A DNA stretch of 64,000 bases, taken from the NCBI RefSeq assembly GCF_017357425.1, contig NZ_CP014571.1, forward strand, positions 3,224,001 through 3,288,000, in the 5' to 3' direction. This document shows positions 1 to 64,000 of this stretch, one piece after another. Below the pieces are notes generated by a model. That model ran no database searches. It saw nothing but the letters and a program-made list of their open reading frames with translations, and was not told where the DNA came from. Source of the stretch: Arthrobacter sp. D5-1. GTDB taxonomy: Bacteria > Actinomycetota > Actinomycetes > Actinomycetales > Micrococcaceae. The position numbers and the translations under genes are program-made. Positions within the stretch are counted from its first letter, which is position 1. Each line of letters starts with the position of its first letter.

Positions 1-731
1 TACTGCGGACGGCCGTCAGGGAGGTCCGGGTAGCGAACGGCCGCGGGTGCCGGCTGGGGAGCAGGCGCCGGGTTTCCGGCGGGCGCGTTCTGGCCCTCCG
101 GAACGCCCGCGGTGGATTCGGGTCCGCGCTGGCCATAGGGGTCGTTCCAGGTGGAAGGCCGCTCAGGCGCCTGACCGGGCTGGTGAAGCGGGGCGTTCTG
201 TGGGTTGTAGTTGGCGGGCTGCGCCGTGGCTGCCTGCGACGGGTTCATGGGCAGCTGCTGGAGCAGTCGGCGGGCTTCGTGGGCTGCTTCAACGGCAACA
301 ATGACGTCATAGTTGGTGGCCACCACCTGGCTGGTGGAGGTGAAGTCACGCTTTCCGCGTTGGGTGGCGTACGTGACGATCCCGAACAGCATGAAGAACG
401 CAGCACCCATCAGCACTGAAGTGATGATGGAGAACGGCCCACCTGCCGGTGTGAAGAAGGAGAGCATCACGCCGACAAAGAGGCCAAACCACATGCCGCT
501 CAAAGCACCGGACAATGCCACCCTCGGATAACTCAGCCGGCCAGTCACCCGCTCTACCATCTTGAGGTCGTTGCCCACGATCGACACAAGCTGCACAGGG
601 AACTGCTGGTCCGCGAGGTAATCCACCGCCTTTTGGGCATCCAAATACGAGGTGTATGAGCCCACCGTGTCACCTTGCGGGACGCTGCGGGCTTCCTCAA
701 CGGCTTTGGGGGCACCAAAAATGTTAGACAT
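1..731 (-). CDS. General stress protein 17M-like membrane protein (partial)
   Basis: The reading frame starts at ATG 731 and runs off the left edge, so the C-terminus is missing or is just ending there (the last two bases are TA). The N-terminal part matches the GSP17M-like pattern, with a VGSYTSYLDAQKAVDYLADQ opening, a short alpha/beta fold and then two hydrophobic segments near residues 75-95 and 100-120. The last ~90 residues are rich in Pro, Ala, Gln and Asn and look disordered. Small membrane proteins of this type occur beside the MgtE-like CBS gene in other actinobacteria (Rv1234 and Rv1232c in M. tuberculosis). Its role is unknown; stress or envelope functions are usually proposed. 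It diverges from the gene at 808, sharing a 76-bp promoter region. Confidence 0.8.
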   Translation of the reverse strand, partial: MSNIFGAPKAVEEARSVPQGDTVGSYTSYLDAQKAVDYLADQQFPVQLVSIVGNDLKMVERVTGRLSYPRVALSGALSGMWFGLFVGVMLSFFTPAGGPFSIITSVLMGAAFFMLFGIVTYATQRGKRDFTSTSQVVATNYDVIVAVEAAHEARRLLQQLPMNPSQAATAQPANYNPQNAPLHQPGQAPERPSTWNDPYGQRGPESTAGVPEGQNAPAGNPAPAPQPAPAAVRYPDLPDGRPQ

Positions 732-807
732 AGCCCCATTGTGTCTCATGGACATGTGAACAGGCTGGAATTCAGCTAAAAGAGAGCAGACTCGGTAGCC
801 TGTAAAC

Positions 808-2091
808 ATGAGCACACATCCTTCACGCGTCTTTGTCGCGCGCCTGCTCGGTTTGGACGTCTTCGACCCATTGGGCGATCGTCTGGGCCGGTTGCGCGAC
901 GTCGTGGTGCTCTCCCGCGGGACCCGCGGGGCGCCGCACGTGGTGGGCATCGTGGTGGAGGTGCCGGGGAAAAAGCGTGTCTTTGTCCCCATGACCCGGA
1001 TTACGTCCATTGACCAGACGCAGATCATTTGCACCGGCCTGGTTAATTTGCGCCGCTTCGAGCAGCGGGGCGCCGAAACGCTGGTGGTTGCCGAGATGTT
1101 CGACCGCCGTGTGACCCTTGCCGACGGCAGCGGCGATGCCACCATCGAGGACATCGCCATGGACCAGCACCGGTCCAAGGACTGGTTTGTCAGCAAGCTG
1201 TTCGTCCGCCGTGGACACTCACTCTCACCGTTTGGCAGGCTCCGCCGCAACGAGACGTTGATCATCGATTGGGCCGACGCCCAAACCGGCGCCCACAACG
1301 AGCCCCAGGCTGCCACCCAGTTCGTTGCCACGCACGAAGACCTTAAACCCGCCGACTTTGCCGAAGCCCTTCAGGAGATGAGCGATAAGCGGCGTTTTGA
1401 AGTGGCCAGCGAGCTCCAGGATGAGCGTTTGGCAGACGTCCTCCAGGAACTGCCGGAGGATGACCAGGTGGAGATTCTCTCCGCCCTCGACGTGGAGAGG
1501 GCCGCAGACGTCCTCGAAGAGATGGACCCTGATGACGCCGCCGACCTCCTCGCCGAGCTTCCCTCGGCCCAGGCGGAAGAGTTGCTGCAACTCATGGAAC
1601 CCCAGGAAGCCGAAGACGTCCGACGCCTCCTGGAGTACGACGAAGACACCGCCGGCGGCCTCATGACTCCAGTCCCGGTCATCCTGCCCCCGGAAGCAAC
1701 CGTGGCCGAAGCGTTGGCCCACGTCCGCCGTGAGGAGCTCTCCCCCGCCCTGGCATCATCAATCTTCATCGCGCGGCCTCCCTTGGAGACACCCACGGGG
1801 CGTTTCCTGGGGGTCGTGCACATCCAGCAGCTCCTGCGTTTCCCGCCGCCCGAACCGCTGGGCAACCTCGTTGACAAGAATCTTGAACCCCTTTCGGACC
1901 AAGCCCACATCAGCGAAGTCGCCCGGACTCTTGCCACGTACAACCTTAATTCCCTTCCAGTCGTAGACGACGACGGCCGCCTTGTGGGGGCGGTGACTGT
2001 TGATGACGTGCTGGATCACCTGTTGCCGGATGACTGGCGCGCCCACGAGGACGACGCCCCTATAAGGAAACTTGGAGGCCGCATTGGCTGA
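808..2091 (+). CDS. MgtE N-terminal/CBS domain protein without transport domain
   Basis: 427 aa. An N-terminal PRC-barrel-like domain (about residues 10-80) is followed by an MgtE intracellular N domain (about 175-285, with ELPEDDQVEIL and MDPDDAADLL repeats) and a CBS pair (about 290-410, ending in LPVVDDDGRLVG). MgtE transporters have five transmembrane helices after the CBS pair. Here the protein stops, and no hydrophobic segment is present, so it should be a soluble Mg2+/nucleotide-sensing protein and not a channel. The next gene overlaps its stop codon and encodes a DUF1003 membrane protein, so the two may work together. The same pair is found as Rv1232c/Rv1231c. The start is ATG 808; no better start is visible. 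Confidence 0.9.
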   Translation: MSTHPSRVFVARLLGLDVFDPLGDRLGRLRDVVVLSRGTRGAPHVVGIVVEVPGKKRVFVPMTRITSIDQTQIICTGLVNLRRFEQRGAETLVVAEMFDRRVTLADGSGDATIEDIAMDQHRSKDWFVSKLFVRRGHSLSPFGRLRRNETLIIDWADAQTGAHNEPQAATQFVATHEDLKPADFAEALQEMSDKRRFEVASELQDERLADVLQELPEDDQVEILSALDVERAADVLEEMDPDDAADLLAELPSAQAEELLQLMEPQEAEDVRRLLEYDEDTAGGLMTPVPVILPPEATVAEALAHVRREELSPALASSIFIARPPLETPTGRFLGVVHIQQLLRFPPPEPLGNLVDKNLEPLSDQAHISEVARTLATYNLNSLPVVDDDGRLVGAVTVDDVLDHLLPDDWRAHEDDAPIRKLGGRIG

Positions 2092-2803
2092 TAACAACGC
2101 CGCACGATCCCCCAAGTCGGCAGGACGCGCAACCAGCAGCCTCGACACCCCACTGAGTGGCCGGCAACGGATCCTGCCAAAGTTCTCTCCCAACCCGGAT
2201 GCTTTCGGCAACGCAACCGAAGGCTTCGCGCGGTTTATGGGCACGCCGACGTTCCTCGTCTACATGACGGTGTTCTGTGTGTTCTGGCTTGCGTGGAACT
2301 CTTTCGCCCCCACAGACTGGCAATTCGACCGCATGGAGCTGGGCTTCACCCTGCTGACGCTGATGTTGTCTCTCCAAGCCTCGTATGCGGCACCACTCCT
2401 GCTGCTGGCCCAGAACCGGCAGGATGACCGGGACCGTGTCTCACTCCAGCAGGACCGCCAGCGTGCCGAACGCAATCTCTCCGACACCGAGTACCTGACA
2501 CGGGAGCTGGCGTCTCTCCGCATCGCCCTGCGTGAGGTAGCCACCCGTGATTATGTCCGGACTGAACTCCGGAGCCTCCTGGAGGACATCATCGATGCCC
2601 AGGAAGAGCTCCGCGAAAGCGAATCCGCCGCGGACGGCACTGAGTCTCCTGGCGAGAAGGTCAAGGAGAAGCTGAAGGAGAAACGCGACAAGTCCCGTAG
2701 CCCCCGCACACAGCAGATACCCAAGGTCCGCCAGCCGCGGGCCACAGGACCGCAGCACTCCACTGCAAAACCGTCGCCTGAAACCCCTGAAAGCCGAGCC
2801 TGA
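2084..2803 (+). CDS. DUF1003 family membrane protein
   Basis: 239 aa from a TTG start at 2084, chosen because GGAGG at 2074-2078 sits five bases upstream. A second TTG at 2072 is possible. The start overlaps the stop of the CBS gene, implying translational coupling. Two transmembrane helices lie near residues 52-72 and 85-105 and are followed by the family hallmark PLLLLAQNRQDDRDR. The C-terminal ~120 residues are charged and predicted helical/coiled (LREVATRDYV, EELRESESA), then basic and proline-rich. Function is unknown for the family; linkage to the MgtE-like protein suggests a role in divalent-cation handling or envelope homeostasis (inference). Confidence 0.9.
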   Translation: MADNNAARSPKSAGRATSSLDTPLSGRQRILPKFSPNPDAFGNATEGFARFMGTPTFLVYMTVFCVFWLAWNSFAPTDWQFDRMELGFTLLTLMLSLQASYAAPLLLLAQNRQDDRDRVSLQQDRQRAERNLSDTEYLTRELASLRIALREVATRDYVRTELRSLLEDIIDAQEELRESESAADGTESPGEKVKEKLKEKRDKSRSPRTQQIPKVRQPRATGPQHSTAKPSPETPESRA

Positions 2804-2807
2804 CCCT

Positions 2808-3935
2808 ATGAGCACCGCATCTGCCGAGGCGCTGCATGCTGCCCTGGCTACAGTCATCGATCCCGAACTCCGCCGCCCCATCACGGAGCTGGGAATGGTG
2901 GAATCGGTGTCTTGCGACGACGCCGGCACAGTCCGTGTCGCCGTCCTTTTGACTATTGCCGGCTGCCCCCTTCGCGAAACCATCACTCAGGACGCCTCTG
3001 CGGCTTTGTCGCAGGTGGAGGGCGTCACGTCCGTGGACGTGGAGCTGAAAGTCATGTCCCCGGCACAGCGGGAAGCGCTCAAGGAACAGCTCCGCGGTCC
3101 AGGCGGCCAGCGCGGCATACCCTTCACCAAGCCGGGCTCCCTGACCAAGGTCTACGCCGTAGCCAGCGGAAAAGGCGGTGTGGGGAAGTCCTCGGTCACC
3201 GTCAATTTGGCCTGCGCATTGGCCGCGCAGGGTCTTCGGGTAGGCATCGTTGATGCCGATGTCCACGGGTTCTCAGTGCCCGCTTTGATGGGTATCACCC
3301 AAAAGCCCACCCAGGTGGATGACATGATCCTGCCGCCGGTGGCCTACGGCGTGAAGGTCATCTCCATTGGCATGTTCGTAGCAGGCAACCAGCCGGTAGC
3401 CTGGCGCGGTCCCATGCTGCACAGGGCCTTGGAACAATTCCTCACGGACGTCTATTTTGGCGACCTCGATGCCCTCTTCCTCGATCTGCCACCCGGCACA
3501 GGCGACATCGCCATTTCCGTTGCCCAGCTGCTCCCCAATGCCGAGATTTTGGTGGTGACCACGCCGCAAGCCGCTGCCGCGGACGTCGCCGAGCGCGCTG
3601 GAACCATCGCCACCCAGACGGGCCAGAAAGTGGCCGGCGTCATCGAGAACATGTCATTCCTGGAAATGCCCGACGGCGGCAGGATGGAATTGTTCGGAAG
3701 TGGCGGCGGCGCTATCCTGGCCGGGCGGCTGAGCGCTGCCGTTGGCAGCGAGGTTCCTTTGTTGGGCCAGATTCCCTTGGATATCCGGCTGCGGGAAGGC
3801 GGTGACGCCGGGAAACCCGTGGTCCTGGCTGCCCCCGAAACTGCGGCCGCGAAGGCTATGCAGGACGTGGCCTCGGCTTTGGCCTCACGACCCCGCGGAC
3901 TGTCAGGCCTGTCACTGGGGATCGAACCGCGCTGA
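2808..3935 (+). CDS. mrp: Mrp/NBP35-family P-loop ATPase, Fe-S carrier
   Basis: 375 aa. The N-terminal MIP18/DUF59 domain (about 5-85, IDPELRRPITELGMV) precedes a deviant-Walker ParA-like ATPase domain with GKGGVGKSS near residue 123, DADVHGFS and FLDLPPGTGD. Proteins of this family (ApbC, Nbp35, Ind1) carry and deliver [4Fe-4S] clusters in the cytoplasm. The CxxC pair that many members have in the C-terminal region is not seen; the corresponding stretch reads EMPDGGRMELFGSGGG. The gene starts four bases after the DUF1003 stop, with no clear gap for a promoter, so it is probably co-transcribed. mrp lies near sigE-tatB in M. tuberculosis too. Confidence 0.93.
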   Translation: MSTASAEALHAALATVIDPELRRPITELGMVESVSCDDAGTVRVAVLLTIAGCPLRETITQDASAALSQVEGVTSVDVELKVMSPAQREALKEQLRGPGGQRGIPFTKPGSLTKVYAVASGKGGVGKSSVTVNLACALAAQGLRVGIVDADVHGFSVPALMGITQKPTQVDDMILPPVAYGVKVISIGMFVAGNQPVAWRGPMLHRALEQFLTDVYFGDLDALFLDLPPGTGDIAISVAQLLPNAEILVVTTPQAAAADVAERAGTIATQTGQKVAGVIENMSFLEMPDGGRMELFGSGGGAILAGRLSAAVGSEVPLLGQIPLDIRLREGGDAGKPVVLAAPETAAAKAMQDVASALASRPRGLSGLSLGIEPR

Positions 3936-3971
3936 CGCTTAGCGCTTGCGGGCGCGGCACTATCAATCGGG

Positions 3972-4376
3972 TCAGGTGGCTTCGGAATCGAAGGGGGCAG
4001 CTTCGCCCTCAGCCAGCCGCTCGATGACCCGGGCGGGGGCCTTTGGCTTGGTCTCCACCGATGCAGCCGCAGCAGCAGCTGTTGCGGCAACGGCAGGTGC
4101 TCCAGCGCTCACGGGCTTGGTCTCATCATCCAGCAGTGCATCCTTGATGATGCGCCGGGGATCATATTGCCGGGGATCATATTTCTTCCAGTCGACGTCA
4201 TCGATATCGATGCCGACTTCTTCCTTGATCTGCTCCCGGGCACCCGACGCCATCCGGCGGACTTCCTTGACCAGGTTGGCAAGCTTTTGAGTGTATTCGG
4301 GCAAACGGCTGGGACCGATGACGAGTACGCCGATAATCAGAAGGAGTACGAACTCCGGGCCGTTGATTCCAAGCAC
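3972..4376 (-). CDS. tatB: Sec-independent protein translocase TatB
   Basis: 134 aa from a GTG start at 4376; a longer frame exists, but the conserved N-terminus begins INGPEFVLLLIIGVLV here. A single N-terminal transmembrane helix (about 5-22) is followed by the Gly-Pro hinge (GPSRLPEY), an amphipathic helix (about 25-55) and an alanine-rich tail. TatB forms the twin-arginine substrate receptor with TatC in the membrane. The gene lies 31 bp downstream of the anti-sigma factor gene, in the order sigE, anti-sigma, tatB known from mycobacteria. The htrA gene that lies between them in mycobacteria is absent. Confidence 0.92.
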   Translation of the reverse strand: MLGINGPEFVLLLIIGVLVIGPSRLPEYTQKLANLVKEVRRMASGAREQIKEEVGIDIDDVDWKKYDPRQYDPRRIIKDALLDDETKPVSAGAPAVAATAAAAAASVETKPKAPARVIERLAEGEAAPFDSEAT

Positions 4377-4407
4377 GCTACGAAGATTACCTTGTCTGTG
4401 GTGCCGC

Positions 4408-5322
4408 TCATAAACCGGCGGGTCGGAGAAGGGTCTGGAGCCCGCGCAGCAGCCTCGCGTACCAGGCTTCGGCCCCTTCGCTGGGCTGATCAGCCGCCAT
4501 GGATTCGCCTGCCCGGACGATTTCAGGTACCGCGTCATCCGCAGTGTCTGCGGGAAGGTCCGAAGCATAACTGATCACTGCAGCGGGCATGGTGTACACG
4601 GCCTTCCACGGGCTCCCCTGCGTGACAGAAAGCCGTGCCGACGTCGTTGGTCCCTGGGCCGGCTGGTCAGCCGGCAGATGCTCCTCCACAATGATGGCGT
4701 AGTGGCCGTTGCTTTCCAGCCTCATTTCCACCGCCGGGTGCCCGTTGTGCATAGTGCCGTGGGCCGAGACCACGGTGAAGCCCATTCCCGCCAACTCAGG
4801 GCACGCCCACCCTTCTTCCCGCAGAGCGTCCAGCTGGGCAGAGCTCAAGCTGACAGTGCTGCCGGCCCGGAATACAGGTCCCGCCATGCTTTCCACCGGG
4901 TTCCCTGTCCACGCTCCGGCAAGGGCGCCGACGTCGCTGGTTCCGGCACGGACCTGCGGGATGTCGTCACCGGCCACCACGTACGCGGACACCCCCAGGG
5001 CACCGGCGCTGACAGCCAAGGTGCCGGCTGCGACGCCCGCGACGCGAAGTCCCCGGCGGATGCCGTTGGAGGAAGTCCGGGCGGCAAATTCCTGGCCCGT
5101 CTCGTTGGCAAGGCGCTCAGTATGCTGGATCAGCCGCGCGGCAAGGTCCTGGCTGGCTTCGGGCACTGAAGCACCCCGAAGACGTTCCAGGTACTGCCGT
5201 TCCCGGCGAAGGGCGTTACTGCAATCGGCGCATACCTGAACATGGTCCGGGTTGCGGGTATGGCGCAGGGCAGCCAGTTTGCGCCGGGACAACAGTCCCG
5301 GACGACGAGGATGTCGAGGCAT
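4408..5322 (-). CDS. Zinc-finger anti-sigma factor of the ECF sigma factor SigE
   Basis: 304 aa. Near residues 27-35 there is a zinc-associated anti-sigma motif, H-x3-C-x2-C (DHVQVCADC), followed by a helical segment that should clamp the sigma factor. One transmembrane helix lies at about residues 95-115 (VAGVAAGTLAVSAGALGV), and an extracytoplasmic domain of ~185 residues follows. The gene starts seven bases after the sigE stop, with AGGA eight bases upstream of ATG 5322, so it is coupled to sigE. By analogy with RseA it would hold SigE inactive at the membrane until envelope stress. The long outer domain resembles no fold I recognise. Confidence 0.88.
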   Translation of the reverse strand: MPRHPRRPGLLSRRKLAALRHTRNPDHVQVCADCSNALRRERQYLERLRGASVPEASQDLAARLIQHTERLANETGQEFAARTSSNGIRRGLRVAGVAAGTLAVSAGALGVSAYVVAGDDIPQVRAGTSDVGALAGAWTGNPVESMAGPVFRAGSTVSLSSAQLDALREEGWACPELAGMGFTVVSAHGTMHNGHPAVEMRLESNGHYAIIVEEHLPADQPAQGPTTSARLSVTQGSPWKAVYTMPAAVISYASDLPADTADDAVPEIVRAGESMAADQPSEGAEAWYARLLRGLQTLLRPAGL

Positions 5323-5329
5323 CGACGTC

Positions 5330-5953
5330 CTAAAGGATGCTTGCGATGCGCGGCATCTTCAGGCGCGGCTTGCGGGCCTCGGCCGGACGGGGATCGCGGT
5401 GGGCGAGTTTCTCCCGCAGCATGGTCCTGCCGCGGTGGATACGGGACCTTACGGTTCCCAGCTTGACGCCCAGCGCCTCTGCAACCTCGTCATAGGAAAG
5501 GCCTTCGAGATCGCACAGCACGACGGCGGCGCGGAAGTCCGGCGGCAGTTCTTCCAATGCACGCTGGACATCCAGGTCAAGGTTGTTGTGTTCGAAGCTC
5601 TGCTCCGGACCGGGCTCGCGGCCGGGCAGGCGGGACTCGGCATCCTCAGCCAGGGCATCGAAACGGATCCTGCTCTTGCGCCGGGCCTGGTCCAGGAACA
5701 GGTTGGTGGTAATGCGGTGCAACCAGCCGTCCAATGTTCCCGGCTTGAAATTCTCCAACGACCGGAACACCCGGACAAAGACCTCCTGGGTGAGGTCCTC
5801 GGCGTCGAACTTGTTGCCTGTCAGGCGATAGGCGAGGCGATATACCTTGGCGGAGTGGTTGGCCACCACTTCCTCCCAGCTGGGCATGACCCAGTCGGCA
5901 ACGCCGTCAATGCTTTCCGATGTTTGGACTGGCGCAGCATGCAATGCCGGCAT
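5330..5953 (-). CDS. sigE: ECF RNA polymerase sigma factor SigE
   Basis: 207 aa. Region 2 is at about residues 28-95 ([22 protein letters not shown], then [16 protein letters not shown]) and region 4 at about 130-185 ([41 protein letters not shown]). ECF sigma factors of this type direct RNA polymerase to envelope-stress promoters. The start ATG 5953 has GGGGAG upstream. The downstream gene encodes its membrane anti-sigma factor and the next tatB, so the operon links envelope stress to protein export. The divergent gene at 6192 encodes an O-methyltransferase, the same neighbour as Rv1220c beside mycobacterial sigE. Confidence 0.94.
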
Positions 5954-6191
5954 CGTCCACTCCCCTCAAACTGTGGTTCACCGAATCCTTCGGCGCCGGC
6001 CACCTCATGGATGATCGGACCATTATCATCCCAAGGTTGTCTGGGAATTTCCTGACTGGCGCAGGTTTTTCCCGCAGGGCTGAAGAGGGGGCTGGACACA
6101 GCTGCAGGACGGCTGCCCAACAGCGGGTTTACGCGTGCTTACACAGTAGTCTTGGTACAAACACCCCTACCCGCGGAAAGCGAAACCCTTC

Positions 6192-6824
6192 ATGAGTGCC
6201 GACAAGTCAAGCAGCTGGTCCTATGCAGAAGATCTGCCTGCTGAGGATGACGTCTTGTTGCGCGCCAGGGAGCGGTCTTTCGAGCTTGGAGTCACACCCA
6301 TCAGCCCCGGTGTGGGCGCGGTGCTCACGGTCCTCGCTGCCGCCTCCAAGGCACAGACAGTGGTCGAAGTTGGCTCGGGAGCCGGAGTGTCCGGCGTCTG
6401 CCTGCTCCGCGGACTGAGCCCCCAGGCAGTCCTGACCACCATCGACGTTGACGTTGAACACCTCAAAGCGGCCAGGGAAGCGTTCCTGGAATCCGGCAGC
6501 CCTGCCAACCGCACCCGTACCATTTCAGGGCGTGCGGCCGACGTCTTGCCGCGATTGACGGACTCGGCCTATGACCTCGTCTTTATCGACGCCGACAAGC
6601 CCAACTTCCCCAAGTACGTGGAACAGGCCATCCGCCTCCTCAAGTCCGGCGGCACGCTGGTGATCAACGACGCCCTGGACAAGGACCGGGTGGCCAACCC
6701 GGCCGCACGCGATTCCACCACTGTGGTGCTCCGCCAGATCGGCAAGGCAATCCGCGACGACGATCGGCTGGCGTCGGCGATGCTGCCCACCGGTGATGGA
6801 CTGCTGGTGGCCGTCAAGAGGTAG
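6192..6824 (+). CDS. SAM-dependent O-methyltransferase
   Basis: 210 aa, class I methyltransferase of the O-methyltransferase family 3 (catechol/caffeoyl-CoA type). The SAM-binding motif VVEVGSGAGVSG lies near residue 58, an acidic residue follows in TIDVDVEHL, and the metal/substrate motif VFIDADKPNFPKY is near residue 133. The substrate is not known. It diverges from sigE, an arrangement conserved in actinobacteria, and ends just before a strong terminator. The start ATG 6192 is supported by alignment of the conserved N-terminal helix. Confidence 0.9.
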   Translation: MSADKSSSWSYAEDLPAEDDVLLRARERSFELGVTPISPGVGAVLTVLAAASKAQTVVEVGSGAGVSGVCLLRGLSPQAVLTTIDVDVEHLKAAREAFLESGSPANRTRTISGRAADVLPRLTDSAYDLVFIDADKPNFPKYVEQAIRLLKSGGTLVINDALDKDRVANPAARDSTTVVLRQIGKAIRDDDRLASAMLPTGDGLLVAVKR

Positions 6825-6848
6825 GGCGCCAGCCTTCCTTAAACCAAA

Positions 6849-6880
6849 AAGCAGGGCCCCGGCTCAGCCGGGCCCTGCTT
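6849..6880. terminator. Terminator between O-methyltransferase and DUF3117 genes
   Basis: A GC-rich hairpin with arms AAGCAGGGCC and GGCCCTGCTT extended by CGGCT/AGCCG with one bulged C. It lies 25 bp past the + strand gene and 8 bp past the - strand gene, so it can end both convergent transcripts. Confidence 0.8.
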
Positions 6881-6887
6881 GGTAAAT

Positions 6888-7055
6888 CTATCCAGTCACG
6901 CCTACGAGGCATTCCTTGAGGTTCTCCGCCTCAGCGGCGTTGAGCTCGACCACAAGCCGTCCCCCGCCTTCGAGCGGCACACGCATGATCAGGCTGCGTC
7001 CCTCTTTGGTCACTTCCATCGGGCCGTCGCCAGTACGTGGTTTCATCGCCGCCAT
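6888..7055 (-). CDS. DUF3117 domain small protein
   Basis: 55 aa from ATG 7055, chosen because the family begins MAAMKPRTGDGP and GGAGGGGA lies eight bases upstream. The whole protein is the DUF3117 domain (EVTKEGRSLIMRVPLEGG, RLVVELNAAEAENL). It is almost universal in actinobacteria and of unknown function (Rv1211 is the mycobacterial member, in the same wider neighbourhood). It is short, acidic at the C-terminus and probably cytoplasmic. Confidence 0.93.
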   Translation of the reverse strand: MAAMKPRTGDGPMEVTKEGRSLIMRVPLEGGGRLVVELNAAEAENLKECLVGVTG

Positions 7056-7281
7056 TAGGAAAATCCCCTCCATTTGTCCCAAGTCACGCCCAACCCGGCC
7101 GGGCTGGATCCGCGTCGCAATTGCAGCCGGCGGCAACGCTTGGGAGGCCGCCTTGGCCGGGCACTTTTAGGTGCTTTATCCTTGCTCTTGGTCCATTATC
7201 CCGTACTTAACCGTCCGTAGCGAATCAGCACGCCATTTGTCCGGCCTTTGTACATATTGCCATTCCCGGCAAAGCTGCACG

Positions 7282-8580
7282 TCAGGGCGGATAGTCGCCT
7301 CCCCCGGGCAGCTGGGCCCACGCCCACAGCCATACCACCCAGACAATCTGGAGCAGGATGAACATGGCCACCACGGTTCCCCGGTACGCCTTGGATTTGG
7401 ACAGCAGGGCTGCACCGAGCGCCAGCGGAAACAGCGGCAGGAGCATACGGAAGGTGCTGGTTTGCGGGTGCAGGAAAACCAGCAGATAGCCCATGTAACA
7501 GGCACACCACAGCCGCAACTCCATTCCAATGGCCCGGACCGGCCTGGACATCATCACCAGCACAAACACTCCGGTGAAAACGAAGGGAGCCAGCACTCCC
7601 AGCACCGGCCCGAACAACATCCGGCCAGTATCAAACCAGGGCTTGAAGGGAACAAGGTCGTGACCACGCCACGCCGTTTCAGTACGGGTGTAGGCCGCCG
7701 GATCCCCTGTCACGGCCCAGGCAATGGCAGGCCATGCCAAGGCCGCAAGACCCGTGGCGAACACGAGGACTGCCAGTGATACCAGGCTGCGCGTCGACGT
7801 CGGGTCCGTTGCCTTGCCGGCATGTCCAGCAGTGCCAACCGCCGGCAGCGCCATAGGTGCCTCCCGGAACCGTTGCCACAACCGCCACAGGAACAGCAGC
7901 CCCAGCATGGCGGCGAACGGCACGCCGGTGGGCCTGGACAGGCACATCAGGAGCACCACGGGAATGGCCGTAAAGTAGTGGCGCCTGACCACAAGGAGCA
8001 GTGACGATGCCAGAAGCAGCAGGTTCAGCGATTCGGCATAGGGGACCTGCAGGATGGGAGAGACGGGGAACGTGGAAACGAAAATGACGCCCCACATGGC
8101 GGTACGCCGGCCCGCGAACTCCCGGAAGAGCAGGTAAATGACCAGCGGTGCACCGAGGCCCGCCAGCATTGCAATGGCCGTGAGGGCGGGCAAAGTCCCC
8201 ATCCCGGTGATGGCGGACAAGCCCCGGCCCAGGAAGGGAAACAGTGCGTAGAATGCCCAGGCATTCTCCTTGACGACGCCGTTGGCGTCCACGGGAAGCT
8301 CTGCAGGATAGCCCTTGTCCGCCGCCTCCTGGTACCAGCGCCCGTCCCAAATGGTGATGAAGTTCCAGTAATCCGGCGCCGGCGGAAACCACGGGTTGAT
8401 GCCTTGGTGGATGGCTGCGGCCATGAAGATACACGCGCTGACGAGCCTGGCCACCACGAAGAGCAAGGAAACCTGGAGCCACCATGGCCACACCGACATC
8501 CGTGCGGCCAGGGCTGAGGCAGAGTTCGAAATCCGTTCCGTGGGCCCTTGCCCTTCCTTGCTCCCGGTCTGTGGACTCAC
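7282..8580 (-). CDS. PIG-V-like polytopic mannosyltransferase
   Basis: 432 aa with about nine to ten hydrophobic helices. The first loop after helix 1 carries the GT-C signature with an Asp pair context, WDGRWYQEAADKGYP near residue 75, as in PIG-V-type mannosyltransferases that use polyprenyl-phosphate mannose outside the membrane. Other family-like stretches are SRPTGVPFAAMLG and HPQTSTFRMLLPLFPLALG. It probably adds mannose to a lipid or cell-wall glycan; the acceptor is not known. ATG 8580 overlaps the stop of the DivIVA-like gene by four bases (ATGA), so the two are coupled. Confidence 0.82.
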   Translation of the reverse strand: MSPQTGSKEGQGPTERISNSASALAARMSVWPWWLQVSLLFVVARLVSACIFMAAAIHQGINPWFPPAPDYWNFITIWDGRWYQEAADKGYPAELPVDANGVVKENAWAFYALFPFLGRGLSAITGMGTLPALTAIAMLAGLGAPLVIYLLFREFAGRRTAMWGVIFVSTFPVSPILQVPYAESLNLLLLASSLLLVVRRHYFTAIPVVLLMCLSRPTGVPFAAMLGLLFLWRLWQRFREAPMALPAVGTAGHAGKATDPTSTRSLVSLAVLVFATGLAALAWPAIAWAVTGDPAAYTRTETAWRGHDLVPFKPWFDTGRMLFGPVLGVLAPFVFTGVFVLVMMSRPVRAIGMELRLWCACYMGYLLVFLHPQTSTFRMLLPLFPLALGAALLSKSKAYRGTVVAMFILLQIVWVVWLWAWAQLPGGGDYPP

Positions 8581-8909
8581 GGCTTGATCCGGCCGGGTTC
8601 GCCGTCCTCAAGTCGCGGCTGCGCCTGCGCGCTGAGCCGTTCGATCTCCTGGTCTTTGGCATGCAACTGGTCCCGAAGGTCATCAAGGACCTGGTCAACC
8701 TGGTCCATGCGGTATCCCCTCAACCCCAGGGCGAAACGCAGGGAATCGACGTCGGACGGCTTGGCCTTGGACGGCAGCACCACCGGAGGCAGGCCGGCTA
8801 CGGGGTCGTCAAGGCCAGCGCCGATCGAGCGTCCCCGGACCATCCCGGCTCCGAGGTACAACACAGCGCCGATGAGGACAATCGCGAGAAACACCAGGAA
8901 AAAGCTCAC
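8577..8909 (-). CDS. DivIVA-domain-like membrane-anchored protein
   Basis: 110 aa. One N-terminal transmembrane helix (about 2-22) is followed by a short linker and a DivIVA-like motif (FALGLRGYRMDQVDQVLDDL near residues 58-80), then a coiled-coil helix and a charged tail. Proteins of this design (for example Rv1209) are common near the LOG gene in actinobacteria. It may tie envelope glycan synthesis to the growth zone, as it is translationally coupled to the mannosyltransferase gene (inference). Confidence 0.82.
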   Translation of the reverse strand: MSFFLVFLAIVLIGAVLYLGAGMVRGRSIGAGLDDPVAGLPPVVLPSKAKPSDVDSLRFALGLRGYRMDQVDQVLDDLRDQLHAKDQEIERLSAQAQPRLEDGEPGRIKP

Positions 8910-8935
8910 AGGTCCATCGTGCCAGAAACGGCCGG

Positions 8936-9775
8936 CTATTCCGGGCGCTGGTTTCCGTTGGGAGTGGGAGGGAGCGGCGCCCCGTGCAAAACGCGGTGCA
9001 CGGCGTCCGCGGGGTCATCCACCAGTTGGATCAGGTCAAGGTCCTTTTCGGACACCATTCCCTCCGCCACCAGGGTCTCCCGGATCCACTCGATCATGGG
9101 CCCCCAGAACCTGACTCCCAGAAGCACGATGGGGAACGATGTCACCTTGCGGGTCTGGACCAAGACCATGGCTTCGAACAGCTCATCGAGAGTCCCGAGG
9201 CCGCCGGGCAGGACGACGAAGCCCTGCGCGTACTTGACGAACATGGTTTTACGGGCGAAGAAATACCGGAAGTTGATGCCCAGGTCCACCCACTGGTTGA
9301 GTCCTTGCTCGAACGGCAGTTCGATGCCCAGGCCTACGGAGACCCCGTTGCCTTCCACGGCACCTTTGTTGGCCGCTTCCATGGAACCGGGACCTCCACC
9401 GGTGATCACTGCGACGCCGGCTTCGGCGAGCTTGCGTCCGACGTCCACGGCCATTTCGTAGTACTCGGTCCCAGGCTTTGTCCGTGCGGAACCGAACACG
9501 CTGACGGCCGGGCCCAGGTCAGCGAGCGCTCCGAAGCCCTCCACGAATTCGCTCTGAATCCTCAGGACACGCCAGGGATCAGTGTGGATGAACTGTCCGG
9601 CGCCACTCGTATCCAGCAAATGTTGGTCAGACATCCCCGTATCCGCTTGTTTACGGCGAAGCTCCAAGGAGCCCTTGTGCTTGGCCGGCGCGATCTCCGA
9701 GGGCAGGGGAACATGACTGGCCCTAACCTGGCCGTTGGCATCCGGGTGGGGTACTGGGTGCTGGCTGATGCTCAT
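8936..9775 (-). CDS. LOG family (TIGR00730) Rossmann-fold nucleotide hydrolase
   Basis: 279 aa. The two family motifs are visible: GGGPGSMEAANKGA near residue 124 and PGGLGTLDE near residue 186. Family members hydrolyse nucleoside 5'-monophosphates of cytokinin type (phosphoribohydrolase) or related nucleotides; annotation as lysine decarboxylase is historic and wrong. The N-terminal ~60 residues precede the fold and look disordered. The DivIVA-like gene follows 27 bp downstream. The M. tuberculosis homologue Rv1205 has a similar neighbourhood. Confidence 0.9.
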   Translation of the reverse strand: MSISQHPVPHPDANGQVRASHVPLPSEIAPAKHKGSLELRRKQADTGMSDQHLLDTSGAGQFIHTDPWRVLRIQSEFVEGFGALADLGPAVSVFGSARTKPGTEYYEMAVDVGRKLAEAGVAVITGGGPGSMEAANKGAVEGNGVSVGLGIELPFEQGLNQWVDLGINFRYFFARKTMFVKYAQGFVVLPGGLGTLDELFEAMVLVQTRKVTSFPIVLLGVRFWGPMIEWIRETLVAEGMVSEKDLDLIQLVDDPADAVHRVLHGAPLPPTPNGNQRPE

Positions 9776-9938
9776 TGCCCAAGGCTAGCGCTTACAGCTG
9801 CCTGCTCCGTCGCTGCGACCCGGTTCTTGCATTGCAGTCTGGTATATCGCTGTGGGGCAGGTTTCTGTTCAGTCACGATCTTGGGGAAGTTGCCGTGACC
9901 GTGGTCATATTTGCTTCTTTGTTCGCTAGATTCGTCGT

Positions 9939-10694
9939 ATGACTACTCAAGCGTCCGGCGATGCCCTCGTCTCCCTGAATGGCGTCAACAAGCATTACGG
10001 TCAACTGCACGTCCTCAAGGACATCAACCTTCAGGTCAAGAAGGGTGAGGTGGTAGTGGTAATCGGCCCCTCAGGTTCCGGTAAGTCCACACTGTGCCGT
10101 GCCATCAACCGTTTGGAAACCATCGACGACGGTGACATCGCCATCGACGGGAAGAAGCTTCCCGAAGAAGGCAAGGACCTCGCACACCTGCGTGCCGACG
10201 TCGGAATGGTCTTCCAGTCCTTCAACCTGTTCGCCCACAAGACGATTCTTGAGAACGTCACGTTGGGTCCCATCAAGGTCAAGGGGGTGGCCAAGGGCAC
10301 GGCCGACAAGGAAGCCATGGCTCTCCTTGAGCGCGTTGGCGTTGGGCACCAGGCTCCCAAGCTTCCTGCCCAGCTCTCCGGTGGCCAGCAACAGCGTGTT
10401 GCCATCGCACGTGCTCTTGCCATGAAGCCTAAGGTCATGTTGTTCGACGAGCCGACGTCCGCGTTGGACCCCGAAATGATCAACGAAGTCCTTGACGTCA
10501 TGATCCAGTTGGCAAAAGAAGGCATGACCATGATCGTGGTCACCCACGAGATGGGCTTTGCCCGCAAGGCTGCCGATCGTGTGGTGTTCATGGCTGACGG
10601 CCAGATTGTGGAAGACGCTACTCCCGAGGAATTCTTCACCAACCCGAAGAGCACCCGAGCCAAGGACTTCCTGTCCAAGCTTTTGACCCACTAG
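9939..10694 (+). CDS. gluA: Glutamate/polar amino acid ABC transporter ATP-binding protein
   Basis: 251 aa. Walker [10 protein letters not shown] near residue 45, Q-loop FQSFNLF, signature [15 protein letters not shown] near residue 147, Walker [14 protein letters not shown] and the H-loop VVTHEMGFA are all intact. It is typical of the PAAT family that imports polar amino acids. The order ATPase, binding protein, permease, permease equals gluABCD of Corynebacterium; substrate assignment to glutamate rests on that order and similarity. Confidence 0.92.
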
Positions 10695-10699
10695 CTCTT

Positions 10700-10742
10700 G
10701 ACCGCCCGCACCCAGGCCGTTAGAGACCGCACCCAGGCCGTA
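10700..10742. repeat. Short tandem repeat between gluA and gluB
   Basis: Two copies of a GCACCCAGGCCGT unit, each preceded by GACCGC or ACCGCC and followed by TA, lie in the 75-bp gap between the ATPase and binding-protein genes. They could form part of an mRNA processing or stability element that lets the binding protein be made in excess; this is inference. Confidence 0.5.
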
Positions 10743-10769
10743 AGACGGCCAATCTATGAAAGGAATGTC

Positions 10770-11645
10770 ATGAAGGCTTTCATTACCCGGAGGAAATCAC
10801 TCCTGGTGGCCGCTTCCGCAGCCCTCGCCCTGTCGCTGAGCGCATGTGGCGGCGGCACCACCACCACTCCCCCGGTTGCTTCGGCGACCTTCGAGGCCGG
10901 CACCACCATGGAGAAGCTGAACAAGGCCCAGAAGATCACCATCGGCACCAAGTTTGACCAGCCGCTGTTCGGCCAGAAGGGCCTGGATGGCAAGCCTGTC
11001 GGTTTCGACGTCGAAATGGGCAAGGCGATCGCTGCCAAGCTGGGTATTCCCGCTGACAAGATCGAATGGGTAGAGACTGTCTCCCAGAACCGCGAATCGT
11101 TCATCGAGCAGGGCCGCGTTGACTTGGTCATCGCCACCTACACCATCAACGATGCCCGGAAGGAAAAGGTTGCCTTCGCCGGACCGTACTACGAAGCGGG
11201 CCAGGCACTCCTGGTGAACAAGGACGACACCTCCATCACCAAGCCTGAAGATGTCGCCGGCAAGAAGGTCTGCTCCGTCACGGGCTCCACCCCGGCAAAG
11301 ACCATCGCCGAAAAGTACAACGCCGAGGTTGTTCCGGCTGCCACGTACACCGCTTGCCTGGAGCCGCTGCGCAACAAGCAGGTTGTTGCAGTAACCACGG
11401 ACAACGTGATCCTCGCCGGCTACGTGGACAAGGAACCGGATGCCTTCAAGCTCGCTTCGGATGAGACCTTCACCAAGGAGCCTTACGGCATAGGCCTGAA
11501 GAAGGACGACACCGTCTTCCGCAACTGGATCAACGACCAGCTCGAGGCATTCCAGAAGGACGGCGACTACAAGAAGGCTTGGGAAGCCACTGCAGGCAAG
11601 GTCATCAAGACCACTCCTGAACTTCCTGCGATCAACCGCTACTAG
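10770..11645 (+). CDS. gluB: Glutamate ABC transporter substrate-binding lipoprotein
   Basis: 291 aa from ATG 10770, which has AAAGGA eight bases upstream and begins the signal peptide MKAFITRRKSLLVAA. The lipobox is LSLSAC, with Cys near residue 28, so the mature protein is tethered to the outer face of the membrane. The periplasmic-binding fold type 3 is shown by IGTKFDQPLFG, GFDVEMGKAIA, VNKDD and EPYGIGLKKDD. It would deliver glutamate or a related amino acid to the GluCD permease. Confidence 0.92.
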   Translation: MKAFITRRKSLLVAASAALALSLSACGGGTTTTPPVASATFEAGTTMEKLNKAQKITIGTKFDQPLFGQKGLDGKPVGFDVEMGKAIAAKLGIPADKIEWVETVSQNRESFIEQGRVDLVIATYTINDARKEKVAFAGPYYEAGQALLVNKDDTSITKPEDVAGKKVCSVTGSTPAKTIAEKYNAEVVPAATYTACLEPLRNKQVVAVTTDNVILAGYVDKEPDAFKLASDETFTKEPYGIGLKKDDTVFRNWINDQLEAFQKDGDYKKAWEATAGKVIKTTPELPAINRY

Positions 11646-11737
11646 TCGGGATCCGTTGACTGCCGCCGCCCAACCGGACGGCGGCAGTTGACGACTCCAG
11701 GACCCTGTTCCCTGATTAGCTGCAGCCAAAGGAAGCC

Positions 11738-12388
11738 ATGGACGCCGTCATAACAAGCCTCCCCGAATACTGGGACGGATTTCTCCGGACCCTTTATCTT
11801 TCCGTCATTTCAGGAATCATTGCCCTCGTTGTCGGCACACTCCTGGCGGCCATGAGGGTCTCCCCCGTGGCTGCACTCCGCGGTTTCAGCATGTTCTATG
11901 TTGAAGTCGCGCGTAACACCCCGTTGACCATCATTTTCTTCTTCGCAGCCATCGTTCTCCCGCGGCTGGGCGTCAAGTTCGAGCAATTCGAAGTGGCCGC
12001 CATCATCGCGCTGAGCAGCTACACGGCAGCCTTCATCGCCGAAGCAGTCCGTTCCGGTGTCAACAGCGTGCCCGTGGGCCAAGCAGAAGCTGCCCGCAGC
12101 ATCGGCATGACCTTTACCCAGGTCCTGGGCTTCATTGTCCTTCCCCAGGCCGTCCGTACCGTCGTCCCCCCGTTGATCAACATCCTGATCGCCTTGGTCA
12201 AAAACTCTTCGGTGGCCGGCGCGTTCTTCGTCCTCGAGCTTTTCGGTTACGGCCGCCAGCTCTCCAACGACTACGGTGACCAAGTCCTGTGGATCCTGCT
12301 CGGGGTGGCCTTCTTCTACCTCCTGATCACGGTGCCCTTGGGCCTTCTGGCGCACTTTGTTGAACGAAAGGTGGCGATTGCCCGATGA
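11738..12388 (+). CDS. gluC: Amino acid ABC transporter permease
   Basis: 216 aa with about five transmembrane helices. The coupling motif EAARSIGMTFTQVLGFIVLPQA, which docks on the ATPase, is near residue 110. The N-terminus WDGFLRTLYLSVISG is typical of HisM-type permeases. It lies 92 bp after gluB and overlaps gluD by four bases (ATGA). Confidence 0.92.
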   Translation: MDAVITSLPEYWDGFLRTLYLSVISGIIALVVGTLLAAMRVSPVAALRGFSMFYVEVARNTPLTIIFFFAAIVLPRLGVKFEQFEVAAIIALSSYTAAFIAEAVRSGVNSVPVGQAEAARSIGMTFTQVLGFIVLPQAVRTVVPPLINILIALVKNSSVAGAFFVLELFGYGRQLSNDYGDQVLWILLGVAFFYLLITVPLGLLAHFVERKVAIAR

Positions 12389-13278
12389 CCTCGGTCCTGT
12401 ACGACGTCCCCGGGCCCAAGGCCCGCCTTTACTCGCTCCTGGGATCCGCAGCCGGAATCCTGATCATCCTTGGTGTCCTTGCCATCGCCGTCACCACGCT
12501 GGCACAGCAGGGCATCTTCGATGCAGACCGCTGGGAAATCTTCTACGGTCCCCTGGCCCCGGATGTCTGGAGCCTGATCGGCCAAGGCATCCTCTCGACG
12601 CTGGCGGCAGCCGCGGTCGCGGCAATCATCGCCTTCCCTCTGGGCATTGCTCTCTGCCTGCTGAGGATCTCCCTGATCGCCTGGATCCGCATCCCCACCC
12701 AGGTGGTCCTTGAGTTCCTCCGCGGCATGCCCGTGGTCCTCATGATGTTGTTTGTCCTGCTGGTCTTCGCCACGGGACAGTTCCAGGCCGTCGTCGTGGG
12801 CCTGGTCCTCTACAACGCCGCCATCTTTGCCGAAATCCTCCGTGCGGGCATCCAGTCGCTGCCCAAGGGTCAACGCGAGGCCGGACTGGCCATTGGCCTG
12901 CGGAGCTTCCAGTCGCGGATGTCCATCGAGTTCCCGCAAGCTGTCCGCCGGATGCTGCCATCGCTGGTCGCCCAGCTGGTGGTCCTGCTCAAGGACACCT
13001 CGCTTGGCTACATCGTGGGCTATGAGGAACTGCTGCGGAAGATCCAGATCATGGCCGACTTCCTGGGTCCGGACTTCCTGTTCCCGGCCTTCTTCGTCGG
13101 CGCGGCCATCTACATCCTGATCAACCTGACCGTGTCACGGATTGCGATCATGATTGAGCGCCGCGGTTCCAAGAAGGCCGCCGGCGGCGTGGCTCCGCCC
13201 AGTCTCCGGACCGGGCTCGTGGTGGGCGGTAACGACCCCATCGCCAAGGATTCCATCGAAGGCCCCAACAAGGCGTAG
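12385..13278 (+). CDS. gluD: Amino acid ABC transporter permease
   Basis: 297 aa. Longer than GluC because of an N-terminal membrane helix (about 15-40) and a charged C-terminal tail of ~50 residues. The coupling loop reads GQREAGLAIGLRSFQSRMSIEFPQA near residue 165-185. It should pair with GluC to form the heterodimeric channel. Start ATG 12385 overlaps the gluC stop, and the operon ends at a strong hairpin 15 bp downstream. Confidence 0.92.
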   Translation: MTSVLYDVPGPKARLYSLLGSAAGILIILGVLAIAVTTLAQQGIFDADRWEIFYGPLAPDVWSLIGQGILSTLAAAAVAAIIAFPLGIALCLLRISLIAWIRIPTQVVLEFLRGMPVVLMMLFVLLVFATGQFQAVVVGLVLYNAAIFAEILRAGIQSLPKGQREAGLAIGLRSFQSRMSIEFPQAVRRMLPSLVAQLVVLLKDTSLGYIVGYEELLRKIQIMADFLGPDFLFPAFFVGAAIYILINLTVSRIAIMIERRGSKKAAGGVAPPSLRTGLVVGGNDPIAKDSIEGPNKA

Positions 13279-13292
13279 TCCTGCACCAACTC

Positions 13293-13328
13293 AAGAAGGT
13301 CCGCAGCCACCAGGCTGCGGACCTTCTT
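13293..13328. terminator. Bidirectional terminator after gluD and dapE
   Basis: A 16-bp perfect stem (AAGAAGGTCCGCAGCC with its complement) and four-base loop ACCA, with A-rich and T-rich ends. It separates convergent gluD and dapE. Confidence 0.9.
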
Positions 13329-13351
13329 TATGCTGCGGGGAAGCTCCTAAA

Positions 13352-14476
13352 CTACGGCGCCAGCCACGTCCTGAGTGCCCGCAGGCACTCACGGATGGCA
13401 TCGGCGTCGACGTGTTCGTTGTCCTTATGTGCCAGCAGCGGGTCGCCGGGTCCGAAGTTCACCGCCGGGATTCCCAGCTCGCTGAAACGCGCGACGTCGG
13501 TCCAGCCGTATTTGGGTTTGGGCTCGGCACCGACTGCGGCCACGAAGGATGCGGCCGCGGGATGGTTCAGACCGGGCCTGGCGCCGGCAGCAGCGTCGGT
13601 GCGGACGACGTCGAATCCTTCCAGGAGTTCCCGGACATGGGCCTCGGCCTGGTCCGGCGACTTGTCCGGGGCGAAGCGGTAGTTGATCTCCACCACGCAC
13701 CGGTCCGGGATGACGTTGCCGGCTGTCCCGCCGTTGATCTTTACTGCGTTCAGGCTCTCGCGGTAATCGAGGCCGTCCACGTTGATGGTCTGCGGCTCGT
13801 AGGCGGCGAGCCGCGCCAGAATGGGGGCAGCACCGTGGATGGCATTGATGCCCATCCAGGCGCGGGCTGAGTGCGCCGTTTCGCCGATGGTAGTGGCCTC
13901 AAAACGGCTGGTCCCGTTGCATCCACCTTCCACCGTGCCGTGGGTCGGCTCAAGCAGGATGGCGAAGTCGCCCTGCAGCAGGTCACCGTGGTTGCGGACC
14001 AACCTGCCCAAGCCGCTCTTCACGGCTTCGACTTCCTCGTGGTCATAGAAAACGAAGGTGACATCCTTGTCCGGTTCCCGGCCGTCGTCGAACATGGTCG
14101 CCGCGAGCGCCAGCTGCACAGCGACGCCACCCTTCATGTCCGTCGTCCCACGGCCGTACAGCACACCTTCGCCCGGAACGCCGGATTCCCACGTGGCTGG
14201 AACGGTGCCCAGCGAACCCTCCACGGTGGGCAGGGGCACGGTGTCCAGATGTCCTGCCAGGATGACCCGTTCGGGACGGCCAAGCTCGGTCCGGGCAATG
14301 ATGGCGTCGCCGTCGCGGACCACCGTATAGGCGGGTATGGCCCGCAAGGCGGACTCGACGGCGTCGGCGAGCTCGGTCTCATTGCCGGACACGCTGTTGA
14401 AGTCGATGATCGCGGCGGTCAGCAGGGCAACGTCCTGGCGCAGGTCGAGGAGGGCGGGGGCTGGATTCAGGGTCAC
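13352..14476 (-). CDS. dapE: Succinyl-diaminopimelate desuccinylase
   Basis: 374 aa, M20 metallopeptidase fold. Metal ligands are visible in LAGHLDTVPL (His and Asp near residue 75) and GRGTTDMKGG near residue 110; the catalytic Glu lies in YDHEEVEA near residue 145. It removes succinate from N-succinyl-LL-diaminopimelate in lysine and peptidoglycan synthesis. dapD is divergent just upstream (86 bp between starts), and dapC occurs at 20557, so the window holds three steps of the succinylase branch. Confidence 0.93.
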   Translation of the reverse strand: MTLNPAPALLDLRQDVALLTAAIIDFNSVSGNETELADAVESALRAIPAYTVVRDGDAIIARTELGRPERVILAGHLDTVPLPTVEGSLGTVPATWESGVPGEGVLYGRGTTDMKGGVAVQLALAATMFDDGREPDKDVTFVFYDHEEVEAVKSGLGRLVRNHGDLLQGDFAILLEPTHGTVEGGCNGTSRFEATTIGETAHSARAWMGINAIHGAAPILARLAAYEPQTINVDGLDYRESLNAVKINGGTAGNVIPDRCVVEINYRFAPDKSPDQAEAHVRELLEGFDVVRTDAAAGARPGLNHPAAASFVAAVGAEPKPKYGWTDVARFSELGIPAVNFGPGDPLLAHKDNEHVDADAIRECLRALRTWLAP

Positions 14477-14561
14477 CCGTCCAGCCTAATGCCCGCAAAT
14501 GCGACCTTTATGGCATGAGACGGGTTTTAACCGACCTCCGGGTGCTGGATACACTTGCCCC

Positions 14562-15587
14562 ATGACTGAAACTGCTTCCTCTGCTGTGCCCACCGACGCG
14601 CCCGCCAACCTCCGATCAGCCTACGGATTCGGCCTCGCCACCATTGCTACCTCGGCTTCCGGGGAAGCAACCGTGCTGGATGTCTGGTACCCGGCTCCCG
14701 CATTGGGCGTTGCCGCCGAGACCCTGCGCGACGTTGAGAACGCCGATCCCGCGCTCACTGCACTGGCCAACGACGGCAAGGACACCGACCGCGGTACGGA
14801 ACAGAAAGTGGTTTTCGCCCAGATCGACCTCGACGCCGCCCCGGCAGACACCGCCGACGCGTACCTCCGCCTGCACCTCCTCTCGCACCGCCTGGTCAAG
14901 CCGAACAGCATCAACCTGGACGGCGTCTTCGGCAAGCTTCCCAACGTGGTGTGGACCAACTTCGGTCCGGCAGCCGTGGACGGCTTCGAACTGACCCGCG
15001 CCCGTCTTCGCAAGCGCGGCAACGTTGTGGTTTACGGCGTGGACAAGTTCCCGCGGATGGTTGACTACGTTGTCCCCACCGGTGTGCGCATTGCCGACGC
15101 CGACCGCGTCCGCTTGGGTGCACACCTGGCAGAAGGCACCACCGTGATGCACGAGGGCTTCGTGAACTTCAACGCCGGCACCCTGGGCACTTCCATGGTG
15201 GAAGGCCGTATCTCTGCCGGCGTCGTGGCCGGTGACGGCACTGATGTTGGCGGTGGAGCGTCCATCATGGGAACGCTCTCCGGTGGCGGCAAGGAAAAGA
15301 TCGCCCTGGGCGAGCGTGTCCTCCTCGGTGCCAACTCCGGCGTTGGCATCAGCATCGGTGATGACTCCGTGGTGGAGGCCGGGCTGTACGTCACCGCCGG
15401 TACCCGCGTCCGCGTTCCGGGTCCCAAGGACGAGAACGGCGAGGACACCAGCAAGATCATCAAGGCCGTGGAGCTCTCCGGGGTCCCCAACCTGCTGTTC
15501 CGCCGCAACTCCACCACGGGCGGCGTGGAAGTTCTTCCGCGCAAGGGCCAGACGGTGGAGCTCAACGAGGCCCTTCACGCCAACTAG
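14562..15587 (+). CDS. dapD: Tetrahydrodipicolinate N-succinyltransferase
   Basis: 341 aa from ATG 14562. This is the long actinobacterial DapD form with an N-terminal alpha/beta domain and a C-terminal left-handed parallel beta-helix; hexapeptide-like repeats run through [20 protein letters not shown] and [15 protein letters not shown]. It transfers succinyl from succinyl-CoA to tetrahydrodipicolinate. It is divergent from dapE, which acts two steps later; shared control is likely. Confidence 0.93.
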
Positions 15588-15600
15588 CAGGAGGACATCC

Positions 15601-16443
15601 GTGCGCCGGTTCCGCCGCGCCATCGTTGCGGTGCTGGCTTTGGCCCTCGTAGCAGGTGCCATCTACGCGATCGTTGCTGTGCTGCAGCGCTCCGAGACCT
15701 TGGTCACGGAGCGCTGCGTCGCCGTCGTCGGCTCTGAAAGCCACGAGCTCGCCACGGACCAGGCAGCGAATGCTTCCCTCATCACCGCCATTTCCGTCCA
15801 GCGTGGGCTGCCTCCCCGGGCTGCGAGCATTGCCCTCGCCACAGCCATGCAGGAATCCCGGATGCGGAACATCAACTACGGCGACGACGCCGGTCCCGAC
15901 TCCCGCGGGCTTTTCCAGCAGCGGCCCTCGCAGGGCTGGGGCACTGAGGCTCAAGTCATGGACCCCGTCTACGCCGCCAATGCGTTCTTTGACGGCTTGG
16001 TCAAAGTCCCCGGCTACGAGTCAATGGAGATCACCCAGGCCGCCCAAGCGGTCCAACGATCGGCCTTCCCCCGCGCCTACGCGCAGCACGAAGGCATGGG
16101 CAGGGCCTTCGCTTCTGCACTTACAGGACATTCCGAGGCGGCGCTGAACTGCGAACTGCGCATGCCCGAAGCGGCCGGTGACCCTGCCGCCGTCGTCGAT
16201 GAACTCACGACGGCGTTCGGCACCCAAGCGGCCACCGTTCAGGGGCGCTCGGTGCAGCTGGACATCACGGGGACGCAGGCATGGGCCGTCGCCCACTGGG
16301 CCGTGGCGAACGCCAAGACGCTGTCCATCACCCAGGTGGATGTAGGCGGCCGGGCCTGGAACCGGGAGAAGCGTGACGGATGGCAGGCCTCACCGGCTCC
16401 CTCCGGAGCGGTCACCATCACTGTCTCAGCCCCTGCCACCTGA
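15601..16443 (+). CDS. Membrane-anchored lysozyme-like protein of unknown role
   Basis: 280 aa from GTG 15601, which has AGGAGG seven bases upstream; a much longer frame upstream is only the dapD shadow. An N-terminal transmembrane helix (about 5-27) anchors an outer domain. The conserved segment ALATAMQESRMRN (about 80-92) followed by YGDDAGPDSRGLFQQRPSQG is characteristic of a lysozyme/SLT-like fold seen in many actinobacterial secreted proteins; the Glu in MQES may be catalytic. It follows dapD by 13 bp and probably shares its transcript, which fits a cell-wall role. The substrate is unknown. Confidence 0.8.
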   Translation: MRRFRRAIVAVLALALVAGAIYAIVAVLQRSETLVTERCVAVVGSESHELATDQAANASLITAISVQRGLPPRAASIALATAMQESRMRNINYGDDAGPDSRGLFQQRPSQGWGTEAQVMDPVYAANAFFDGLVKVPGYESMEITQAAQAVQRSAFPRAYAQHEGMGRAFASALTGHSEAALNCELRMPEAAGDPAAVVDELTTAFGTQAATVQGRSVQLDITGTQAWAVAHWAVANAKTLSITQVDVGGRAWNREKRDGWQASPAPSGAVTITVSAPAT

Positions 16444-16449
16444 TTTTTC

Positions 16450-17061
16450 TCAGGCGAGGATCTCCACCACCGGCTGGACGTAGCTCCGGAAGACGTCGGG
16501 CTCGGCCAACAGCCTGTGGCTCATAATCATCGTGCTGGGTTCCAGATACCACGCACGTGGTTCGTTCAAGGGGAGCTCAATGATGGTCAATTCGAAGTCG
16601 CGGGAACTGCGCCCGACTTCCAGCAGCCTGTCTTCCACCATCTCGTTGAGGACCTGGGTCACACCGTTGGCCTCACGGGCAGCTTCGAGGTCGGCGTACT
16701 CGTCGATCCTGTCAGTGGCCCATCCCAAAGCCGAGCCGAAGTGGGCCTGCAGGACACGTTGAAGTGCCGGCGAGTTGCCGAAGGCCTTAAAGCTGGGTGG
16801 CGCCAGTTCCGAGGCGGGCTTGGGGTAGGACTTCACCAGGCTTTCCCACCAGGCTTCCCACTCGGTCTTGAGGGCGTGGATACCCCCGACGTCGGAGGTC
16901 AGGTGGCTGTGGTCGGCATGCCGGACTTTGGGGGCTGCGTGGGACAGGCTGGGTTTGCCGGCACCATCCAGTCCGGCGACGTCCCGCAGGTACAGGGCGA
17001 TGAGCATCGGCCCGGACGTGTCCATGGTGATGCGCCATCCCGGGCCGCCTGACTCGTGCAT
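16450..17061 (-). CDS. Conserved hypothetical protein
   Basis: 203 aa, soluble, no motif I recognise. It contains an AWYLEPSTMIMSHRLL segment near the C-terminus and Trp-rich KTEWEAWWESLV near residue 68. The coding frame is convincing by codon use and it ends six bases from the convergent gene at 15601. A histidine-rich stretch HADHSHL lies near residue 50. Function unknown. Confidence 0.75.
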   Translation of the reverse strand: MHESGGPGWRITMDTSGPMLIALYLRDVAGLDGAGKPSLSHAAPKVRHADHSHLTSDVGGIHALKTEWEAWWESLVKSYPKPASELAPPSFKAFGNSPALQRVLQAHFGSALGWATDRIDEYADLEAAREANGVTQVLNEMVEDRLLEVGRSSRDFELTIIELPLNEPRAWYLEPSTMIMSHRLLAEPDVFRSYVQPVVEILA

Positions 17062-17174
17062 CCGAATTCCTCCCTTGGCAGGTTCCCGACATCTCCCAGT
17101 CTATTCCCGTTGGGTCTGGACGGTAGGGGCGTGGGGCATTTGCCTTGTGGCGGCACTGGTTGCCGGAGAAGCCC

Positions 17175-17801
17175 TTAGTGGGCAGCGGGCATCCCGGCCA
17201 GGGATCCCAGATGGGCGGTGAGGACGTCGCTGCACATCTCGGCCGTCATCCATTCGGGCTGCAACAGCGCGTGCATGCACAAGCCGTCCATGGTTGCCAG
17301 GAGCCGCTCCGCCTCCGTGACGAGGGTTTGTTGGGCCTCGGCTCCCTTGGGGCTCAGGTGCATGATCAAACGCCCGACGACGGCCGCTACAGTGCGGTGG
17401 CTGCGCCCGGCTTCGGCTGCGAGGACGGGCTTGATACGGGCTGCGTGCCTGAACGCCATCCATACGCACGCATCCACCGCGAGTTCCTCGTCCAGAGGCA
17501 GGAATTGGCCCAGAAGGTTCAATACTGCAGCTTGCTGTTCCGGACTGCCCGGCGCCTCTTGCTCGACAGCTGCCATTGATGATTCAAGCCGCCCCGCGAT
17601 CCGGTCAATCACAGCACCAAAGGAAAACACCAGGAGGTCGTCGCTGCTGGCAAAATAGTGCCGGACAGAGCCCACTGCCAGTCCGGCCTCATCCGCTACT
17701 TCCCTGAGCGATGCCCGTTCCAAGCCATCGCTGGCAATGATCCGGAACACGGCTTGGACAACTTCCTGGCGCCGGGCTTCGGCATCAACAATTTTGGGCA
17801 C
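17175..17801 (-). CDS. TetR/AcrR family transcriptional regulator
   Basis: 208 aa. The N-terminal TetR helix-turn-helix is clear: ASLREVADEAGLAVGSVRHYFASSDDLL at about residues 30-57. The C-terminal ligand domain resembles the BetI-type group. A 5'-TTAGCACGAACGTGCT motif overlaps its upstream region (17812-17827), giving a GCACGAACGTGC palindrome that is a plausible autoregulatory operator. It diverges from galE, which it may or may not control. Confidence 0.88.
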   Translation of the reverse strand: MPKIVDAEARRQEVVQAVFRIIASDGLERASLREVADEAGLAVGSVRHYFASSDDLLVFSFGAVIDRIAGRLESSMAAVEQEAPGSPEQQAAVLNLLGQFLPLDEELAVDACVWMAFRHAARIKPVLAAEAGRSHRTVAAVVGRLIMHLSPKGAEAQQTLVTEAERLLATMDGLCMHALLQPEWMTAEMCSDVLTAHLGSLAGMPAAH

Positions 17802-17813
17802 CAGTAGTTTTTA

Positions 17814-17825
17814 GCACGAACGTGC
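17814..17825. promoter_or_regulatory. Palindrome upstream of the TetR gene
   Basis: The 12-bp near-perfect palindrome AGCACGAACGTGCT core (GCACG-AA-CGTGC) lies 13 bp upstream of the TetR start, between that gene and galE. Position and symmetry suit an operator for the TetR protein. Confidence 0.55.
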
Positions 17826-17881
17826 TTCAACACCGCTCAACACAGAGCGGCGTGGCTCCAATTTCCGCTAGCGTAGAGACC

Positions 17882-18937
17882 ATGAAAATTCTTGTCACGG
17901 GTGGCACCGGCTATATCGGTTCCCACACCGTTTTGTCCCTTCAGGAAGCCGGCCACGACGTCGTCGTGCTTGATAACCTCGTGAACTCCAGCGAGGAATC
18001 CCTCCGCCGGGTTTCGGAGCTTACCGGCAAGACCGCGGCGTTCCACAAGGTTGACCTGGTGGATGAGCCCGCAGTTGAGGCCGTGTTCGACCAGCACCAG
18101 ATCGACGCCGTGATCCACTTCGCTGGCTTGAAGGCAGTAGGAGAGTCCGTCCAGGAGCCCCTCGCCTACTACTACAACAACATCGTTGGCACCCTGAACC
18201 TGCTCCGCGCCATGGACAAGCACAATGTGCGCTCCATCGTCTTCAGCTCTTCAGCCACGGTGTACGGCGAGCACAACCCCATCCCGTACATCGAGAAGAT
18301 GGAAATCGGTGCCAACAACCCGTACGGCCGCACCAAGGAACAGATCGAGGACATCCTCTCGGACCTGGGCAACGCGGACGACCGCTGGCATATCGCACTG
18401 CTGCGCTATTTCAACCCTGTGGGCGCACACCCGTCAGGCCGCATCGGCGAGGACCCCCAGGGGATTCCCAACAACCTCGTGCCGTTCATCGCCCAGGTGG
18501 CCGTGGGACGCCGCGAGAAGCTCATGGTCTTCGGCGGGGACTATGACACCCCCGACGGCACGGCACAGCGCGACTACATCCACGTGGTGGACCTGGCCGA
18601 CGGCCACGTAGCAGCCCTGAACTATATCGCTGGGCGCCCGGGCGTCCGGCGCTGGAACCTTGGCTCCGGCCGCGGCTCCTCAGTACTGGAAGTGCTGCGC
18701 TCCTTTGAGAAGGCCGTCGGCCAGCCGATTCCGTACGAGATCACTGGCCGCCGTGCCGGCGACCTCCCCGCATTCTGGGCCGACGCTTCCTCCGCCCTGG
18801 CCGACCTCGGCTGGTCCACCACCAAGAACGTGGACCAAATGTGCGAGGACCACTGGCGCTGGCAGAAGAACAACCCCTACGGGTACAACGCCGCCGAGCC
18901 TGCCGCAGCCGGCAACGCCCAGGCGTCCGGCGCTTAG
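17882..18937 (+). CDS. galE: UDP-glucose 4-epimerase
   Basis: 351 aa from ATG 17882, the start of the family N-terminus MKILVTGGTGYIGSHT with the NAD-binding GxxGxxG. Catalytic Ser and Tyr-x3-Lys are in SSSATVYGE and NPYGRTKEQIED (near residues 122-155). It interconverts UDP-glucose and UDP-galactose for cell-surface glycans or galactose use. The C-terminal ~15 residues are alanine-rich. It ends at a very strong palindromic terminator. Confidence 0.95.
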   Translation: MKILVTGGTGYIGSHTVLSLQEAGHDVVVLDNLVNSSEESLRRVSELTGKTAAFHKVDLVDEPAVEAVFDQHQIDAVIHFAGLKAVGESVQEPLAYYYNNIVGTLNLLRAMDKHNVRSIVFSSSATVYGEHNPIPYIEKMEIGANNPYGRTKEQIEDILSDLGNADDRWHIALLRYFNPVGAHPSGRIGEDPQGIPNNLVPFIAQVAVGRREKLMVFGGDYDTPDGTAQRDYIHVVDLADGHVAALNYIAGRPGVRRWNLGSGRGSSVLEVLRSFEKAVGQPIPYEITGRRAGDLPAFWADASSALADLGWSTTKNVDQMCEDHWRWQKNNPYGYNAAEPAAAGNAQASGA

Positions 18938-18974
18938 GCGACCAACCGCTGAGGCGACCAACGCCCCGGTAACC

Positions 18975-19022
18975 AACGACGGCGGCCGCCCACCTCGCGC
19001 GAGGTGGGCGGCCGCCGTCGTT
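18975..19022. terminator. 48-bp perfect palindrome between galE and gltA
   Basis: Two 24-bp arms, AACGACGGCGGCCGCCCACC followed by TCGC, meet with no spacer. The convergent genes galE and gltA end on either side, and AA/TT ends complete a bidirectional terminator. Confidence 0.9.
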
Positions 19023-19040
19023 ATTGACGATATTGCCGTA

Positions 19041-20324
19041 TCAGTTGGCCGGGTAGTTGCGCTCCGGCTCCCCTGTGTAGAGCTGCCGCGGGCGGCCGAT
19101 CTTGGTCTGGGGGTCGTTGATCATTTCGCGCCACTGGGCAATCCAGCCCGGAAGGCGTCCGATGGCGAACAGAACGGTGAACATCTTCTCCGGGAAACCC
19201 ATGGCCTTGTAGATGAGGCCGGTGTAGAAGTCGACGTTCGGGTAGAGCTTGCGCTGGATGAAGTAGTCATCAGCCAGGGCCTTCTCTTCGAGGCGCATGG
19301 CGATGTCCAGCAGTTCGTCGTTGCCGCCGAGCTTGCCGAGAACTTCGTGGGCCGTTGCCTTGATGATCTTGGCGCGGGGATCGTAGTTCTTGTAGACACG
19401 GTGTCCGAAGCCCATGAGGCGGACGCCGTCTTCCTTGTTCTTGACCTTCTCCATGTAGTCCTCGGGCTTGATGCCGTCGGCCTGGATCTGGCGGAGCATC
19501 TTCAGCACGGCCTCGTTGGCGCCACCGTGGGCAGGGCCGAAGAGGGCGTTGATGCCTGCGGACACCGAAGCGAAGAGGTTAGCGTTGGACGAACCCACCA
19601 GGCGAACGGTGGACGTGGAACAGTTCTGTTCGTGATCCGCGTGCAGGATGAGCAAGAGGTCCAGTGCCTTGACCACTACCGGATCCATTTCGTACTGCTC
19701 GGCGGGAAGGCCGAAGCTCAGTCGAAGGAAGTTCTCCACCAGGTTCATGGAGTTGTCCGGGTAGAGCATCGGCTGGCCGATGGACTTCTTGTGGGCGTAA
19801 GCGGCGATGACAGGCAGCTTGGCCATGAGGCGGATGGTGGAAACTTCCACGTGCTCCGCGTTGAACGGATCCAGCGAGTCCTGGTAGAACGTGGACAGCG
19901 CCGAAACAGCAGAGGAGAGCACCGGCATGGGGTGGGCGTCGCGCGGGAACCCACCGAAGAAGCCCTTGAGCTCTTCGTGCAGGAGCGTGTGGCGCCGGAT
20001 CTTCTGATCGAATTCTTCCAACTCCGTGGGGGTGGGAAGGTTGCCGTAGATCAGCAGGTAGGAAACTTCGAGGAAGCTCGAGTGCTGCGCGAGCTGCTCA
20101 ATCGGGTAACCGCGGTAGCGCAGGATGCCTGCGTCGCCGTCGATGTAGGTAATGGCCGAGGTGGTGGCCGCTGTGTTCATGAAGCCGGGGTCATAGGCAA
20201 CGGCGCCCGTCTGCTTCAGCAGCTTGGAAACGTCGTAGCCTTCGTTTCCTTCTACAACCTGGATGCGCGGCAGTTCGAGTTCGCCGCCGGCATGGCGCAG
20301 TGTTGCGCTGGTGGTCTCAGTCAT
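19041..20324 (-). CDS. gltA: Citrate synthase
   Basis: 427 aa from ATG 20324, preceded by AAGGGGA. Type II (NADH-sensitive length) citrate synthase fold. The catalytic His residues lie in ADHEQNCSTSTVRLVGSS and GPAHGGANEA, and the Asp in the region FDFYTG-equivalent NVDFYTGLIYKAMGFP. It condenses acetyl-CoA and oxaloacetate as the first step of the citric acid cycle. A longer upstream frame has no support. Confidence 0.96.
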   Translation of the reverse strand: MTETTSATLRHAGGELELPRIQVVEGNEGYDVSKLLKQTGAVAYDPGFMNTAATTSAITYIDGDAGILRYRGYPIEQLAQHSSFLEVSYLLIYGNLPTPTELEEFDQKIRRHTLLHEELKGFFGGFPRDAHPMPVLSSAVSALSTFYQDSLDPFNAEHVEVSTIRLMAKLPVIAAYAHKKSIGQPMLYPDNSMNLVENFLRLSFGLPAEQYEMDPVVVKALDLLLILHADHEQNCSTSTVRLVGSSNANLFASVSAGINALFGPAHGGANEAVLKMLRQIQADGIKPEDYMEKVKNKEDGVRLMGFGHRVYKNYDPRAKIIKATAHEVLGKLGGNDELLDIAMRLEEKALADDYFIQRKLYPNVDFYTGLIYKAMGFPEKMFTVLFAIGRLPGWIAQWREMINDPQTKIGRPRQLYTGEPERNYPAN

Positions 20325-20474
20325 GGAGTCCCCTTCATGAGGCCTTTGGGCCTCTATCGAACGCTTGTCCAACCAACTTCTGGTGCCGCCGCCTTCGGCC
20401 CTACTGTTGCAGGGCTCCAACGGCCGAAGTGCTTTCTTAGAGAAGGCCACCATTGATAGTCAGTTAAAAAGCTA

Positions 20475-20522
20475 CCGCCAGTAACCTCCCGGAACTAATC
20501 CGTACCGTCCGGTTACTGGCGG
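20475..20522. repeat. Inverted repeat between gltA and dapC
   Basis: Arms CCGCCAGTAACC and GGTTACTGGCGG are perfect over 12 bp and separated by 24 bp. It lies 34 bp past the dapC stop and 150 bp upstream of the gltA start, so it may end dapC transcription or act as an operator for gltA. There is a short A-run on the gltA side (20465-20470), which in the minus direction gives T5 after the stem and favours a terminator for dapC. Confidence 0.65.
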
Positions 20523-20556
20523 AATGACGCTGTTAGTGGTGCAAGTCACAGCATTG

Positions 20557-21705
20557 TTATGAGGCTGTGGCAAGCCGCTCAACTGCAGCGTCGATGCGTT
20601 CGTCGCTGCCGGTGAGGGCTACGCGGATGAAACCATTGCCGGCATCCCCATAGAAGACCCCGGGACCCACCACAATTCCGAGGTCGGCGAAGCGTGCCAC
20701 CGTGTCCCAGGTGGCTTCGCCTGCCGTGGACCAAAGGTACAGCCCGGCCTTGGATTGGTGGATCTGCAGTCCGAACTTCTCCAGCGCAGGAACCATCTTT
20801 TCTCGCCTGCCGCGGTAGAGGTCCTTCTGTGTCAACACGTGGCCGGCATCACCCAAAGCAACGCGCATCGCTTCCTGCACGGGGTAGGGCACGATCATGC
20901 CCGCATGCTTCCGGCTGTTGACCAGATTGGCCATGATGGCGGAGTCTCCCGCCACGAATGCGGCACGGTAGCCGGCCAGGTTGGACTGTTTGCTCAACGA
21001 GTACACGCACAGCAGTCCGTCGGTGGAACCGCCGGTAACGCGGGGATCCAGGATGCTGGGGACAGCTTCTCCCCCGCGTTGGGCATCCCATTCGCCCCAG
21101 CCCAGCTCGGCATAACATTCGTCCGAGGCCACCACGGCGCCGAGCTCGCGGGCCTGGCCTACGATTCTGCGGAGCGACTCGACATCGCGAACGCTGCCTG
21201 TGGGATTACCCGGCGAGTTGATCCAGATCAACCGGACTTTGGCGCGGGTGGCCGGATCAAGTTCGTCCAGGTCATCAGCAGCAACAGCTGTGGCCCCTGC
21301 CAATGAGGCGCCGATGTCATACGTCGGGTAGGCAACGGTAGGCCGCACCACGACGTCCCCGGCGCTGAGGCCAAGCAAGAAGGGCAACCAAGCGACAAGC
21401 TCCTTGGAACCCACCGTAGGCATGACGTCCCTGGGGTCCAGGCCTGGCACGCCGCGTCGGCTGGCGAACCAATCCACCACAGCCTGCCGCAGGGCCTCGG
21501 TTCCGTGAACCGTGGGATAGCCGTGGGCATCCGCCGCGGCCGACAGGGCGTCGCGGATCAGTCCTGGAGTCGGATCCACCGGCGTTCCGATGGAAAGATT
21601 CACTGCGCCACCGGGATGCTTCGCCGCCGTGGCAACATACGGTGCCATGGCCTCCCAGGGGTAGTCAGGCAGGTTCAGGCCGAACGCCGGTGCCGCGGAA
21701 ATCAA
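20557..21705 (-). CDS. dapC: Succinyldiaminopimelate transaminase
   Basis: 382 aa from a TTG start at 21705. Fold type I PLP aminotransferase: the Lys that binds PLP is in YSLSKQSNLAGYR (near residue 235), and NSPGNPTGS and ASDECYAELGW are typical neighbours. It converts N-succinyl-2-amino-6-ketopimelate to succinyl-diaminopimelate in the same pathway as dapD and dapE here. The ferredoxin gene lies 14 bp upstream, the same pair as Rv1178/fdxC in mycobacteria. Confidence 0.9.
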   Translation of the reverse strand: MISAAPAFGLNLPDYPWEAMAPYVATAAKHPGGAVNLSIGTPVDPTPGLIRDALSAAADAHGYPTVHGTEALRQAVVDWFASRRGVPGLDPRDVMPTVGSKELVAWLPFLLGLSAGDVVVRPTVAYPTYDIGASLAGATAVAADDLDELDPATRAKVRLIWINSPGNPTGSVRDVESLRRIVGQARELGAVVASDECYAELGWGEWDAQRGGEAVPSILDPRVTGGSTDGLLCVYSLSKQSNLAGYRAAFVAGDSAIMANLVNSRKHAGMIVPYPVQEAMRVALGDAGHVLTQKDLYRGRREKMVPALEKFGLQIHQSKAGLYLWSTAGEATWDTVARFADLGIVVGPGVFYGDAGNGFIRVALTGSDERIDAAVERLATAS

Positions 21706-21719
21706 AGAAACTACCGCCC

Positions 21720-22046
21720 TTAGTGGTCTTGGTTCTGCGGGGGCAGTGCGGAGATGAACGGGTGATCCTTACCCGTGTTGCCGATCTTGGCCGCTCCACC
21801 CGGGGAACCGAGGTCATCGAAGAACTCAACGTTGGCCTTGTAGTAGTCGGCCCATTCCTCCGGGGTGTCATCCTCGTAGTAAATGGCCTCAACCGGGCAC
21901 ACAGGTTCACAGGCGCCACAGTCGACACATTCATCGGGGTGGATATAGAGGGAACGCTCACCTTCGTAAATGCAGTCGACAGGGCACTCTTCAATACATG
22001 CCTTGTCCTTGACATCCACACACGGCTGCGCGATTACGTACGTCAC
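21720..22046 (-). CDS. fdxA: 7Fe/bacterial-type ferredoxin
   Basis: 108 aa from GTG 22046 with GGAGAG nine bases upstream. Cluster motifs: CVDVKDKACIEECPVDC near the N-terminus and CVDCGACEPVCPVEA, giving one [3Fe-4S] and one [4Fe-4S] cluster. The C-terminal extension of ~40 residues is usual in actinobacterial FdxA. It transfers single electrons in the cytoplasm. It probably shares a transcript with dapC. Confidence 0.94.
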   Translation of the reverse strand: MTYVIAQPCVDVKDKACIEECPVDCIYEGERSLYIHPDECVDCGACEPVCPVEAIYYEDDTPEEWADYYKANVEFFDDLGSPGGAAKIGNTGKDHPFISALPPQNQDH

Positions 22047-22181
22047 GTCCCAGACCTCTCCACGGTTTGTCCCGGCGATGGCCGGGGTAATACGGCCGGC
22101 ATCATGCCGGGCACTCAACTTCCGAGCCTATTATCCAACAGTGCAATGACGCCAACCTAGCCCGCGTCTTAGTATGAAACG

Positions 22182-22448
22182 GTGACTCCCCCGCATTTGC
22201 CGCCCAGAGAATTCCTACTCACCGCAGAGCCAGGCATCCGGGTGGTGGTCCGCTACAGGATTGACGACGGCCTGACAGACGCTCTCGGCTACCTCCTGGA
22301 CACCAGCGACAACAGTTGCACTGTACGGACCCGCACGTCCGACGTCGAAATTCCCTTGGCGATGGTCATCGCGGCGAAAGAGGTTCCACCGCCACCGCCG
22401 CGGCGGCAGGCCGTCCGGCGCGCAGGCGGCTCGCTGCCACCAGCATGA
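22182..22448 (+). CDS. Stand-alone SH3-like domain related to the N-terminus of Rv0428c-type acetyltransferases
   Basis: 88 aa from GTG 22182. The segment GIRVVVRYRIDDGLTDALGY and the tail IAAKEVPPPPPRR match the beta-barrel domain found before a GNAT domain in Rv0428c-like proteins; here no GNAT domain follows. It is small, likely cytoplasmic and of unknown function. Its last 83 bp overlap the convergent gene at 22366 on the other strand. The divergent fdxA start is 135 bp away. Confidence 0.7.
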   Translation: MTPPHLPPREFLLTAEPGIRVVVRYRIDDGLTDALGYLLDTSDNSCTVRTRTSDVEIPLAMVIAAKEVPPPPPRRQAVRRAGGSLPPA

Positions 22449-22782
22449 CCAGGGTGACTGCAGCGATGCCGAAGACCCACACGTTGCCGGCTGCGTCGCC
22501 CAGGACCAACTGCTTGGCGGCTCCGGCTGATGAGAAGACGCCGACGGCGGCATAGGTCACCACGCCCGCTACCGCCGTCGGGATGATCGAGCGAGACCAC
22601 GCTGCAAGCCACAGCTGCACTGAGGCCAACAGCAACAGTGCCGCCGCAACGCCCCACGGAACCTCGACGCCGGCCACCGGCCCTGCTTGGCGGTGCAGGG
22701 CCGTCCCTGCTGCAGCAACGAAAAGAGCCGCCAGCACGGCCGCAGCAATGCCACGAACCGTACCGGCGGCTCCTCTCTTCAT
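22366..22782 (-). CDS. Small four-helix membrane protein (DUF6113-like)
   Basis: 138 aa with four hydrophobic helices at about residues 10-28, 40-62, 66-86 and 96-118. The short charged tail overlaps the end of the gene on the other strand. Members of this kind sit near mshB and typA in actinobacteria. Function unknown. The family name is a best guess from topology and context. Confidence 0.65.
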   Translation of the reverse strand: MKRGAAGTVRGIAAAVLAALFVAAAGTALHRQAGPVAGVEVPWGVAAALLLLASVQLWLAAWSRSIIPTAVAGVVTYAAVGVFSSAGAAKQLVLGDAAGNVWVFGIAAVTLVMLVAASRLRAGRPAAAAVAVEPLSPR

Positions 22783-22815
22783 TCAGCTGTTCCTGACTGT
22801 TTCAGTCAGTGCAGG

Positions 22816-24732
22816 CTAGGACTTGGCGCGGGCGCGGTTGGCCTTGGCGCGCTCGTTGGAGTCCAGGATGACCTTGCGGATACGGATGGCCTCCGGGGTT
22901 ACCTCGACGCACTCGTCTTCGCGGGCGAATTCGAGGGACTCTTCGAGGGTGAGATCGCGCGGCGGCGTCAGGTTTTCGAAGGTGTCTGAGGAAGCGGCAC
23001 GCATGTTGGTGAGCTTCTTTTCCTTGGTGATGTTGACGTCCATGTCATCAGCGCGGGAGTTCTCGCCAACAATCATGCCTTCGTAAACCTCGGAGGTGGG
23101 CTTCACGAAGAAGGAACCGCGCTCCTGCAGGTTGATCATGGCAAAGGGGGTCACAACGCCGGCGCGGTCGGCGATCATCGAACCGTTGGTACGGTATTCG
23201 ATCGGTCCGGCCCACGGCTCGTAGCCTTCGGAGATGGAGGCAGCGATACCGGCGCCACGGGTGTCCGTCAGGAACCGGGTACGGAAACCAATCAGGCCAC
23301 GCGCAGGGACGATGAACTCCATGCGGCACCAGCCGGTGCCGTGGTTGGCCATGTTGGTCATGCGGCCCTTGCGGGCAGCCATGAGCTGGGTGACGGCACC
23401 AAGGTATTCCTCGGGCACATCGATGGTCATGTGTTCCATCGGCTCGTGCAGCTTGCCGTCGATGGTCTTGGTGACAACCTGCGGCTTGCCCACGGTCAGC
23501 TCAAAGCCTTCGCGACGCATCTGCTCAACCAGGATGGCCAGCGCGAGCTCGCCACGGCCCTGGACTTCCCAGGCGTCGGGACGCTCGGTGGGGAGGACCT
23601 TGATGGAGACGTTACCGATCAGTTCCTTGTCCAGGCGATCCTTCACCTGGCGGGCCGTGACCTTGGCGCCCTTGACCTTGCCGGCCAGCGGCGAGGTGTT
23701 GATACCGATCGTCATGGAGATCGCGGGATCATCCACAGTGATCAGCGGCAGCGGCTGCGGGTTCTCGGCATCGGTGAGGGTTTCACCAATGGTGATTTCC
23801 TCGATACCGGCCACTGCGACGATTTCGCCCGGGCCTGCGGATTCGGCAGGAACACGCGTGAGAGCCTTGGTGGCGAGCAGTTCGGTGATCTTGACGTTCT
23901 TGAGCTCGCCGTTGGCGCGGGCCCAGGCAACGGTCTGGCCTTTGCGGAGGGTTCCGTTGTAGATGCGGAGCAGGGCGAGGCGGCCAAGGAACGGCGAAGC
24001 GTCCAGGTTGGTCACGTGTGCCTGCAGCACGCCGTCCGGGTTGTAGGTCGGAGCCGGGATGTGCTCAATGATGGTCTTGAAGAGAGGCTCGAGGTCCTCG
24101 TTCTCCGGGGCCGAGCCGTTGGCCGGCTGGTCCAGTGACGCACGGCCAACCTTGGCGGCGGCGTAGACGACGGGAACTTCGAGGACCTTGTCCAGGTCCA
24201 GGTCCGGAACTTCGTCGGCGAGGTCCGAGGCGAGGCCCAGGAGCAGGTCCATGGACTCGTGGACAACTTCGTCGATGCGGGCGTCGGGACGGTCGGTCTT
24301 GTTAACCAGGAGGATGACCGGCAGGTGCGCAGCAAGGGCCTTGCGGAGCACGAAGCGGGTCTGGGGCAGCGGGCCTTCGGAGGAGTCGACCAGAAGGACG
24401 ACACCGTCAACCATGGACAGACCGCGTTCTACCTCGCCACCGAAGTCGGCGTGGCCGGGGGTGTCGATGACGTTGATGGTGATGGTCTCACCGTTGGACG
24501 ACGGGCCGTTGTAGGCGACCGTGGTGTTCTTCGCGAGGATGGTGATGCCCTTTTCGCGCTCCAGGTCACCGGAGTCCATGACACGGTCCTCAACCTCACC
24601 ATGGGAAGCGAAGGAGTTGGTCTGCTTGAGCATGGCGTCGACCAGCGTGGTCTTGCCGTGGTCAACGTGTGCGACGATCGCGACGTTGCGCAGATCGCTC
24701 CGCGACGCAGTGTTGGTGATGGTTTCAGACAT
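22816..24732 (-). CDS. typA: Translational GTPase TypA/BipA
   Basis: 638 aa. The G-domain shows G1 AHVDHGKTTLVDAML (near residue 22), G3 DTPGHADFGGEVERG and G4 NKTDRP. Domain II, the EF-G-like domain V and the TypA-specific C-terminal domain (KPTSEVYEGMIVGENSRADDMDVNITKEKKLTN region) are complete. It binds ribosomes and aids 50S assembly and translation under stress or cold. It starts 9 codons upstream of the G1 loop, as is normal for the family. Confidence 0.96.
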   Translation of the reverse strand: MSETITNTASRSDLRNVAIVAHVDHGKTTLVDAMLKQTNSFASHGEVEDRVMDSGDLEREKGITILAKNTTVAYNGPSSNGETITINVIDTPGHADFGGEVERGLSMVDGVVLLVDSSEGPLPQTRFVLRKALAAHLPVILLVNKTDRPDARIDEVVHESMDLLLGLASDLADEVPDLDLDKVLEVPVVYAAAKVGRASLDQPANGSAPENEDLEPLFKTIIEHIPAPTYNPDGVLQAHVTNLDASPFLGRLALLRIYNGTLRKGQTVAWARANGELKNVKITELLATKALTRVPAESAGPGEIVAVAGIEEITIGETLTDAENPQPLPLITVDDPAISMTIGINTSPLAGKVKGAKVTARQVKDRLDKELIGNVSIKVLPTERPDAWEVQGRGELALAILVEQMRREGFELTVGKPQVVTKTIDGKLHEPMEHMTIDVPEEYLGAVTQLMAARKGRMTNMANHGTGWCRMEFIVPARGLIGFRTRFLTDTRGAGIAASISEGYEPWAGPIEYRTNGSMIADRAGVVTPFAMINLQERGSFFVKPTSEVYEGMIVGENSRADDMDVNITKEKKLTNMRAASSDTFENLTPPRDLTLEESLEFAREDECVEVTPEAIRIRKVILDSNERAKANRARAKS

Positions 24733-25015
24733 GCGTTAATGACTCGTTTCAGTGGTGAAGTCAGCTGTTTGTATCCGCGCGCATACCTGATCGACTTGAT
24801 CGGAACACACAGCGAAAAGACCCCGGGACACAGGGCACCTGCATCCAGTCTAAACGCAGTTGCATTTCCCAGCCTAAAAAGCAAGCCATTCGCCGCCTGA
24901 ATGTGGCCCGGCTCACATCGTGTCACGCTTTAACAACCGCTACTCCAGATGCTGGATTTTCCTGGCTCCGTGCCCCATGATTGCTGCAGAACCAGTGCCA
25001 CACGGAGAACCATCG

Positions 25016-25858
25016 ATGCGACAATCTTCGGCCGCGTTCCGCTTGCTCGCACCATTGATCGCCGTCGGCGTTCTGGCAGTAGGCTGCGGACCCAGCCCAG
25101 CTACCCCTGTTTCCACCCCCACGCGCTCCGCCGCGCCCGGGCCCGCCCAAACGGCTGCAGCTCCGCCGCTGAGGACGGCCCCGACTCCCAGCGCCCTGGA
25201 CCTGCCGGTTGGTTCTCTCTTCAAGAACCCGGCGAACAACCGCAATGAACTGGTGCTGGCCGATGTACGCCACACGGCTGTCCTGATCGGTGATTCCCAG
25301 GCCATGCCCAAAGACTCCTGGCCCCAGCAGGGCATCGCTGCCCTGGGATACAAGTTGCACGTGGTGGGCATGGGTGGCACCGGCTTCGTGGCCGCCAACG
25401 GCAAGACAGGCAACTACATCGATGCGTTGCAGCGTGGAGACTGGATACTCCCCTACGGAGATCCGCCCCTGATTGTGGTGCAAGGCGGCGGCAACGATGC
25501 CTCGCAGAAGGCTACGGATGCGCAGATCACCAGCAATGCCGAGCGTCTGCTCGCGGCCCTGAAGAAGCGCTACCCCGGGGCCACCGTGGCCATGATCGGA
25601 ACCTTGGCACGCGGCGCTGACCACGGAGGCGGCCGCCGTACCGAAGTGGATGCGCTGCTGGGACGCGTTGCCGCGAAGCACGGTGTTCCCTTCGTCAGCA
25701 CTGGCGACTGGCTCACCCGTTTCAACGCTGTTGGCGATCTCCAGGACGGCGTGCATCTCAAGCCGTCCGGGCACGTCAAGCTTGGCGCCGTCCTGGCCCG
25801 CGAACTCACAGCCCTGGGCCTCACGGCCCGCCCGGACAGCATCGCCCCGACGAAGTAG
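25016..25858 (+). CDS. SGNH/GDSL-hydrolase lipoprotein
   Basis: 280 aa from ATG 25016 with GGAG nine bases upstream. Signal peptide with lipobox LAVGC (Cys near residue 24), followed by a Pro/Thr-rich linker. SGNH blocks: block I AVLIGDSQAM (Ser), block II GMGGTGF, block III GGGND, block V DGVHLKPSGH (Asp and His). It should be an outer-surface esterase, perhaps for acyl groups on cell-wall or glycan substrates. It is monocistronic, facing a convergent peptide transporter operon and separated from it by two hairpins. Confidence 0.88.
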   Translation: MRQSSAAFRLLAPLIAVGVLAVGCGPSPATPVSTPTRSAAPGPAQTAAAPPLRTAPTPSALDLPVGSLFKNPANNRNELVLADVRHTAVLIGDSQAMPKDSWPQQGIAALGYKLHVVGMGGTGFVAANGKTGNYIDALQRGDWILPYGDPPLIVVQGGGNDASQKATDAQITSNAERLLAALKKRYPGATVAMIGTLARGADHGGGRRTEVDALLGRVAAKHGVPFVSTGDWLTRFNAVGDLQDGVHLKPSGHVKLGAVLARELTALGLTARPDSIAPTK

Positions 25859-25884
25859 CCGCCGCCGCCGTCGTCCTATCGGGC

Positions 25885-25945
25885 GTTGTGAGGCCCGCTC
25901 TGCGTGCTTAGGGAGCGCTTTGGCGGGCAGAGCGGGCCTCACAAC
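25885..25945. repeat. Long inverted repeat downstream of SGNH hydrolase
   Basis: Perfect 19-bp arms (GTTGTGAGGCCCGCTCTGC and complement) are separated by 23 bp. It is followed by a second stem at 25961. Loop length is too great for an ordinary terminator; it may be a dispersed extragenic palindrome or a processing site. Confidence 0.7.
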
Positions 25946-25960
25946 AAGTCTTTATGAACG

Positions 25961-26002
25961 GCAAGAGCCGGTGGTTTCCTTTCGGGAACCACCGGCTCTT
26001 GC
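25961..26002. terminator. Terminator between SGNH hydrolase and peptide ABC operon
   Basis: A 19-bp stem (GCAAGAGCCGGTGGTTTCC with its near-complement) and loop TTTC; lies between convergent genes and can serve both. Confidence 0.88.
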
Positions 26003-26032
26003 GTTATCCAACCGTCAAGCGTTCGACACCGG

Positions 26033-27742
26033 TCAAGCCACCGCGGGCGGGAGCAGGAGCGATCCGCCAGGGATGGCATCCAGGAGTGCCTGGGTGTATG
26101 CCTCACGGGGGTTGTCGAAGACATCATCCGTGCTGCCCGTCTCCACGAGCTTGCCCTTTTCCATGACGCAGACATGGTCCGCAATCTGGCGGACCACGGC
26201 GAGGTCGTGGGTGATGAACAGGTAGGTCAGGCCAAGGTTGTCCTGGAGGTCTGCCAGCAGGTTCAGCACCTGTGCCTGCACCAGGACGTCAAGGGCCGAG
26301 ACCGCTTCGTCGCAAATGATGACTTCCGGATCCAACGCCAGCGCGCGGGCAATAGCGATACGCTGCCGCTGACCGCCCGAGAGCTCGTTGGGATACCTCT
26401 GCATCATGGACTGGGGCAAAGCCACCTGGTCCAACAATTCGCGGACCTTCTTCTCGCGGCTGGCCGCATTCCCGATCTTGTGCACGCGCAGCGGCTCTTC
26501 GATGGTTCTGAAGATGTTGTACATCGGGTCCAGGGAACCGTACGGATCCTGGAAGATGGGCTGCACGCGGCGACGGAACTTGAAGAGCTCCTTGCCCTTC
26601 AACCCAGCAGTATCCACGCCGTCGAAGATGATCTGGCCCTCAGTGGGCTTCTCAAGCTGGAGGACCATCTTGGCAACAGTGGACTTGCCCGAGCCGGACT
26701 CGCCCACGATCGCCGTCGTGGTTCCGCGCTTGACGCTGAAGCTGACATCGTCAACAGCAGCGAAATCCGACGTCTGACCCAGTCCCTGACGCAATTTGTA
26801 GATCTTGCGCAGGTTCTTGATCTGGAGGACCTCGTCCTGGACCCGGCTCTGTGCGGCAGCCACGGGCGCCAAGAGATCGCCGGCCTCCACACCCTGCTCC
26901 TTGGCCACCTGGATACGACGCGATGCCAGGGAAGGCGCCGATTCAACCAGGCGACGGGTGTAGGGGTGCTGGGGATTGCGGAGGAGTTCCAGCGAGGGAC
27001 CGGCTTCGACCACGTTGCCCTGGTACATCACGATCACTTTGTCAGCGCGTTCGGCGGCGAGGCCGAGGTCGTGCGTGATCAGCAACACCGAGGTGCCGAG
27101 TTCAGTGGTCATGGTGTCCAAGTGGTCCAGGATCCTGCGCTGCACCGTGACATCCAATGCCGAGGTCGGTTCATCGGCAATGAGGAGCTTGGGCTGGCAG
27201 CTCAAGCCGATGGCGATCAGGGCGCGTTGACGCATGCCGCCGGAGAATTCGTGCGGATACTGCTTGGCGCGGCGTGCAGCGTCGGGAAGTCCGGCTTCGG
27301 AGAGGACGCGGGCAACGTCTTCCGGGCCATCAGGGCGGCCGTTGGCCTTCAGGGTTTCCCGCACCTGGTAACCGATCTTCCAGACCGGGTTCAGGTTGGA
27401 CATGGGGTCCTGTGGAACCATGCCGATGTGGCTGCCGCGGAGCTCGATCATCCGCTTCTCCGAAGCGTGGGCGATGTCTTCGCCGTCCAGGAGTATCTGC
27501 CCGGATGAGACGCGTCCGTTGTTGGGCAACAAACCGATGGCGGCCAGCGCCGTCGTCGATTTTCCCGACCCCGACTCCCCCACAATGGCAACAGTCTCGC
27601 CCGGCATGATGGACAGGTGCGCGTTCTTGACCGCCTTGACCTCCCCTGAGCCGGTCTTGAACGTGATGGCCAGGTCCTTGATTTCCAAGATGGGCCGTAC
27701 TGGTGCCGTGGCTTCATCAATTCTGATGTCTGCAGAAGTCAT
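26033..27742 (-). CDS. Peptide ABC transporter ATP-binding protein with two fused ATPase domains
   Basis: 569 aa from ATG 27742, preceded by AAGGAGG. Two complete ATPase domains in tandem correspond to DppD and DppF: domain 1 about residues 18-285 (Walker A GESGSGKSTT, signature FSGGMRQRALIA) and domain 2 about 310-560 (Walker A GESGSGKSTV, signature LSGGQRQRIAIA). The linker is about 25 residues. It powers import of peptides or nickel-like substrates through the permeases encoded upstream. The gene starts 10 bp after the permease stop. The 3' gene of the operon is this one. Confidence 0.93.
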   Translation of the reverse strand: MTSADIRIDEATAPVRPILEIKDLAITFKTGSGEVKAVKNAHLSIMPGETVAIVGESGSGKSTTALAAIGLLPNNGRVSSGQILLDGEDIAHASEKRMIELRGSHIGMVPQDPMSNLNPVWKIGYQVRETLKANGRPDGPEDVARVLSEAGLPDAARRAKQYPHEFSGGMRQRALIAIGLSCQPKLLIADEPTSALDVTVQRRILDHLDTMTTELGTSVLLITHDLGLAAERADKVIVMYQGNVVEAGPSLELLRNPQHPYTRRLVESAPSLASRRIQVAKEQGVEAGDLLAPVAAAQSRVQDEVLQIKNLRKIYKLRQGLGQTSDFAAVDDVSFSVKRGTTTAIVGESGSGKSTVAKMVLQLEKPTEGQIIFDGVDTAGLKGKELFKFRRRVQPIFQDPYGSLDPMYNIFRTIEEPLRVHKIGNAASREKKVRELLDQVALPQSMMQRYPNELSGGQRQRIAIARALALDPEVIICDEAVSALDVLVQAQVLNLLADLQDNLGLTYLFITHDLAVVRQIADHVCVMEKGKLVETGSTDDVFDNPREAYTQALLDAIPGGSLLLPPAVA

Positions 27743-27752
27743 GTTCGCCTCC

Positions 27753-28697
27753 TTAGCGCTGACGGCTCTTGGGATCAAGAGCATCGCGGACGGCGTCGCC
27801 AAGCATGATGAAGCTCAGGACGGTGATGGACAGGGCTGCTGCCGGGTAGAGCAGGATTCCCGGGTTGGTGCGGATCGAGGCGTTGGCCGCTGAGATGTCG
27901 TTACCCCACGACATCACGCTGCCGGGCAACCCGACACCCAGGAAGGACAGGGTGGCCTCAAGGACAATGAAGACGCCCAGCTCGAGGGTGGCAAGGACAA
28001 TCACGGGCGCCAGGGCGTTGGGCAGCGCATGCTTGACGAGCGCACCAAACTTGGACACACCCAGCGACCGGGCCGCGGTGACGAAGTCCGCATTGCGTAC
28101 TTCGATGACGGCGCCTCTGGTGATACGCGCCATCTGTGGCCATGCGAGAAGGGAAATTGTCAGCACCACAGTCCAAACGCTCCTGTTCTCACGGAACAGC
28201 GGAAGCTGCGTGATGACCAAAGCGCCGAGGATGATCGGCAGGGCGAAGAAGATATCGCCGAGACGAGCGAGAACAGAATCCAACCAGCCACCGTAGTAAC
28301 CGGCCAATGCACCGAGGGTGACACCAATGATGACTACAGCGAGCACGGACAGAACGCCGACAGACAGCGAGGCCTGCGTACCGTGGATCACGCGCGAGTA
28401 AACGTCGCAACCCTGAAGTGTGAAACCGAGCGGATGGCCCGCAGTGGGACCGCCCTCGGAATTAGCCAACTGGCAGTCGTTATCGGGTGCCACGCTGGTG
28501 AAGAGGCCCGGGAACAGCGCAACGACGACTAGCAGCAGGATCAGCAGCGAGGAAACGATGAACATAGGGCGCCGGCGAAGCTTGCGCCAGGCGTCTGCCC
28601 ACAGGCTGAGCGGCGCCTGATCTGTTTTCACGGCATCGGTGGCCAGAAGGGGTGTCTCCTCGACGGGAGCTACGAAGTGTTCAGTATTACTGGTCAT
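27753..28697 (-). CDS. Peptide ABC transporter permease (DppC-like)
   Basis: 314 aa from ATG 28697 with GAGGA eight bases upstream. An N-terminal soluble segment of ~35 residues is followed by six helices; the ATPase-docking EAA loop reads DFVTAARSLGVSKFGALVKHALPNALAP near residue 215. An external loop with two Cys (DNDCQLANSEGG and LQGCDVYSRV) is the usual DppC signature. It overlaps the DppB-like gene by 11 bp. Confidence 0.93.
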   Translation of the reverse strand: MTSNTEHFVAPVEETPLLATDAVKTDQAPLSLWADAWRKLRRRPMFIVSSLLILLLVVVALFPGLFTSVAPDNDCQLANSEGGPTAGHPLGFTLQGCDVYSRVIHGTQASLSVGVLSVLAVVIIGVTLGALAGYYGGWLDSVLARLGDIFFALPIILGALVITQLPLFRENRSVWTVVLTISLLAWPQMARITRGAVIEVRNADFVTAARSLGVSKFGALVKHALPNALAPVIVLATLELGVFIVLEATLSFLGVGLPGSVMSWGNDISAANASIRTNPGILLYPAAALSITVLSFIMLGDAVRDALDPKSRQR

Positions 28698-29616
28698 AGC
28701 GGATCCTCGGGTCAAGCCAGGCGTACAGGAGGTCAACCAAGAGGTTGGTGATAACAAAGACCAGCACCAGAACACTCACGATCGCGACGATGGTAGGGCC
28801 TTCGCTGCGCTGGATGGCCTGGAAGAGTTTGTTACCCACTCCGGGGACGTTGAAGATACCTTCGGTAACGATGGCACCGCCCATGAGCCCACCAAGGTTG
28901 GCGCCCAGATAGGTCACGACCGGGATCAGCGAGTTCCTGAGGATGTGGGCCATCACGACGCGGGGCCGGGACAAACCCTTTGCTGTAGCCGTGCGCACGT
29001 AGTCCGCGTTCATGTTCTCGCTGACGGAAGCGCGGGTCAGCCGGAGGACATAGGCGAAGGACACCAGGCCCAGGACGACGGCAGGCAGGATCAGGTTGCC
29101 CCAGTCGGCGTTGGCGCCGACCGTCGGTTTAGCCCAGCCCAGTTGGACACCGAACACCAGCTGGAAGACGAAGCCCAAAACGAAGGTAGGTACGGCGATC
29201 ACCAGGAGTGAAACAACCAGAACGGTCGAGTCGAAGAGCTTGCCCTTTTTCAGGCCTGCGAAGACACCGAAAGCGATGCCGAACACGGCTTGGATGATGA
29301 GGGCTTCAATGGCGAGCATTGCCGTCACGGGGAAAGCCCTCGCCAGCGAGTCAGCGATGGGCTGCTGGGTGAAGTCAACGCCAAGGTTGAAAGTAAACAG
29401 GTTTTTGATGAAGAGCCCGTACTGGACCCAGAACGGCTGGTCCAGATTGTACTGGGCCCTCAGGGCGTCGATGACGCTCTGAGGCGGCTGGCGATCGCCG
29501 AAAAGGGCGGCAATCGGGTCACCGGGTAGTGCGAAGACCATGTAGTAGACGAGGAGCGTGGTCCCCAGGAATACCGGGATGACCTGAAGGAGTCTACGGA
29601 GAATGAAACGAACCAC
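28687..29616 (-). CDS. Peptide ABC transporter permease (DppB-like)
   Basis: 309 aa. Six helices; the N-terminus MVRFILRRLLQVIPVFLG is typical. The EAA loop is DYVRTATAKGLSRPRVVMAHILRNSLIPV near residue 205. It pairs with the DppC-like permease. A weak hairpin lies between it and the binding-protein gene, which allows the binding protein to be made in excess. Confidence 0.93.
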   Translation of the reverse strand: MVRFILRRLLQVIPVFLGTTLLVYYMVFALPGDPIAALFGDRQPPQSVIDALRAQYNLDQPFWVQYGLFIKNLFTFNLGVDFTQQPIADSLARAFPVTAMLAIEALIIQAVFGIAFGVFAGLKKGKLFDSTVLVVSLLVIAVPTFVLGFVFQLVFGVQLGWAKPTVGANADWGNLILPAVVLGLVSFAYVLRLTRASVSENMNADYVRTATAKGLSRPRVVMAHILRNSLIPVVTYLGANLGGLMGGAIVTEGIFNVPGVGNKLFQAIQRSEGPTIVAIVSVLVLVFVITNLLVDLLYAWLDPRIRYDQ

Positions 29617-29678
29617 GGGTCACCCCTCTCCGGTGGTGGGGCATTGGTGTGTCATGTGTGCCTTCCTGCCAAGCAAGC

Positions 29679-29712
29679 AAGGGGGGCCCGGCACTGTGGC
29701 CGGACCCCCTTT
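29679..29712 (-). terminator. Intercistronic attenuating hairpin
   Basis: Arms AAGGGGGGCCCGGC and GCCGGACCCCCTT pair with one bulge and one mismatch; loop ACTGTG. It sits between the binding-protein gene and the permease genes in the peptide transporter operon. Confidence 0.65.
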
Positions 29713-29740
29713 GCCCTAAGGCAAGTTCAGATCCTGGAGA

Positions 29741-31423
29741 CTACTTGGCCTCGATGTCGAAGTAGCGGACTCCGCCGTTCCAGCCGGTTTCAGCTGAGAC
29801 AACGTTGTTGCTCCATACGATCGGGGTCGCCCGGTACCACAGGGGCAAGCCCGGGAGTTCCTTGAACAGGATCTCCTGTGCCTCGTTGAACTTCTTGTTG
29901 GCGTCTTCCGGAGTCTTGGCTGCAAGGCCTTCCTTGAGGAGCTTGTCGAACTCGGCGTTCGAGTACTTCTCGTAGTTGGACGATGCGTTGGTTGCCCACA
30001 CCGGTCCGAGGAAGTTGTACAGCGACGGGTAGTCGCCCTGCCAGCCGGCGCGGGTGAGACCCGGGAGGGACTGCGACTTGCGCAGGTCCAGAACTTCAGC
30101 GAACTTGGCGAAGGGCTGGATTTCGGCCTGGATACCAAGGTTGTTCTTGAAGGCGTTGGCAACGGCGTCAATCCATTCCTTGTTGCCACCGTCTGTGTTG
30201 GAGGCAATCAGGAGCGGCTTCGAACCGTCGTACGGCTTGATCTTCTCAGCCTGGGCCCAGAGATCCTTGGCCTTCTGAGCGTCGAACTTCAGGACATCGC
30301 TGCCCGGGATGGCGTCGTTGTAGCCGTCGAGCACGGGAGCCGTGAACTCGGTGGCCGGGGTACGCGTGCCGTTGAAGATGACCTTGGTGATCTCTTCGCG
30401 GTTGATCGCGTGGGACAGAGCCTGGCGACGCAGGAGACCGGCTTCACCCTGGAAGTTCGGGTTGTAGCCCGGGATGTTCAGCGTGGCGTTGTTGGCGTTC
30501 GGACGCGTGGAGTTACGGTCCGGGAAGTCCGTGGTGTAGGTCTTCAGTGCGTTCGACGGGACGACGTCCGTGATGTCGAGGTTGTCAGCCTGGAGATCCG
30601 TGTATGCGGGGCCCGGATCGGTGTAGAACTTGAAGGTCACGCCGCCGTTCTTGGCAGCACGCGGGCCGGTGTAGTCAGCGTTCTTGACCAGGGAGATGGA
30701 CTGGTCGTGTACCCAGGCACCTTCCTTCTCGAACTTGTACGGGCCGTTGCCGATGGGGTTCTCGCCGAACTTCTTCGGGTCCTTCAGAGCCTCGGAAGGC
30801 AGCGGGTAGAAGGCGGAGTAACCAAGGCGCAGCGACCAGTCAGCCTCCGGCTGGGACAGCTTGACCGTGATGGTCTGGTCATCCGTTGCTGCCAGGCCGG
30901 ACATGGTCTGGGCAGTGGGAGCCGGGGTGGAGGTCTTCTTTCCGTCGGCGCTGGTGGTCTCAGTGACCGCGCTGACGTCGGTGTAGCCTTCGATGGATTC
31001 GAAGAAGAAGCCGTTGTTCTGGAGGTTGGTGCTCAGCGCGGCGAAGTTCCAGGAATCAACGAACGTCTTGGCCGTGATGGCCTCGCCGTTGGTGAACTTG
31101 GCGCCGGTCTTGACCTTGATGGTCCAGTTCTGCGAGTCGGTTGTCTCAATCGACTCTGCCAGAGCGTTGACGGGCTTGCCGTCAGAGTCGTAGGCGCGAA
31201 GGCCTTCGAACAGCAGCTCGACGACGCGGCCACCGTACACCTCGTTGGTGTTGGCCGGAAGCAGCGGGTTCTGCGGTTCGTTGCTGTATGCGGAAATGAC
31301 CTTGTTCGGGTCAGCTGCGGCAGAGCTGTTTGTGCTGGTGCCGCCACCGCCGCCGCAACCGGTCACTGCGAGGGCGATGATCGCCGCTACGCCTAGAGCT
31401 TTGGAAGTGCGCGAGAAACGCAT
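29741..31423 (-). CDS. Peptide ABC transporter substrate-binding lipoprotein
   Basis: 560 aa from ATG 31423, preceded by AGGAGGCGGA. Signal peptide with lipobox ALAVTGC (Cys near residue 22) followed by a glycine run. SBP family 5 (DppA/OppA) features: the pattern LFEGLRAYDSDGKPV near residue 65 and the repeat of Trp/Tyr-rich loops (WAQAEKIKPYDGSKPLLIA). It captures peptides outside the membrane for the permeases encoded downstream. Confidence 0.94.
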   Translation of the reverse strand: MRFSRTSKALGVAAIIALAVTGCGGGGGTSTNSSAAADPNKVISAYSNEPQNPLLPANTNEVYGGRVVELLFEGLRAYDSDGKPVNALAESIETTDSQNWTIKVKTGAKFTNGEAITAKTFVDSWNFAALSTNLQNNGFFFESIEGYTDVSAVTETTSADGKKTSTPAPTAQTMSGLAATDDQTITVKLSQPEADWSLRLGYSAFYPLPSEALKDPKKFGENPIGNGPYKFEKEGAWVHDQSISLVKNADYTGPRAAKNGGVTFKFYTDPGPAYTDLQADNLDITDVVPSNALKTYTTDFPDRNSTRPNANNATLNIPGYNPNFQGEAGLLRRQALSHAINREEITKVIFNGTRTPATEFTAPVLDGYNDAIPGSDVLKFDAQKAKDLWAQAEKIKPYDGSKPLLIASNTDGGNKEWIDAVANAFKNNLGIQAEIQPFAKFAEVLDLRKSQSLPGLTRAGWQGDYPSLYNFLGPVWATNASSNYEKYSNAEFDKLLKEGLAAKTPEDANKKFNEAQEILFKELPGLPLWYRATPIVWSNNVVSAETGWNGGVRYFDIEAK

Positions 31424-31761
31424 TCCGCCTCCTATGAGTCGTGGAGTTGAGCAGGGAAAATTCGTGATTTCCCCCAGGCACAGGCACAGTTTCCTACTGT
31501 GACGTTGCCTACATGTGTGTGTAAGCCTACCCACATTGTGTCCGGATGTTGGGACATGGTGGCCAAACTGTAACCGTTCCGCAACCTACACATGCCTAAA
31601 TTGGCGGGAATTTCAAGTCAAACCCTACTCGGTGGTAGCATTCGCTGTCTGACAGCAGGACAGGACGATTTTTGGGGAAAAATAGAGTCCCGGTTCCGTG
31701 GAACCGAGACTCTTTCCTCATCTATGGCGGGTCACCGACCGCCGGGTGATTGGCACCTCTG
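31424..31761. other. Promoter region of peptide ABC operon and intergenic DNA
   Basis: 338 bp without a gene. On the minus strand there is a possible -35 TTGACT at 31621-31616 and an AT-rich -10 region around 31600-31595, about 170 bp upstream of the binding-protein start. The rest holds the terminator of the SRPBCC gene (31685-31712). No other structure seen. Confidence 0.5.
31685..31712 (-). terminator. Terminator of SRPBCC gene
   Basis: Stem GAGTC-(mismatch)-CGGTTCC with its complement and a GT loop; read on the minus strand it is followed by TATTTTT, the classical Rho-independent form. Confidence 0.85.
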
Positions 31762-32232
31762 CTAGTCAGCACCCTCAGCCAGCGCTGCCAGTTGATCCGT
31801 GACCAGGCTCCAGCCCTCCTGCAGGCCAAGCTGTTCATGCTCGGCAAGCGCCTCCGGGCTACCGTGACGCGCCACAATCCGGTACAACGTTCCATCGGTG
31901 TGATCGGCAAAAGTGACCTCTCCCGTCACAGGGACGGGCCTAGGGCTGGCGGGCCGAAGGCTGCTGTCCACGGCGTTGGTAAACACCACTCGCTCTCCCG
32001 GGTCAACGACGAGGAAGGCGGCGTCCATGTGTGGCACGAAGGCCGAACCGTCCTCGCTCATGGATGTCACGAAACCGCCGCCTGCGTGCGGCTCAAATGA
32101 CTCAAGCCTGCAGGAATATGGTTCGGGGATCCACCACTTCTCGAAGAGCTCCGGCGTTGTCCAGGCACTGAATACCCTGGCACGGGGCGCACGGATGACC
32201 CGTTCGACCACGAGGTCAAGATCACGGTTCAC
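31762..32232 (-). CDS. SRPBCC/AHSA1-family protein
   Basis: 156 aa with the START-like AHSA1 fold: RVIRAPRARVFSAWTTPELFEKWW at the N-terminus and QEGWSLVTDQLAAL at the C-terminus are characteristic. Family members bind hydrophobic ligands or assist proteins; the ligand here is unknown. It is alone with its own terminator. Confidence 0.88.
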   Translation of the reverse strand: MNRDLDLVVERVIRAPRARVFSAWTTPELFEKWWIPEPYSCRLESFEPHAGGGFVTSMSEDGSAFVPHMDAAFLVVDPGERVVFTNAVDSSLRPASPRPVPVTGEVTFADHTDGTLYRIVARHGSPEALAEHEQLGLQEGWSLVTDQLAALAEGAD

Positions 32233-32445
32233 GGTTCTCCTTGAAGTTGCTGGTCTGGGCTTTGCTGCACCCGACCCATTATGGGTGTCGCGCGTACTGG
32301 GCGGGAGTGCGTCGATGGATTCGTCAGCCCCCGAAAAGCGGACAAGGCTTCTCTTGGCAGGGCGTTGTTGCCGTCATCAAAGATCAGCACGGGTTCGGGT
32401 GCCTTGGTGCCGCTGGGCATCCGACCCCGTGCCGACTGCCTACTA

Positions 32446-32826
32446 CTAAGCGGCTGTGGCTACCCAGGCCGAACAACCATAGATGCCGGTGCCGGCGCTG
32501 CGGTTGTTGAGGCATGCCCGCACATAAACCGTGCCACTAAGCCCACTGCCTTGAGTTTGGCCAACAGAACCGTACCCAGCGCTGTTTGTCAGCGTCGCAA
32601 TATAGGTGGTCCCGTTCGACACATACCTGAGCTGGGCGACTGATGATACGCCGTCCGACTTTGTGTCCTTGCTTGTCAGGACATTGCTGGACGAGTTGTA
32701 GTAGGCATATGAGCCGGTTACTGACGCCCCTGCGCTGGCTGAAGCCATAGGCGCGGTAGCAAGCATTGCGATTGCCATGGCACCCGCTGCTGCAACTCCG
32801 GAGATAGCCAACCGTGATTTACGCAT
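32446..32826 (-). CDS. Small secreted protein of unknown function
   Basis: 126 aa with a clear Sec signal peptide (MRKSRLAISGVAAAGAMAIA, cleavage near ASA-SAG at about residue 31). The mature ~95 residues are rich in Ser, Gly, Thr and Tyr and have two Cys (RACLNNRS and YGCSAW) that could form a disulfide. It resembles small secreted beta-rich proteins. No homologous family recognised. Confidence 0.75.
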   Translation of the reverse strand: MRKSRLAISGVAAAGAMAIAMLATAPMASASAGASVTGSYAYYNSSSNVLTSKDTKSDGVSSVAQLRYVSNGTTYIATLTNSAGYGSVGQTQGSGLSGTVYVRACLNNRSAGTGIYGCSAWVATAA

Positions 32827-33131
32827 GTAATAATTCCTTCCCCATTTTTTCGTGAATTATTAGCCTCACACTCGCCCCCTAACGTGGTGGCGGTCACACT
32901 GCGGAGCCGCTCTGAGTCTCAAGTGGTCGATTTCTGGTGTCAAGTCACATGACTGTCGAATCGTTCTATTGCGCCTCTGTCCACCACCCAGGCAGCAGCG
33001 GAGAAGATTGCCAGCAATTTCGCGTCACGTTTCCGTGATTCAACTCACGTACTAATCAGCAGCCGTCATGTTGCCGCTGCCATCGCTTGGGGTCATTCGA
33101 CACCGGGCTTTCCCGCTTGAAAGGTCCATTG
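32827..33131. other. Divergent intergenic region
   Basis: 305 bp between two secreted-protein genes that diverge. No hairpin, repeat or open frame with codon bias is seen; it should hold the two promoters. Confidence 0.4.
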
Positions 33132-33665
33132 ATGAAAATGTTCGGACGCTTTTCAGACCACTCAGGAGATTCCACAGTTTCTGGCGAAAACGCAGCAGCG
33201 ATGCCGTCGCGACGTAACGCGGCAACCAGAAGAGGAATCTCCAAACGACCGCTCAAGAAGCTCACGGCAGCCGCCGCCATCGGCGCCGTGCTGTCATTGA
33301 CCATGGTGGCAGCACCTGCCAATGCCGCCGGAACCAAGCTGTCGAGCAATATCAAGTACTGCAGCCAGTTCCCTCATAACGGATGGGGCGGCCAGCTCTA
33401 TTACAGCGACGGACGCTCAAAATGTGCGCAGGTATACACCAACTACAACCTGAACGTCAGGAAGGGACCCGGCACCGGCTACGCCTACGCCGGGTGGATG
33501 CTCAGCAGTGGCAAGGTCTACGAATTTGATTGTTGGACAACCGGCACCTGGGTCGACGGTGACAACATCTGGCTCAAGCTCTATTCCAACTCCGGTCCCA
33601 GTTACGTTTCTGACCGCTATGTCTACACCGGGCCCAGCGTTACGACCTTTCTGCCGCACTGCTGA
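33132..33665 (+). CDS. Secreted SH3-like protein
   Basis: 177 aa from ATG 33132 with AAAGG eight bases upstream. An unusually long basic leader (~45 residues) precedes the hydrophobic signal segment LTAAAAIGAVLSLTMVAAPANAA, so a shorter start at 33201 is possible. The mature part has an SH3b-like motif (NYNLNVRKGPGTGYAYAGWMLSSGKVYEFDCW) and four Cys. Secreted SH3b proteins often bind cell-wall peptides. Ends at a strong terminator. Confidence 0.78.
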   Translation: MKMFGRFSDHSGDSTVSGENAAAMPSRRNAATRRGISKRPLKKLTAAAAIGAVLSLTMVAAPANAAGTKLSSNIKYCSQFPHNGWGGQLYYSDGRSKCAQVYTNYNLNVRKGPGTGYAYAGWMLSSGKVYEFDCWTTGTWVDGDNIWLKLYSNSGPSYVSDRYVYTGPSVTTFLPHC

Positions 33666-33675
33666 AAGGCTCTAG

Positions 33676-33715
33676 AAATAAGGGGTCTGGCGCCGAAGCG
33701 CCAGACCCCTTATTT
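33676..33715. terminator. Terminator after secreted SH3-like gene
   Basis: Perfect 18-bp arms beginning AAATAAGGGGTCTGGCGC, loop CGAA. T-rich on the + side and A-rich on the other; bidirectional between this gene and the SDR gene. Confidence 0.92.
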
Positions 33716-33786
33716 ACGTCGGGACAATGAATGCCAGGATTCCAGAGGTTGGTCGGAATGTCTCAGTTACAGGACCTTGGCCGAGT

Positions 33787-34440
33787 CTAAAAAGCGGTGC
33801 TGGGTAGATCCTTCTCGCCATCGACGATCGCGGTGACGATCCGCGCTGCAACCACGTCCGGATCAAGCCCCACTCCGAATCGCGGCGCTGACCCGGCGAT
33901 CGGATGCTCGGAGAGTGCGGTACCAGTGTGGCCTGGACGGGCATCCAGGATTCGGATGCCCGTCCGGCGATACTCGCGCGCCGCTGCGACAACGAAGGAC
34001 GCAAGCCCGGCCTTCGACGCCGAGTAGGCCGCCAGACCGGCCACGGGTGCCTCGGCAACAACGCCGCTCAACGTGACCACGAATGGCTCTCGTCCCTCAC
34101 GTGCCGAGGCCGTGAGATAGGGCTGGCTCTGGGTAATGAGCTGGATTGGACTGATGGTGTTCACAGCGAAGAGTTCATCAACCGTGGCGGGTTCAAGGTC
34201 AGATGCGGCGCCGAAAGCGACGACCCCGGACGCCACGACAAGCCCGTCGAGGCGTCCATGCTGCGCATTCGTGTCTTTCAGGACTTCCCGGATCACGGAA
34301 GGTTCGCGCAGATCGTACCCAGCAGACTTTGACGACCGGGCGACCACAGCACCGGCGCCCTCCAACTGAGCGGCTATGCGCGAACCAAGTCCGCCAGTGG
34401 CGCCGACCACCAGCACAACCGCACCCTGAAGAGTCATCAT
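33787..34440 (-). CDS. SDR family NAD(P)-dependent oxidoreductase
   Basis: 217 aa, classical short-chain dehydrogenase. The nucleotide motif GATGGLGSRIA is near residue 13, VVASGVVAFG stands at the NNAG position, and the catalytic Ser-Tyr-Lys is in TLSGVV and AAYSASKAG near residue 142-146. The substrate is unknown. The start may be either of two adjacent ATG codons (34440 or 34437). Confidence 0.9.
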   Translation of the reverse strand: MMTLQGAVVLVVGATGGLGSRIAAQLEGAGAVVARSSKSAGYDLREPSVIREVLKDTNAQHGRLDGLVVASGVVAFGAASDLEPATVDELFAVNTISPIQLITQSQPYLTASAREGREPFVVTLSGVVAEAPVAGLAAYSASKAGLASFVVAAAREYRRTGIRILDARPGHTGTALSEHPIAGSAPRFGVGLDPDVVAARIVTAIVDGEKDLPSTAF

Positions 34441-34889
34441 GGGTAGATCCTAGGTCATGCGCTGCAGGCCCGGACCCGTTCACCTGTCATTGCGCACTTC
34501 TTGCCCTGAACCTGAAGATCAACCGGTCAGAAACTATACGTTGAATCTAAACTCCACCACGTTACGTAACCGGGTAACCTGTGCAGAGCCTGCCCATTTC
34601 TAGTCGGCTTCTCGCTGTCGGTCTCCGGCCTACCGGTCGTCTGTCCGCCGCGCCACTTCATCATGCTCACCCGGAGTCTTCTTCGGAATCCCTGGCGTCT
34701 GCGAAGGCTGTGTCTGGGAGACGTTCGTCAGAGACAGCGGGGCGGAGAGCGGCGTGGGCATCGCATCTCAGTATCGGAGGACGCCCTCAGTAGAATCGCT
34801 CATCGACATCCACGATGTCATAGCCAGCCGCCTTCGCCTGCTCAAAGACGGCATAGCAGGGTTGACGACTAGCGAACCCGTTCCTGCCA
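34441..34889. other. Intergenic region without convincing gene
   Basis: 449 bp. Short frames are present on both strands but none has codon bias, a ribosome site or a recognisable product. It marks the start of a degraded region that extends to about 36.5 kb. Confidence 0.4.
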
Positions 34890-35228
34890 GTGTCTGACAG
34901 GCGTATGCATGCTAGCCGCGACAGATATCACTACTATGGCGTCGCGCAAATCGAGATCCCGGCTCGCTTGACATCTGGCAATAGCCGGGGTCATCGCGAC
35001 CTGGTCCTCTGGGAGAGCACCGCAATGGCTATTCGGGCAACAATCGCGATTGGCGACGACAGATGGGCGACGCGCCCCTATGGCGTGGAGTTCGACGACG
35101 CAGTGTGTGATCGCCTGTTTGCGGTTTCCTTCATCGAGCATCTCCCTTTGCTGTCGGAGCCAGGAGCTGACGTTGTTCTTCTCCTGGGACCAAAGATGAA
35201 AGCGCAGTACGAACAGTTCTACCCGTAG
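34890..35228 (+). CDS. Possible small protein, unknown
   Basis: 112 aa from GTG 34890. The C-terminal half (IRATIAIGDDRWATRP, then FAVSFIEHLPLL) has acceptable codon use and a globular look, but no family is recognised and no good ribosome site is visible. It may be real, a remnant, or chance. It lies in a region with several orphan or broken small genes. Confidence 0.35.
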   Translation: MSDRRMHASRDRYHYYGVAQIEIPARLTSGNSRGHRDLVLWESTAMAIRATIAIGDDRWATRPYGVEFDDAVCDRLFAVSFIEHLPLLSEPGADVVLLLGPKMKAQYEQFYP

Positions 35229-35865
35229 ATCAAGCTCACGGCGCAGCTGCGCCGCGCCAAACTGAATCTTCCGCCCCGGTATGCCGGTCAGCGGCCCCTA
35301 CTTCGGTAAATGACACGGCCCCATGCCGTCAACAGCAACCTAGTCGAGGGCTCGTTAACCGATCCTTCACCGGGCAGCGATGCGTCAAGGAGACGGAAGT
35401 CCACAATAGACATTGGTATGACGAGCAGGCCGGAAAGCTGCGTTGTTCATTGACCTCGCAAAGCCAGTTGCCCTTCGGAGGCCGAATCCGCACGACCACT
35501 GATTCAGCCCTGGTCATAGACCGGATACTCGCAGACCAAAGCCCCGGATTCATCAGCTTCGATAGGCTGCGAGAAGTACCCTTTTCCTCAGCCTTCACGG
35601 AGGAGACCTCGCACGGCGAGTTTCTCGTATGGGCCGTCCTCGTTTGAGCAGCCAGCAGAACGGAAAGCACTCAATCTCGGTTTCTGCGGCCTCCAGCTGT
35701 GCCCAAGGAAGTAACGCACAGGAAGGGCCGGCAGAGGATCCCTTACCGGGCGGGCCGTTGCATGCCGTCTGGCAGAATAATGGCAGCCATTATCACCCAG
35801 GTCCTACCGGAACTACATGGTGCACTGCGTAAGCGAGCTACAACAACAGAACGGAACTCCCGGCG
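35229..35865. other. Degraded region with one headless open frame
   Basis: An open + strand frame from 35342 to 35647 (about 100 codons, ending in EETSHGEFLVWAVLV) lacks any start codon before TTG 35450, so it looks like the tail of a truncated gene. The residual segment RSFTGQR recurs in translation near 36900 (SRSFTGR). No intact gene is visible. Confidence 0.4.
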
Positions 35866-36358
35866 ATGAAGCGACGGAACATTCTGCGAATATCGGCGTT
35901 GGCGCTTTCGTTTGCCGTTGCCGCCTCCACGGCATCGTGCTCAGCGCCGATTGCTCCCGTTCCGCATCATGACCAAAATGGTAGTGACATGGAAGTTCTC
36001 CCCGTCTGAAAGCGACGACCTGAGGAAGACCGACTCATCCTCGGCCATCGTGGATCTACGGCCCGACGGCACAGCGTCCATCCAGGATTTTCCTGCTGAT
36101 GGCTTCTCTGACTCCGTGATCTTTGGCGAAGGGCGCTCCACTACCGGAAGATGGGAGATAGTCCCGCAGCTTGACAAGTACAGCGGCGCCCAGGGTCACC
36201 CCGGGATCCAATTGAGCCTGATCAATCCCGCCTCACCAACGAATACCCTCACAGGAGTGAACCTGGTCGTTGTTGGGGATGAGAAAGACTTCCGCATCAT
36301 GATCAAGCTGAGTGAAATTTCGGAAGTGAGCATTCGGTATGTCCTGCGGCGAGACTGA
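35866..36358 (+). pseudogene. Frameshifted small lipoprotein
   Basis: ATG 35866 opens a textbook lipoprotein signal peptide (MKRRNILRISALALSFAVAA with lipobox STASC). This frame stops at 36007 (TGA). The neighbouring frame, open from before 35940 to TAG/TGA at 36356-36358, carries a well-formed ~125-residue beta-rich domain (SSAIVDLRPDGTASIQDFPA, GRWEIVPQ, TGVNLVVVGDEKDF). Joining the two frames by one indel near 35950-35990 gives a ~160 aa lipoprotein. It is therefore a pseudogene or contains a sequencing error. The domain resembles small lipoproteins found beside polymorphic toxins (inference). Confidence 0.65.
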
Positions 36359-36451
36359 CAGCGCGACCAGATTGCCGGGCCGCGGACTTGACCGAACCGT
36401 TGGCGGCAGCGTGTGCTCGCTCGGTCCCGCGTGCGGCGGATCATTGCTATG

Positions 36452-36481
36452 GCGCCCGCTGAGGTATCCCTTAGCGGGCGC
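36452..36481. terminator. Hairpin between two convergent small genes
   Basis: Arms GCGCCCGCT/AGCGGGCGC extended through a wobble pair and AGG/CCT. It separates the frameshifted lipoprotein gene from the convergent gene at 36506. Confidence 0.65.
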
Positions 36482-36505
36482 GAGCTCGTCGAATCGACCT
36501 GCGGT

Positions 36506-36802
36506 TCAAGAGCTGTCTCTATTGAAGAAAACAGCGGCGGCCTCGTCTGTTGCCGAAAACCGCACCGAAATGGCCCCTGCCGCAGGCACTCTCCAGACAT
36601 CGCCGGTGCTAAGCAACTCGAAGGCCTTGGCATCAGGAATCAGCCTCATCTCGCCGTAAGGCTCCTGGCAGTAGTAGAGCTGAACAAGTCCCATGGTGAG
36701 GAGTTCAGAGACGACCTTCGTTGCCTCCAGGACCAAAGATTCCTCACCGGCCAGAAGGGTAAAGTGCCCGGAGTTCCGAAGGCGATTCCCACAATCCTCC
36801 AT
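36506..36802 (-). CDS. Small cytoplasmic protein of unknown function
   Basis: 98 aa from ATG 36802. It reads as a compact alpha/beta protein (HFTLLAGEESLVLEATKVVS, then GLVQLYYCQEPYGEMRLIPD), with good codon bias. No family recognised. Small soluble orphans of this kind in variable regions are often immunity proteins; no partner toxin is visible next to it. Confidence 0.6.
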   Translation of the reverse strand: MEDCGNRLRNSGHFTLLAGEESLVLEATKVVSELLTMGLVQLYYCQEPYGEMRLIPDAKAFELLSTGDVWRVPAAGAISVRFSATDEAAAVFFNRDSS

Positions 36803-37023
36803 AATTCTCGACTGCCTGCCACAAAAGGATGCGCTGGCTTGCAGAAAGGTCCGGAACCGTCATAACTGGATCATACGGCCGTCTCCCTCGAAAGCGTCTG
36901 TAAGCCGATCCTTTACCGGGCGTCCCCTTCGCGATCGCCGGATATATGGTTCGCCGCCTGACGCTTCAGGCTTGTTAGGGGTTTACTGTGGCTCTTGATG
37001 TCGACGTCGTGGAAGGATGAACT

Positions 37024-37830
37024 GTGAATGCGCATGACCGGGTTCAGTTCGACCTCGATGAGGATGAGCGAGGGGTCCTGCGTCGAGGCCTCACGGAATG
37101 GGCTGGGCCGGCGGCCCCTACGGAAGCAATGGCCTTAGCTATGGGCTTTCGCGACGTTGGTGATTTGTTTGCCGAAGGCGAGCGAATCGCCGCGTCCATC
37201 CAGGCCGGTCGGTCCTTGACGAAAATTGATTGGCGCCGTGCCCTGCTGGCCACCGAGACTGTTTTCTCGAGCAACACTGTTGGCGCTGGGCTGGACTGGT
37301 CTACCGTCACCGGTTATCAAGACGACGAAACCATAAGGATTCTCAGGGCCATCCAACGCAAGTTGGGTGGCAGTAGAACGTGGCCCGACAATGGGCCTTC
37401 GACGATCGAGTCTCCGAAACGCGATGTGGAGTGGACAAGACCGCTGTTCCCTCCACCGGCCAGTTGGAGGGTGCCGGTGCGCCCGCAGCTGGAGCCGACT
37501 GTGGCTCTGCCTGAAGTGGCGGGGCAGGCTGACGGGCATGTCGCTGGTGTGGGATCCGTGGCAAAGCGTCAACGGACCAGGCGGATAGCTGAAGGCTTGG
37601 CGCTGGGTGTCCTTGCATACGGCGTAGTAAGAGTGCCCAACGAAAAGACAGCCCTTGAAGCGGCTTTGAACAGTGCGTGGAAGTCTTGGCCTAGAGCCGT
37701 GGACTTCGGGAACGTGCACGGTCCAGAGGCCGGGCCAGGCTTTCATGCCTCGCATCAGCAAGACTCTCACTCCGGTAGTTCGCCGGCGGCGATGCGCTCA
37801 GCAGTGACCCTGTACGCCTCAGCGATGTAG
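37024..37830 (+). CDS. Hypothetical protein with doubtful C-terminal half
   Basis: 268 aa from GTG 37024, supported by GGAAGGA six bases upstream. Residues 1-118 look like a real acidic helical protein (DLDEDERGVLRRGLTEWAGP, GAGLDWSTVTGYQDDETIRI). After about residue 118 the composition changes (Pro, Arg and Ser-rich, poor codon bias), so the original gene probably ended there and now reads through into non-coding DNA. The last 64 bp overlap the HTH gene on the other strand. No function recognised. Confidence 0.55.
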   Translation: MNAHDRVQFDLDEDERGVLRRGLTEWAGPAAPTEAMALAMGFRDVGDLFAEGERIAASIQAGRSLTKIDWRRALLATETVFSSNTVGAGLDWSTVTGYQDDETIRILRAIQRKLGGSRTWPDNGPSTIESPKRDVEWTRPLFPPPASWRVPVRPQLEPTVALPEVAGQADGHVAGVGSVAKRQRTRRIAEGLALGVLAYGVVRVPNEKTALEAALNSAWKSWPRAVDFGNVHGPEAGPGFHASHQQDSHSGSSPAAMRSAVTLYASAM

Positions 37831-37997
37831 CTCTCCACATCGGTGGCAGCAATGCGCCAGACGTTCCGGCCTCCGACCTGGATGCCCCGTAGATCGCCTG
37901 ACCTGAGCAACGCCCTGATCTGGTTCACTGACACATTCAGTTCCTCGGCAACCTGCTCCGTCGTCAGGAACCGGTGCTTCTTGGCATCCTCTGGCAC
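37767..37997 (-). CDS. Helix-turn-helix (excisionase-family) DNA-binding protein
   Basis: 76 aa from GTG 37997; a TTG at 38021 with GGAAG upstream would add eight residues. The MerR/Xis-type winged helix is clear: FLTTEQVAEELNVSVNQIRALLRSGDLRG followed by VGGRNVWRIAATDVESYI. This conserved actinobacterial small regulator (BldC-like size) is closely similar over its full length to the element gene at 53180 (FLT-EQVA-EL-V, GG-R-WR-, AERIAAGE). Its target is unknown. It diverges from the hydrolase gene at 38091. Confidence 0.85.
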   Translation of the reverse strand: MPEDAKKHRFLTTEQVAEELNVSVNQIRALLRSGDLRGIQVGGRNVWRIAATDVESYIAEAYRVTAERIAAGELPE

Positions 37998-38090
37998 CCA
38001 TCCTAAAGTCGTCGAACACAACGAACTTCCGATTGAGCAAACAATGGTTATGCTAGTCGTTGGATTTATTGTTCTGCTTGGGGGCCTTGC

Positions 38091-40109
38091 ATGGGAATTG
38101 CTTTTGATGACGACGCAGCCGACGCGTTGATCCGTGCCGCGAACTCTGCCGACGACGTTCTGCGCGCCGAAGGAGGCTTACTGAACGAGGCCGAGCACCA
38201 GGCAGTGCAGGACTTCAGCGGCGGCTACGGGCGTCTGTTCAAGGAAGCCTGCGGCATCAGGTCCGATGATCGCGGCAAGCTGGCAGGTGTCCTCGCGGCT
38301 CTGGCCGAGGACGTCGGCGAGGCCAAGCACAGGGCACAGCAAGAGAAAGCCCGGCAAAAGAACATGGACGCCTGGCAGCAACGCGACAACATCCGCAAAC
38401 AGCACCTGCTCTCCGGGAACATCGCAGAAGCATCCGCAACAGTCGCCACCATCGTCCTGGACCCCATGCCCGAGAGCACACCGGTCCCTGCACCGGCTGT
38501 TTCAGCTGTGTTTTCTCCGCGGGACCGGCCCCGGTTCGCCGGCGGACCAGGAACTGGAACCACCTCGGCTGACCCGGGCAAGCTGCGCGGCTTCGCATCA
38601 GTATCCCGGACTGCCACGAACACCTTGAACTCACACTTTGTCGCAGTCCGGAATGCCTGGAGCAGTTTCACAGCATCGTGTTCCTGGGTGACCATCGAGA
38701 CTGAATCGTTTGTTGCTGGTTTTGAGCAGCTGCTCGCCGCCAACGCAGCAGACGCCGATTGGATAGAGCAGGTCTCCACCGCATTCGAAACAGCAGGCAA
38801 CGGCTCTATCGCGGACAGCATGCTCAACGGGCTCTTCATCCAGTACGCAGCACCAAACCAAGTCGGTTTGAACGACATCGGAACCATGAGTGCAGCGCAA
38901 CTGAAGGTTTGGCTGGGTAATGGTGGCAGCGCCAGGCTGCGGGAACTCCTGACCCAACCAGGACTGGACCCCGTAGCCACAGCCACGTGGTGGTCTGGCC
39001 TCGGCCACACCGTCGAGCCTGCCACCGGGAAAGTCACCGTCGGTGAAGAACAGCAGCTCCTGATCGATGCTCTTCCAGATGTTATCGGAAACCTGAACGG
39101 TGTCACCGCGACCGCCCGGGACCTCGCCAACCGCAAAAAGTTGCTGCAGATGCACGACTACTGGAAGAAGTACCGCGACGAGCATGGCGGAGACGTTGAT
39201 GAAGGCTCCCAGGAAGGCATGGTCAACAAAGTCTGGGAATCCCTCTACGACAGCCAGGGCAAGCCGAAAACCAATCCTCAGGATCCATCCGACATCCGGC
39301 AACTGATCAGCTTCGCTCCCTTTAGTCTCGGGACAGGTTCGGAGACCGGGTTCGGTGCATCTATTTCCGTGGGGGACCTCGACGCCGCCAAGCACATCAG
39401 CTACCAGCTCCCCGGGCTGGACACCACCATCGGCAAGGACATGGCATCAAAGACCAAGCAGGCCAATGATCAGCGGCTTGATCAACGCAAACTCGCCGGT
39501 TCCAACGGGCTGGATAAGAACCGGATTGCTGTCGTTGCCTGGATTGGTGTCGAGCCGGCCCAGGGTCTGGGTGTGTTCAGCAACGACCAAGCAAAAGTCG
39601 TGGGTCCTGCCCTTCGCAACTACGCGACAGGGGTCAACGCCGTTCACCAAAACCTCGACAACGCAGCCATGACAACAGCAGTCGGGCACTCCATGGGTTC
39701 CCTCGGGGTCATGGAGGCGGCAAAAACCGGGCTGCCTGTCGATAACCTCGTTCTCGTCGGTGACGTTGGTGCCCCTGATAACGTGACCTCCGTGAACGAT
39801 CTCCATCTGAACCCCGGTGGAACTGTTTACCGGGGAAGCTACGACTGGGACCACGTAGCCGAGGTCGGGCATGGAGTCGGCTGGCAGCGTAAAAGCACCG
39901 ACGACTCCGGATTCGGCGCCGTCACCTTCGGCACGGACGGCACCACAGGACCGGATGGTGCCACAGAACTCCCAACGAAAACCCACGACGGACAAACAGG
40001 CGGCAAGGACGGCATCTACGGGTACTTCGACAGGAGAACCCAGTCAAGCTATAACCAAGCCAGAATCGCCCTCGGCTTGAATGACCAACTCACGAATGCG
40101 ACACGATGA
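38091..40109 (+). CDS. DUF1023 alpha/beta-hydrolase with helical N-terminal domain, putative secreted effector
   Basis: 672 aa. The N-terminal ~110 residues are helical and resemble WXG/LXG-like ESX substrate domains (DDAADALIRAANSADDVLRA). A middle helical region follows (about 190-360). The C-terminal part (about 440-600) is a DUF1023 alpha/beta-hydrolase with the nucleophile elbow GHSMGS near residue 529, a candidate Asp in VGDVGAPDNV and a His in DHVAEVGHG. No Sec signal peptide is present. Lipase-like enzymes of this family occur in actinobacterial type VII-linked and polymorphic-toxin loci. The next gene overlaps it by four bases and encodes a lipoprotein. Confidence 0.82.
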   Translation: MGIAFDDDAADALIRAANSADDVLRAEGGLLNEAEHQAVQDFSGGYGRLFKEACGIRSDDRGKLAGVLAALAEDVGEAKHRAQQEKARQKNMDAWQQRDNIRKQHLLSGNIAEASATVATIVLDPMPESTPVPAPAVSAVFSPRDRPRFAGGPGTGTTSADPGKLRGFASVSRTATNTLNSHFVAVRNAWSSFTASCSWVTIETESFVAGFEQLLAANAADADWIEQVSTAFETAGNGSIADSMLNGLFIQYAAPNQVGLNDIGTMSAAQLKVWLGNGGSARLRELLTQPGLDPVATATWWSGLGHTVEPATGKVTVGEEQQLLIDALPDVIGNLNGVTATARDLANRKKLLQMHDYWKKYRDEHGGDVDEGSQEGMVNKVWESLYDSQGKPKTNPQDPSDIRQLISFAPFSLGTGSETGFGASISVGDLDAAKHISYQLPGLDTTIGKDMASKTKQANDQRLDQRKLAGSNGLDKNRIAVVAWIGVEPAQGLGVFSNDQAKVVGPALRNYATGVNAVHQNLDNAAMTTAVGHSMGSLGVMEAAKTGLPVDNLVLVGDVGAPDNVTSVNDLHLNPGGTVYRGSYDWDHVAEVGHGVGWQRKSTDDSGFGAVTFGTDGTTGPDGATELPTKTHDGQTGGKDGIYGYFDRRTQSSYNQARIALGLNDQLTNATR

Positions 40110-40627
40110 CAACCATGCACCGCCCCCTTAACAGGCGCATCCTTCCCGCCGCAGCCATCCTTCTAATCACCCTTGCAGGGTGCGGAACAACCCCTGGAAC
40201 CAACCCACCTACCAGCACCGCGGAGCAAACCATGGACCCAGAACAAGCCCGCACAGAGTACTTCAACCTCTTCAACAAGATTCAAGCCCTCGCCCCGGGC
40301 GACTGGGATGTCGCGCCACCCTCCGAATATCAAGGGGATGTCTGCCGGCTCCCGGACGGGTCTGACGGTACCCAATTCTCAATCGATACCAGTCGAAGTC
40401 CGCTGAGCCGGGAAGAAATGGACGCTCTGCACGACAAGGTAAAAACTGTCTTCGTGTCCACGGGGTTCACTGTGAAGCAAGAATCCGATGGCGGCCCGAA
40501 CTTCGTCAGACACACCGATGTGTTCGGGCCCGACAAATTCGTCATGGGGCTCACCACCGGAAAGTACGAAATAAACCTCGGCGGAAATACCCGCTGCGTT
40601 CCCGACCCGGAAGGCAAATTCCGGTAG
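40106..40627 (+). CDS. LppA-like lipoprotein, putative immunity protein of the hydrolase
   Basis: 173 aa from ATG 40106, overlapping the hydrolase stop codon (ATGA), so translation is coupled. Signal peptide with lipobox LITLAGC (Cys near residue 30). The outer domain (~140 residues) has two Cys (GDVCRLPDG and NTRCVPDP) and an EARTEYFNLFNKIQ-like helix, resembling the LppA family. A membrane-tethered lipoprotein next to a lipase-like effector is the arrangement of known lipase immunity proteins. Confidence 0.8.
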   Translation: MTTMHRPLNRRILPAAAILLITLAGCGTTPGTNPPTSTAEQTMDPEQARTEYFNLFNKIQALAPGDWDVAPPSEYQGDVCRLPDGSDGTQFSIDTSRSPLSREEMDALHDKVKTVFVSTGFTVKQESDGGPNFVRHTDVFGPDKFVMGLTTGKYEINLGGNTRCVPDPEGKFR

Positions 40628-40633
40628 GAAACG

Positions 40634-40859
40634 ATGACCACCATGCACTGCCGCCGATACTGGCGCGCCCTATCCACGAGCGCCGTCCTGCCTGCCAAGA
40701 GCTCTTGGTCGCCGGCCTCGCCGGCCACCTCACGAACAACGAGATAGCCAAAACTTGGGGATCAATCCCCGCACAGTCGAAGGGCACATCCCCCGCGGCC
40801 TTCATAAAACAAGAACACATCCCGGCATGACCTACACGATCTGGTTGTGGACGCCCTGA
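40634..40859 (+). pseudogene. LuxR-type HTH remnant joined to a second lipoprotein start
   Basis: ATG 40634 begins with nearly the same bases as the lipoprotein gene at 40106 (MTTMH), so it is the head of a second copy. The sequence then passes into a GerE/LuxR helix-turn-helix: one frame reads QELLVAGLAGHLTNNEIAK (to about 40755) and the next frame continues NPRTVEGHIPRGLHKTR to TGA 40857-40859. At least one frameshift breaks it. It is a deletion junction between two decayed genes. Confidence 0.65.
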
Positions 40860-41031
40860 CCCGCTGATGCCCGGTGTACGAACCCTGCCCCCCAGCCCAA
40901 CCTGGTGCCGCAGTCGCCCCGTCAATGTTCATGCTACGATGATGCGCTTTCTTGCAAACTGGATGGAACCGACGTGGCAACTCACTGGGCCGCCCAGACT
41001 GAGCGGGACCGCAGTCTTCTCTGTGCCACTG

Positions 41032-42008
41032 CTATGAAGCTTGAACCGTTAGGCTGCCCTGGCCGTCACTGGTTTTGGCCTCGCCGTCCTTGAGCTTCCC
41101 TTCTTCATCTTTTTCGTCTTTGGATTCCGGATCCGTTCCGAGCTGCTCGAACAGGCTGTCCTTGATCGCGTAGATGAACCGAAGAGGCTCGTTCCCCGCC
41201 TGCCAGTTCGCGGAAGCATTGACGAGGGTGTTCAGTTCCCGGAGCGAGTCGAAGATCTGCGGATCCTCGAAGCGGTCCAGATCTTCGAAGATCACGAACT
41301 TCGGCTTGACGGTGTCAAAGAAGGCAACGATCTCGTCAAGAAAGCTGTCAAAGTAGGTGGTCGGGCCTTCGCCCAGGGCGATTTTCGTGCCGGCAGTCGT
41401 GACCTCCGAGACGATCCGGTCGCCGATGATCCACCGTGCCGCCCACAGCGACGCCAGAACAAGGCCGAATAGCATTCCAGCCCGTACGAGGTACCCGGGC
41501 AAGTCCGCTGCGGCGTCCGGCCAGCCGGGCCCGGAACGCACCCCCAGCACCCACAGAAGCCCCAGACTCACAACACTGACAAAGAGGGCGTGCAGGAACG
41601 CCCTGAACTTGGTCGCGGGTTTGGGCCGGGCGAACCGGGATCGACGGATCGTCCCTGGTGCCAACCGGTAGACAAGTTGCTTGACCAGTCCCTTCTGGAT
41701 CCGGTTGGTCAGGTCCTCGTCATCTTCATCCGGGCCGAGGGTGTTGATACTGATGCGGATAGTGTCTTTGTCGTGCTTCTTCTGAAAGTTGTCCAGCACG
41801 CTGGACTTGCCGGCTCCGTAGCGGCCGGTGAGGGCGATGTTACGGTTCCTCTTGTCGAGGACCGCCTCTTCAATGTGCCGCACGTAGATCTTGTGCTGCC
41901 ACTCTTGAATTCCGGGGCGAGGCTGTGCAGCTTGATAGGCTGCTTCGGCGCCACTGGCTCCTGCAGCTGCTTCGGCGCCTCGGGCTGACTCGGACGTTCC
42001 TCGGCCAC
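41032..42008 (-). pseudogene. YobI-family P-loop NTPase, frameshifted and C-terminally truncated
   Basis: The conserved N-terminus starts at GTG 42008 (MAEERPSQPEAPKQL ... IKLHSLAPEF). The frame then fails near 41905: the rest, from YVRHIEEAVLDKRNRNIALT with Walker A GRYGAGKSS, is in another frame (41883-41032). A single missing base after GAATTC would join them. Two transmembrane helices lie near residues 95-160 of the second part, and the Walker B is KFVIFEDLDRFEDP. Family members are about 1,000 residues or more; here the product ends shortly after LRFIYAIKDSLFEQLG, so the C-terminal two-thirds are lost. These membrane NTPases are of unknown function. Confidence 0.72.
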
Positions 42009-42041
42009 GGTTCCTCTTCCCCCAAAAGCGTTACACGTCAG

Positions 42042-42087
42042 TGTCCAGCTTCAGAGGCGCGGTCGGGCATGCCTCTGAAGCTGGACA
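42042..42087. repeat. 17-bp inverted repeat left of attL
   Basis: Perfect arms TGTCCAGCTTCAGAGGC and complement, loop 12 bp. It lies 34 bp upstream of the broken NTPase gene and 53 bp outside the left attachment site, in ancestral chromosomal DNA. Possibly a terminator for the gene that ran in before integration (ychF). Confidence 0.75.
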
Positions 42088-42139
42088 TCAGTGATTCTGT
42101 GAACTACTTCTTCCACTTGCCGAAGAAGTAACGCGCGAC

Positions 42140-42158
42140 TCACACGTTGAAGCGGAAC
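42140..42158. repeat. attL core
   Basis: TCACACGTTGAAGCGGAAC, identical to 61355-61373. Outside lies the ancestral sequence that originally followed ychF. Confidence 0.88.
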
Positions 42159-42252
42159 GTACCTTATATACTCGCCCGCCGTTGAGGGATGTTGGGAACC
42201 GCGAATTCTAGGGCCCAGCGGTGTTGGGTAAAGCTGCGGCGAGTAGTCCTTT

Positions 42253-42281
42253 TGCGGACCTCTTGCGGACTTTCTGCGGAC
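42253..42281 (+). promoter_or_regulatory. Three integrase arm-type boxes, left end
   Basis: Three direct copies of TGCGGAC(C/T) at 42253, 42264 and 42275, each exactly 11 bp apart, one turn of the helix. The same box occurs twice, also 11 bp apart, near the right end. The position inside the element about 95 bp from the core suits tyrosine-recombinase arm sites. Confidence 0.65.
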
Positions 42282-42286
42282 TGGGC

Positions 42287-43117
42287 TCATGACTCTGCAC
42301 CCAAGTTCCGCCGCAAGGTCTCGGCTGACGCCTTATGCCCAAAACCTGCCAGCTTGCCAATCCCCCACTCAACCAGCCCACGCAACCTCTCTAGCTCCTG
42401 TTCCGCCTCAAGAGCCTGCTTCCGTAGGTCGTTGCTTTCCTTGCCGACCCATTCACGTAGCAGGCGGCAGGTTGTTTCCGTGCTTTCCCAAGAGATTCGA
42501 GTCGCGGGCCACGGCTCGGCACCTGGACTCAACTGTTCCCAGTGCTTCTTCTTAGCCTTGAGTTGCCGTTCATCATCTTCCACGTGCCTAAGAATCACTT
42601 CCGGCTCCCGCGGGGCCAGCCTTTCAGCTATGGCGTAAGCGGTGTTGGCCGGCACCACCCAGGAATCCCCTTGCTGGAAGGATAAGGGGTCGCTGCGTAG
42701 ATCCGCCAAGGTGAGCCCGGTAAGGTCTGCCAGTTTTTGCAAGTCTCTCAGCGCAAGCCACTTTTCTGCATGGTCGGGCAGGTGGGCAGGGGGCTCCGCG
42801 TCTCCCAAAATCTCGTCAGGTAGGGCAACCTCCAGCACCAGGCCAATCGCGGCATTGGTGCCCCAGTCGATATCAGAGGCCTTGATTAGCGGGATCCACT
42901 TTCGTTCCTCCGCCTCAAAATCTTTCGCCTCACTCCAGTGGCACTTGAGCCGCCCGTCAGGCACCCATTCTTCGCGCCCGTCAGCGTCTTCAGCCTCAAA
43001 TCGAACCAGCGAGTATTTATGTTTGGGCTGATCGCCGCGCCGGTGCCGTAGGTAGGTCACGGGCTCTAAGGGATCGACCGCTCTTTTACGGTAGGCCCAC
43101 AGCTCTCCAGGTTCCAT
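42287..43117 (-). CDS. Hypothetical protein near attL
   Basis: 276 aa. An N-terminal SH3-like beta segment (MEPGELWAYRKRAVDPLEPV ... VRFEAEDADGREEWVPDGRL) is followed by a helical region and a C-terminal coiled coil (ALEAEQELERLRGLVEWG). Codon use is convincing. The first gene at the left end of such elements is often cargo. No family recognised. Confidence 0.7.
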   Translation of the reverse strand: MEPGELWAYRKRAVDPLEPVTYLRHRRGDQPKHKYSLVRFEAEDADGREEWVPDGRLKCHWSEAKDFEAEERKWIPLIKASDIDWGTNAAIGLVLEVALPDEILGDAEPPAHLPDHAEKWLALRDLQKLADLTGLTLADLRSDPLSFQQGDSWVVPANTAYAIAERLAPREPEVILRHVEDDERQLKAKKKHWEQLSPGAEPWPATRISWESTETTCRLLREWVGKESNDLRKQALEAEQELERLRGLVEWGIGKLAGFGHKASAETLRRNLGAES

Positions 43118-43152
43118 GTAGCCTATTCTGCCTGAGCGGCCCTCGGATACGC

Positions 43153-43189
43153 TGAAGGGTCCGCGCCTACCACGGCAACGGACCCTTCA
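43153..43189. terminator. Hairpin upstream of the attL-proximal gene
   Basis: Arms TGAAGGGTCCG and CGGACCCTTCA, loop 15 bp; a short T-run follows on the + side. It shares the GAAGGGTCCG arm with the hairpin at 44166. Confidence 0.6.
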
Positions 43190-43217
43190 AAGCGTTTTCA
43201 TCAAACCATCACGTCTG

Positions 43218-43266
43218 ATCTGCAATTACATTAACACATCTGCACACTCACGCAAGTCGATCTGCA
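43218..43266. repeat. Three spaced ATCTGCA direct repeats
   Basis: Copies at 43218-43224, 43238-43244 and 43260-43266 are 20 and 22 bp apart in AT-rich DNA (local AT clearly above surroundings). They lie about 100-150 bp upstream of the gene at 42287. Possible operator or iteron-like sites. Confidence 0.5.
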
Positions 43267-43276
43267 AAAATGTGCA

Positions 43277-43411
43277 TTATCTGGGCCGTGGCAGGTAGTC
43301 CGGGTCTGGTTCCAGATCCTCATACGGCGACCGCACAACCACGGCGCCGCGGTCCTCCGCGTTGAGTTCAGCCATCATCTTCTGGAAACCGTCTCTATCA
43401 AACTTCGCCAT
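43277..43411 (-). CDS. Small acidic protein, unknown
   Basis: 44 aa, MAKFDRDGFQKMMAELNAED followed by a Pro/Asp-rich tail ending DPDYLPRPR. The frame has coding-like composition, but the ribosome site is weak. No function recognised. Confidence 0.5.
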   Translation of the reverse strand: MAKFDRDGFQKMMAELNAEDRGAVVVRSPYEDLEPDPDYLPRPR

Positions 43412-43473
43412 GCGCCAGAGGCTACTGGCAACCACTGACATTCAGTCCCCCTGCATGTGGATATTCTCTTCTG

Positions 43474-44007
43474 GTGACTGAAACCAAGGCCAGCATCCTC
43501 ATCCCCACAGCAGCGGCGCTCATAGGTGCACTGATAGGCGGCGGCTTTACAGCTTGTTCGGCCAATATCGCAGCGGACAGTCAACGAGACATGCAGCAGA
43601 CCCAATTCCAGCAGGAGCAGTCGCGTCTTCTACGTGAGAAGCGTGCCCCTTACTATGCGGCCTATGACGCTGCCGTTAACGGATTCGCGACTAAAATGCA
43701 GACACGATATGAGTGCGAGACAGTCAAAGCCCCCACTTGCAGGTACTCGTTAGAGGATGTCCAGTCGGCTCGATATGAATTACAGGGCGCCATCAATGAC
43801 ATTCACGTATACGGAAGCCAAAGCATGCGGGACGCCGTAGAACGGATCGCAAATACGATGCCGACTGCCCTTACAGGTCTGACTGGGTACGTCCAGGTAG
43901 GCCCGGTTGATGCAGAGCGTTTCCGGGACGAACTTACACGGGTCCGCTCTGCCATCTGCTTTGATGTGTCGCCAGATGTTAGTGGGTGCCCCGCGCCAAG
44001 CTCCTAG
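43474..44007 (+). CDS. Membrane-anchored protein of unknown function
   Basis: 177 aa from GTG 43474. One N-terminal transmembrane helix (about 8-28, ILIPTAAALIGALIGGGF) is followed by a helical coiled region (MQQTQFQQEQSRLLREKRAP) and a globular domain with three or four Cys. It has no lipobox in the right place. Its location on the opposite strand to its neighbours, between two terminators, marks it as an independent cargo gene. Confidence 0.65.
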   Translation: MTETKASILIPTAAALIGALIGGGFTACSANIAADSQRDMQQTQFQQEQSRLLREKRAPYYAAYDAAVNGFATKMQTRYECETVKAPTCRYSLEDVQSARYELQGAINDIHVYGSQSMRDAVERIANTMPTALTGLTGYVQVGPVDAERFRDELTRVRSAICFDVSPDVSGCPAPSS

Positions 44008-44165
44008 CCTGTGGCTGCACAGGTCGGGCGAGTTCACTGGTTGACGGGGAAGCTCCGAGCCTTCGGCATGTCCTGCGAGAAACGTTGCCCAGGCCACGTG
44101 ACGCGTCATATGTGAATACGCCTGCCTATAACAGCCCTCCGCAAATAGGGTTGCCGCCAAAAGAT

Positions 44166-44201
44166 AGAAGGGTCCGTTCCGCTGTGGGAACGGACCCTTC
44201 T
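44166..44201. terminator. Bidirectional terminator
   Basis: Perfect 15-bp arms AGAAGGGTCCGTTCC and complement, loop GCTGTG. Located between the cargo gene at 43474 and the convergent TAC operon. Confidence 0.88.
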
Positions 44202-44272
44202 GGGGTCTATCCGAGTAAGTCTATTTGATCGGACTAGTCGGTGGTTTGCTGCGGAGGTCTCAGCGAACGACT

Positions 44273-44719
44273 CTAATCGGCGCTCTGGCTCTCAGAGTCT
44301 CTCAGCCATAGGTCGTCAGGGACGGCCGGCAAGAACGTCGGGCGTAGACCCAGCCTCCCTGTCATCTCCGAGATGAACTGCCGGTGATATGGATAAGATA
44401 TCCGCGCGGCGGCCACGCGTAGCTCGTCATCAATATCTTGTAAATCGTCCGACTCCGAGACAGAGAAATTTACCTTATATGTGCATTTAAGAGTTACTGC
44501 TGCTTCATCATCGGAATCGAGAAGCTCCACAGTTGTACTGGTTAAACGAAGCAGTGGATAGCCTTCTGCGTTCGAGCCAGAAAATTGGAACCGCACGCGT
44601 TTGGTTCGTGGGAGATCGAACGTATTTGTCTCAACAGACATTTCATCGAGTAAGACGTTAGTAACTCGGTATTTCAGGTCATCGGGGTTCAGGGCTACGG
44701 ACAGCTCTTCACTTGACAT
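44273..44719 (-). CDS. SecB-like chaperone of a toxin-antitoxin-chaperone (TAC) module
   Basis: 148 aa, acidic. SecB features are visible: VTLKCTYKVNFSVSESDDL in the beta-sheet, then ISYPYHRQFISEMTGRLGLRPTFLPAVP, which corresponds to the conserved SecB stretch around LFPYAR...LTV/GGFPPL.LPPVN. Actinobacteria lack a general SecB, and solitary SecB-like proteins in them belong to TAC systems such as Rv1957 of M. tuberculosis. It would fold and protect the antitoxin. Its start overlaps the antitoxin stop by 11 bp. Confidence 0.82.
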   Translation of the reverse strand: MSSEELSVALNPDDLKYRVTNVLLDEMSVETNTFDLPRTKRVRFQFSGSNAEGYPLLRLTSTTVELLDSDDEAAVTLKCTYKVNFSVSESDDLQDIDDELRVAAARISYPYHRQFISEMTGRLGLRPTFLPAVPDDLWLRDSESQSAD

Positions 44720-45296
44720 GCGTTTCCTCCTTTCGGGAACCGGGAGCAGAGGGATTCAAAGGAGCATCCCAATTGACCTCATCCCAATCGATTTCCCACG
44801 TATCTAACGCTGGCCGACGGGTAACGGCATGGAGTCCGGTGGTTTCATAGAAAGCTTCGTTGTCTTCGACCGGCACCAGGAAATCGATCGTGGCCGTGCT
44901 CACTCCGCTACGCCCTCCACGCGTTACCGTTACCGTGTCGGTGTGCATCTTTTTGCCCCGCCTCCGATTCCTGCGAGTTTTAGGGTCCCGCAGTGGAGGC
45001 ACGGAGTCATCAGCGGGAACGACGAGAAGTTCAACACTGTAGCCGATAGCGCGCAGCATCTTCGCGAAGGTGGAAACTTGGACATTTCCATTCCCACTGA
45101 GGATTTGGGATACTCGACTTTCACCCACATTGAGTCGTTCTGCTAAGTCCTTTTGGGAAATTGAGCTTGCTTCCAGCGCGCGGTGAAGAACGGCCCTAAC
45201 TTGCATCGCCAAACGAGCAGCGGCGAGCCCTTGCTGCCCTACAGGCGTCGACTCTCGCTCCTGGATGAGCGTTTGCGAACTCTGGCTATTTGTCAT
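44709..45296 (-). CDS. XRE-family antitoxin with C-terminal extension (HigA-like)
   Basis: 195 aa. The HTH is at about residues 44-85 (SSISQKDLAERLNVGESRVSQILSGNGNVQVSTFAKMLRA). The last ~100 residues form an extension with an aromatic, acidic patch (EIDWDEVNWDAP), the position and character of a chaperone-addiction (ChAD) region. It probably represses its own operon and neutralises the toxin. It overlaps both neighbours by 11 bp. Confidence 0.82.
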   Translation of the reverse strand: MTNSQSSQTLIQERESTPVGQQGLAAARLAMQVRAVLHRALEASSISQKDLAERLNVGESRVSQILSGNGNVQVSTFAKMLRAIGYSVELLVVPADDSVPPLRDPKTRRNRRRGKKMHTDTVTVTRGGRSGVSTATIDFLVPVEDNEAFYETTGLHAVTRRPALDTWEIDWDEVNWDAPLNPSAPGSRKEETHVK

Positions 45297-45822
45297 GAAG
45301 CAGATCCTCCTGCCTAACTATTCTTGTGAACTTCTTGTCCGGCTCGCGGGTTTGATTTCCATCTTTGCCCCAAAAGCATGCGAGACGAATGTGTTCATCA
45401 AATATCGGTATTTCATCCCAGTCCGGGTTCTTTGACAGGCTGAATCGGCTCGTCTTAGCTACGTAGTGGCCCTTGCCGTCAGTGTCGTAGAAAGCTGCCC
45501 GAAGCCAGCTAGCACGAAACTCCCAGACCCCTTGCTCGAGTTGATTCAACTCGTGCAGGACAGCAGGCTCACCGTTTTGAGCAAAATATTCGCAAATTAC
45601 GAAGATCTCATCTATCAAATCAATCTGGTCAAGATCGGGAAGGGTCTTAGAGTGTCTATTCTCAAATTTGCCCTCCTTGAGCTCGTCCCAAGCTGTCGAA
45701 GAAGGTGACGTTACGCCGTCACTTCGCAGACCACACTCGATGACGTGCTCTGCGCCCTGAACGATCTTCCTTCGCACCACTTTACCCAATCGTAAACCCC
45801 CAAGGGAGAAACTAACAGTCAC
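45286..45822 (-). CDS. HigB/Gp49-like toxin of the TAC module
   Basis: Up to 178 aa from GTG 45822; GTG 45780 or 45777 gives a start closer to the family and leaves room for a CATAAT -10 box near 45830. The C-terminal half follows the HigB/RelE layout: helix AVLHELNQLEQGVWEFRA, strand LRAAFYDTDG, strand IRLACFWGKDGNQTRE, then a basic tail. HigB toxins cut mRNA on the ribosome. Similarity is weak by eye, so the toxin family is less certain than the operon type. It is the first gene of the operon. Confidence 0.68.
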   Translation of the reverse strand: MTVSFSLGGLRLGKVVRRKIVQGAEHVIECGLRSDGVTSPSSTAWDELKEGKFENRHSKTLPDLDQIDLIDEIFVICEYFAQNGEPAVLHELNQLEQGVWEFRASWLRAAFYDTDGKGHYVAKTSRFSLSKNPDWDEIPIFDEHIRLACFWGKDGNQTREPDKKFTRIVRQEDLLHDK

Positions 45823-45920
45823 GCTTATTATGCGCGAAGCAGGGACTGTAGTGCTTACGCCGCGCAGTCATCGCCCCGCAGATCGTCCCAGGGGCCACGA
45901 GCACGCCAAACAGCAGCGGA

Positions 45921-46205
45921 TTATGAAGCTGAGCCGGCGTCATCGGTTGACCACTTTACGAAGTCGTTCAAGCTGTCATCTGAGAGATTGGGCTCGTGCC
46001 CGTCCAAAGGGTCGCTGACGATCCCAATGGGGATACCAGGGCCCACCATGAGCCGAACGCGCTTGGGTTGCGTGCCTTCGAGGTCGAGAGTCACGTAACT
46101 GTAGCCACCAGCGTTCTGCATGGCTTGGATTGCGTTTGCCAGTTCATCGATCTTCACATTGTCCGGGATCGCTATATTTTGGCCCTGATAAATGATGTAC
46201 GCCAC
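45921..46205 (-). CDS. Small acidic protein, unknown
   Basis: 94 aa. N-terminal half is mixed alpha/beta (AYIIYQGQNIAIPDNVKIDE), the rest is acidic and Ser-rich. No family recognised. It lies ~100 bp upstream of the TAC operon and may share its promoter region. Confidence 0.6.
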   Translation of the reverse strand: MAYIIYQGQNIAIPDNVKIDELANAIQAMQNAGGYSYVTLDLEGTQPKRVRLMVGPGIPIGIVSDPLDGHEPNLSDDSLNDFVKWSTDDAGSAS

Positions 46206-46252
46206 GTTTGACTCCTTCGCTGCGCTTTTAATTGGTAGGTGTTCCGATTAGT

Positions 46253-46687
46253 ATGCGGAACATGAGGAAAAATTGGGGGCTCATCCTGCTCGTGGTTGTT
46301 GGGCTGCCAGGATGTTCAACTGCTGCTAGTGAGTCCGCGCCGGCAGTATCTGCCCCGGCTCCTAGCCAAACTTCATCCACTGCTGTGGCACCTCTGTTAG
46401 CTTCGCCTGCTCCAACCGTGACGCTCCCGCCTGAATACTCTGACGAGAGCGCCCGGTCGAAGTTTCTCGAAGGCGTAAAGAAGAACTGGCGCGGTGACGC
46501 TATGCCCACCGATGATGCATTAGTACAAAGGGGCGCTGAGTCCTGCGCACTGTTCGGTCAAGGCCTCACGATGGGCGAGATAGGTGAACGCGGTGGTTCC
46601 ACCGAAGTGGAGTGGGACAACGCGGGCGCTATCGCCGTGTACGCAAGCCGGACCTTTTGCACTGAGCACAACACAGACAACCTTTAG
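46253..46687 (+). CDS. DUF732-like lipoprotein
   Basis: 144 aa from ATG 46253. Lipobox VVGLPGC (Cys near residue 21), Ser/Ala/Pro-rich linker (about 25-65), then a small helical domain with two Cys (GAESCALFG and RTFCTEHN) spaced as in DUF732. Cell-surface lipoproteins on temperate elements often act in superinfection exclusion; that role is inference. It overlaps the convergent tail gene by four bases. Confidence 0.7.
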   Translation: MRNMRKNWGLILLVVVGLPGCSTAASESAPAVSAPAPSQTSSTAVAPLLASPAPTVTLPPEYSDESARSKFLEGVKKNWRGDAMPTDDALVQRGAESCALFGQGLTMGEIGERGGSTEVEWDNAGAIAVYASRTFCTEHNTDNL

Positions 46688-47460
46688 GGAATGATCTTCC
46701 TGAGGTTCCCGGATCCGTCCATGTAGACGTTCGGGGTGACTCCGGTCGTGGTCCCAGGGCTAGTGACTCTTAGTCCGCCTTGAACCTCCACAGCCCCTAT
46801 GAGGTCGATGGCAGCGGCCTGCAACCCTGCTTTGCCACTCCTGGTGAAGACAAACGAGTTCCCAGCGGGGCCAGTGAGCTGCGGACCCGACGCCGTGCCC
46901 GACAGATAACCGCCCGCGCTAAACTGCACGCTCCCGCCGAACAATCCGGGATCGATTGTCATACCGCCTGCCTTAACCTTGCCCGTGGTCACGTTCAGAT
47001 CATTCTTGAGCGTCGTCACACCCTCAACAGAAAGCGTGCTGGTGGTCTTCATCGGCCCGTTAACATTGAAGTCACCCGTAACAGTGGTGTCACCCGCAAC
47101 CGTTGTCGTGCCATTCAAGTCAGTCGGGCCAGTCTGCGTGAAATGACCGGCAGAAGTGATGTCACCAGTGATCGTGGTCGGCCCGTTGATATCCGTTGGC
47201 CCGTTCAGGTTCACGTCACCTGTCGCCGTGAACGTGCCCGTCATGTTGATGACCCCAGAAGCGTTCAGCGTCCCTGAGACGGTAGCGGAACCGCTCACTG
47301 ACAGCCCGCCATTTTCAATGGTGATCCCGCCGCCGCTATGCACGCGGATCCCACCGCGCCCCACGGCCATGTTGTTCTGATTCGAGGCAGCTTCCAAGGC
47401 TCGCAGGCGCCGCCACAGTTCGTCAAGGTTGCCCTGTGCCTGGTTATTGATTTTTCCCAT
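46684..47460 (-). CDS. Repetitive tail fibre/minor tail protein
   Basis: 258 aa. Short N-terminal coiled coil (LDELWRRLRALEAASNQ), then a long series of beta-helix-like repeats with the pattern T-x-T-G-D-V/T-x-N/T-G (TGDVNLNGPTDINGP, TGDITSAGHFTQTGP). The C-terminal knob is GNLRKIIP. This layout is that of actinophage fibre or base-plate proteins. It starts two bases after the tail protein gene ends, so both are co-transcribed. Confidence 0.75.
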   Translation of the reverse strand: MGKINNQAQGNLDELWRRLRALEAASNQNNMAVGRGGIRVHSGGGITIENGGLSVSGSATVSGTLNASGVINMTGTFTATGDVNLNGPTDINGPTTITGDITSAGHFTQTGPTDLNGTTTVAGDTTVTGDFNVNGPMKTTSTLSVEGVTTLKNDLNVTTGKVKAGGMTIDPGLFGGSVQFSAGGYLSGTASGPQLTGPAGNSFVFTRSGKAGLQAAAIDLIGAVEVQGGLRVTSPGTTTGVTPNVYMDGSGNLRKIIP

Positions 47461-47462
47461 GG

Positions 47463-48548
47463 CTAACCTCCAATCTGCTGGAACTGCAAGGTGATCCAGT
47501 CGCGGTCAAAGTCGAACTGGATGAGCCGCCAGTCATGCCAGCCAGCGGATAGGAAGCGCAGCCCGGAGGTCTTGAGATGTGCATTGCCGCCCAAAATAAA
47601 CTGCCCGATCTTCACATCGCCGCCTGCCGGGATCTTGAAACTGATCTGCTGCACCGGCTCGTTCGCCGCGTTGAGGGCGCCTGTCACACGTGATTGGAGC
47701 TGCGCCGCGTTAGATGTGCCTGAGAAGCTAGGAACACTTTCCAAGGCTGGTGCGGTCCCGGTGAATGAGTCGGCAGCCCGGACTAGGATGTCTTCCCCGG
47801 ACCCCTCACCCCTGCCGATTACCCGGTTAGTTACGTCTTCCGCCGTGGTGTCGAGTTTGAGCCCGTGAACTTCCATGTGAGTCGCTGTCGCGTCCCATTC
47901 CCACTCGCCCGAAGTCAACGAGCCGGAACGCATCACCCACCGGAACGACCCAGTGCCGCTGTCCCACTGCACATCAAAGTCGATGTCTGGTCCGCCGTCA
48001 GTGTCCATGAGTTCCTGCAAGGCATCGGCAACAGACTCAAACTTGTACCCGTAGTAAGTCCGTGAGTGAGGCCCCGCCACATCAGCGTTCATGATGAGCG
48101 GCAACGCGTACCGTGCCGCTGGTGTGCCGTTCATGCCGCGGGCAACCACCAGGTTCGCCAGAGTGGCTAGCGTCCTGTTGCTGTAAGTCATAGCCGGCGC
48201 GGACTGGGCGCCGTCGCCACGCACACTAAGCACGTGCCGGCGTTGCCACAGCCACCAAATGTCCTGATGGGTGACTGTCACGGTTTGCTCATCCTGGTCC
48301 TCTGCAACGCTTGTTATGAACCCGGCATAAACCGCGTTCCCATCCCACTCAGCAACAAGGATCCGCTCAAGCGGGGTAATGGATGCAGCCGTGACGACCT
48401 CAGCAACAGACGGATCACCGACCTTGAATGTTGCCGTGCCACCAGTGCCACCGTTGAGCCGGCGCCCACCCGTGAAGTTGAACGCAGGCAGCTCAATCTT
48501 GCCGCCCCACGTACCTGTACTAACGGAAAAATACCGCCATCCAGCCAT
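47463..48548 (-). CDS. Siphovirus minor tail (Gp37-like) protein
   Basis: 361 aa from ATG 48548 with GAGGA seven bases upstream. The N-terminal segment WRYFSVSTGTWGGKIELPAF and the motif ITSVAEDQDEQTVTVTHQDIWW match minor tail proteins of actinophages, which form the distal tail next to the fibre. It follows a terminator, so tail genes have their own promoter. Confidence 0.78.
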   Translation of the reverse strand: MAGWRYFSVSTGTWGGKIELPAFNFTGGRRLNGGTGGTATFKVGDPSVAEVVTAASITPLERILVAEWDGNAVYAGFITSVAEDQDEQTVTVTHQDIWWLWQRRHVLSVRGDGAQSAPAMTYSNRTLATLANLVVARGMNGTPAARYALPLIMNADVAGPHSRTYYGYKFESVADALQELMDTDGGPDIDFDVQWDSGTGSFRWVMRSGSLTSGEWEWDATATHMEVHGLKLDTTAEDVTNRVIGRGEGSGEDILVRAADSFTGTAPALESVPSFSGTSNAAQLQSRVTGALNAANEPVQQISFKIPAGGDVKIGQFILGGNAHLKTSGLRFLSAGWHDWRLIQFDFDRDWITLQFQQIGG

Positions 48549-48586
48549 TTGTGATTCCTCTATCTCATGATTTTGGGTACAAAAAA

Positions 48587-48603
48587 GCCCGCCATGAGCG
48601 GGC
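48587..48603 (-). terminator. Terminator before the tail genes
   Basis: GCCCGC/GCGGGC stem with a CATGA loop; on the minus strand it is followed by TTTTTT. It ends transcription of the terminase region. Confidence 0.85.
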
Positions 48604-48632
48604 AAACATAGGTACTGCTATTCAGTTTTGGA

Positions 48633-48887
48633 CTACCGTTGGTTGTGCTTCCCAAAGTCCCTAGGTCGGAAAGTTCCATCCAGAACCGCAGCCCATACTT
48701 CGACTTCTTCACCCCAGCCGTAATTGACGCCTTGGATCTTCACTCGTTTACAGACCCCGCCTTTGAACCAAGCTCGAGCAACCCCATGCGGAGTATCAAG
48801 GGATTGCTGAGTAACTCGATTCGGATCGGAATCAGCAGGCTTGACGGGGGCAATGGCGTTACGCCTCGCTAAGCGCCTACTGCTCAT
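48633..48887 (-). CDS. Small basic protein downstream of terminase small subunit
   Basis: 84 aa; start ATG 48887 overlaps the terminase small subunit stop by 11 bp, so it belonged to the same operon. Basic, with a beta-rich centre (ARAWFKGGVCKRVKIQGVNYGWGEE). In a complete phage the large terminase gene would be expected here; this is not it. Function unknown. Confidence 0.65.
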   Translation of the reverse strand: MSSRRLARRNAIAPVKPADSDPNRVTQQSLDTPHGVARAWFKGGVCKRVKIQGVNYGWGEEVEVWAAVLDGTFRPRDFGKHNQR

Positions 48888-49196
48888 GTCGGATCACCCA
48901 GCCAAGAGACAGCATTCCAGCAGGTGTCAGACCAAGTTGCCCGCCTAGATGACGCATCTCTTGAGCCTGCCAAGCACTAGCCCCACCCTCGTAGACCGCA
49001 CGGGCATGACACACGTAGGCAGCAACAGCAGGGATAAAACTGTCATCCCACTCATTCGCTTGCGTGTCAATGGCCAGTTGTTTCTGCCCATGGACGGCCA
49101 CTAAAAGTGCCCGCTGGTGGCCAGTAAAACTGCCCGGTGATGGCCAACAGATCTGCCCACTGATTGGTTCGGCGGGATTGGCCATCGTGGGGTTGA

Positions 49197-49985
49197 TCAG
49201 TTCAGTCGGGTTACTCCTTTCCCGGCGAGGGCCTGGGTGAGGCGGACGGAATCGCCGCTGGTCTGACAGACGTGGGCGTGGTGCAGCAGCCGGTCAACGG
49301 TGGCGGTTGCGAGGGTTTTGGGCATGAGCTCGTCGAATCCGGCGGGGTGGAGGTTGGAGCTGATCGCGATGGACCGTTTTTCGTAGGCTGCGTCCACGAC
49401 CCGGTAGAGACCTTCGGCGGCGTCCGTGGCCACCGGCAACAGGCCAATATCGTCAATGACCACGAGCTCCGCGCGGAGAATCCTGGCCACGGCCCGGGTG
49501 ACGCTGTCGTCGGTTCGGTGGGCGCGGATCAGGACGCCGAGGTCTTCGAGCCTGAACCAGGCGACCCGCATTCCGGCTTCAACGGCCTGCTGGCCGAGGG
49601 CTTCGAGGAAGAACGTCTTCCCGGTCCCGGAGGGCCCGCAGACGACGAGGTTTTCCCTGCGGGTGATCCATTCCAGGGTCCGGAGGGCCTGCTGGGTCGG
49701 GGCAGGGATGGAGGACGCTGCAGGGTCCCACGCCTCGAAGGTCTTCCCGGTCGGGAAGCCTGCTGCTTTGCGGCGGGAAGCGAGCATGGACCGGGCCCGA
49801 CCGGCGGCTTCCTCGGTGAAGAGTGCTTTGATGACCTCGGTTGGTTCCCACCGCTGGGCGCGGGCGGTCGCGATCAGGTCCGGTGCCAGTGCACGGGCGT
49901 GGGGCATTTTCAGGGACCGCATAAGGGCTTCCAGGTCCGCCGGCAACGGCGGAGCGGCGGTGTTGGCTGTGGTGACGGGGCTCAT
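49197..49985 (-). CDS. istB: IS21-like helper ATPase IstB
   Basis: 262 aa from ATG 49985, overlapping the istA stop (ATGA). DnaC-like AAA+ ATPase: Walker A CGPSGTGKTFF near residue 115, Walker B ELVVIDDIGLLP near residue 175. It activates target DNA and stimulates IstA. Confidence 0.93.
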   Translation of the reverse strand: MSPVTTANTAAPPLPADLEALMRSLKMPHARALAPDLIATARAQRWEPTEVIKALFTEEAAGRARSMLASRRKAAGFPTGKTFEAWDPAASSIPAPTQQALRTLEWITRRENLVVCGPSGTGKTFFLEALGQQAVEAGMRVAWFRLEDLGVLIRAHRTDDSVTRAVARILRAELVVIDDIGLLPVATDAAEGLYRVVDAAYEKRSIAISSNLHPAGFDELMPKTLATATVDRLLHHAHVCQTSGDSVRLTQALAGKGVTRLN

Positions 49986-51535
49986 CGGGCCTCCTCCGGC
50001 GTGATTTTGGTCGTGGTGTTGGTTGTGGTGTTCAGGGTCGGGTTGCCGATCGCGGCCCACGCGCCGGTTCCCTGAGTCAGGGAGGTGGCTTCGTTGGCCG
50101 CGTGGGTGGTCGTGCGGCGGATGTTGGCGTTCAGGATCGAGGCGAGGTCCTGGTGCGCGAACCGGCCATGTAGTGCGGCGTCGCCCAGGGCCCGGTCGAC
50201 CTGGTCGGTGCCGGCGATTTTGGCCAGCGTGACGGCTTCTGCCATTTTCACGTTGATCCGTGCGGTCCCGGCCGCGGCGGCCTCCATCAGCCAGGTCCTG
50301 GCGCCTTCGCCGATGGCCAGGAACGCTGCCTCGTCCGCGCTGCGGGCCCTGACCTCGTAATCGCCGGGGACCCTGGTCCGGGTTCCCGGGAAGTGTTCGT
50401 CGTTGATGGCGGGACTGCCGGGCCGGGCCCGATCATGGCGGGCGACTTCGACGGGCCCTGCAGTGCCGTGGTGGACGATGATGACCTGCTCGCCGGGCCC
50501 GGTCCCGTGGGTGCGGACGAACACCCGGGCTCCGAGCAGGTGGGCCGGGACGGAGTACTGGGCGTTTTCGAAGGTGACCATTGGGGTGTTCTCCGGAACC
50601 ATGCGGGCGAGTCCGAAGGCGACCGTGTGGGCGGTGTCCGGGATACGGTGCAGCCGCGGGGCTTCCTCGGCGAGCATGGCTGCGGGTTTGCGCCGCGTCG
50701 TCCGGTGCTCACGGTGATTGACCTCGTCCATGAACGCCGTGCAGGCGGCCTCGAGCTCGGCGAAGGTGGCGTATTCGTCGCGGAGGTTGGTGTCTTTGGG
50801 CACGAGGTCGGCCTTGGCGAGCTTCACGGACGCTTCCACCCCGCCTTTGGTGGCCGGGTCCGCGGGCTGGCAGGTCAGCACGGTCACCCCGTAGTGCCGG
50901 GCGAAGTCCAGGGTCTGCTGGTTCCGCACCGGGACCCCGGCAACGTGGGAGGTGGTCACGGTCTTCTCGTTGTCCGTGAGGACATAGGTCGGTGCTCCGC
51001 CGAGGATCCGGAAGCACCGGTCCAGGGCCGCGAACACGCTCGGCGCCGTCCTGTCCTTGAGCGGGATCACGATGCGGAAGCGTGAGAACGCCAGCCACGC
51101 CACGAACAGGATCGTCTTCACCCCGCCGATCCGTGGCCCGTCGCCGAAGTCGTACTGCAACCACATCCCAGGTTCAGTGATCCACGGCCGATGGACGCGG
51201 GTGTGGCCCAGCCGCCACGCGTCCTTGACCTGCGCAATCGCCCGGCGGGTGGAGCGCTCCGAACCCGCATAGCCCAGAGCGAGGAGCTTCTCGTGGGCCT
51301 TGTCAGCGCGGATCCGGCCCTTGGAGGCTTCCACCCATTCTTCGATCTTGGGCAGGAACGGGTCGGTGACCCGGCCCCGTGCCGTCGGTTCCCCGATCGG
51401 CCGGCCTGCGTCCCGGGCGGTCACGTGTTTGGCAACAGTGTGGTGCGAGCAGCCCGTGAGCTCCGCAGTGGCGCGCAACGATCCGGTCAGGTCGTAGGCA
51501 GCAAGAATTTCCATGATTTCTCCGTCAGACTTCAT
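49982..51535 (-). CDS. istA: IS21-like transposase IstA
   Basis: 517 aa from ATG 51535 with GAGG upstream; ATG 51580 would add 15 residues. N-terminal HTH (GSLRATAELTGCSHHTVAKHV), DDE core with Asp in LQYDFGDGP near residue 120, Asp in TYVLTDNEKT and Glu in KGGVEASVK, then a C-terminal domain. It appears intact. Confidence 0.93.
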   Translation of the reverse strand: MKSDGEIMEILAAYDLTGSLRATAELTGCSHHTVAKHVTARDAGRPIGEPTARGRVTDPFLPKIEEWVEASKGRIRADKAHEKLLALGYAGSERSTRRAIAQVKDAWRLGHTRVHRPWITEPGMWLQYDFGDGPRIGGVKTILFVAWLAFSRFRIVIPLKDRTAPSVFAALDRCFRILGGAPTYVLTDNEKTVTTSHVAGVPVRNQQTLDFARHYGVTVLTCQPADPATKGGVEASVKLAKADLVPKDTNLRDEYATFAELEAACTAFMDEVNHREHRTTRRKPAAMLAEEAPRLHRIPDTAHTVAFGLARMVPENTPMVTFENAQYSVPAHLLGARVFVRTHGTGPGEQVIIVHHGTAGPVEVARHDRARPGSPAINDEHFPGTRTRVPGDYEVRARSADEAAFLAIGEGARTWLMEAAAAGTARINVKMAEAVTLAKIAGTDQVDRALGDAALHGRFAHQDLASILNANIRRTTTHAANEATSLTQGTGAWAAIGNPTLNTTTNTTTKITPEEAR

Positions 51536-52022
51536 ACAGGGCCTCTTCCTGGTTCGCTTGGTGCGCTTAGACACCGTCATCAAACCCCAGGGAGAGGCTC
51601 CCACCGCTTAAGACGCGGTCGGTTCAGTAAGGAAGTGGGCAGATCTCATGGCCACCATCGGGCAGTTTTACTGGCCGTCAGTGGGCACTTTCGTGGCCGC
51701 CTATGGGCAGTTTTTCATGGCCGCTAACACTTGCGGTGATTTCCATAGATTTCGCCACAATTTGCGGTCTTCTGGGGACCAGGTTCCCGATTTTGGGAGC
51801 TGTGGCACAGGAAAGTCACAGCCGTCGGCAGGCAATTCGATGAGTCCAGAACGCGCGCCAGGACTGCGATGCCGGGAATTCGGTTTGGTTGGGTTAGGTT
51901 TCGGGCCAGGCACTCTGGCCTCCTTTCAGTTGGGTCTATCCGCTTGCCGCGCACCTTAAAGCCCTCACCGGCGGGTAGGAGCAGGGCACCCCTTAGGAGG
52001 GAGGGGGTGGGGTATGCGCCCT

Positions 52023-52346
52023 TTATTGGTGGGCTGCTTTGCCTGCTGCGCTTCTGTTGCAGCGTTGGTGTTCTGGGCCTCTGACTATGCTTCGGTCATG
52101 GTCGTCGTGCCCTAGGTCGAACGGTTCGCCGGGATGTATGGGTGTGAGGCAGCGCCAGCAGTTGACTTCGCCGGTAGCTACCATGCGTACCCACATCTTG
52201 CGTTCAGCCTGGAACTCCCTGCCGTACCCTCGCTCAGCTTTCGTTCCTCGTGCCTTGTCGGCTGCTCTTGCATGGGTAGTGCAGCGTGAGGCTGTGGTGA
52301 TTGCTGGGCATCCGGGTTGAGCGCATATCTTCTTGGCTCTGGCCAT
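52023..52346 (-). CDS. HNH endonuclease (packaging-associated)
   Basis: 107 aa. A zinc Cys set (CAQPGC, CWRC) and the HNH core (FDLGHDDHD ... PEHQRCNRSAAG) are complete. In many cos phages this HNH enzyme is encoded next to the terminase small subunit and is required for genome cutting by the terminase. It lies 109 bp upstream of that gene. Confidence 0.88.
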   Translation of the reverse strand: MARAKKICAQPGCPAITTASRCTTHARAADKARGTKAERGYGREFQAERKMWVRMVATGEVNCWRCLTPIHPGEPFDLGHDDHDRSIVRGPEHQRCNRSAAGKAAHQ

Positions 52347-52447
52347 GGCGAGTCTTTGCCTTTCAGTAATGATTTGGAGAGAAGCCGGTGGACGCTGGCA
52401 CTGGCTGTAATCTGTGCTTAGTTTGTTGGTGTTGATGAGGGGGAACT

Positions 52448-52801
52448 GTGCAGTTCAAGCGTTCTGCTGGGTTGTTCATTACAGGTGTTTGGCTCTCAAT
52501 TGGCGGCACAGTTGTCAGTTGGTTTGGCGTGATGACTGGTATCTCGTCATCGAATTCATATTTCAGTAGTGGGCCGGATGCTGGTTCTGTGTTTGCGATG
52601 CTGCTTGGCGGTGCTGCCGGGCTCGCTGGTCTCATATGTTTGGCCGTGGCAGCGCACCGGGCCTTGTACAAGATCGATGCCCTCTACGTGCCGGTAAAGA
52701 TGGATGGCGTGTACGTTCCCGCCCCGCAGCAGCACGTACCTAACCAGGCGCCGTATCCGCCTGCTTATCCACCTATGCATGGCCAGGGTTTCCAGCCATA
52801 A
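52448..52801 (+). CDS. Two-helix membrane protein with proline-rich tail
   Basis: 117 aa from GTG 52448. Two helices (about 8-30 and 48-70) followed by a Pro/Tyr-rich cytoplasmic tail (PNQAPYPPAYPPMHG). First of a + strand cargo group. Function unknown; such phage membrane proteins can act in exclusion. Confidence 0.65.
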   Translation: MQFKRSAGLFITGVWLSIGGTVVSWFGVMTGISSSNSYFSSGPDAGSVFAMLLGGAAGLAGLICLAVAAHRALYKIDALYVPVKMDGVYVPAPQQHVPNQAPYPPAYPPMHGQGFQP

Positions 52802-52838
52802 TCAGGTCCTCATTGATGCAGATAGAGAGGATCCTGCT

Positions 52839-53084
52839 ATGGCCCGTTATCGAATCACCGTTACTCAGGTGATTGAGATTGAGCAGGAGAACTTGCAAGC
52901 CGCCGCGATAGGGTTTCCTACCGTTCTTTCGAAGATTACCGATCCAGATATGCGGATGGCCCTTGCTTCTGACCCGGAGCAAGCTGCCCTTCTGTTGTCT
53001 CTCGAGCTGTATGACCAAGCACTGATGGTGTTGCCTGGCGCCCAGGTGAGGGTGCCACCAGAGTTTCACATGGAAACTATTTAG
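52839..53084 (+). CDS. Small hypothetical protein
   Basis: 81 aa from ATG 52839 with GAGAGG nine bases upstream; a longer frame upstream has no support. Starts with a strand-helix unit RYRITVTQVIEIEQENLQAA. No family recognised. Confidence 0.65.
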   Translation: MARYRITVTQVIEIEQENLQAAAIGFPTVLSKITDPDMRMALASDPEQAALLLSLELYDQALMVLPGAQVRVPPEFHMETI

Positions 53085-53179
53085 ACAGTTGGAGGTTGTG
53101 CCCGTAACTGCCTTAACCCAGCTACGGACACAACCACAGAGGATCCATTCTTTGTTCGCAGGATCTATATGGTGGTCAA

Positions 53180-53449
53180 GTGAATAGTGATGATGCATTG
53201 CCCAAGCGCCTACGGTTCCTGACTGTGGAGCAGGTAGCTGATGAGCTATCGGTGGGAGTTCCTACGGTCCGCCAGTTGTTGAAGTCCGGTGAGTTGCGTG
53301 GGTTGCAGATCGGTGGTCGGGGAATCTGGCGTGTTGGGGCTCAGGACGTGGAGGACTTCATTGAGCACGCCTACCGGATTACGGCGGATCGAATAGCAGC
53401 GGGCGAAGTGCCAGACGATGAGCCCCCCGTTGGATCGGAGCAGAGGTAG
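53180..53449 (+). CDS. Helix-turn-helix DNA-binding protein, paralogue of 37767 gene
   Basis: 89 aa from GTG 53180. Xis/MerR-type winged helix FLTVEQVADELSVGVPTVRQLLKSGELRG and IGGRGIWRVGAQDVEDFIEHAY. About 60 percent identical by eye to the chromosomal gene at 37767. It may have been captured from the host and could interfere with the host regulator. It is five bases from the next gene. Confidence 0.85.
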   Translation: MNSDDALPKRLRFLTVEQVADELSVGVPTVRQLLKSGELRGLQIGGRGIWRVGAQDVEDFIEHAYRITADRIAAGEVPDDEPPVGSEQR

Positions 53450-53453
53450 CGGC

Positions 53454-54365
53454 ATGGGGCCAGAACTGTCGTTCAACATGGCTTTGGCAGCTTTACTCTT
53501 AACTCTCGGGACCATCATCGTCACCCTGATGAACTTCCATAAGTCAGCGGGGCGCGTCACTGTCGAAATGAATGCTGCACTCCTCGATCCGGCTAGAAGC
53601 CTGCTATCCAACAACAAAGGAAAGTGGGGACTGGACACGCAGGATCATGGTCGAAGGGGAATTGAGCTAGCCAAGATCGTCATAGAAAATCCGGGTCGCA
53701 CCGGCGCGACTATCACCGGTGTCGCGTTTCGCATTGAAGGAGCCAAAGACCCTGACCTGGCCATGGGCGTTGTCCCGCTTGAAACGAGGCACCTCGGACA
53801 CACAACCACAGCCATCGGCATTCCCCACAGACTGGAGCCTTACGACCAGGTGGTCTATCTTGTGGATTTCTGGTCAGCCGTGCGGAGTACCTTTGCAGAC
53901 GAACCCAACCTTCGACAATTGAACATATTGGCTACCGTCAAGGTCGCCGGACAACCCCACCCCTATACCTCCACTAATCACGGCTATTGGACTATCCGTA
54001 GGGAGTGGGCATCGGTAGTGGCGCCATATCAAAAGCAGACGGCCCAAAACGTCATCCTAGAGGCGCTGACGAACGTGTTTAGCAACTCAGGGCAGAATTC
54101 GTACCTGATCGACATTGCCTCCGAAGTCGAGCGAAGGCTTAACGCTGAAAGCTCGTCAACTGACATCACAACCACTTTGCAGAACGTACTTGGCCCCGGC
54201 GGACCGTACAACAACCGCGAGCTTCTGGGTGATTACGATGTGCTCTCACTGGTGTGGTTTGGCAATGATGTCAAGCAGCGCTTCGAAGAAATAGGGGCCA
54301 ATTTGATCTGGTCAGTCCCGCTTACAGTCCCGAAGAACAGCGCGCCTGAGGAGGTAACACCTTAG
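53454..54365 (+). CDS. Membrane-anchored hypothetical protein
   Basis: 303 aa from ATG 53454 with AGAGG seven bases upstream. One N-terminal transmembrane helix (about 5-25), then a domain with a beta-sandwich look (AKIVIENPGRTGATITGVAF) and a helical C-terminal region (EVERRLNAESSSTDITTTLQ). No family recognised. Its end overlaps the convergent early operon by four bases. Confidence 0.7.
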   Translation: MGPELSFNMALAALLLTLGTIIVTLMNFHKSAGRVTVEMNAALLDPARSLLSNNKGKWGLDTQDHGRRGIELAKIVIENPGRTGATITGVAFRIEGAKDPDLAMGVVPLETRHLGHTTTAIGIPHRLEPYDQVVYLVDFWSAVRSTFADEPNLRQLNILATVKVAGQPHPYTSTNHGYWTIRREWASVVAPYQKQTAQNVILEALTNVFSNSGQNSYLIDIASEVERRLNAESSSTDITTTLQNVLGPGGPYNNRELLGDYDVLSLVWFGNDVKQRFEEIGANLIWSVPLTVPKNSAPEEVTP

Positions 54366-54985
54366 GCTTCAGCGGCGATGGCTTCAATTTGTGATTCGAT
54401 GTGGATGTTGCCGATTTCGTGGGGCTTTTCGAGGTGGAAGGCTAGGGAGTTTTCGAAGGCCTTGCCGAGATTGGTTTCGTTTTCGGGGCTGTCCTGGTTG
54501 AGGTACCAGAGTTCTTCGACCATTGAGCCGTAGTAGGGGTGGGCTTCGATGTAGGAGTTGGCAACGTTGACCCAGCCGGCCTCGAGTGCACGGTTGACTA
54601 CGGCGGCGGCAAGAATGTTGTCGCCGGAGAGCTGTGCGCGGTCGAATAGCTGAGCGGCTTTGGCTTCGTCATCCGTTCCGAGGTTGCCTACACGGTCCTG
54701 CGCGTCACGGTATGAGATGACATCCTGCGGGCCAGGGTTCCCGGAGAGGCCGAATACCGTTTTGCGGATGTGGTTTATCCGGTTGGTGCGGGTGGCGGCT
54801 TCCTGCTTTTCGAGCTTGCTTACCTCCTTCTTGTTGCGTAGGTAGAGCGCGGCGATCTGTGCGCGTTTGCCGGCGGGGCTGAGATTGCGGTCGTTGCGGA
54901 TTGATTCGAGCTGTTCCCGCTGCCCGCTGCGGAGCTTTTCGGCTGCAAGGGCTTCGGTGGTTTGGGTGATGTCGTACTTTGCCAT
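54362..54985 (-). CDS. Helical hypothetical protein, end of early operon
   Basis: 207 aa, almost wholly alpha-helical, with charged coiled coil (YLRNKKEVSKLEKQEAATR) then an Ala-rich region. Common in actinophage early regions; function unknown. Confidence 0.7.
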   Translation of the reverse strand: MAKYDITQTTEALAAEKLRSGQREQLESIRNDRNLSPAGKRAQIAALYLRNKKEVSKLEKQEAATRTNRINHIRKTVFGLSGNPGPQDVISYRDAQDRVGNLGTDDEAKAAQLFDRAQLSGDNILAAAVVNRALEAGWVNVANSYIEAHPYYGSMVEELWYLNQDSPENETNLGKAFENSLAFHLEKPHEIGNIHIESQIEAIAAEA

Positions 54986-54995
54986 TGTGGTTCTC

Positions 54996-55406
54996 CTATG
55001 CCGCTTTGGCGGCTTTGAAATGTTCGATGTCTTCGGTGGTGATGCGCCAGCGTCCGTCCAGGTTGGTGGCGTGCAGGCGTTTCTCTTGGATGGCTAGGCG
55101 TACAGCCCTGTCGGTGATGCCGAGCCGTTCGGCGGCGTCTGTGGTGCTGTACCACTTTGATTCTCGCGTGGCTTCCGGTTCGGGCGCTTGGCTGCTTCCG
55201 GTGGCGGCAGTGCGCCATGTAAGTGCCGCGAGACGTAGAGCGTTCAGGACACTATCCACTTCCGGATCCGCGCCGCGGGCATTGATACGGATTTGGTTAA
55301 GGCTGGCGTTTCTCTCAAGCCACGCTGCTACTCGGGCCGGGACGATGACGACCGGGGCGCCTACACCATGCACATAGGCCGCTGGTGGACGGATGGGCGT
55401 AGTCAT
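54996..55406 (-). CDS. HTH-domain protein of early operon
   Basis: 136 aa. The C-terminal ~55 residues are a MerR/Xis-type helix-turn-helix (WYSTTDAAERLGITDRAVRLAIQEKRLHA). N-terminal part contains a strand-rich VHGVGAPVVIVPARVA segment. Possible regulator of the element. Confidence 0.78.
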   Translation of the reverse strand: MTTPIRPPAAYVHGVGAPVVIVPARVAAWLERNASLNQIRINARGADPEVDSVLNALRLAALTWRTAATGSSQAPEPEATRESKWYSTTDAAERLGITDRAVRLAIQEKRLHATNLDGRWRITTEDIEHFKAAKAA

Positions 55407-55640
55407 TCAGCAGATCTGCCTTTCGGTTGCGTCGATGAGTTCGTTTGAGAGTCTTATGGCGTCTTCGATGGTGAGGACGGACAGGACGTGTCTGTCTCGG
55501 AAGACGATGACGGCAGGTGCTACTGTTCCGTCGGGCTTTTGGATGATGCCGGGGCGGGAGAAGGTGCGAAGCGCGCCTTCCATGTTTTGCGAGTACCGTT
55601 CGGGTCGTGCGCGGAACGGGTTGTCGTAGTGGTGGGTCAT
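55407..55640 (-). CDS. Small hypothetical protein
   Basis: 77 aa. Ends exactly where the next gene starts and overlaps the preceding gene by four bases. Sequence VAPAVIVFRDRHVLSVLTIE suggests a small alpha/beta unit. No function recognised. Confidence 0.65.
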   Translation of the reverse strand: MTHHYDNPFRARPERYSQNMEGALRTFSRPGIIQKPDGTVAPAVIVFRDRHVLSVLTIEDAIRLSNELIDATERQIC

Positions 55641-56059
55641 GCGGCTCCTTCTTGCCTGGCTTCGAGGATCCGCATAATGACGCTCTGTGGGTCTGCTACG
55701 GGTATCTTTCCCTTGTCCCGACCGCTGAACTTGGCTAGAAATGGGCCGATCAGTTCGGGAGCTAGTCCGAGGGGGTTTTCTTCGTGGTACTGATCCCAGG
55801 TTCCATAGCTTCGGAGCTTTGCGAGTTCATTGACGATCATGTTCACGCTGCCGGCGCATACTCTTTGGGCCATGTGGCAGCCGTAGGTTTGGCCTTCGCG
55901 GCTGATGTCCCACCAGATACGGGCAAACTCATTGACCCCTTCTACTTCGAAGCTGATCTGTTTGTGTTCGTTGGTGGTGCGGAAGGGGCATTCGTAGCAG
56001 GGTTCGGCGGCGGCTGGCTTGTCGGGGATGTCCGGGTCGACTTGTGTTCGCCTTGTCAT
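55637..56059 (-). CDS. Cys-motif protein (DUF6283-like)
   Basis: 140 aa. N-terminal metal-like motif PCYECPFRTTNEHK, then GCHMAQRVCAGS, giving four Cys and one His in the pattern C-x2-CPFR...CH...CAG. The same pattern occurs in the gene upstream, so they are paralogous domains. Such proteins are found in actinophage genomes. Zn or Fe-S binding is possible. Confidence 0.68.
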   Translation of the reverse strand: MTRRTQVDPDIPDKPAAAEPCYECPFRTTNEHKQISFEVEGVNEFARIWWDISREGQTYGCHMAQRVCAGSVNMIVNELAKLRSYGTWDQYHEENPLGLAPELIGPFLAKFSGRDKGKIPVADPQSVIMRILEARQEGAA

Positions 56060-56997
56060 GTCGTTCTCCGGTTGGTCGCGGCGATTTCAGTGAGGGGCAG
56101 CAGGTCGGTGAGCGGAAAGTCGATTTGTGCCACGTCACCTGACTGCTGGGCGGCGACTGCTTCTCGTTGTTTCGACGCTGAGAGGAATTGCTGGGCCGCC
56201 GTTGTGTTGATCTGGAAGCGTACGTAGGCGCCTGCCGTCTCCATTGCGGTTTTGTAGTGCACCTGGAATTCCTCTGGGTCGGGTCCCACGAGGAACGGCA
56301 GCCGCTCGGGGAATCTCGCATCTATGACTTCACGGAAGTTCTGGCACGAACTGATTGTCTGAATTCCGGCGTTACTCATTGCTGCCAGGAGTGGGCGTAT
56401 CCGAGTGTCCACGGTGGTATCTGTTCCGTCTGCCAGCCGTAGAGAACTAGCCCGGTGCATAGCTTCATATGTTGGCGGTTCGCCCAGAACATTGAACATA
56501 CGTTCTACGCCTGCGATACCGAACACCCAGTAGGGCGAGGTCACGTCAACGTCCGTTGCTGGGTCTCGTATGAGGTCAGAATCGAAGCTTTCGGGGGTGA
56601 TGAACTCCGGTCCGGTTTCGCCCTTGATTCGGCTACTCAGAGTCTTTAAGGCTGTCTGGGAGAGGCCTGTAGGGCGTGCCTGAATGTACTCGTTGTGGCT
56701 GCTGTAGGTGGCTGCTATTTCCAGCTCCCGCGCGATAGCTAGGGTCGAGCCTGCGCATTCTGGACGTGCCCCTGTTTCGATGGGTGTCACGTATCCCATG
56801 GCTTTCGTGCTTTCGTCATGGAGGTGAATGTCCGGGGCGAATATATGGCAGGCGAAAAATCCGCCGTTCGCGATACCGCGCCAGTCAGCTATGAACTGGT
56901 CGTCATAGTTGCCGCTGGTATGTTCCCTGCCGGCGTTACTCTTCCGGAACGGGCACTCCTGGCAAGGGTTGCCGGCTGCGGGGGTGCATTCAGTCAT
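56056..56997 (-). CDS. Larger Cys-motif protein (DUF6283-like domain plus extra domain)
   Basis: 313 aa. N-terminal domain with PCQECPFRKSNAGRE, ACHIFAPD and ECAGSTLA repeats the Cys pattern of the neighbour. A C-terminal domain of ~180 residues follows with DTRIRPLLAAMSNAGIQTISSCQNFRE, reminiscent of small-molecule-binding alpha/beta folds. Overlaps its neighbours by four bases on both sides. Confidence 0.68.
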   Translation of the reverse strand: MTECTPAAGNPCQECPFRKSNAGREHTSGNYDDQFIADWRGIANGGFFACHIFAPDIHLHDESTKAMGYVTPIETGARPECAGSTLAIARELEIAATYSSHNEYIQARPTGLSQTALKTLSSRIKGETGPEFITPESFDSDLIRDPATDVDVTSPYWVFGIAGVERMFNVLGEPPTYEAMHRASSLRLADGTDTTVDTRIRPLLAAMSNAGIQTISSCQNFREVIDARFPERLPFLVGPDPEEFQVHYKTAMETAGAYVRFQINTTAAQQFLSASKQREAVAAQQSGDVAQIDFPLTDLLPLTEIAATNRRTT

Positions 56998-57167
56998 GCT
57001 CGCCTCTCTCGCTGCTGGTACATGGATAGTTGGGCTTCTGCGGCCCTTGCACGGCGCATCCAGTGCGTGGCTTCCTGCTGGGCGTGTTCAAATTTGAGGC
57101 GGTAGGTTTCGGCCTGGGCGGGCCAATCCCATTGCTGTAGAACTTTGGGCTCGTAGTCGTAGCTCAT
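56994..57167 (-). CDS. Small helical protein
   Basis: 57 aa: begins MSYDYEPKVLQQWDWPAQAE and is otherwise a single charged helix. Four-base overlaps at both ends (ATGA) with neighbours make it a secure operon member despite its size. Confidence 0.75.
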   Translation of the reverse strand: MSYDYEPKVLQQWDWPAQAETYRLKFEHAQQEATHWMRRARAAEAQLSMYQQRERRA

Positions 57168-57385
57168 GGTCGGCCTTTCAGGTGTTTGCGTTCGCGGTCT
57201 ACGTTGGTTGCTGCTTGATTGCCCACGGGATCCTTGTGGAGCGTGGTTTTCCCGTAGTGGCGTTCGGGAGTGGTCTTCGTTGCTAAGAGCTGCTGCAAGT
57301 AGGTATTAGAGAGGTTGCGGTAGTGGATCGTTTGCCGCTTCCAGTACTCAGCTAGTTCAGCGTCGGTCATTTGTTGTTGATTCAT
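57164..57385 (-). CDS. Small hypothetical protein
   Basis: 73 aa, charged and hydrophilic (LAEYWKRQTIHYRNLSNTYL). Overlaps neighbours by four bases. No function recognised. Confidence 0.7.
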   Translation of the reverse strand: MNQQQMTDAELAEYWKRQTIHYRNLSNTYLQQLLATKTTPERHYGKTTLHKDPVGNQAATNVDRERKHLKGRP

Positions 57386-57672
57386 TCCGCCGCCGCGTCC
57401 CCTCGGTTCGTTGGCTGGTTGGTGTCGATGACCTCTAAGAGCTTCACAAGCTCGCTGTGGAGGTCGGATAGGTGTTGCAGTGCCTCGGACTCGGTCAATC
57501 CCGTCGCTTTGGTCTGTGTTGAGTTGAGCAACATCGGCGGCGGAAAGAAGATCCCATTTTTGAGTGTGTGACCGTAGCCCACCGTGTCCCCACCGTGTCC
57601 CGGCACACTGGGGAGTGTCTGAGTGTGTGTGTCCCGTTCCGATTCTTTAGAACGGGACACGCTTACACTCAC
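57382..57672 (-). CDS. Small helical protein downstream of ATPase
   Basis: 96 aa. The C-terminal half is coiled coil (LTESEALQHLSDLHSELVKLLEV). Four-base overlap with the ATPase gene, which suggests a partner role in replication. Confidence 0.68.
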   Translation of the reverse strand: MSVSVSRSKESERDTHTQTLPSVPGHGGDTVGYGHTLKNGIFFPPPMLLNSTQTKATGLTESEALQHLSDLHSELVKLLEVIDTNQPTNRGDAAAE

Positions 57673-58751
57673 GCTGCGATCAGTTCTGTTGAAGGCTTAG
57701 CCCTAAAGGGCTTTATGAGGTGATGCTCGTGAGCGTTCCGGGCGCCAGGGATGATGCTTAGGTATCCGTCTGCTTCGAGGAGGGATATAGCGGCACGCTT
57801 GTTCTCGTCCTTGCCCGAAACCAACTGGTTGATCTTGCGGAAGCTGGGTGGTGTAGGTGCATCTTCTACACACTTGGAAATAGCCTCCATCAACTCGACT
57901 GGGAGGCCGTTGCTGTCAGCCTTCCTCTGCGGTGGATCGACAGTGAACAGGATCCTGTTGGAAACCGTTGAATCGATCGTCACTATGGCTGCTTCTTGCG
58001 TGCGGTCACTCTTGCGCCACTCTCCAGACATCGGACGGACCTGACCGGGCCTGTCTTTGCCAACTCGCAGGGCTACCTTGCCGATCATTCCCACGCCCAC
58101 AGGACTGATGATTTCGATCATGTACGCGGCGCCTGTGAGATACGACATCTTGGCCTGAGCGCCGATAGCGAAACGCCCCCTACCCTCCGCGGACTTCGTT
58201 ACGTGATCCACGACCACCACCGCGGCGCCGGTCCTGGCAGCTATCTGGCGTGGAACCTTCCGGCCCCATGCGGTCACTTCATCGTTATCAATCGACTTCA
58301 CCCCGAAGACCGCGAAGGCCTCAGTTACGCCGTCAATGACAGCCAAGGTGTACTTGTTTCTCAGGAGCTGTTGCCACTCTGAGTTCTCATCGGCAAAAGA
58401 TACGGGGTCTACATCGGGCCGAATGTAGTCGAGGTTGTCTTTGATGTCCTCGGGGCTAGCACCCAGCATCAAAAGGCGGGCAATTACTGATGCTGCGTCG
58501 GATTCGAAGTCGATGTACAGGCAGCGGTTGCCAGCCATGATCTGCCGTGCCGTTTCGGCTTGGGCAGTCATGCTCTTGCAGGATTCGGATTCCCCGTTGA
58601 AGGCGTGGACCATGCCGGCGTAGAGCAGGCACCTTCCATCCGTCCGGGCCATGATTGACGGCCTTAGCGGCTTGTGAGCCCCATTGAGGTATGCGGTGAG
58701 GTCTAGGGGTTTCCATGACGGGGGTGTTGGGAGCAGTTGGTCATTCGGCAT
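57669..58751 (-). CDS. RepA/RecA-like AAA ATPase, putative replication helicase
   Basis: 360 aa from ATG 58751 with AGGA upstream. RecA-like fold resembling RepA (DnaB-type) helicases: Walker A near residue 53 reads GESESCKS, where the second Gly of the canonical form is replaced by Cys; Walker B is TLAVIDGVTEA; VVVVDHVTKS follows. C-terminal domain is winged-helix-like. It probably unwinds the element origin. The Cys substitution is unusual. Confidence 0.8.
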   Translation of the reverse strand: MPNDQLLPTPPSWKPLDLTAYLNGAHKPLRPSIMARTDGRCLLYAGMVHAFNGESESCKSMTAQAETARQIMAGNRCLYIDFESDAASVIARLLMLGASPEDIKDNLDYIRPDVDPVSFADENSEWQQLLRNKYTLAVIDGVTEAFAVFGVKSIDNDEVTAWGRKVPRQIAARTGAAVVVVDHVTKSAEGRGRFAIGAQAKMSYLTGAAYMIEIISPVGVGMIGKVALRVGKDRPGQVRPMSGEWRKSDRTQEAAIVTIDSTVSNRILFTVDPPQRKADSNGLPVELMEAISKCVEDAPTPPSFRKINQLVSGKDENKRAAISLLEADGYLSIIPGARNAHEHHLIKPFRAKPSTELIAA

Positions 58752-58797
58752 TCGCTGTCCTAGTCGTCTTGTGACTGGCTTATGAGTTTGTTGTGGT

Positions 58798-58828
58798 GTT
58801 CGGCCCCTGCTGCTCCCAGGGGCCGAAC
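58798..58828. terminator. Hairpin between 93-aa gene and ATPase gene
   Basis: Perfect 12-bp arms GTTCGGCCCCTG and complement, loop 7. No T-run follows on the minus strand, so it is more likely an attenuator or RNA-processing stem. Confidence 0.55.
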
Positions 58829-58838
58829 GTTCAAGTGG

Positions 58839-59120
58839 TCATGCTGCTTTGAGGTTGGGGACCTCTCCCATAAGTCGGAGGATTCCGGTTAGTTGTTCCT
58901 TTTCCTCGTCAAGGCGCAGCAACTTTGCTTTGGCTTGTTCGAGGGTGAGGGTTTCGATGTGTTCGCCGTTGTCAGCAACCAGTTGTATAGAGAAGCCAGA
59001 GAAGTCCCAGGAAGCTGAGGTGCTGCCGTACTCGGGGCCGTACCAGACAGGTTCTGTGTGGTCGAAGCTGAGTTCGTATCCAGCCGGGACGGAAGTGAAT
59101 TCGTGCTGCGTTGAGATCAT
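58839..59120 (-). CDS. Small hypothetical protein, early operon
   Basis: 93 aa. N-terminal beta-rich part (AGYELSFDHTEPVWYGP), then a coiled coil (LEQAKAKLLRLDEEKEQLTG). Unknown. Confidence 0.68.
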   Translation of the reverse strand: MISTQHEFTSVPAGYELSFDHTEPVWYGPEYGSTSASWDFSGFSIQLVADNGEHIETLTLEQAKAKLLRLDEEKEQLTGILRLMGEVPNLKAA

Positions 59121-59211
59121 TTGAATTGAGGCCTTTGGTAGTCAGACTGTGATGGGTTTGTATTGCGTCCTGTTCCGCTCCCCCCTCAGAGGGCGGTTCA
59201 GGGGTTTCGCG

Positions 59212-59361
59212 TCAGCTTGGTGGGCTGATAGCCGCGAGTATTTCGCTGGTCCGGTACAACTGCTGCGATCCGTCTTCCAACATGATCAGCACCAGGCCCG
59301 GGCCAACGAGGTCAAAAGTGATGGGGCTCGTCCCCGTGGTGCTCCTGACCGTGGTAGCCAT
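59212..59361 (-). CDS. 49-aa protein between excisionase-like gene and early operon
   Basis: Begins ATG 59361: MATTVRSTTGTSPITFDLVG, then a strand-rich stretch and YRTSEILAAISPPS at the end. It starts seven bases after the excisionase gene stop and is probably real. Function unknown. Confidence 0.55.
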   Translation of the reverse strand: MATTVRSTTGTSPITFDLVGPGLVLIMLEDGSQQLYRTSEILAAISPPS

Positions 59362-59367
59362 CGAGCA

Positions 59368-59562
59368 TCACGCGGCGCTTTGCTCGAATGCTTGGTTGAT
59401 GTAGTCGCTGATGTCCGATTCGCGGAATAGTCGGCGCCCCCCGATTTTGGCGGAAGGGGGCGCTGTGCCGTTGTGGATCATCCAACGCAGTTGTGATTCC
59501 GACTTGCGTAGGCGGGCCGCAGTCTCTGAGAGCGTAAGCAAGGTGGCGATTGCCAATGTCAT
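59368..59562 (-). CDS. Excisionase-like HTH protein
   Basis: 64 aa. MerR/Xis winged helix TLSETAARLRKSESQLRWMI and KIGGRRLFRESDISDYI. First gene of the leftward operon, divergent from the repressor, as expected for an excisionase or early activator. Confidence 0.85.
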   Translation of the reverse strand: MTLAIATLLTLSETAARLRKSESQLRWMIHNGTAPPSAKIGGRRLFRESDISDYINQAFEQSAA

Positions 59563-59579
59563 GGGAACCTCCTTCTCAT

Positions 59580-59629
59580 AAGAAACACTTGTTGTTCCTT
59601 ACTTGATTCCATTATGACCATTGTTTCTT
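59580..59629. promoter_or_regulatory. Operator candidates in the repressor/excisionase intergenic region
   Basis: AAGAAACA at 59580-59587 and its inverted copy TGTTTCTT at 59622-59629 sit 34 bp apart in the 104-bp divergent promoter region, with a second weak TTGTT pair. They suit a repressor operator controlling both promoters. Confidence 0.6.
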
Positions 59630-59666
59630 GTTGTCGTCAACTATGGATTCTTGTAGGCTGTCGTAC

Positions 59667-60239
59667 ATGTCAGTTAGAGATGAGCAGATCGGCCAAAATA
59701 TAGTGCGGTTGCGGGGTGAACGTTCCCAGCAATGGGTTGCAGACCGGATGCGAGAAAAGGGCTGGAAGTGGGCGCAAGCAACTGTCTGGAACGTTGAGAA
59801 AGGCGAACGTCCTTTACGCCTAGCAGAGGCAGAGGGGTTGGCGGATATCCTGGCGATTAGTGTTGAGCAGATCCTGCAAGCTCCCGATGTGCTTGGGCAC
59901 GAGGATCAACTCCAAATCTGGACAAGGGACATCGAAAGCTCGTTCCTTAAGATCGCCGACCTGACAGAGGAACTGCTTGGACAACTGGAGCTGTTGGGTT
60001 ATGCCCTGGAAGACCTGCCTGACAGCATGGACTCTTCGAACTACTGGGTAGATCTAGCCGTAAAGGCGCAACTCAAAACCCCCGAGCAGGCTGTGGTGAG
60101 GGGCCGTGCGGAGCGTGAAATGCAAGCTAGAGGGCTCAAACCCGTCGATGTGATTGCCGAGTTTGGCTCTGTCGAGAATTGGTTCAGCACCAGCACTTCA
60201 TCTCGGGAGGGCAGAGATGGCGAGCATCCAGAAGCGTGA
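59667..60239 (+). CDS. XRE-family repressor of the element
   Basis: 190 aa from ATG 59667. N-terminal HTH_XRE (QQWVADRMREKGWKWAQATVWNVEKGERP) and a C-terminal helical part with no peptidase motif, so control may be by partner protein rather than self-cleavage. Overlaps the integrase gene by 23 bp. As the lysogeny repressor it would act at the operator upstream. Confidence 0.82.
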   Translation: MSVRDEQIGQNIVRLRGERSQQWVADRMREKGWKWAQATVWNVEKGERPLRLAEAEGLADILAISVEQILQAPDVLGHEDQLQIWTRDIESSFLKIADLTEELLGQLELLGYALEDLPDSMDSSNYWVDLAVKAQLKTPEQAVVRGRAEREMQARGLKPVDVIAEFGSVENWFSTSTSSREGRDGEHPEA

Positions 60240-61323
60240 GAATGGTTCATGGCGAGCCCGTTACAGAGATGAAGCCGGCAAGGAACATGCGCGGCACTTC
60301 CCGCGGAAGATCGACGCTCAGCGCTGGTTGGACGAGGTAACCGCGTCCGTCGTCACTGGCAGCTATGTGGATCCGAAGTCGGGCCGCGTCACCCTAGCAT
60401 CGTTCTTTGAAGATTGGTCCACTAGGCAGCTCTGGGCGGCTGGAACGTCCAAGGCCATGAGCTTAGCTGTCCGCTCGTGCACGTTCGCTGATGTGGAATT
60501 CCGCAACCTGAAACGCTCACACGTTGAGGCGTGGGTGAAGAAGATGAGTCAGGACGGTTTAGCGCCCGGAACGGTCAAGACTCGCTATAACAATGTCCGC
60601 TCTGTGCTGCGTGGTGCACGCAATGACCGAATGCTGGCTACGGACCCCGCTGACGGCGTCTCGCTGCCCCGTGCACGCAAGGCCGAGCACGCGATGAGCA
60701 TTCCCTCCCCCGCGGACGTTGGCGCCCTCCTAGGGTCTGCTGAGTCGTGGTTCAAGCCGTTCGTTGCAATGTGCGCTTTTGCAGGCCTGCGCTTGGGTGA
60801 GGCAGCGGCAATCCAACTCGGAGATATTGATTTCCTGCGCCGCACGCTTGCTGTTCAGAGACAGGTCCAGCGGGCAGGCAAGGGCGAGGTGAGCATCACG
60901 TTGCCAAAATACGGTTCTGAGCGTCTGGTGCACATCCCTGATGGGCTCGTGCAGATCCTCGCCGCCCATGTGCAGCACGTCGGCGTGCATGGAGAGCAGC
61001 AATGGTTATTCAGCGGAGAGCAGGGTCTACCGCCGCATCAGAACACTTCGGGCTATTGGTGGCGCAAAACAGTAAAGGCCGCAGGTCTTGAAGCTGTGAG
61101 ACTCCATGACCTGCGGCACTTCTATGCGTCAGGGTTGATTGCTGCCGGCTGCGATGTCGTCACGGTTCAGCGGGCGTTGGGCCACTCCAAGGCAACGACC
61201 ACACTTAACACCTATGCGCACCTTTGGCCCACCGCCGAAGACCGAACCAGGTCTGCTGCCGGCGCCATGATGGATGACGCCCTCGGCATTTCTGCGGACT
61301 CCCTGCGGACTCAACAAGCCTGA
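60217..61323 (+). CDS. int: Tyrosine-family integrase
   Basis: 368 aa from ATG 60217 with GGGAGG upstream. N-terminal arm-binding AP2-like domain (ENGSWRARYRDEAGKEHARHF), SAM-like core-binding domain, catalytic domain with Arg in AFAGLRLGE, Lys in VSITLPKYG region, HDLRHFYAS (His, Arg) and Tyr in LNTYAHL. It recombines attP with the 3' end of ychF. Two TGCGGAC boxes overlap its last codons. Confidence 0.95.
   Translation: MASIQKRENGSWRARYRDEAGKEHARHFPRKIDAQRWLDEVTASVVTGSYVDPKSGRVTLASFFEDWSTRQLWAAGTSKAMSLAVRSCTFADVEFRNLKRSHVEAWVKKMSQDGLAPGTVKTRYNNVRSVLRGARNDRMLATDPADGVSLPRARKAEHAMSIPSPADVGALLGSAESWFKPFVAMCAFAGLRLGEAAAIQLGDIDFLRRTLAVQRQVQRAGKGEVSITLPKYGSERLVHIPDGLVQILAAHVQHVGVHGEQQWLFSGEQGLPPHQNTSGYWWRKTVKAAGLEAVRLHDLRHFYASGLIAAGCDVVTVQRALGHSKATTTLNTYAHLWPTAEDRTRSAAGAMMDDALGISADSLRTQQA
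61292..61309 (+). promoter_or_regulatory. Two integrase arm-type boxes, right end
   Basis: TGCGGACT at 61292 and TGCGGACT at 61303, 11 bp apart, identical to the boxes at the left end, 46 bp from the right core. They lie within the C-terminal codons of int. Confidence 0.65.
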
Positions 61324-61354
61324 CCCCAGCAAACAGGCCGGAAAACGGGCTAAA

Positions 61355-61373
61355 TCACACGTTGAAGCGGAAC
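61355..61373. repeat. attR core
   Basis: Same 19 bp as 42140-42158; it comprises the last 16 coding bases and the stop codon of ychF. Integration therefore leaves the gene intact. Confidence 0.9.
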
Positions 61374-62440
61374 TCCACCACATCGCCGTCGGCCATCACG
61401 TACTCTTTACCTTCGATCCGGACCTTGCCGCGGGACTTTGCCTCCGCCATGGAACCGGCGTCGATCAGGTCATCGAAGGAGACAACCTCGGCCTTGATGA
61501 AGCCTCGCTGGAAGTCGGAGTGGATCACGCCGGCTGCCTGGGGAGCGGTGTCACCCTGACGGATGGTCCACGCACGGGTTTCCTTGGGGCCTGCCGTGAG
61601 GTAGGTCTGCAGGCCGAGGGTGTGGAAACCGACGCGCGCCAGCTGGTCGAGGCCGGATTCGGACTGACCGTTCATTTCCAACATTTCGCGGGCCTCTTCC
61701 TCGTCCAGTTCCACGAGGTCGGATTCCAGCTTGGCGTCAAGGAAGATTGCGTCAGCAGGGGCAACCAGGGCACGGAGTTCGTCCTGCTTCGCCGGATCGC
61801 CAAGGATGCCTTCATCCGCATTGAAGACGTAGATAAACGGCTTGGCGGTAAGAAGGCCCAGCTCCTTGAGGTGACCCATCTCCAGCTTGTCGCTCTTGAT
61901 CGAGGAGAAGATGGTGTCGCCGCGTTCCAGGACAGCCTGTGCCGCCTTGATGGCTGCGAGCTCGGCAGCTTCCCGTTTCTTGATCTTGACTTCTTTTTCG
62001 ATGCGCGGAATCGCGTTCTCGATGGTCTGGAGATCTGCCAGGATCAGCTCTGTGTTGATGGTCTCCATGTCGGAGCCCGGATCAACCTTGCCATCGACGT
62101 GGATGACGTCGGGATCGTCAAAGACACGGACGACCTGTGCAATGGCCTCGGCCTCGCGGATATTCGCCAGGAACTTATTGCCCAGGCCTTCGCCCTCGGA
62201 TGCACCCTTCACGATGCCGGCGATGTCCACGAAGGACACCGGAGCGGGAAGCATCTTCTGGGAACCGAAGATTTCGGCCAGCTTTGCCAGGCGGGGATCC
62301 GGAAGATTCACGACTCCGACGTTGGGTTCAATCGTTGCGAACGGATAGTTCGCTGCGAGCACCTGGTTGCGGGTCAGTGCGTTGAAAAGAGTTGATTTGC
62401 CGACGTTGGGCAGTCCGACGATGCCAATAGTAAGAGCCAC
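61355..62440 (-). CDS. ychF: Redox-regulated ATPase YchF (OLA1)
   Basis: 361 aa from GTG 62440 ([20 protein letters not shown]); ATG 62446 would add two residues. Obg-family G domain with G1 GLPNVGKST and altered G4 (YVFNADE) that prefers ATP, coiled-coil arm ([20 protein letters not shown]) and C-terminal TGS domain ending EFRFNV. The C-terminal codons are part of the att core. It acts in translation and stress responses. Confidence 0.95.
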
Positions 62441-62551
62441 GAGCATTGATTCTACCCGTTGGAACCTTGTCCTTGCTTGTTACTGCCCACGATGCGCGCC
62501 CACCGCGGTGGCCTCACCAAAACTGTCGTACCCCTGTGACAAGGTTGCTGC

Positions 62552-63781
62552 ATGGATGGATTTGGATTGGTTTTGGCCCTGCTCATGCTGTTGATCGGCG
62601 CCGCCATAGGTCTGGCAACGGGCTATGTTGTCTTTCGACGCCGGGGCGCTGGCTTGGAGGAAGACTTCGACGCCGTGTCGGCGCGCCTCTCGGAGGTGAC
62701 CGCGCAGCTGGCAGCCGCCGACGCCGAACGGCGGCTTTTGTTCACGCAGAACCGCGAGTTGACGGCGTCCAGGAACTCGGATGGCAGTGTTTTACGGGCG
62801 TTGGGCCCGGTTGCTGAGAAGCTGACAGCGGTGCAGCAACAAGTCTCGCTGCTGGAACGTGACCGGGTAGAGCAATACGGCCAACTTGCCCAGCAGTTGC
62901 AGGATGCCCGGTTGTCTGACGAGCAGCTCTTGCGGTCCACACACGCCTTGGCCTCGGCCCTGCGCTCCAACAGTGCACGCGGCCAATGGGGCGAAGTACA
63001 GCTCCGCAGGGTCGTGGAGGCTTCAGGAATGCTGAGGCACGTGGACTTCCATGAACAGGTGCATTCAGGCCGGACCGAGACCACGCTTCGGCCGGACCTC
63101 GTAGTCCAATTGCCAGGTGGCAAGCAATTGGTAGTGGATGCCAAGGTCCCGCTCGCCTCTTACCTCGCAGCGCAGGAACAACTGCACGAAGACGGTGCTT
63201 TTGGGGAGTCGGTGGCACCTGCCAGCAACCATGATTCAAAGACCTTGCTGTCACAGCACGCCAAAGCGCTGAAGTCCCACATCGATGCTTTGGCGGGCAA
63301 GAAGTACTGGGACATTCCCGGCAACTCCCCTGAGTTGGTGATCTGCTTCCTCCCTGCTGAGTCCATCCTGGCGTCAGCCCTCGAGGCAGATCCCGCGCTG
63401 TTGGAGTACGCCCTGTCCCGCAATGTGGTGTTGGCGTCTCCCGGGACCCTGCTGGCGGTCCTGAAGTCGGTGGCCTTCACTTGGCGCCAGGATGTCCTCA
63501 CAGACAGCGCCCACGAACTGTTCGAGCTCGCCAAGCAGCTGTACGAGCGCATGGGTACTTTGGGTGAAAATGTCGGCAAGCTGGGCAGTTCCCTGAAGAC
63601 GTCCGTGGACCGCTACAACGCGATGGTGGGCACGTTGGAAGCCCGGGTCCTGCCGACCGCGCGCAAACTGAACACCATGGAAGATGCCGGCCTTGCAGCG
63701 CCGATGTCCGTTGAGGCAGTCCCCCGCGCTTTGGCAGCTCCTGAGCTTCTGGCTGAGGAGAACGAAGAGTCCGCGGCATAG
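62552..63781 (+). CDS. rmuC: DNA recombination protein RmuC
   Basis: 409 aa. N-terminal transmembrane helix (about 4-24), a coiled coil (about 30-110) and the RmuC nuclease-like core: GQWGEVQLRRVVEASGML, RPDLVVQLPGGKQLVVDAKVPL (Asp and Lys of a PD-D/ExK-like site) and YWDIPGNSPELVICFLP. It limits DNA inversions at short repeats. A strong terminator follows. Confidence 0.95.
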   Translation: MDGFGLVLALLMLLIGAAIGLATGYVVFRRRGAGLEEDFDAVSARLSEVTAQLAAADAERRLLFTQNRELTASRNSDGSVLRALGPVAEKLTAVQQQVSLLERDRVEQYGQLAQQLQDARLSDEQLLRSTHALASALRSNSARGQWGEVQLRRVVEASGMLRHVDFHEQVHSGRTETTLRPDLVVQLPGGKQLVVDAKVPLASYLAAQEQLHEDGAFGESVAPASNHDSKTLLSQHAKALKSHIDALAGKKYWDIPGNSPELVICFLPAESILASALEADPALLEYALSRNVVLASPGTLLAVLKSVAFTWRQDVLTDSAHELFELAKQLYERMGTLGENVGKLGSSLKTSVDRYNAMVGTLEARVLPTARKLNTMEDAGLAAPMSVEAVPRALAAPELLAEENEESAA

Positions 63782-63783
63782 CG

Positions 63784-63838
63784 AAACCGGCCCGCAGCAC
63801 CGCTTCCCCTGTGGAAGCCGATGGCTGCGGGCCGGTTT
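63784..63838. terminator. Terminator after rmuC
   Basis: Perfect 15-bp arms AAACCGGCCCGCAGC and complement around a 25-bp loop, followed by TTT on the + strand. Confidence 0.85.
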
Positions 63839-63868
63839 CTTTGAGTTCGTAGTGTGGAGCGAGGGGCG

Positions 63869-64000
63869 TTAGGACGTTGCCCGGTTCCCGCGGCCGCCGA
63901 GCGCACGCGTCACATCGCCGGCTTTCTTCAACGTGGCCCTCAGCTCCTTGGGAAGTGAGAAGAGGAGATCTTCCTCTGCCGTCACGATTTCCTGCACTTC
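63869..64000 (-). CDS. C-terminus of unidentified gene (partial)
   Basis: The last 43 codons of a gene that continues beyond the right edge; stop TAA at 63869-63871. The readable end is helical, AEEDLLFSLPKELRATLKKA, then GDVTRALGGRGNRATS. Too short to assign. Confidence 0.6.
   Translation of the reverse strand, partial: EVQEIVTAEEDLLFSLPKELRATLKKAGDVTRALGGRGNRATS

Follow-up and report, generated by a model that had tools for sequence, protein, structure and literature searches.

The window, the whole stretch of 64,000 nucleotides from Arthrobacter sp. D5-1 analysed here (NZ_CP014571.1, positions 3,224,001 to 3,288,000), carries three consecutive minus-strand genes that an earlier note had read as a toxin-antitoxin-chaperone (TAC) module. 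We found the three open reading frames where that note placed them, with 11-bp overlaps at 45286-45296 and 44709-44719. They encode a HigB/Gp49-type toxin (45286-45822), an XRE/HigA-type helix-turn-helix antitoxin of 195 aa (44709-45296), and a SecB-like chaperone of 148 aa (44273-44719). A Shine-Dalgarno-like GGAGG precedes the start codons of the antitoxin and the chaperone, and an intrinsic terminator on the same strand (44166-44201), with a 15-bp perfect stem, a 6-nt loop and a T-rich tail, lies 3' of the chaperone gene. With these overlaps, one terminator-like stem and a gene order kept in relatives, the toxin, antitoxin and SecB-like genes are predicted to form a single operon. Directly upstream of the toxin gene, an imperfect inverted repeat (45831-45866, 2 x 17 nt, 71%) may be the autoregulatory operator expected at this place, and it may also have arisen by chance. 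No sigma-70-like promoter was found upstream of the toxin gene, and Rfam and tRNA scans of the whole window returned nothing. GC content was 0.525 in the TAC, 0.582 in the surrounding element described below, and 0.626 in window positions 1-32000.

The toxin frame is open from GTG 45822 (178 aa), and translation probably starts at TTG 45789 (167 aa). This start is favoured because it is the commonest among 82 aligned relatives (33 begin there, 20 start upstream of it, at a position aligned with residue 1, and 29 start downstream), because a GGGGG stretch precedes the TTG by 7 nt, and because residues 1-10 of the toxin model have a pLDDT below 50.

The predicted structure of the toxin matched HigB over most of its length, revealing the RelE/HigB fold of Gp49/HigB toxins (PF05973). 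The window toxin had no match in Pfam or NCBIfam at E<=1 and fell short of the curated PF05973 cut-off of 23.9 bits, which a relative at locus L006 passed with 24.1 bits; PF05973 was matched at E<=0.01 by 40 of 83 aligned toxin sequences. Since no Pfam match lay above the cut-off, the toxin was classed, on its fold and profile matches, as a relative of PF05973 and not as a member of the Pfam family. Searching the PDB with the toxin sequence alone returned just three matches (E 1.1-1.2), none of them a toxin, and the viral structure library gave no match at E<=0.001. The branch to which the toxin belongs comprises 102 proteins, the window's own included, with few named records and mostly 'hypothetical protein', and all are actinobacterial wherever the record name gives an organism. 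The suggestion that the toxin may be new therefore holds in part: it represents a divergent, hardly named branch, but one that belongs to the known Gp49/HigB toxins.

The 83-sequence alignment was built from the window toxin plus 82 branch proteins out of the 102; the window toxin's own entry (P0001) and 19 others, mostly of unusual length, were left out. The HigB pocket residues E, K/R, R and K were kept in 83, 83, 83 and 82 of the 83 sequences. D113-T114, G116, R146, E172-D173 and D177 were present in all 83, and G118 in 82. The stretch at about residues 115-143 lies between two strands of the model, and shorter HigB chains seem to be without it. In the M. tuberculosis toxin, the residues aligned with Q157 and N156 of the window toxin are K99 and Q98, and the position of Q157 is K or R in 59 of the 83 sequences. 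Because K99 is reported to be required for toxicity (PMC9098466), the Q157 toxin of the window could have altered or low activity.

As the earlier note had described, the antitoxin is an XRE protein with an aromatic C-terminal extension: HTH_3 was matched at residues 38-91 (E 5e-9), followed by about 88 residues. The protein also matched the HigA model TIGR02607 (E 1e-4, below cut-off) and PADLOC PDC-M64C (E 1e-8). The extension (about residues 108-195; 44709-44975, minus strand) contains W, F and Y, for example in TWEIDWDEVNW. Like the chaperone addiction domain (ChAD) of TAC systems, it is a variable stretch beyond the helix-turn-helix (HTH) part, and it is a candidate for chaperone binding. 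Variation in both length and sequence is reported for such domains (PMC5105189). Over 45 pairs from ten loci, excluding the near-identical L002 and the SecB-free L009 from the 12 loci defined below, mean identity was 39% for the toxin, 42% for the antitoxin HTH part, 17% for the tail and 19% for the chaperone. The idea that tail and chaperone identities track each other was not upheld, with only a weak trend (Spearman 0.28, p 0.059, 45 non-independent pairs). The branch offers material for asking how a chaperone and an antitoxin tail co-evolve, since the toxin and HTH part can be aligned while the tail and chaperone diverge.

The third protein had a SecB fold in its AF2 model, with four strands and a long helix (pLDDT 75.5; built from 12 sequences), and Foldseek at E<=0.001 returned 19 hits, every one of them SecB or Rv1957. 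TM-scores of 0.50-0.63 on the query indicate a moderate fit to SecB. The sequence matched Pfam SecB with E 0.0028, below the Pfam and NCBIfam cut-offs, and Rv1957 by profile with E 0.012; its best PADLOC match was the CmdTAC chaperone PD-T4-9_C (E 2.5e-6). With a HigB-fold toxin and a SecB-fold third protein, both outcomes that the earlier note had named as speaking against a TAC, a third gene without a SecB fold and a toxin gene without any toxin-like fold, failed to appear. The remark that SecB is unusual in actinobacteria was borne out as well: this gene is the sole PF02556 match at E<=10 in the genome, and a review (PMC4257090) reports that SecB outside the alpha-, beta- and gamma-proteobacteria mostly accompanies toxin-antitoxin (TA) modules (44/70).

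We searched for relatives of the module in other genomes. The toxin branch is uncommon: a whole-genome profile search matched it in 5 of 395 genomes at family level, in 7 of 396 at order level and in 9 of 394 at class level, in samples that overlap and each count the window's own genome, some matches being weak or split. An unsplit, full-length toxin was present at 12 loci (the window, L002, L003 with L005 on the same contig, L006-L012, L017 and L018); the split toxins of L013/L014 and L019/L024 and the weak or partial L020, L021, L022 and L023 were set aside. An HTH antitoxin and a third gene followed in order at all 12 intact loci. The order toxin-antitoxin-third gene was kept in relatives at 33-99% toxin identity, and in more distant ones too, indicating that the arrangement is not due to chance. 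In G674 (L013/L014) and G1012 (L019/L024) the toxin gene lies in two frames, and the antitoxin-like ORF is still open.

The third gene was SecB-like at 11 of the 12 loci, eight identified by iterated profile and three by profile-profile comparison. Searched against 1102 ORFs, the iterated profile recognised the third genes of the window, L002, L003, L006, L007, L011, L017 and L018; beyond these, at E<0.01 it recruited only the L020, L021 and L023 third genes, along with duplicates of the same loci and a SecB-like remnant in L003/L005. It did not recruit the third genes of L008 (best E 0.026), L010 or L012. Grouped with that of L013, these three scored 90.3% (local) and 82.5% (global) against SecB in profile-profile comparison, in which the control, the L009 DUF6941 protein, scored 0.3%. 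L010 and L012 had been considered as two-gene TA systems without a chaperone, which the 127-aa third gene in both ruled out. Pfam at E<=10 found SecB only in L007 (E 0.021) among the third genes of L006, L007, L008, L011 and L013. PADLOC at E<=1 gave a single weak match (L006, E 0.029) among ten third-gene proteins including the L009 DUF6941 protein, and no SecB-like third gene was recognised among the ORFs listed for L019 and L022. Several loci showed features of their own. At L003:5538-5771 (L005:3099-3332), a second, partial SecB-like ORF covering the YPYHRQ region lies directly 3' of the intact TAC and is perhaps a remnant of another chaperone gene. The SecB-like protein at L017:98-1105 has 335 aa, about twice the usual length, as in a chaperone fusion or extension. 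At L012:2775-3491, the TAC is one gene from what appears by eye to be a type I restriction specificity subunit, perhaps marking a defence neighbourhood.

At L009 the toxin and antitoxin belong to the same families, and the third gene (2516-2914), which begins on the base after the antitoxin stop codon, encodes a DUF6941 protein (PF22091, E 4e-10) in place of SecB, so that an exchange of the chaperone is possible. DUF6941 as a general partner of such antitoxins was considered and rejected: PF22091 was present in 72 of the 296 phylum genomes searched, but the 30 loci fetched (L025-L054) held no ORF with an antitoxin-profile match at E<=1e-4. L009 therefore stands alone.

The TAC lies near the left end of an element of about 19 kb, bounded by attL (42140-42158, plus strand), the 19-bp repeat TCACACGTTGAAGCGGAAC, and an exact copy, attR (61355-61373, plus strand). 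attR forms the 3' end, including the stop codon, of the integration target ychF (61355-62446, minus strand), and the pair is the sole direct repeat of >=13 bp between 61200-61520 and the remainder of the window. Beside ychF, the element encodes a tyrosine integrase (60154-61323, plus strand; PF00589 E 2e-21, PHROGs integrase E 2e-59). Its primase/helicase-like ATPase gene (57669-58751, minus strand; PHROGs DNA polymerase/primase E 5e-20, AAA_25 E 2.5e-6) shares 70% DNA identity with L002. Two ORFs related to the element, one weakly endonuclease-VII-like and the other presumably packaging-like, precede the TAC in L003 as well.

A second element was found at the same site in Arthrobacter sp. EpRS71. 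Its TAC is 98-99% identical to that of the window at all three proteins and sits between a one-mismatch copy of the repeat and ychF (98% identical). Its integrase match is 93% over residues 147-389 with one stop codon inside, and coordinates give the element about 8.2 kb. In another genus, a distant TAC (L008:1459-3266; toxin 34%) directly adjoins ychF; the fetched L008 locus held no copy of the att repeat at <=5 mismatches, and the L008 genome held no relative of the element integrase at E<=1e-20. The att repeats, the integrase and the near-identical TAC of the smaller EpRS71 element uphold the earlier view of the TAC as element cargo, and elements bearing TACs may land repeatedly at the ychF 3' end. 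The site hosts this TAC in elements of 8 kb and 19 kb, with a distant TAC beside ychF in another genus. As a prophage integration site ychF may not be new, since papers on pneumococcus mention ychF, integration site and prophage together.

Phage satellites of the PICI-like kind have an integrase, regulators, a primase and few or no structural genes. The scanned ORFs of the element include an integrase, three HTH_17 proteins and a primase, but also two tail-like ORFs at 46684-48605. An insertion at 49197-51604, which we take to be IS21-type from its two-gene look, splits a small ORF into 48877-49185 and 51701-51913; the ORF is intact (121 aa) in L005. The split ORF matched a PHROGs 'minor tail protein' weakly (E 0.0026), and we also assume a resemblance to a terminase small subunit. 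The element is phage-related and may be a phage satellite or a decayed prophage.

The order of the genes, their overlapping ends, the terminator-like stem, both predicted folds, the residues of the pocket, the co-occurrence across genomes and the att-bounded location make it very likely that the operon is a chaperone-controlled HigB-type (HigBAC-type) TAC. In such a system the HigA-like antitoxin would bind the toxin and would probably also bind the promoter of its own operon. Its long C-terminal tail would keep it from folding or surviving unless held by the SecB-like chaperone; the M. tuberculosis chaperone is reported to protect its antitoxin (PMC6377645). Judged by fold and pocket residues, the toxin would be an RNase that enters the ribosomal A site and cuts mRNA, where the M. 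tuberculosis toxin is reported to cleave it (PMC9098466). By analogy with CmdTAC and HigBAC, the chaperone would be drawn off, the likeliest cause being a structural protein freshly made by an infecting phage, upon which the antitoxin would be degraded, the freed toxin would halt translation, and the infection would be aborted. In CmdTAC a phage capsid protein is reported to pull the chaperone away (PMC11618068), and E. coli HigBAC is reported to be activated when the lambda major tail protein draws the chaperone away (PMC11980606). We give such an anti-phage role about an even chance. No copy of the toxin was found by tblastn in phages and plasmids, SecB and toxin profiles (two peptide patterns each) found none in viral contigs, and the whole element had no megablast match among phages; the proposed defence trigger therefore rests on analogy.

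Compared with the M. tuberculosis TAC (Rv1955-Rv1956-Rv1957, HigB1-HigA1-SecB-TA), the window toxin is longer, with an insert of about 30 residues, and has the invariant D-T-x-G and a C-terminal E-D...D, whereas the equivalent of K99 is not kept; the window TAC also sits on an att-bounded element. S. pneumoniae HigBA is a two-gene system without a known chaperone. Its toxin (6af3/6af4) is shorter than the window toxin, with 119 residues in the chain. The comparison with CmdTAC in the earlier note fits the chaperone, as seen in its PD-T4-9_C match, but not the toxin: CmdT is reported to be an ADP-ribosyltransferase (PMC11618068), and the window toxin model matches HigB instead. HigBAC is the closer analogue. 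Like the window operon, E. coli HigBAC combines, by its published description, a HigB toxin, HigA and a SecB-like chaperone (HigC there), and one HigBAC-type HigB is reported as gp49 family (PMC11980606). It comes from a different phylum, and the window toxin has no Pfam match. In the literature searched, with subscription journals mostly outside its scope, no description of this toxin branch was found, and the locus adds a hardly named toxin branch to the TAC systems.

Element maintenance is the main rival to phage defence, and both could hold. As an addiction module, the same TAC biochemistry would stabilise the element, with element-free daughters lacking new antitoxin and chaperone being killed or stalled, and phage would not be sensed. 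In the EpRS71 element of about 8 kb, whose integrase match is partial and contains a stop codon, the TAC persists, and the 19-kb element carries it with 98-99% identity, indicating retention of the TAC as other genes of the element change. However, TACs tested in E. coli are reported to defend against phage (PMC9519451, PMC11618068, PMC11980606), and addiction alone offers no reason for a chaperone; we regard this reading as somewhat unlikely. Decay of the operon into a silent remnant of a decaying prophage is very unlikely. The IS21-type insertion, the split toxin copies of G674 and G1012, and Q157 at a position that is mostly K or R would be in keeping with it, but all three frames are open, the pocket has conserved four of its residues, and the copy in EpRS71 is nearly identical at all three proteins. 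The SecB fold would also suit a general export chaperone that ended up behind a TA pair by accident. This is extremely unlikely for a gene that overlaps the antitoxin gene, shares its terminator-like stem, scores below the Pfam SecB cut-off as the genome's only PF02556 match, and has SecB-like counterparts with this toxin at 11 of 12 loci.

Beyond the HigBAC-type TAC as such, a more far-reaching proposal is that the branch forms a HigB subfamily that is bound to TACs and has an altered active centre. Three features, the D-T-x-G loop that never varies, R146 and the E-D-x-x-(H/Y)-D at the C-terminus, would change the cut target or tie the toxin to a chaperone-dependent antitoxin. Small phage-related elements inserted at the 3' end of ychF would carry the toxin for defence against phage, and SecB would have been swapped for DUF6941 in one lineage or more (L009). 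We consider this proposal as a whole clearly unlikely.

Outside the left end of the element, positions 41032-41883 of the window encode a piece of a YobI-like P-loop ATPase (PF20693, E 7e-62, profile positions 3-257 of 363). A PADLOC match to Tmn (E 6e-27, model of 1273) was found as well, and the piece is perhaps a truncated defence-type gene.
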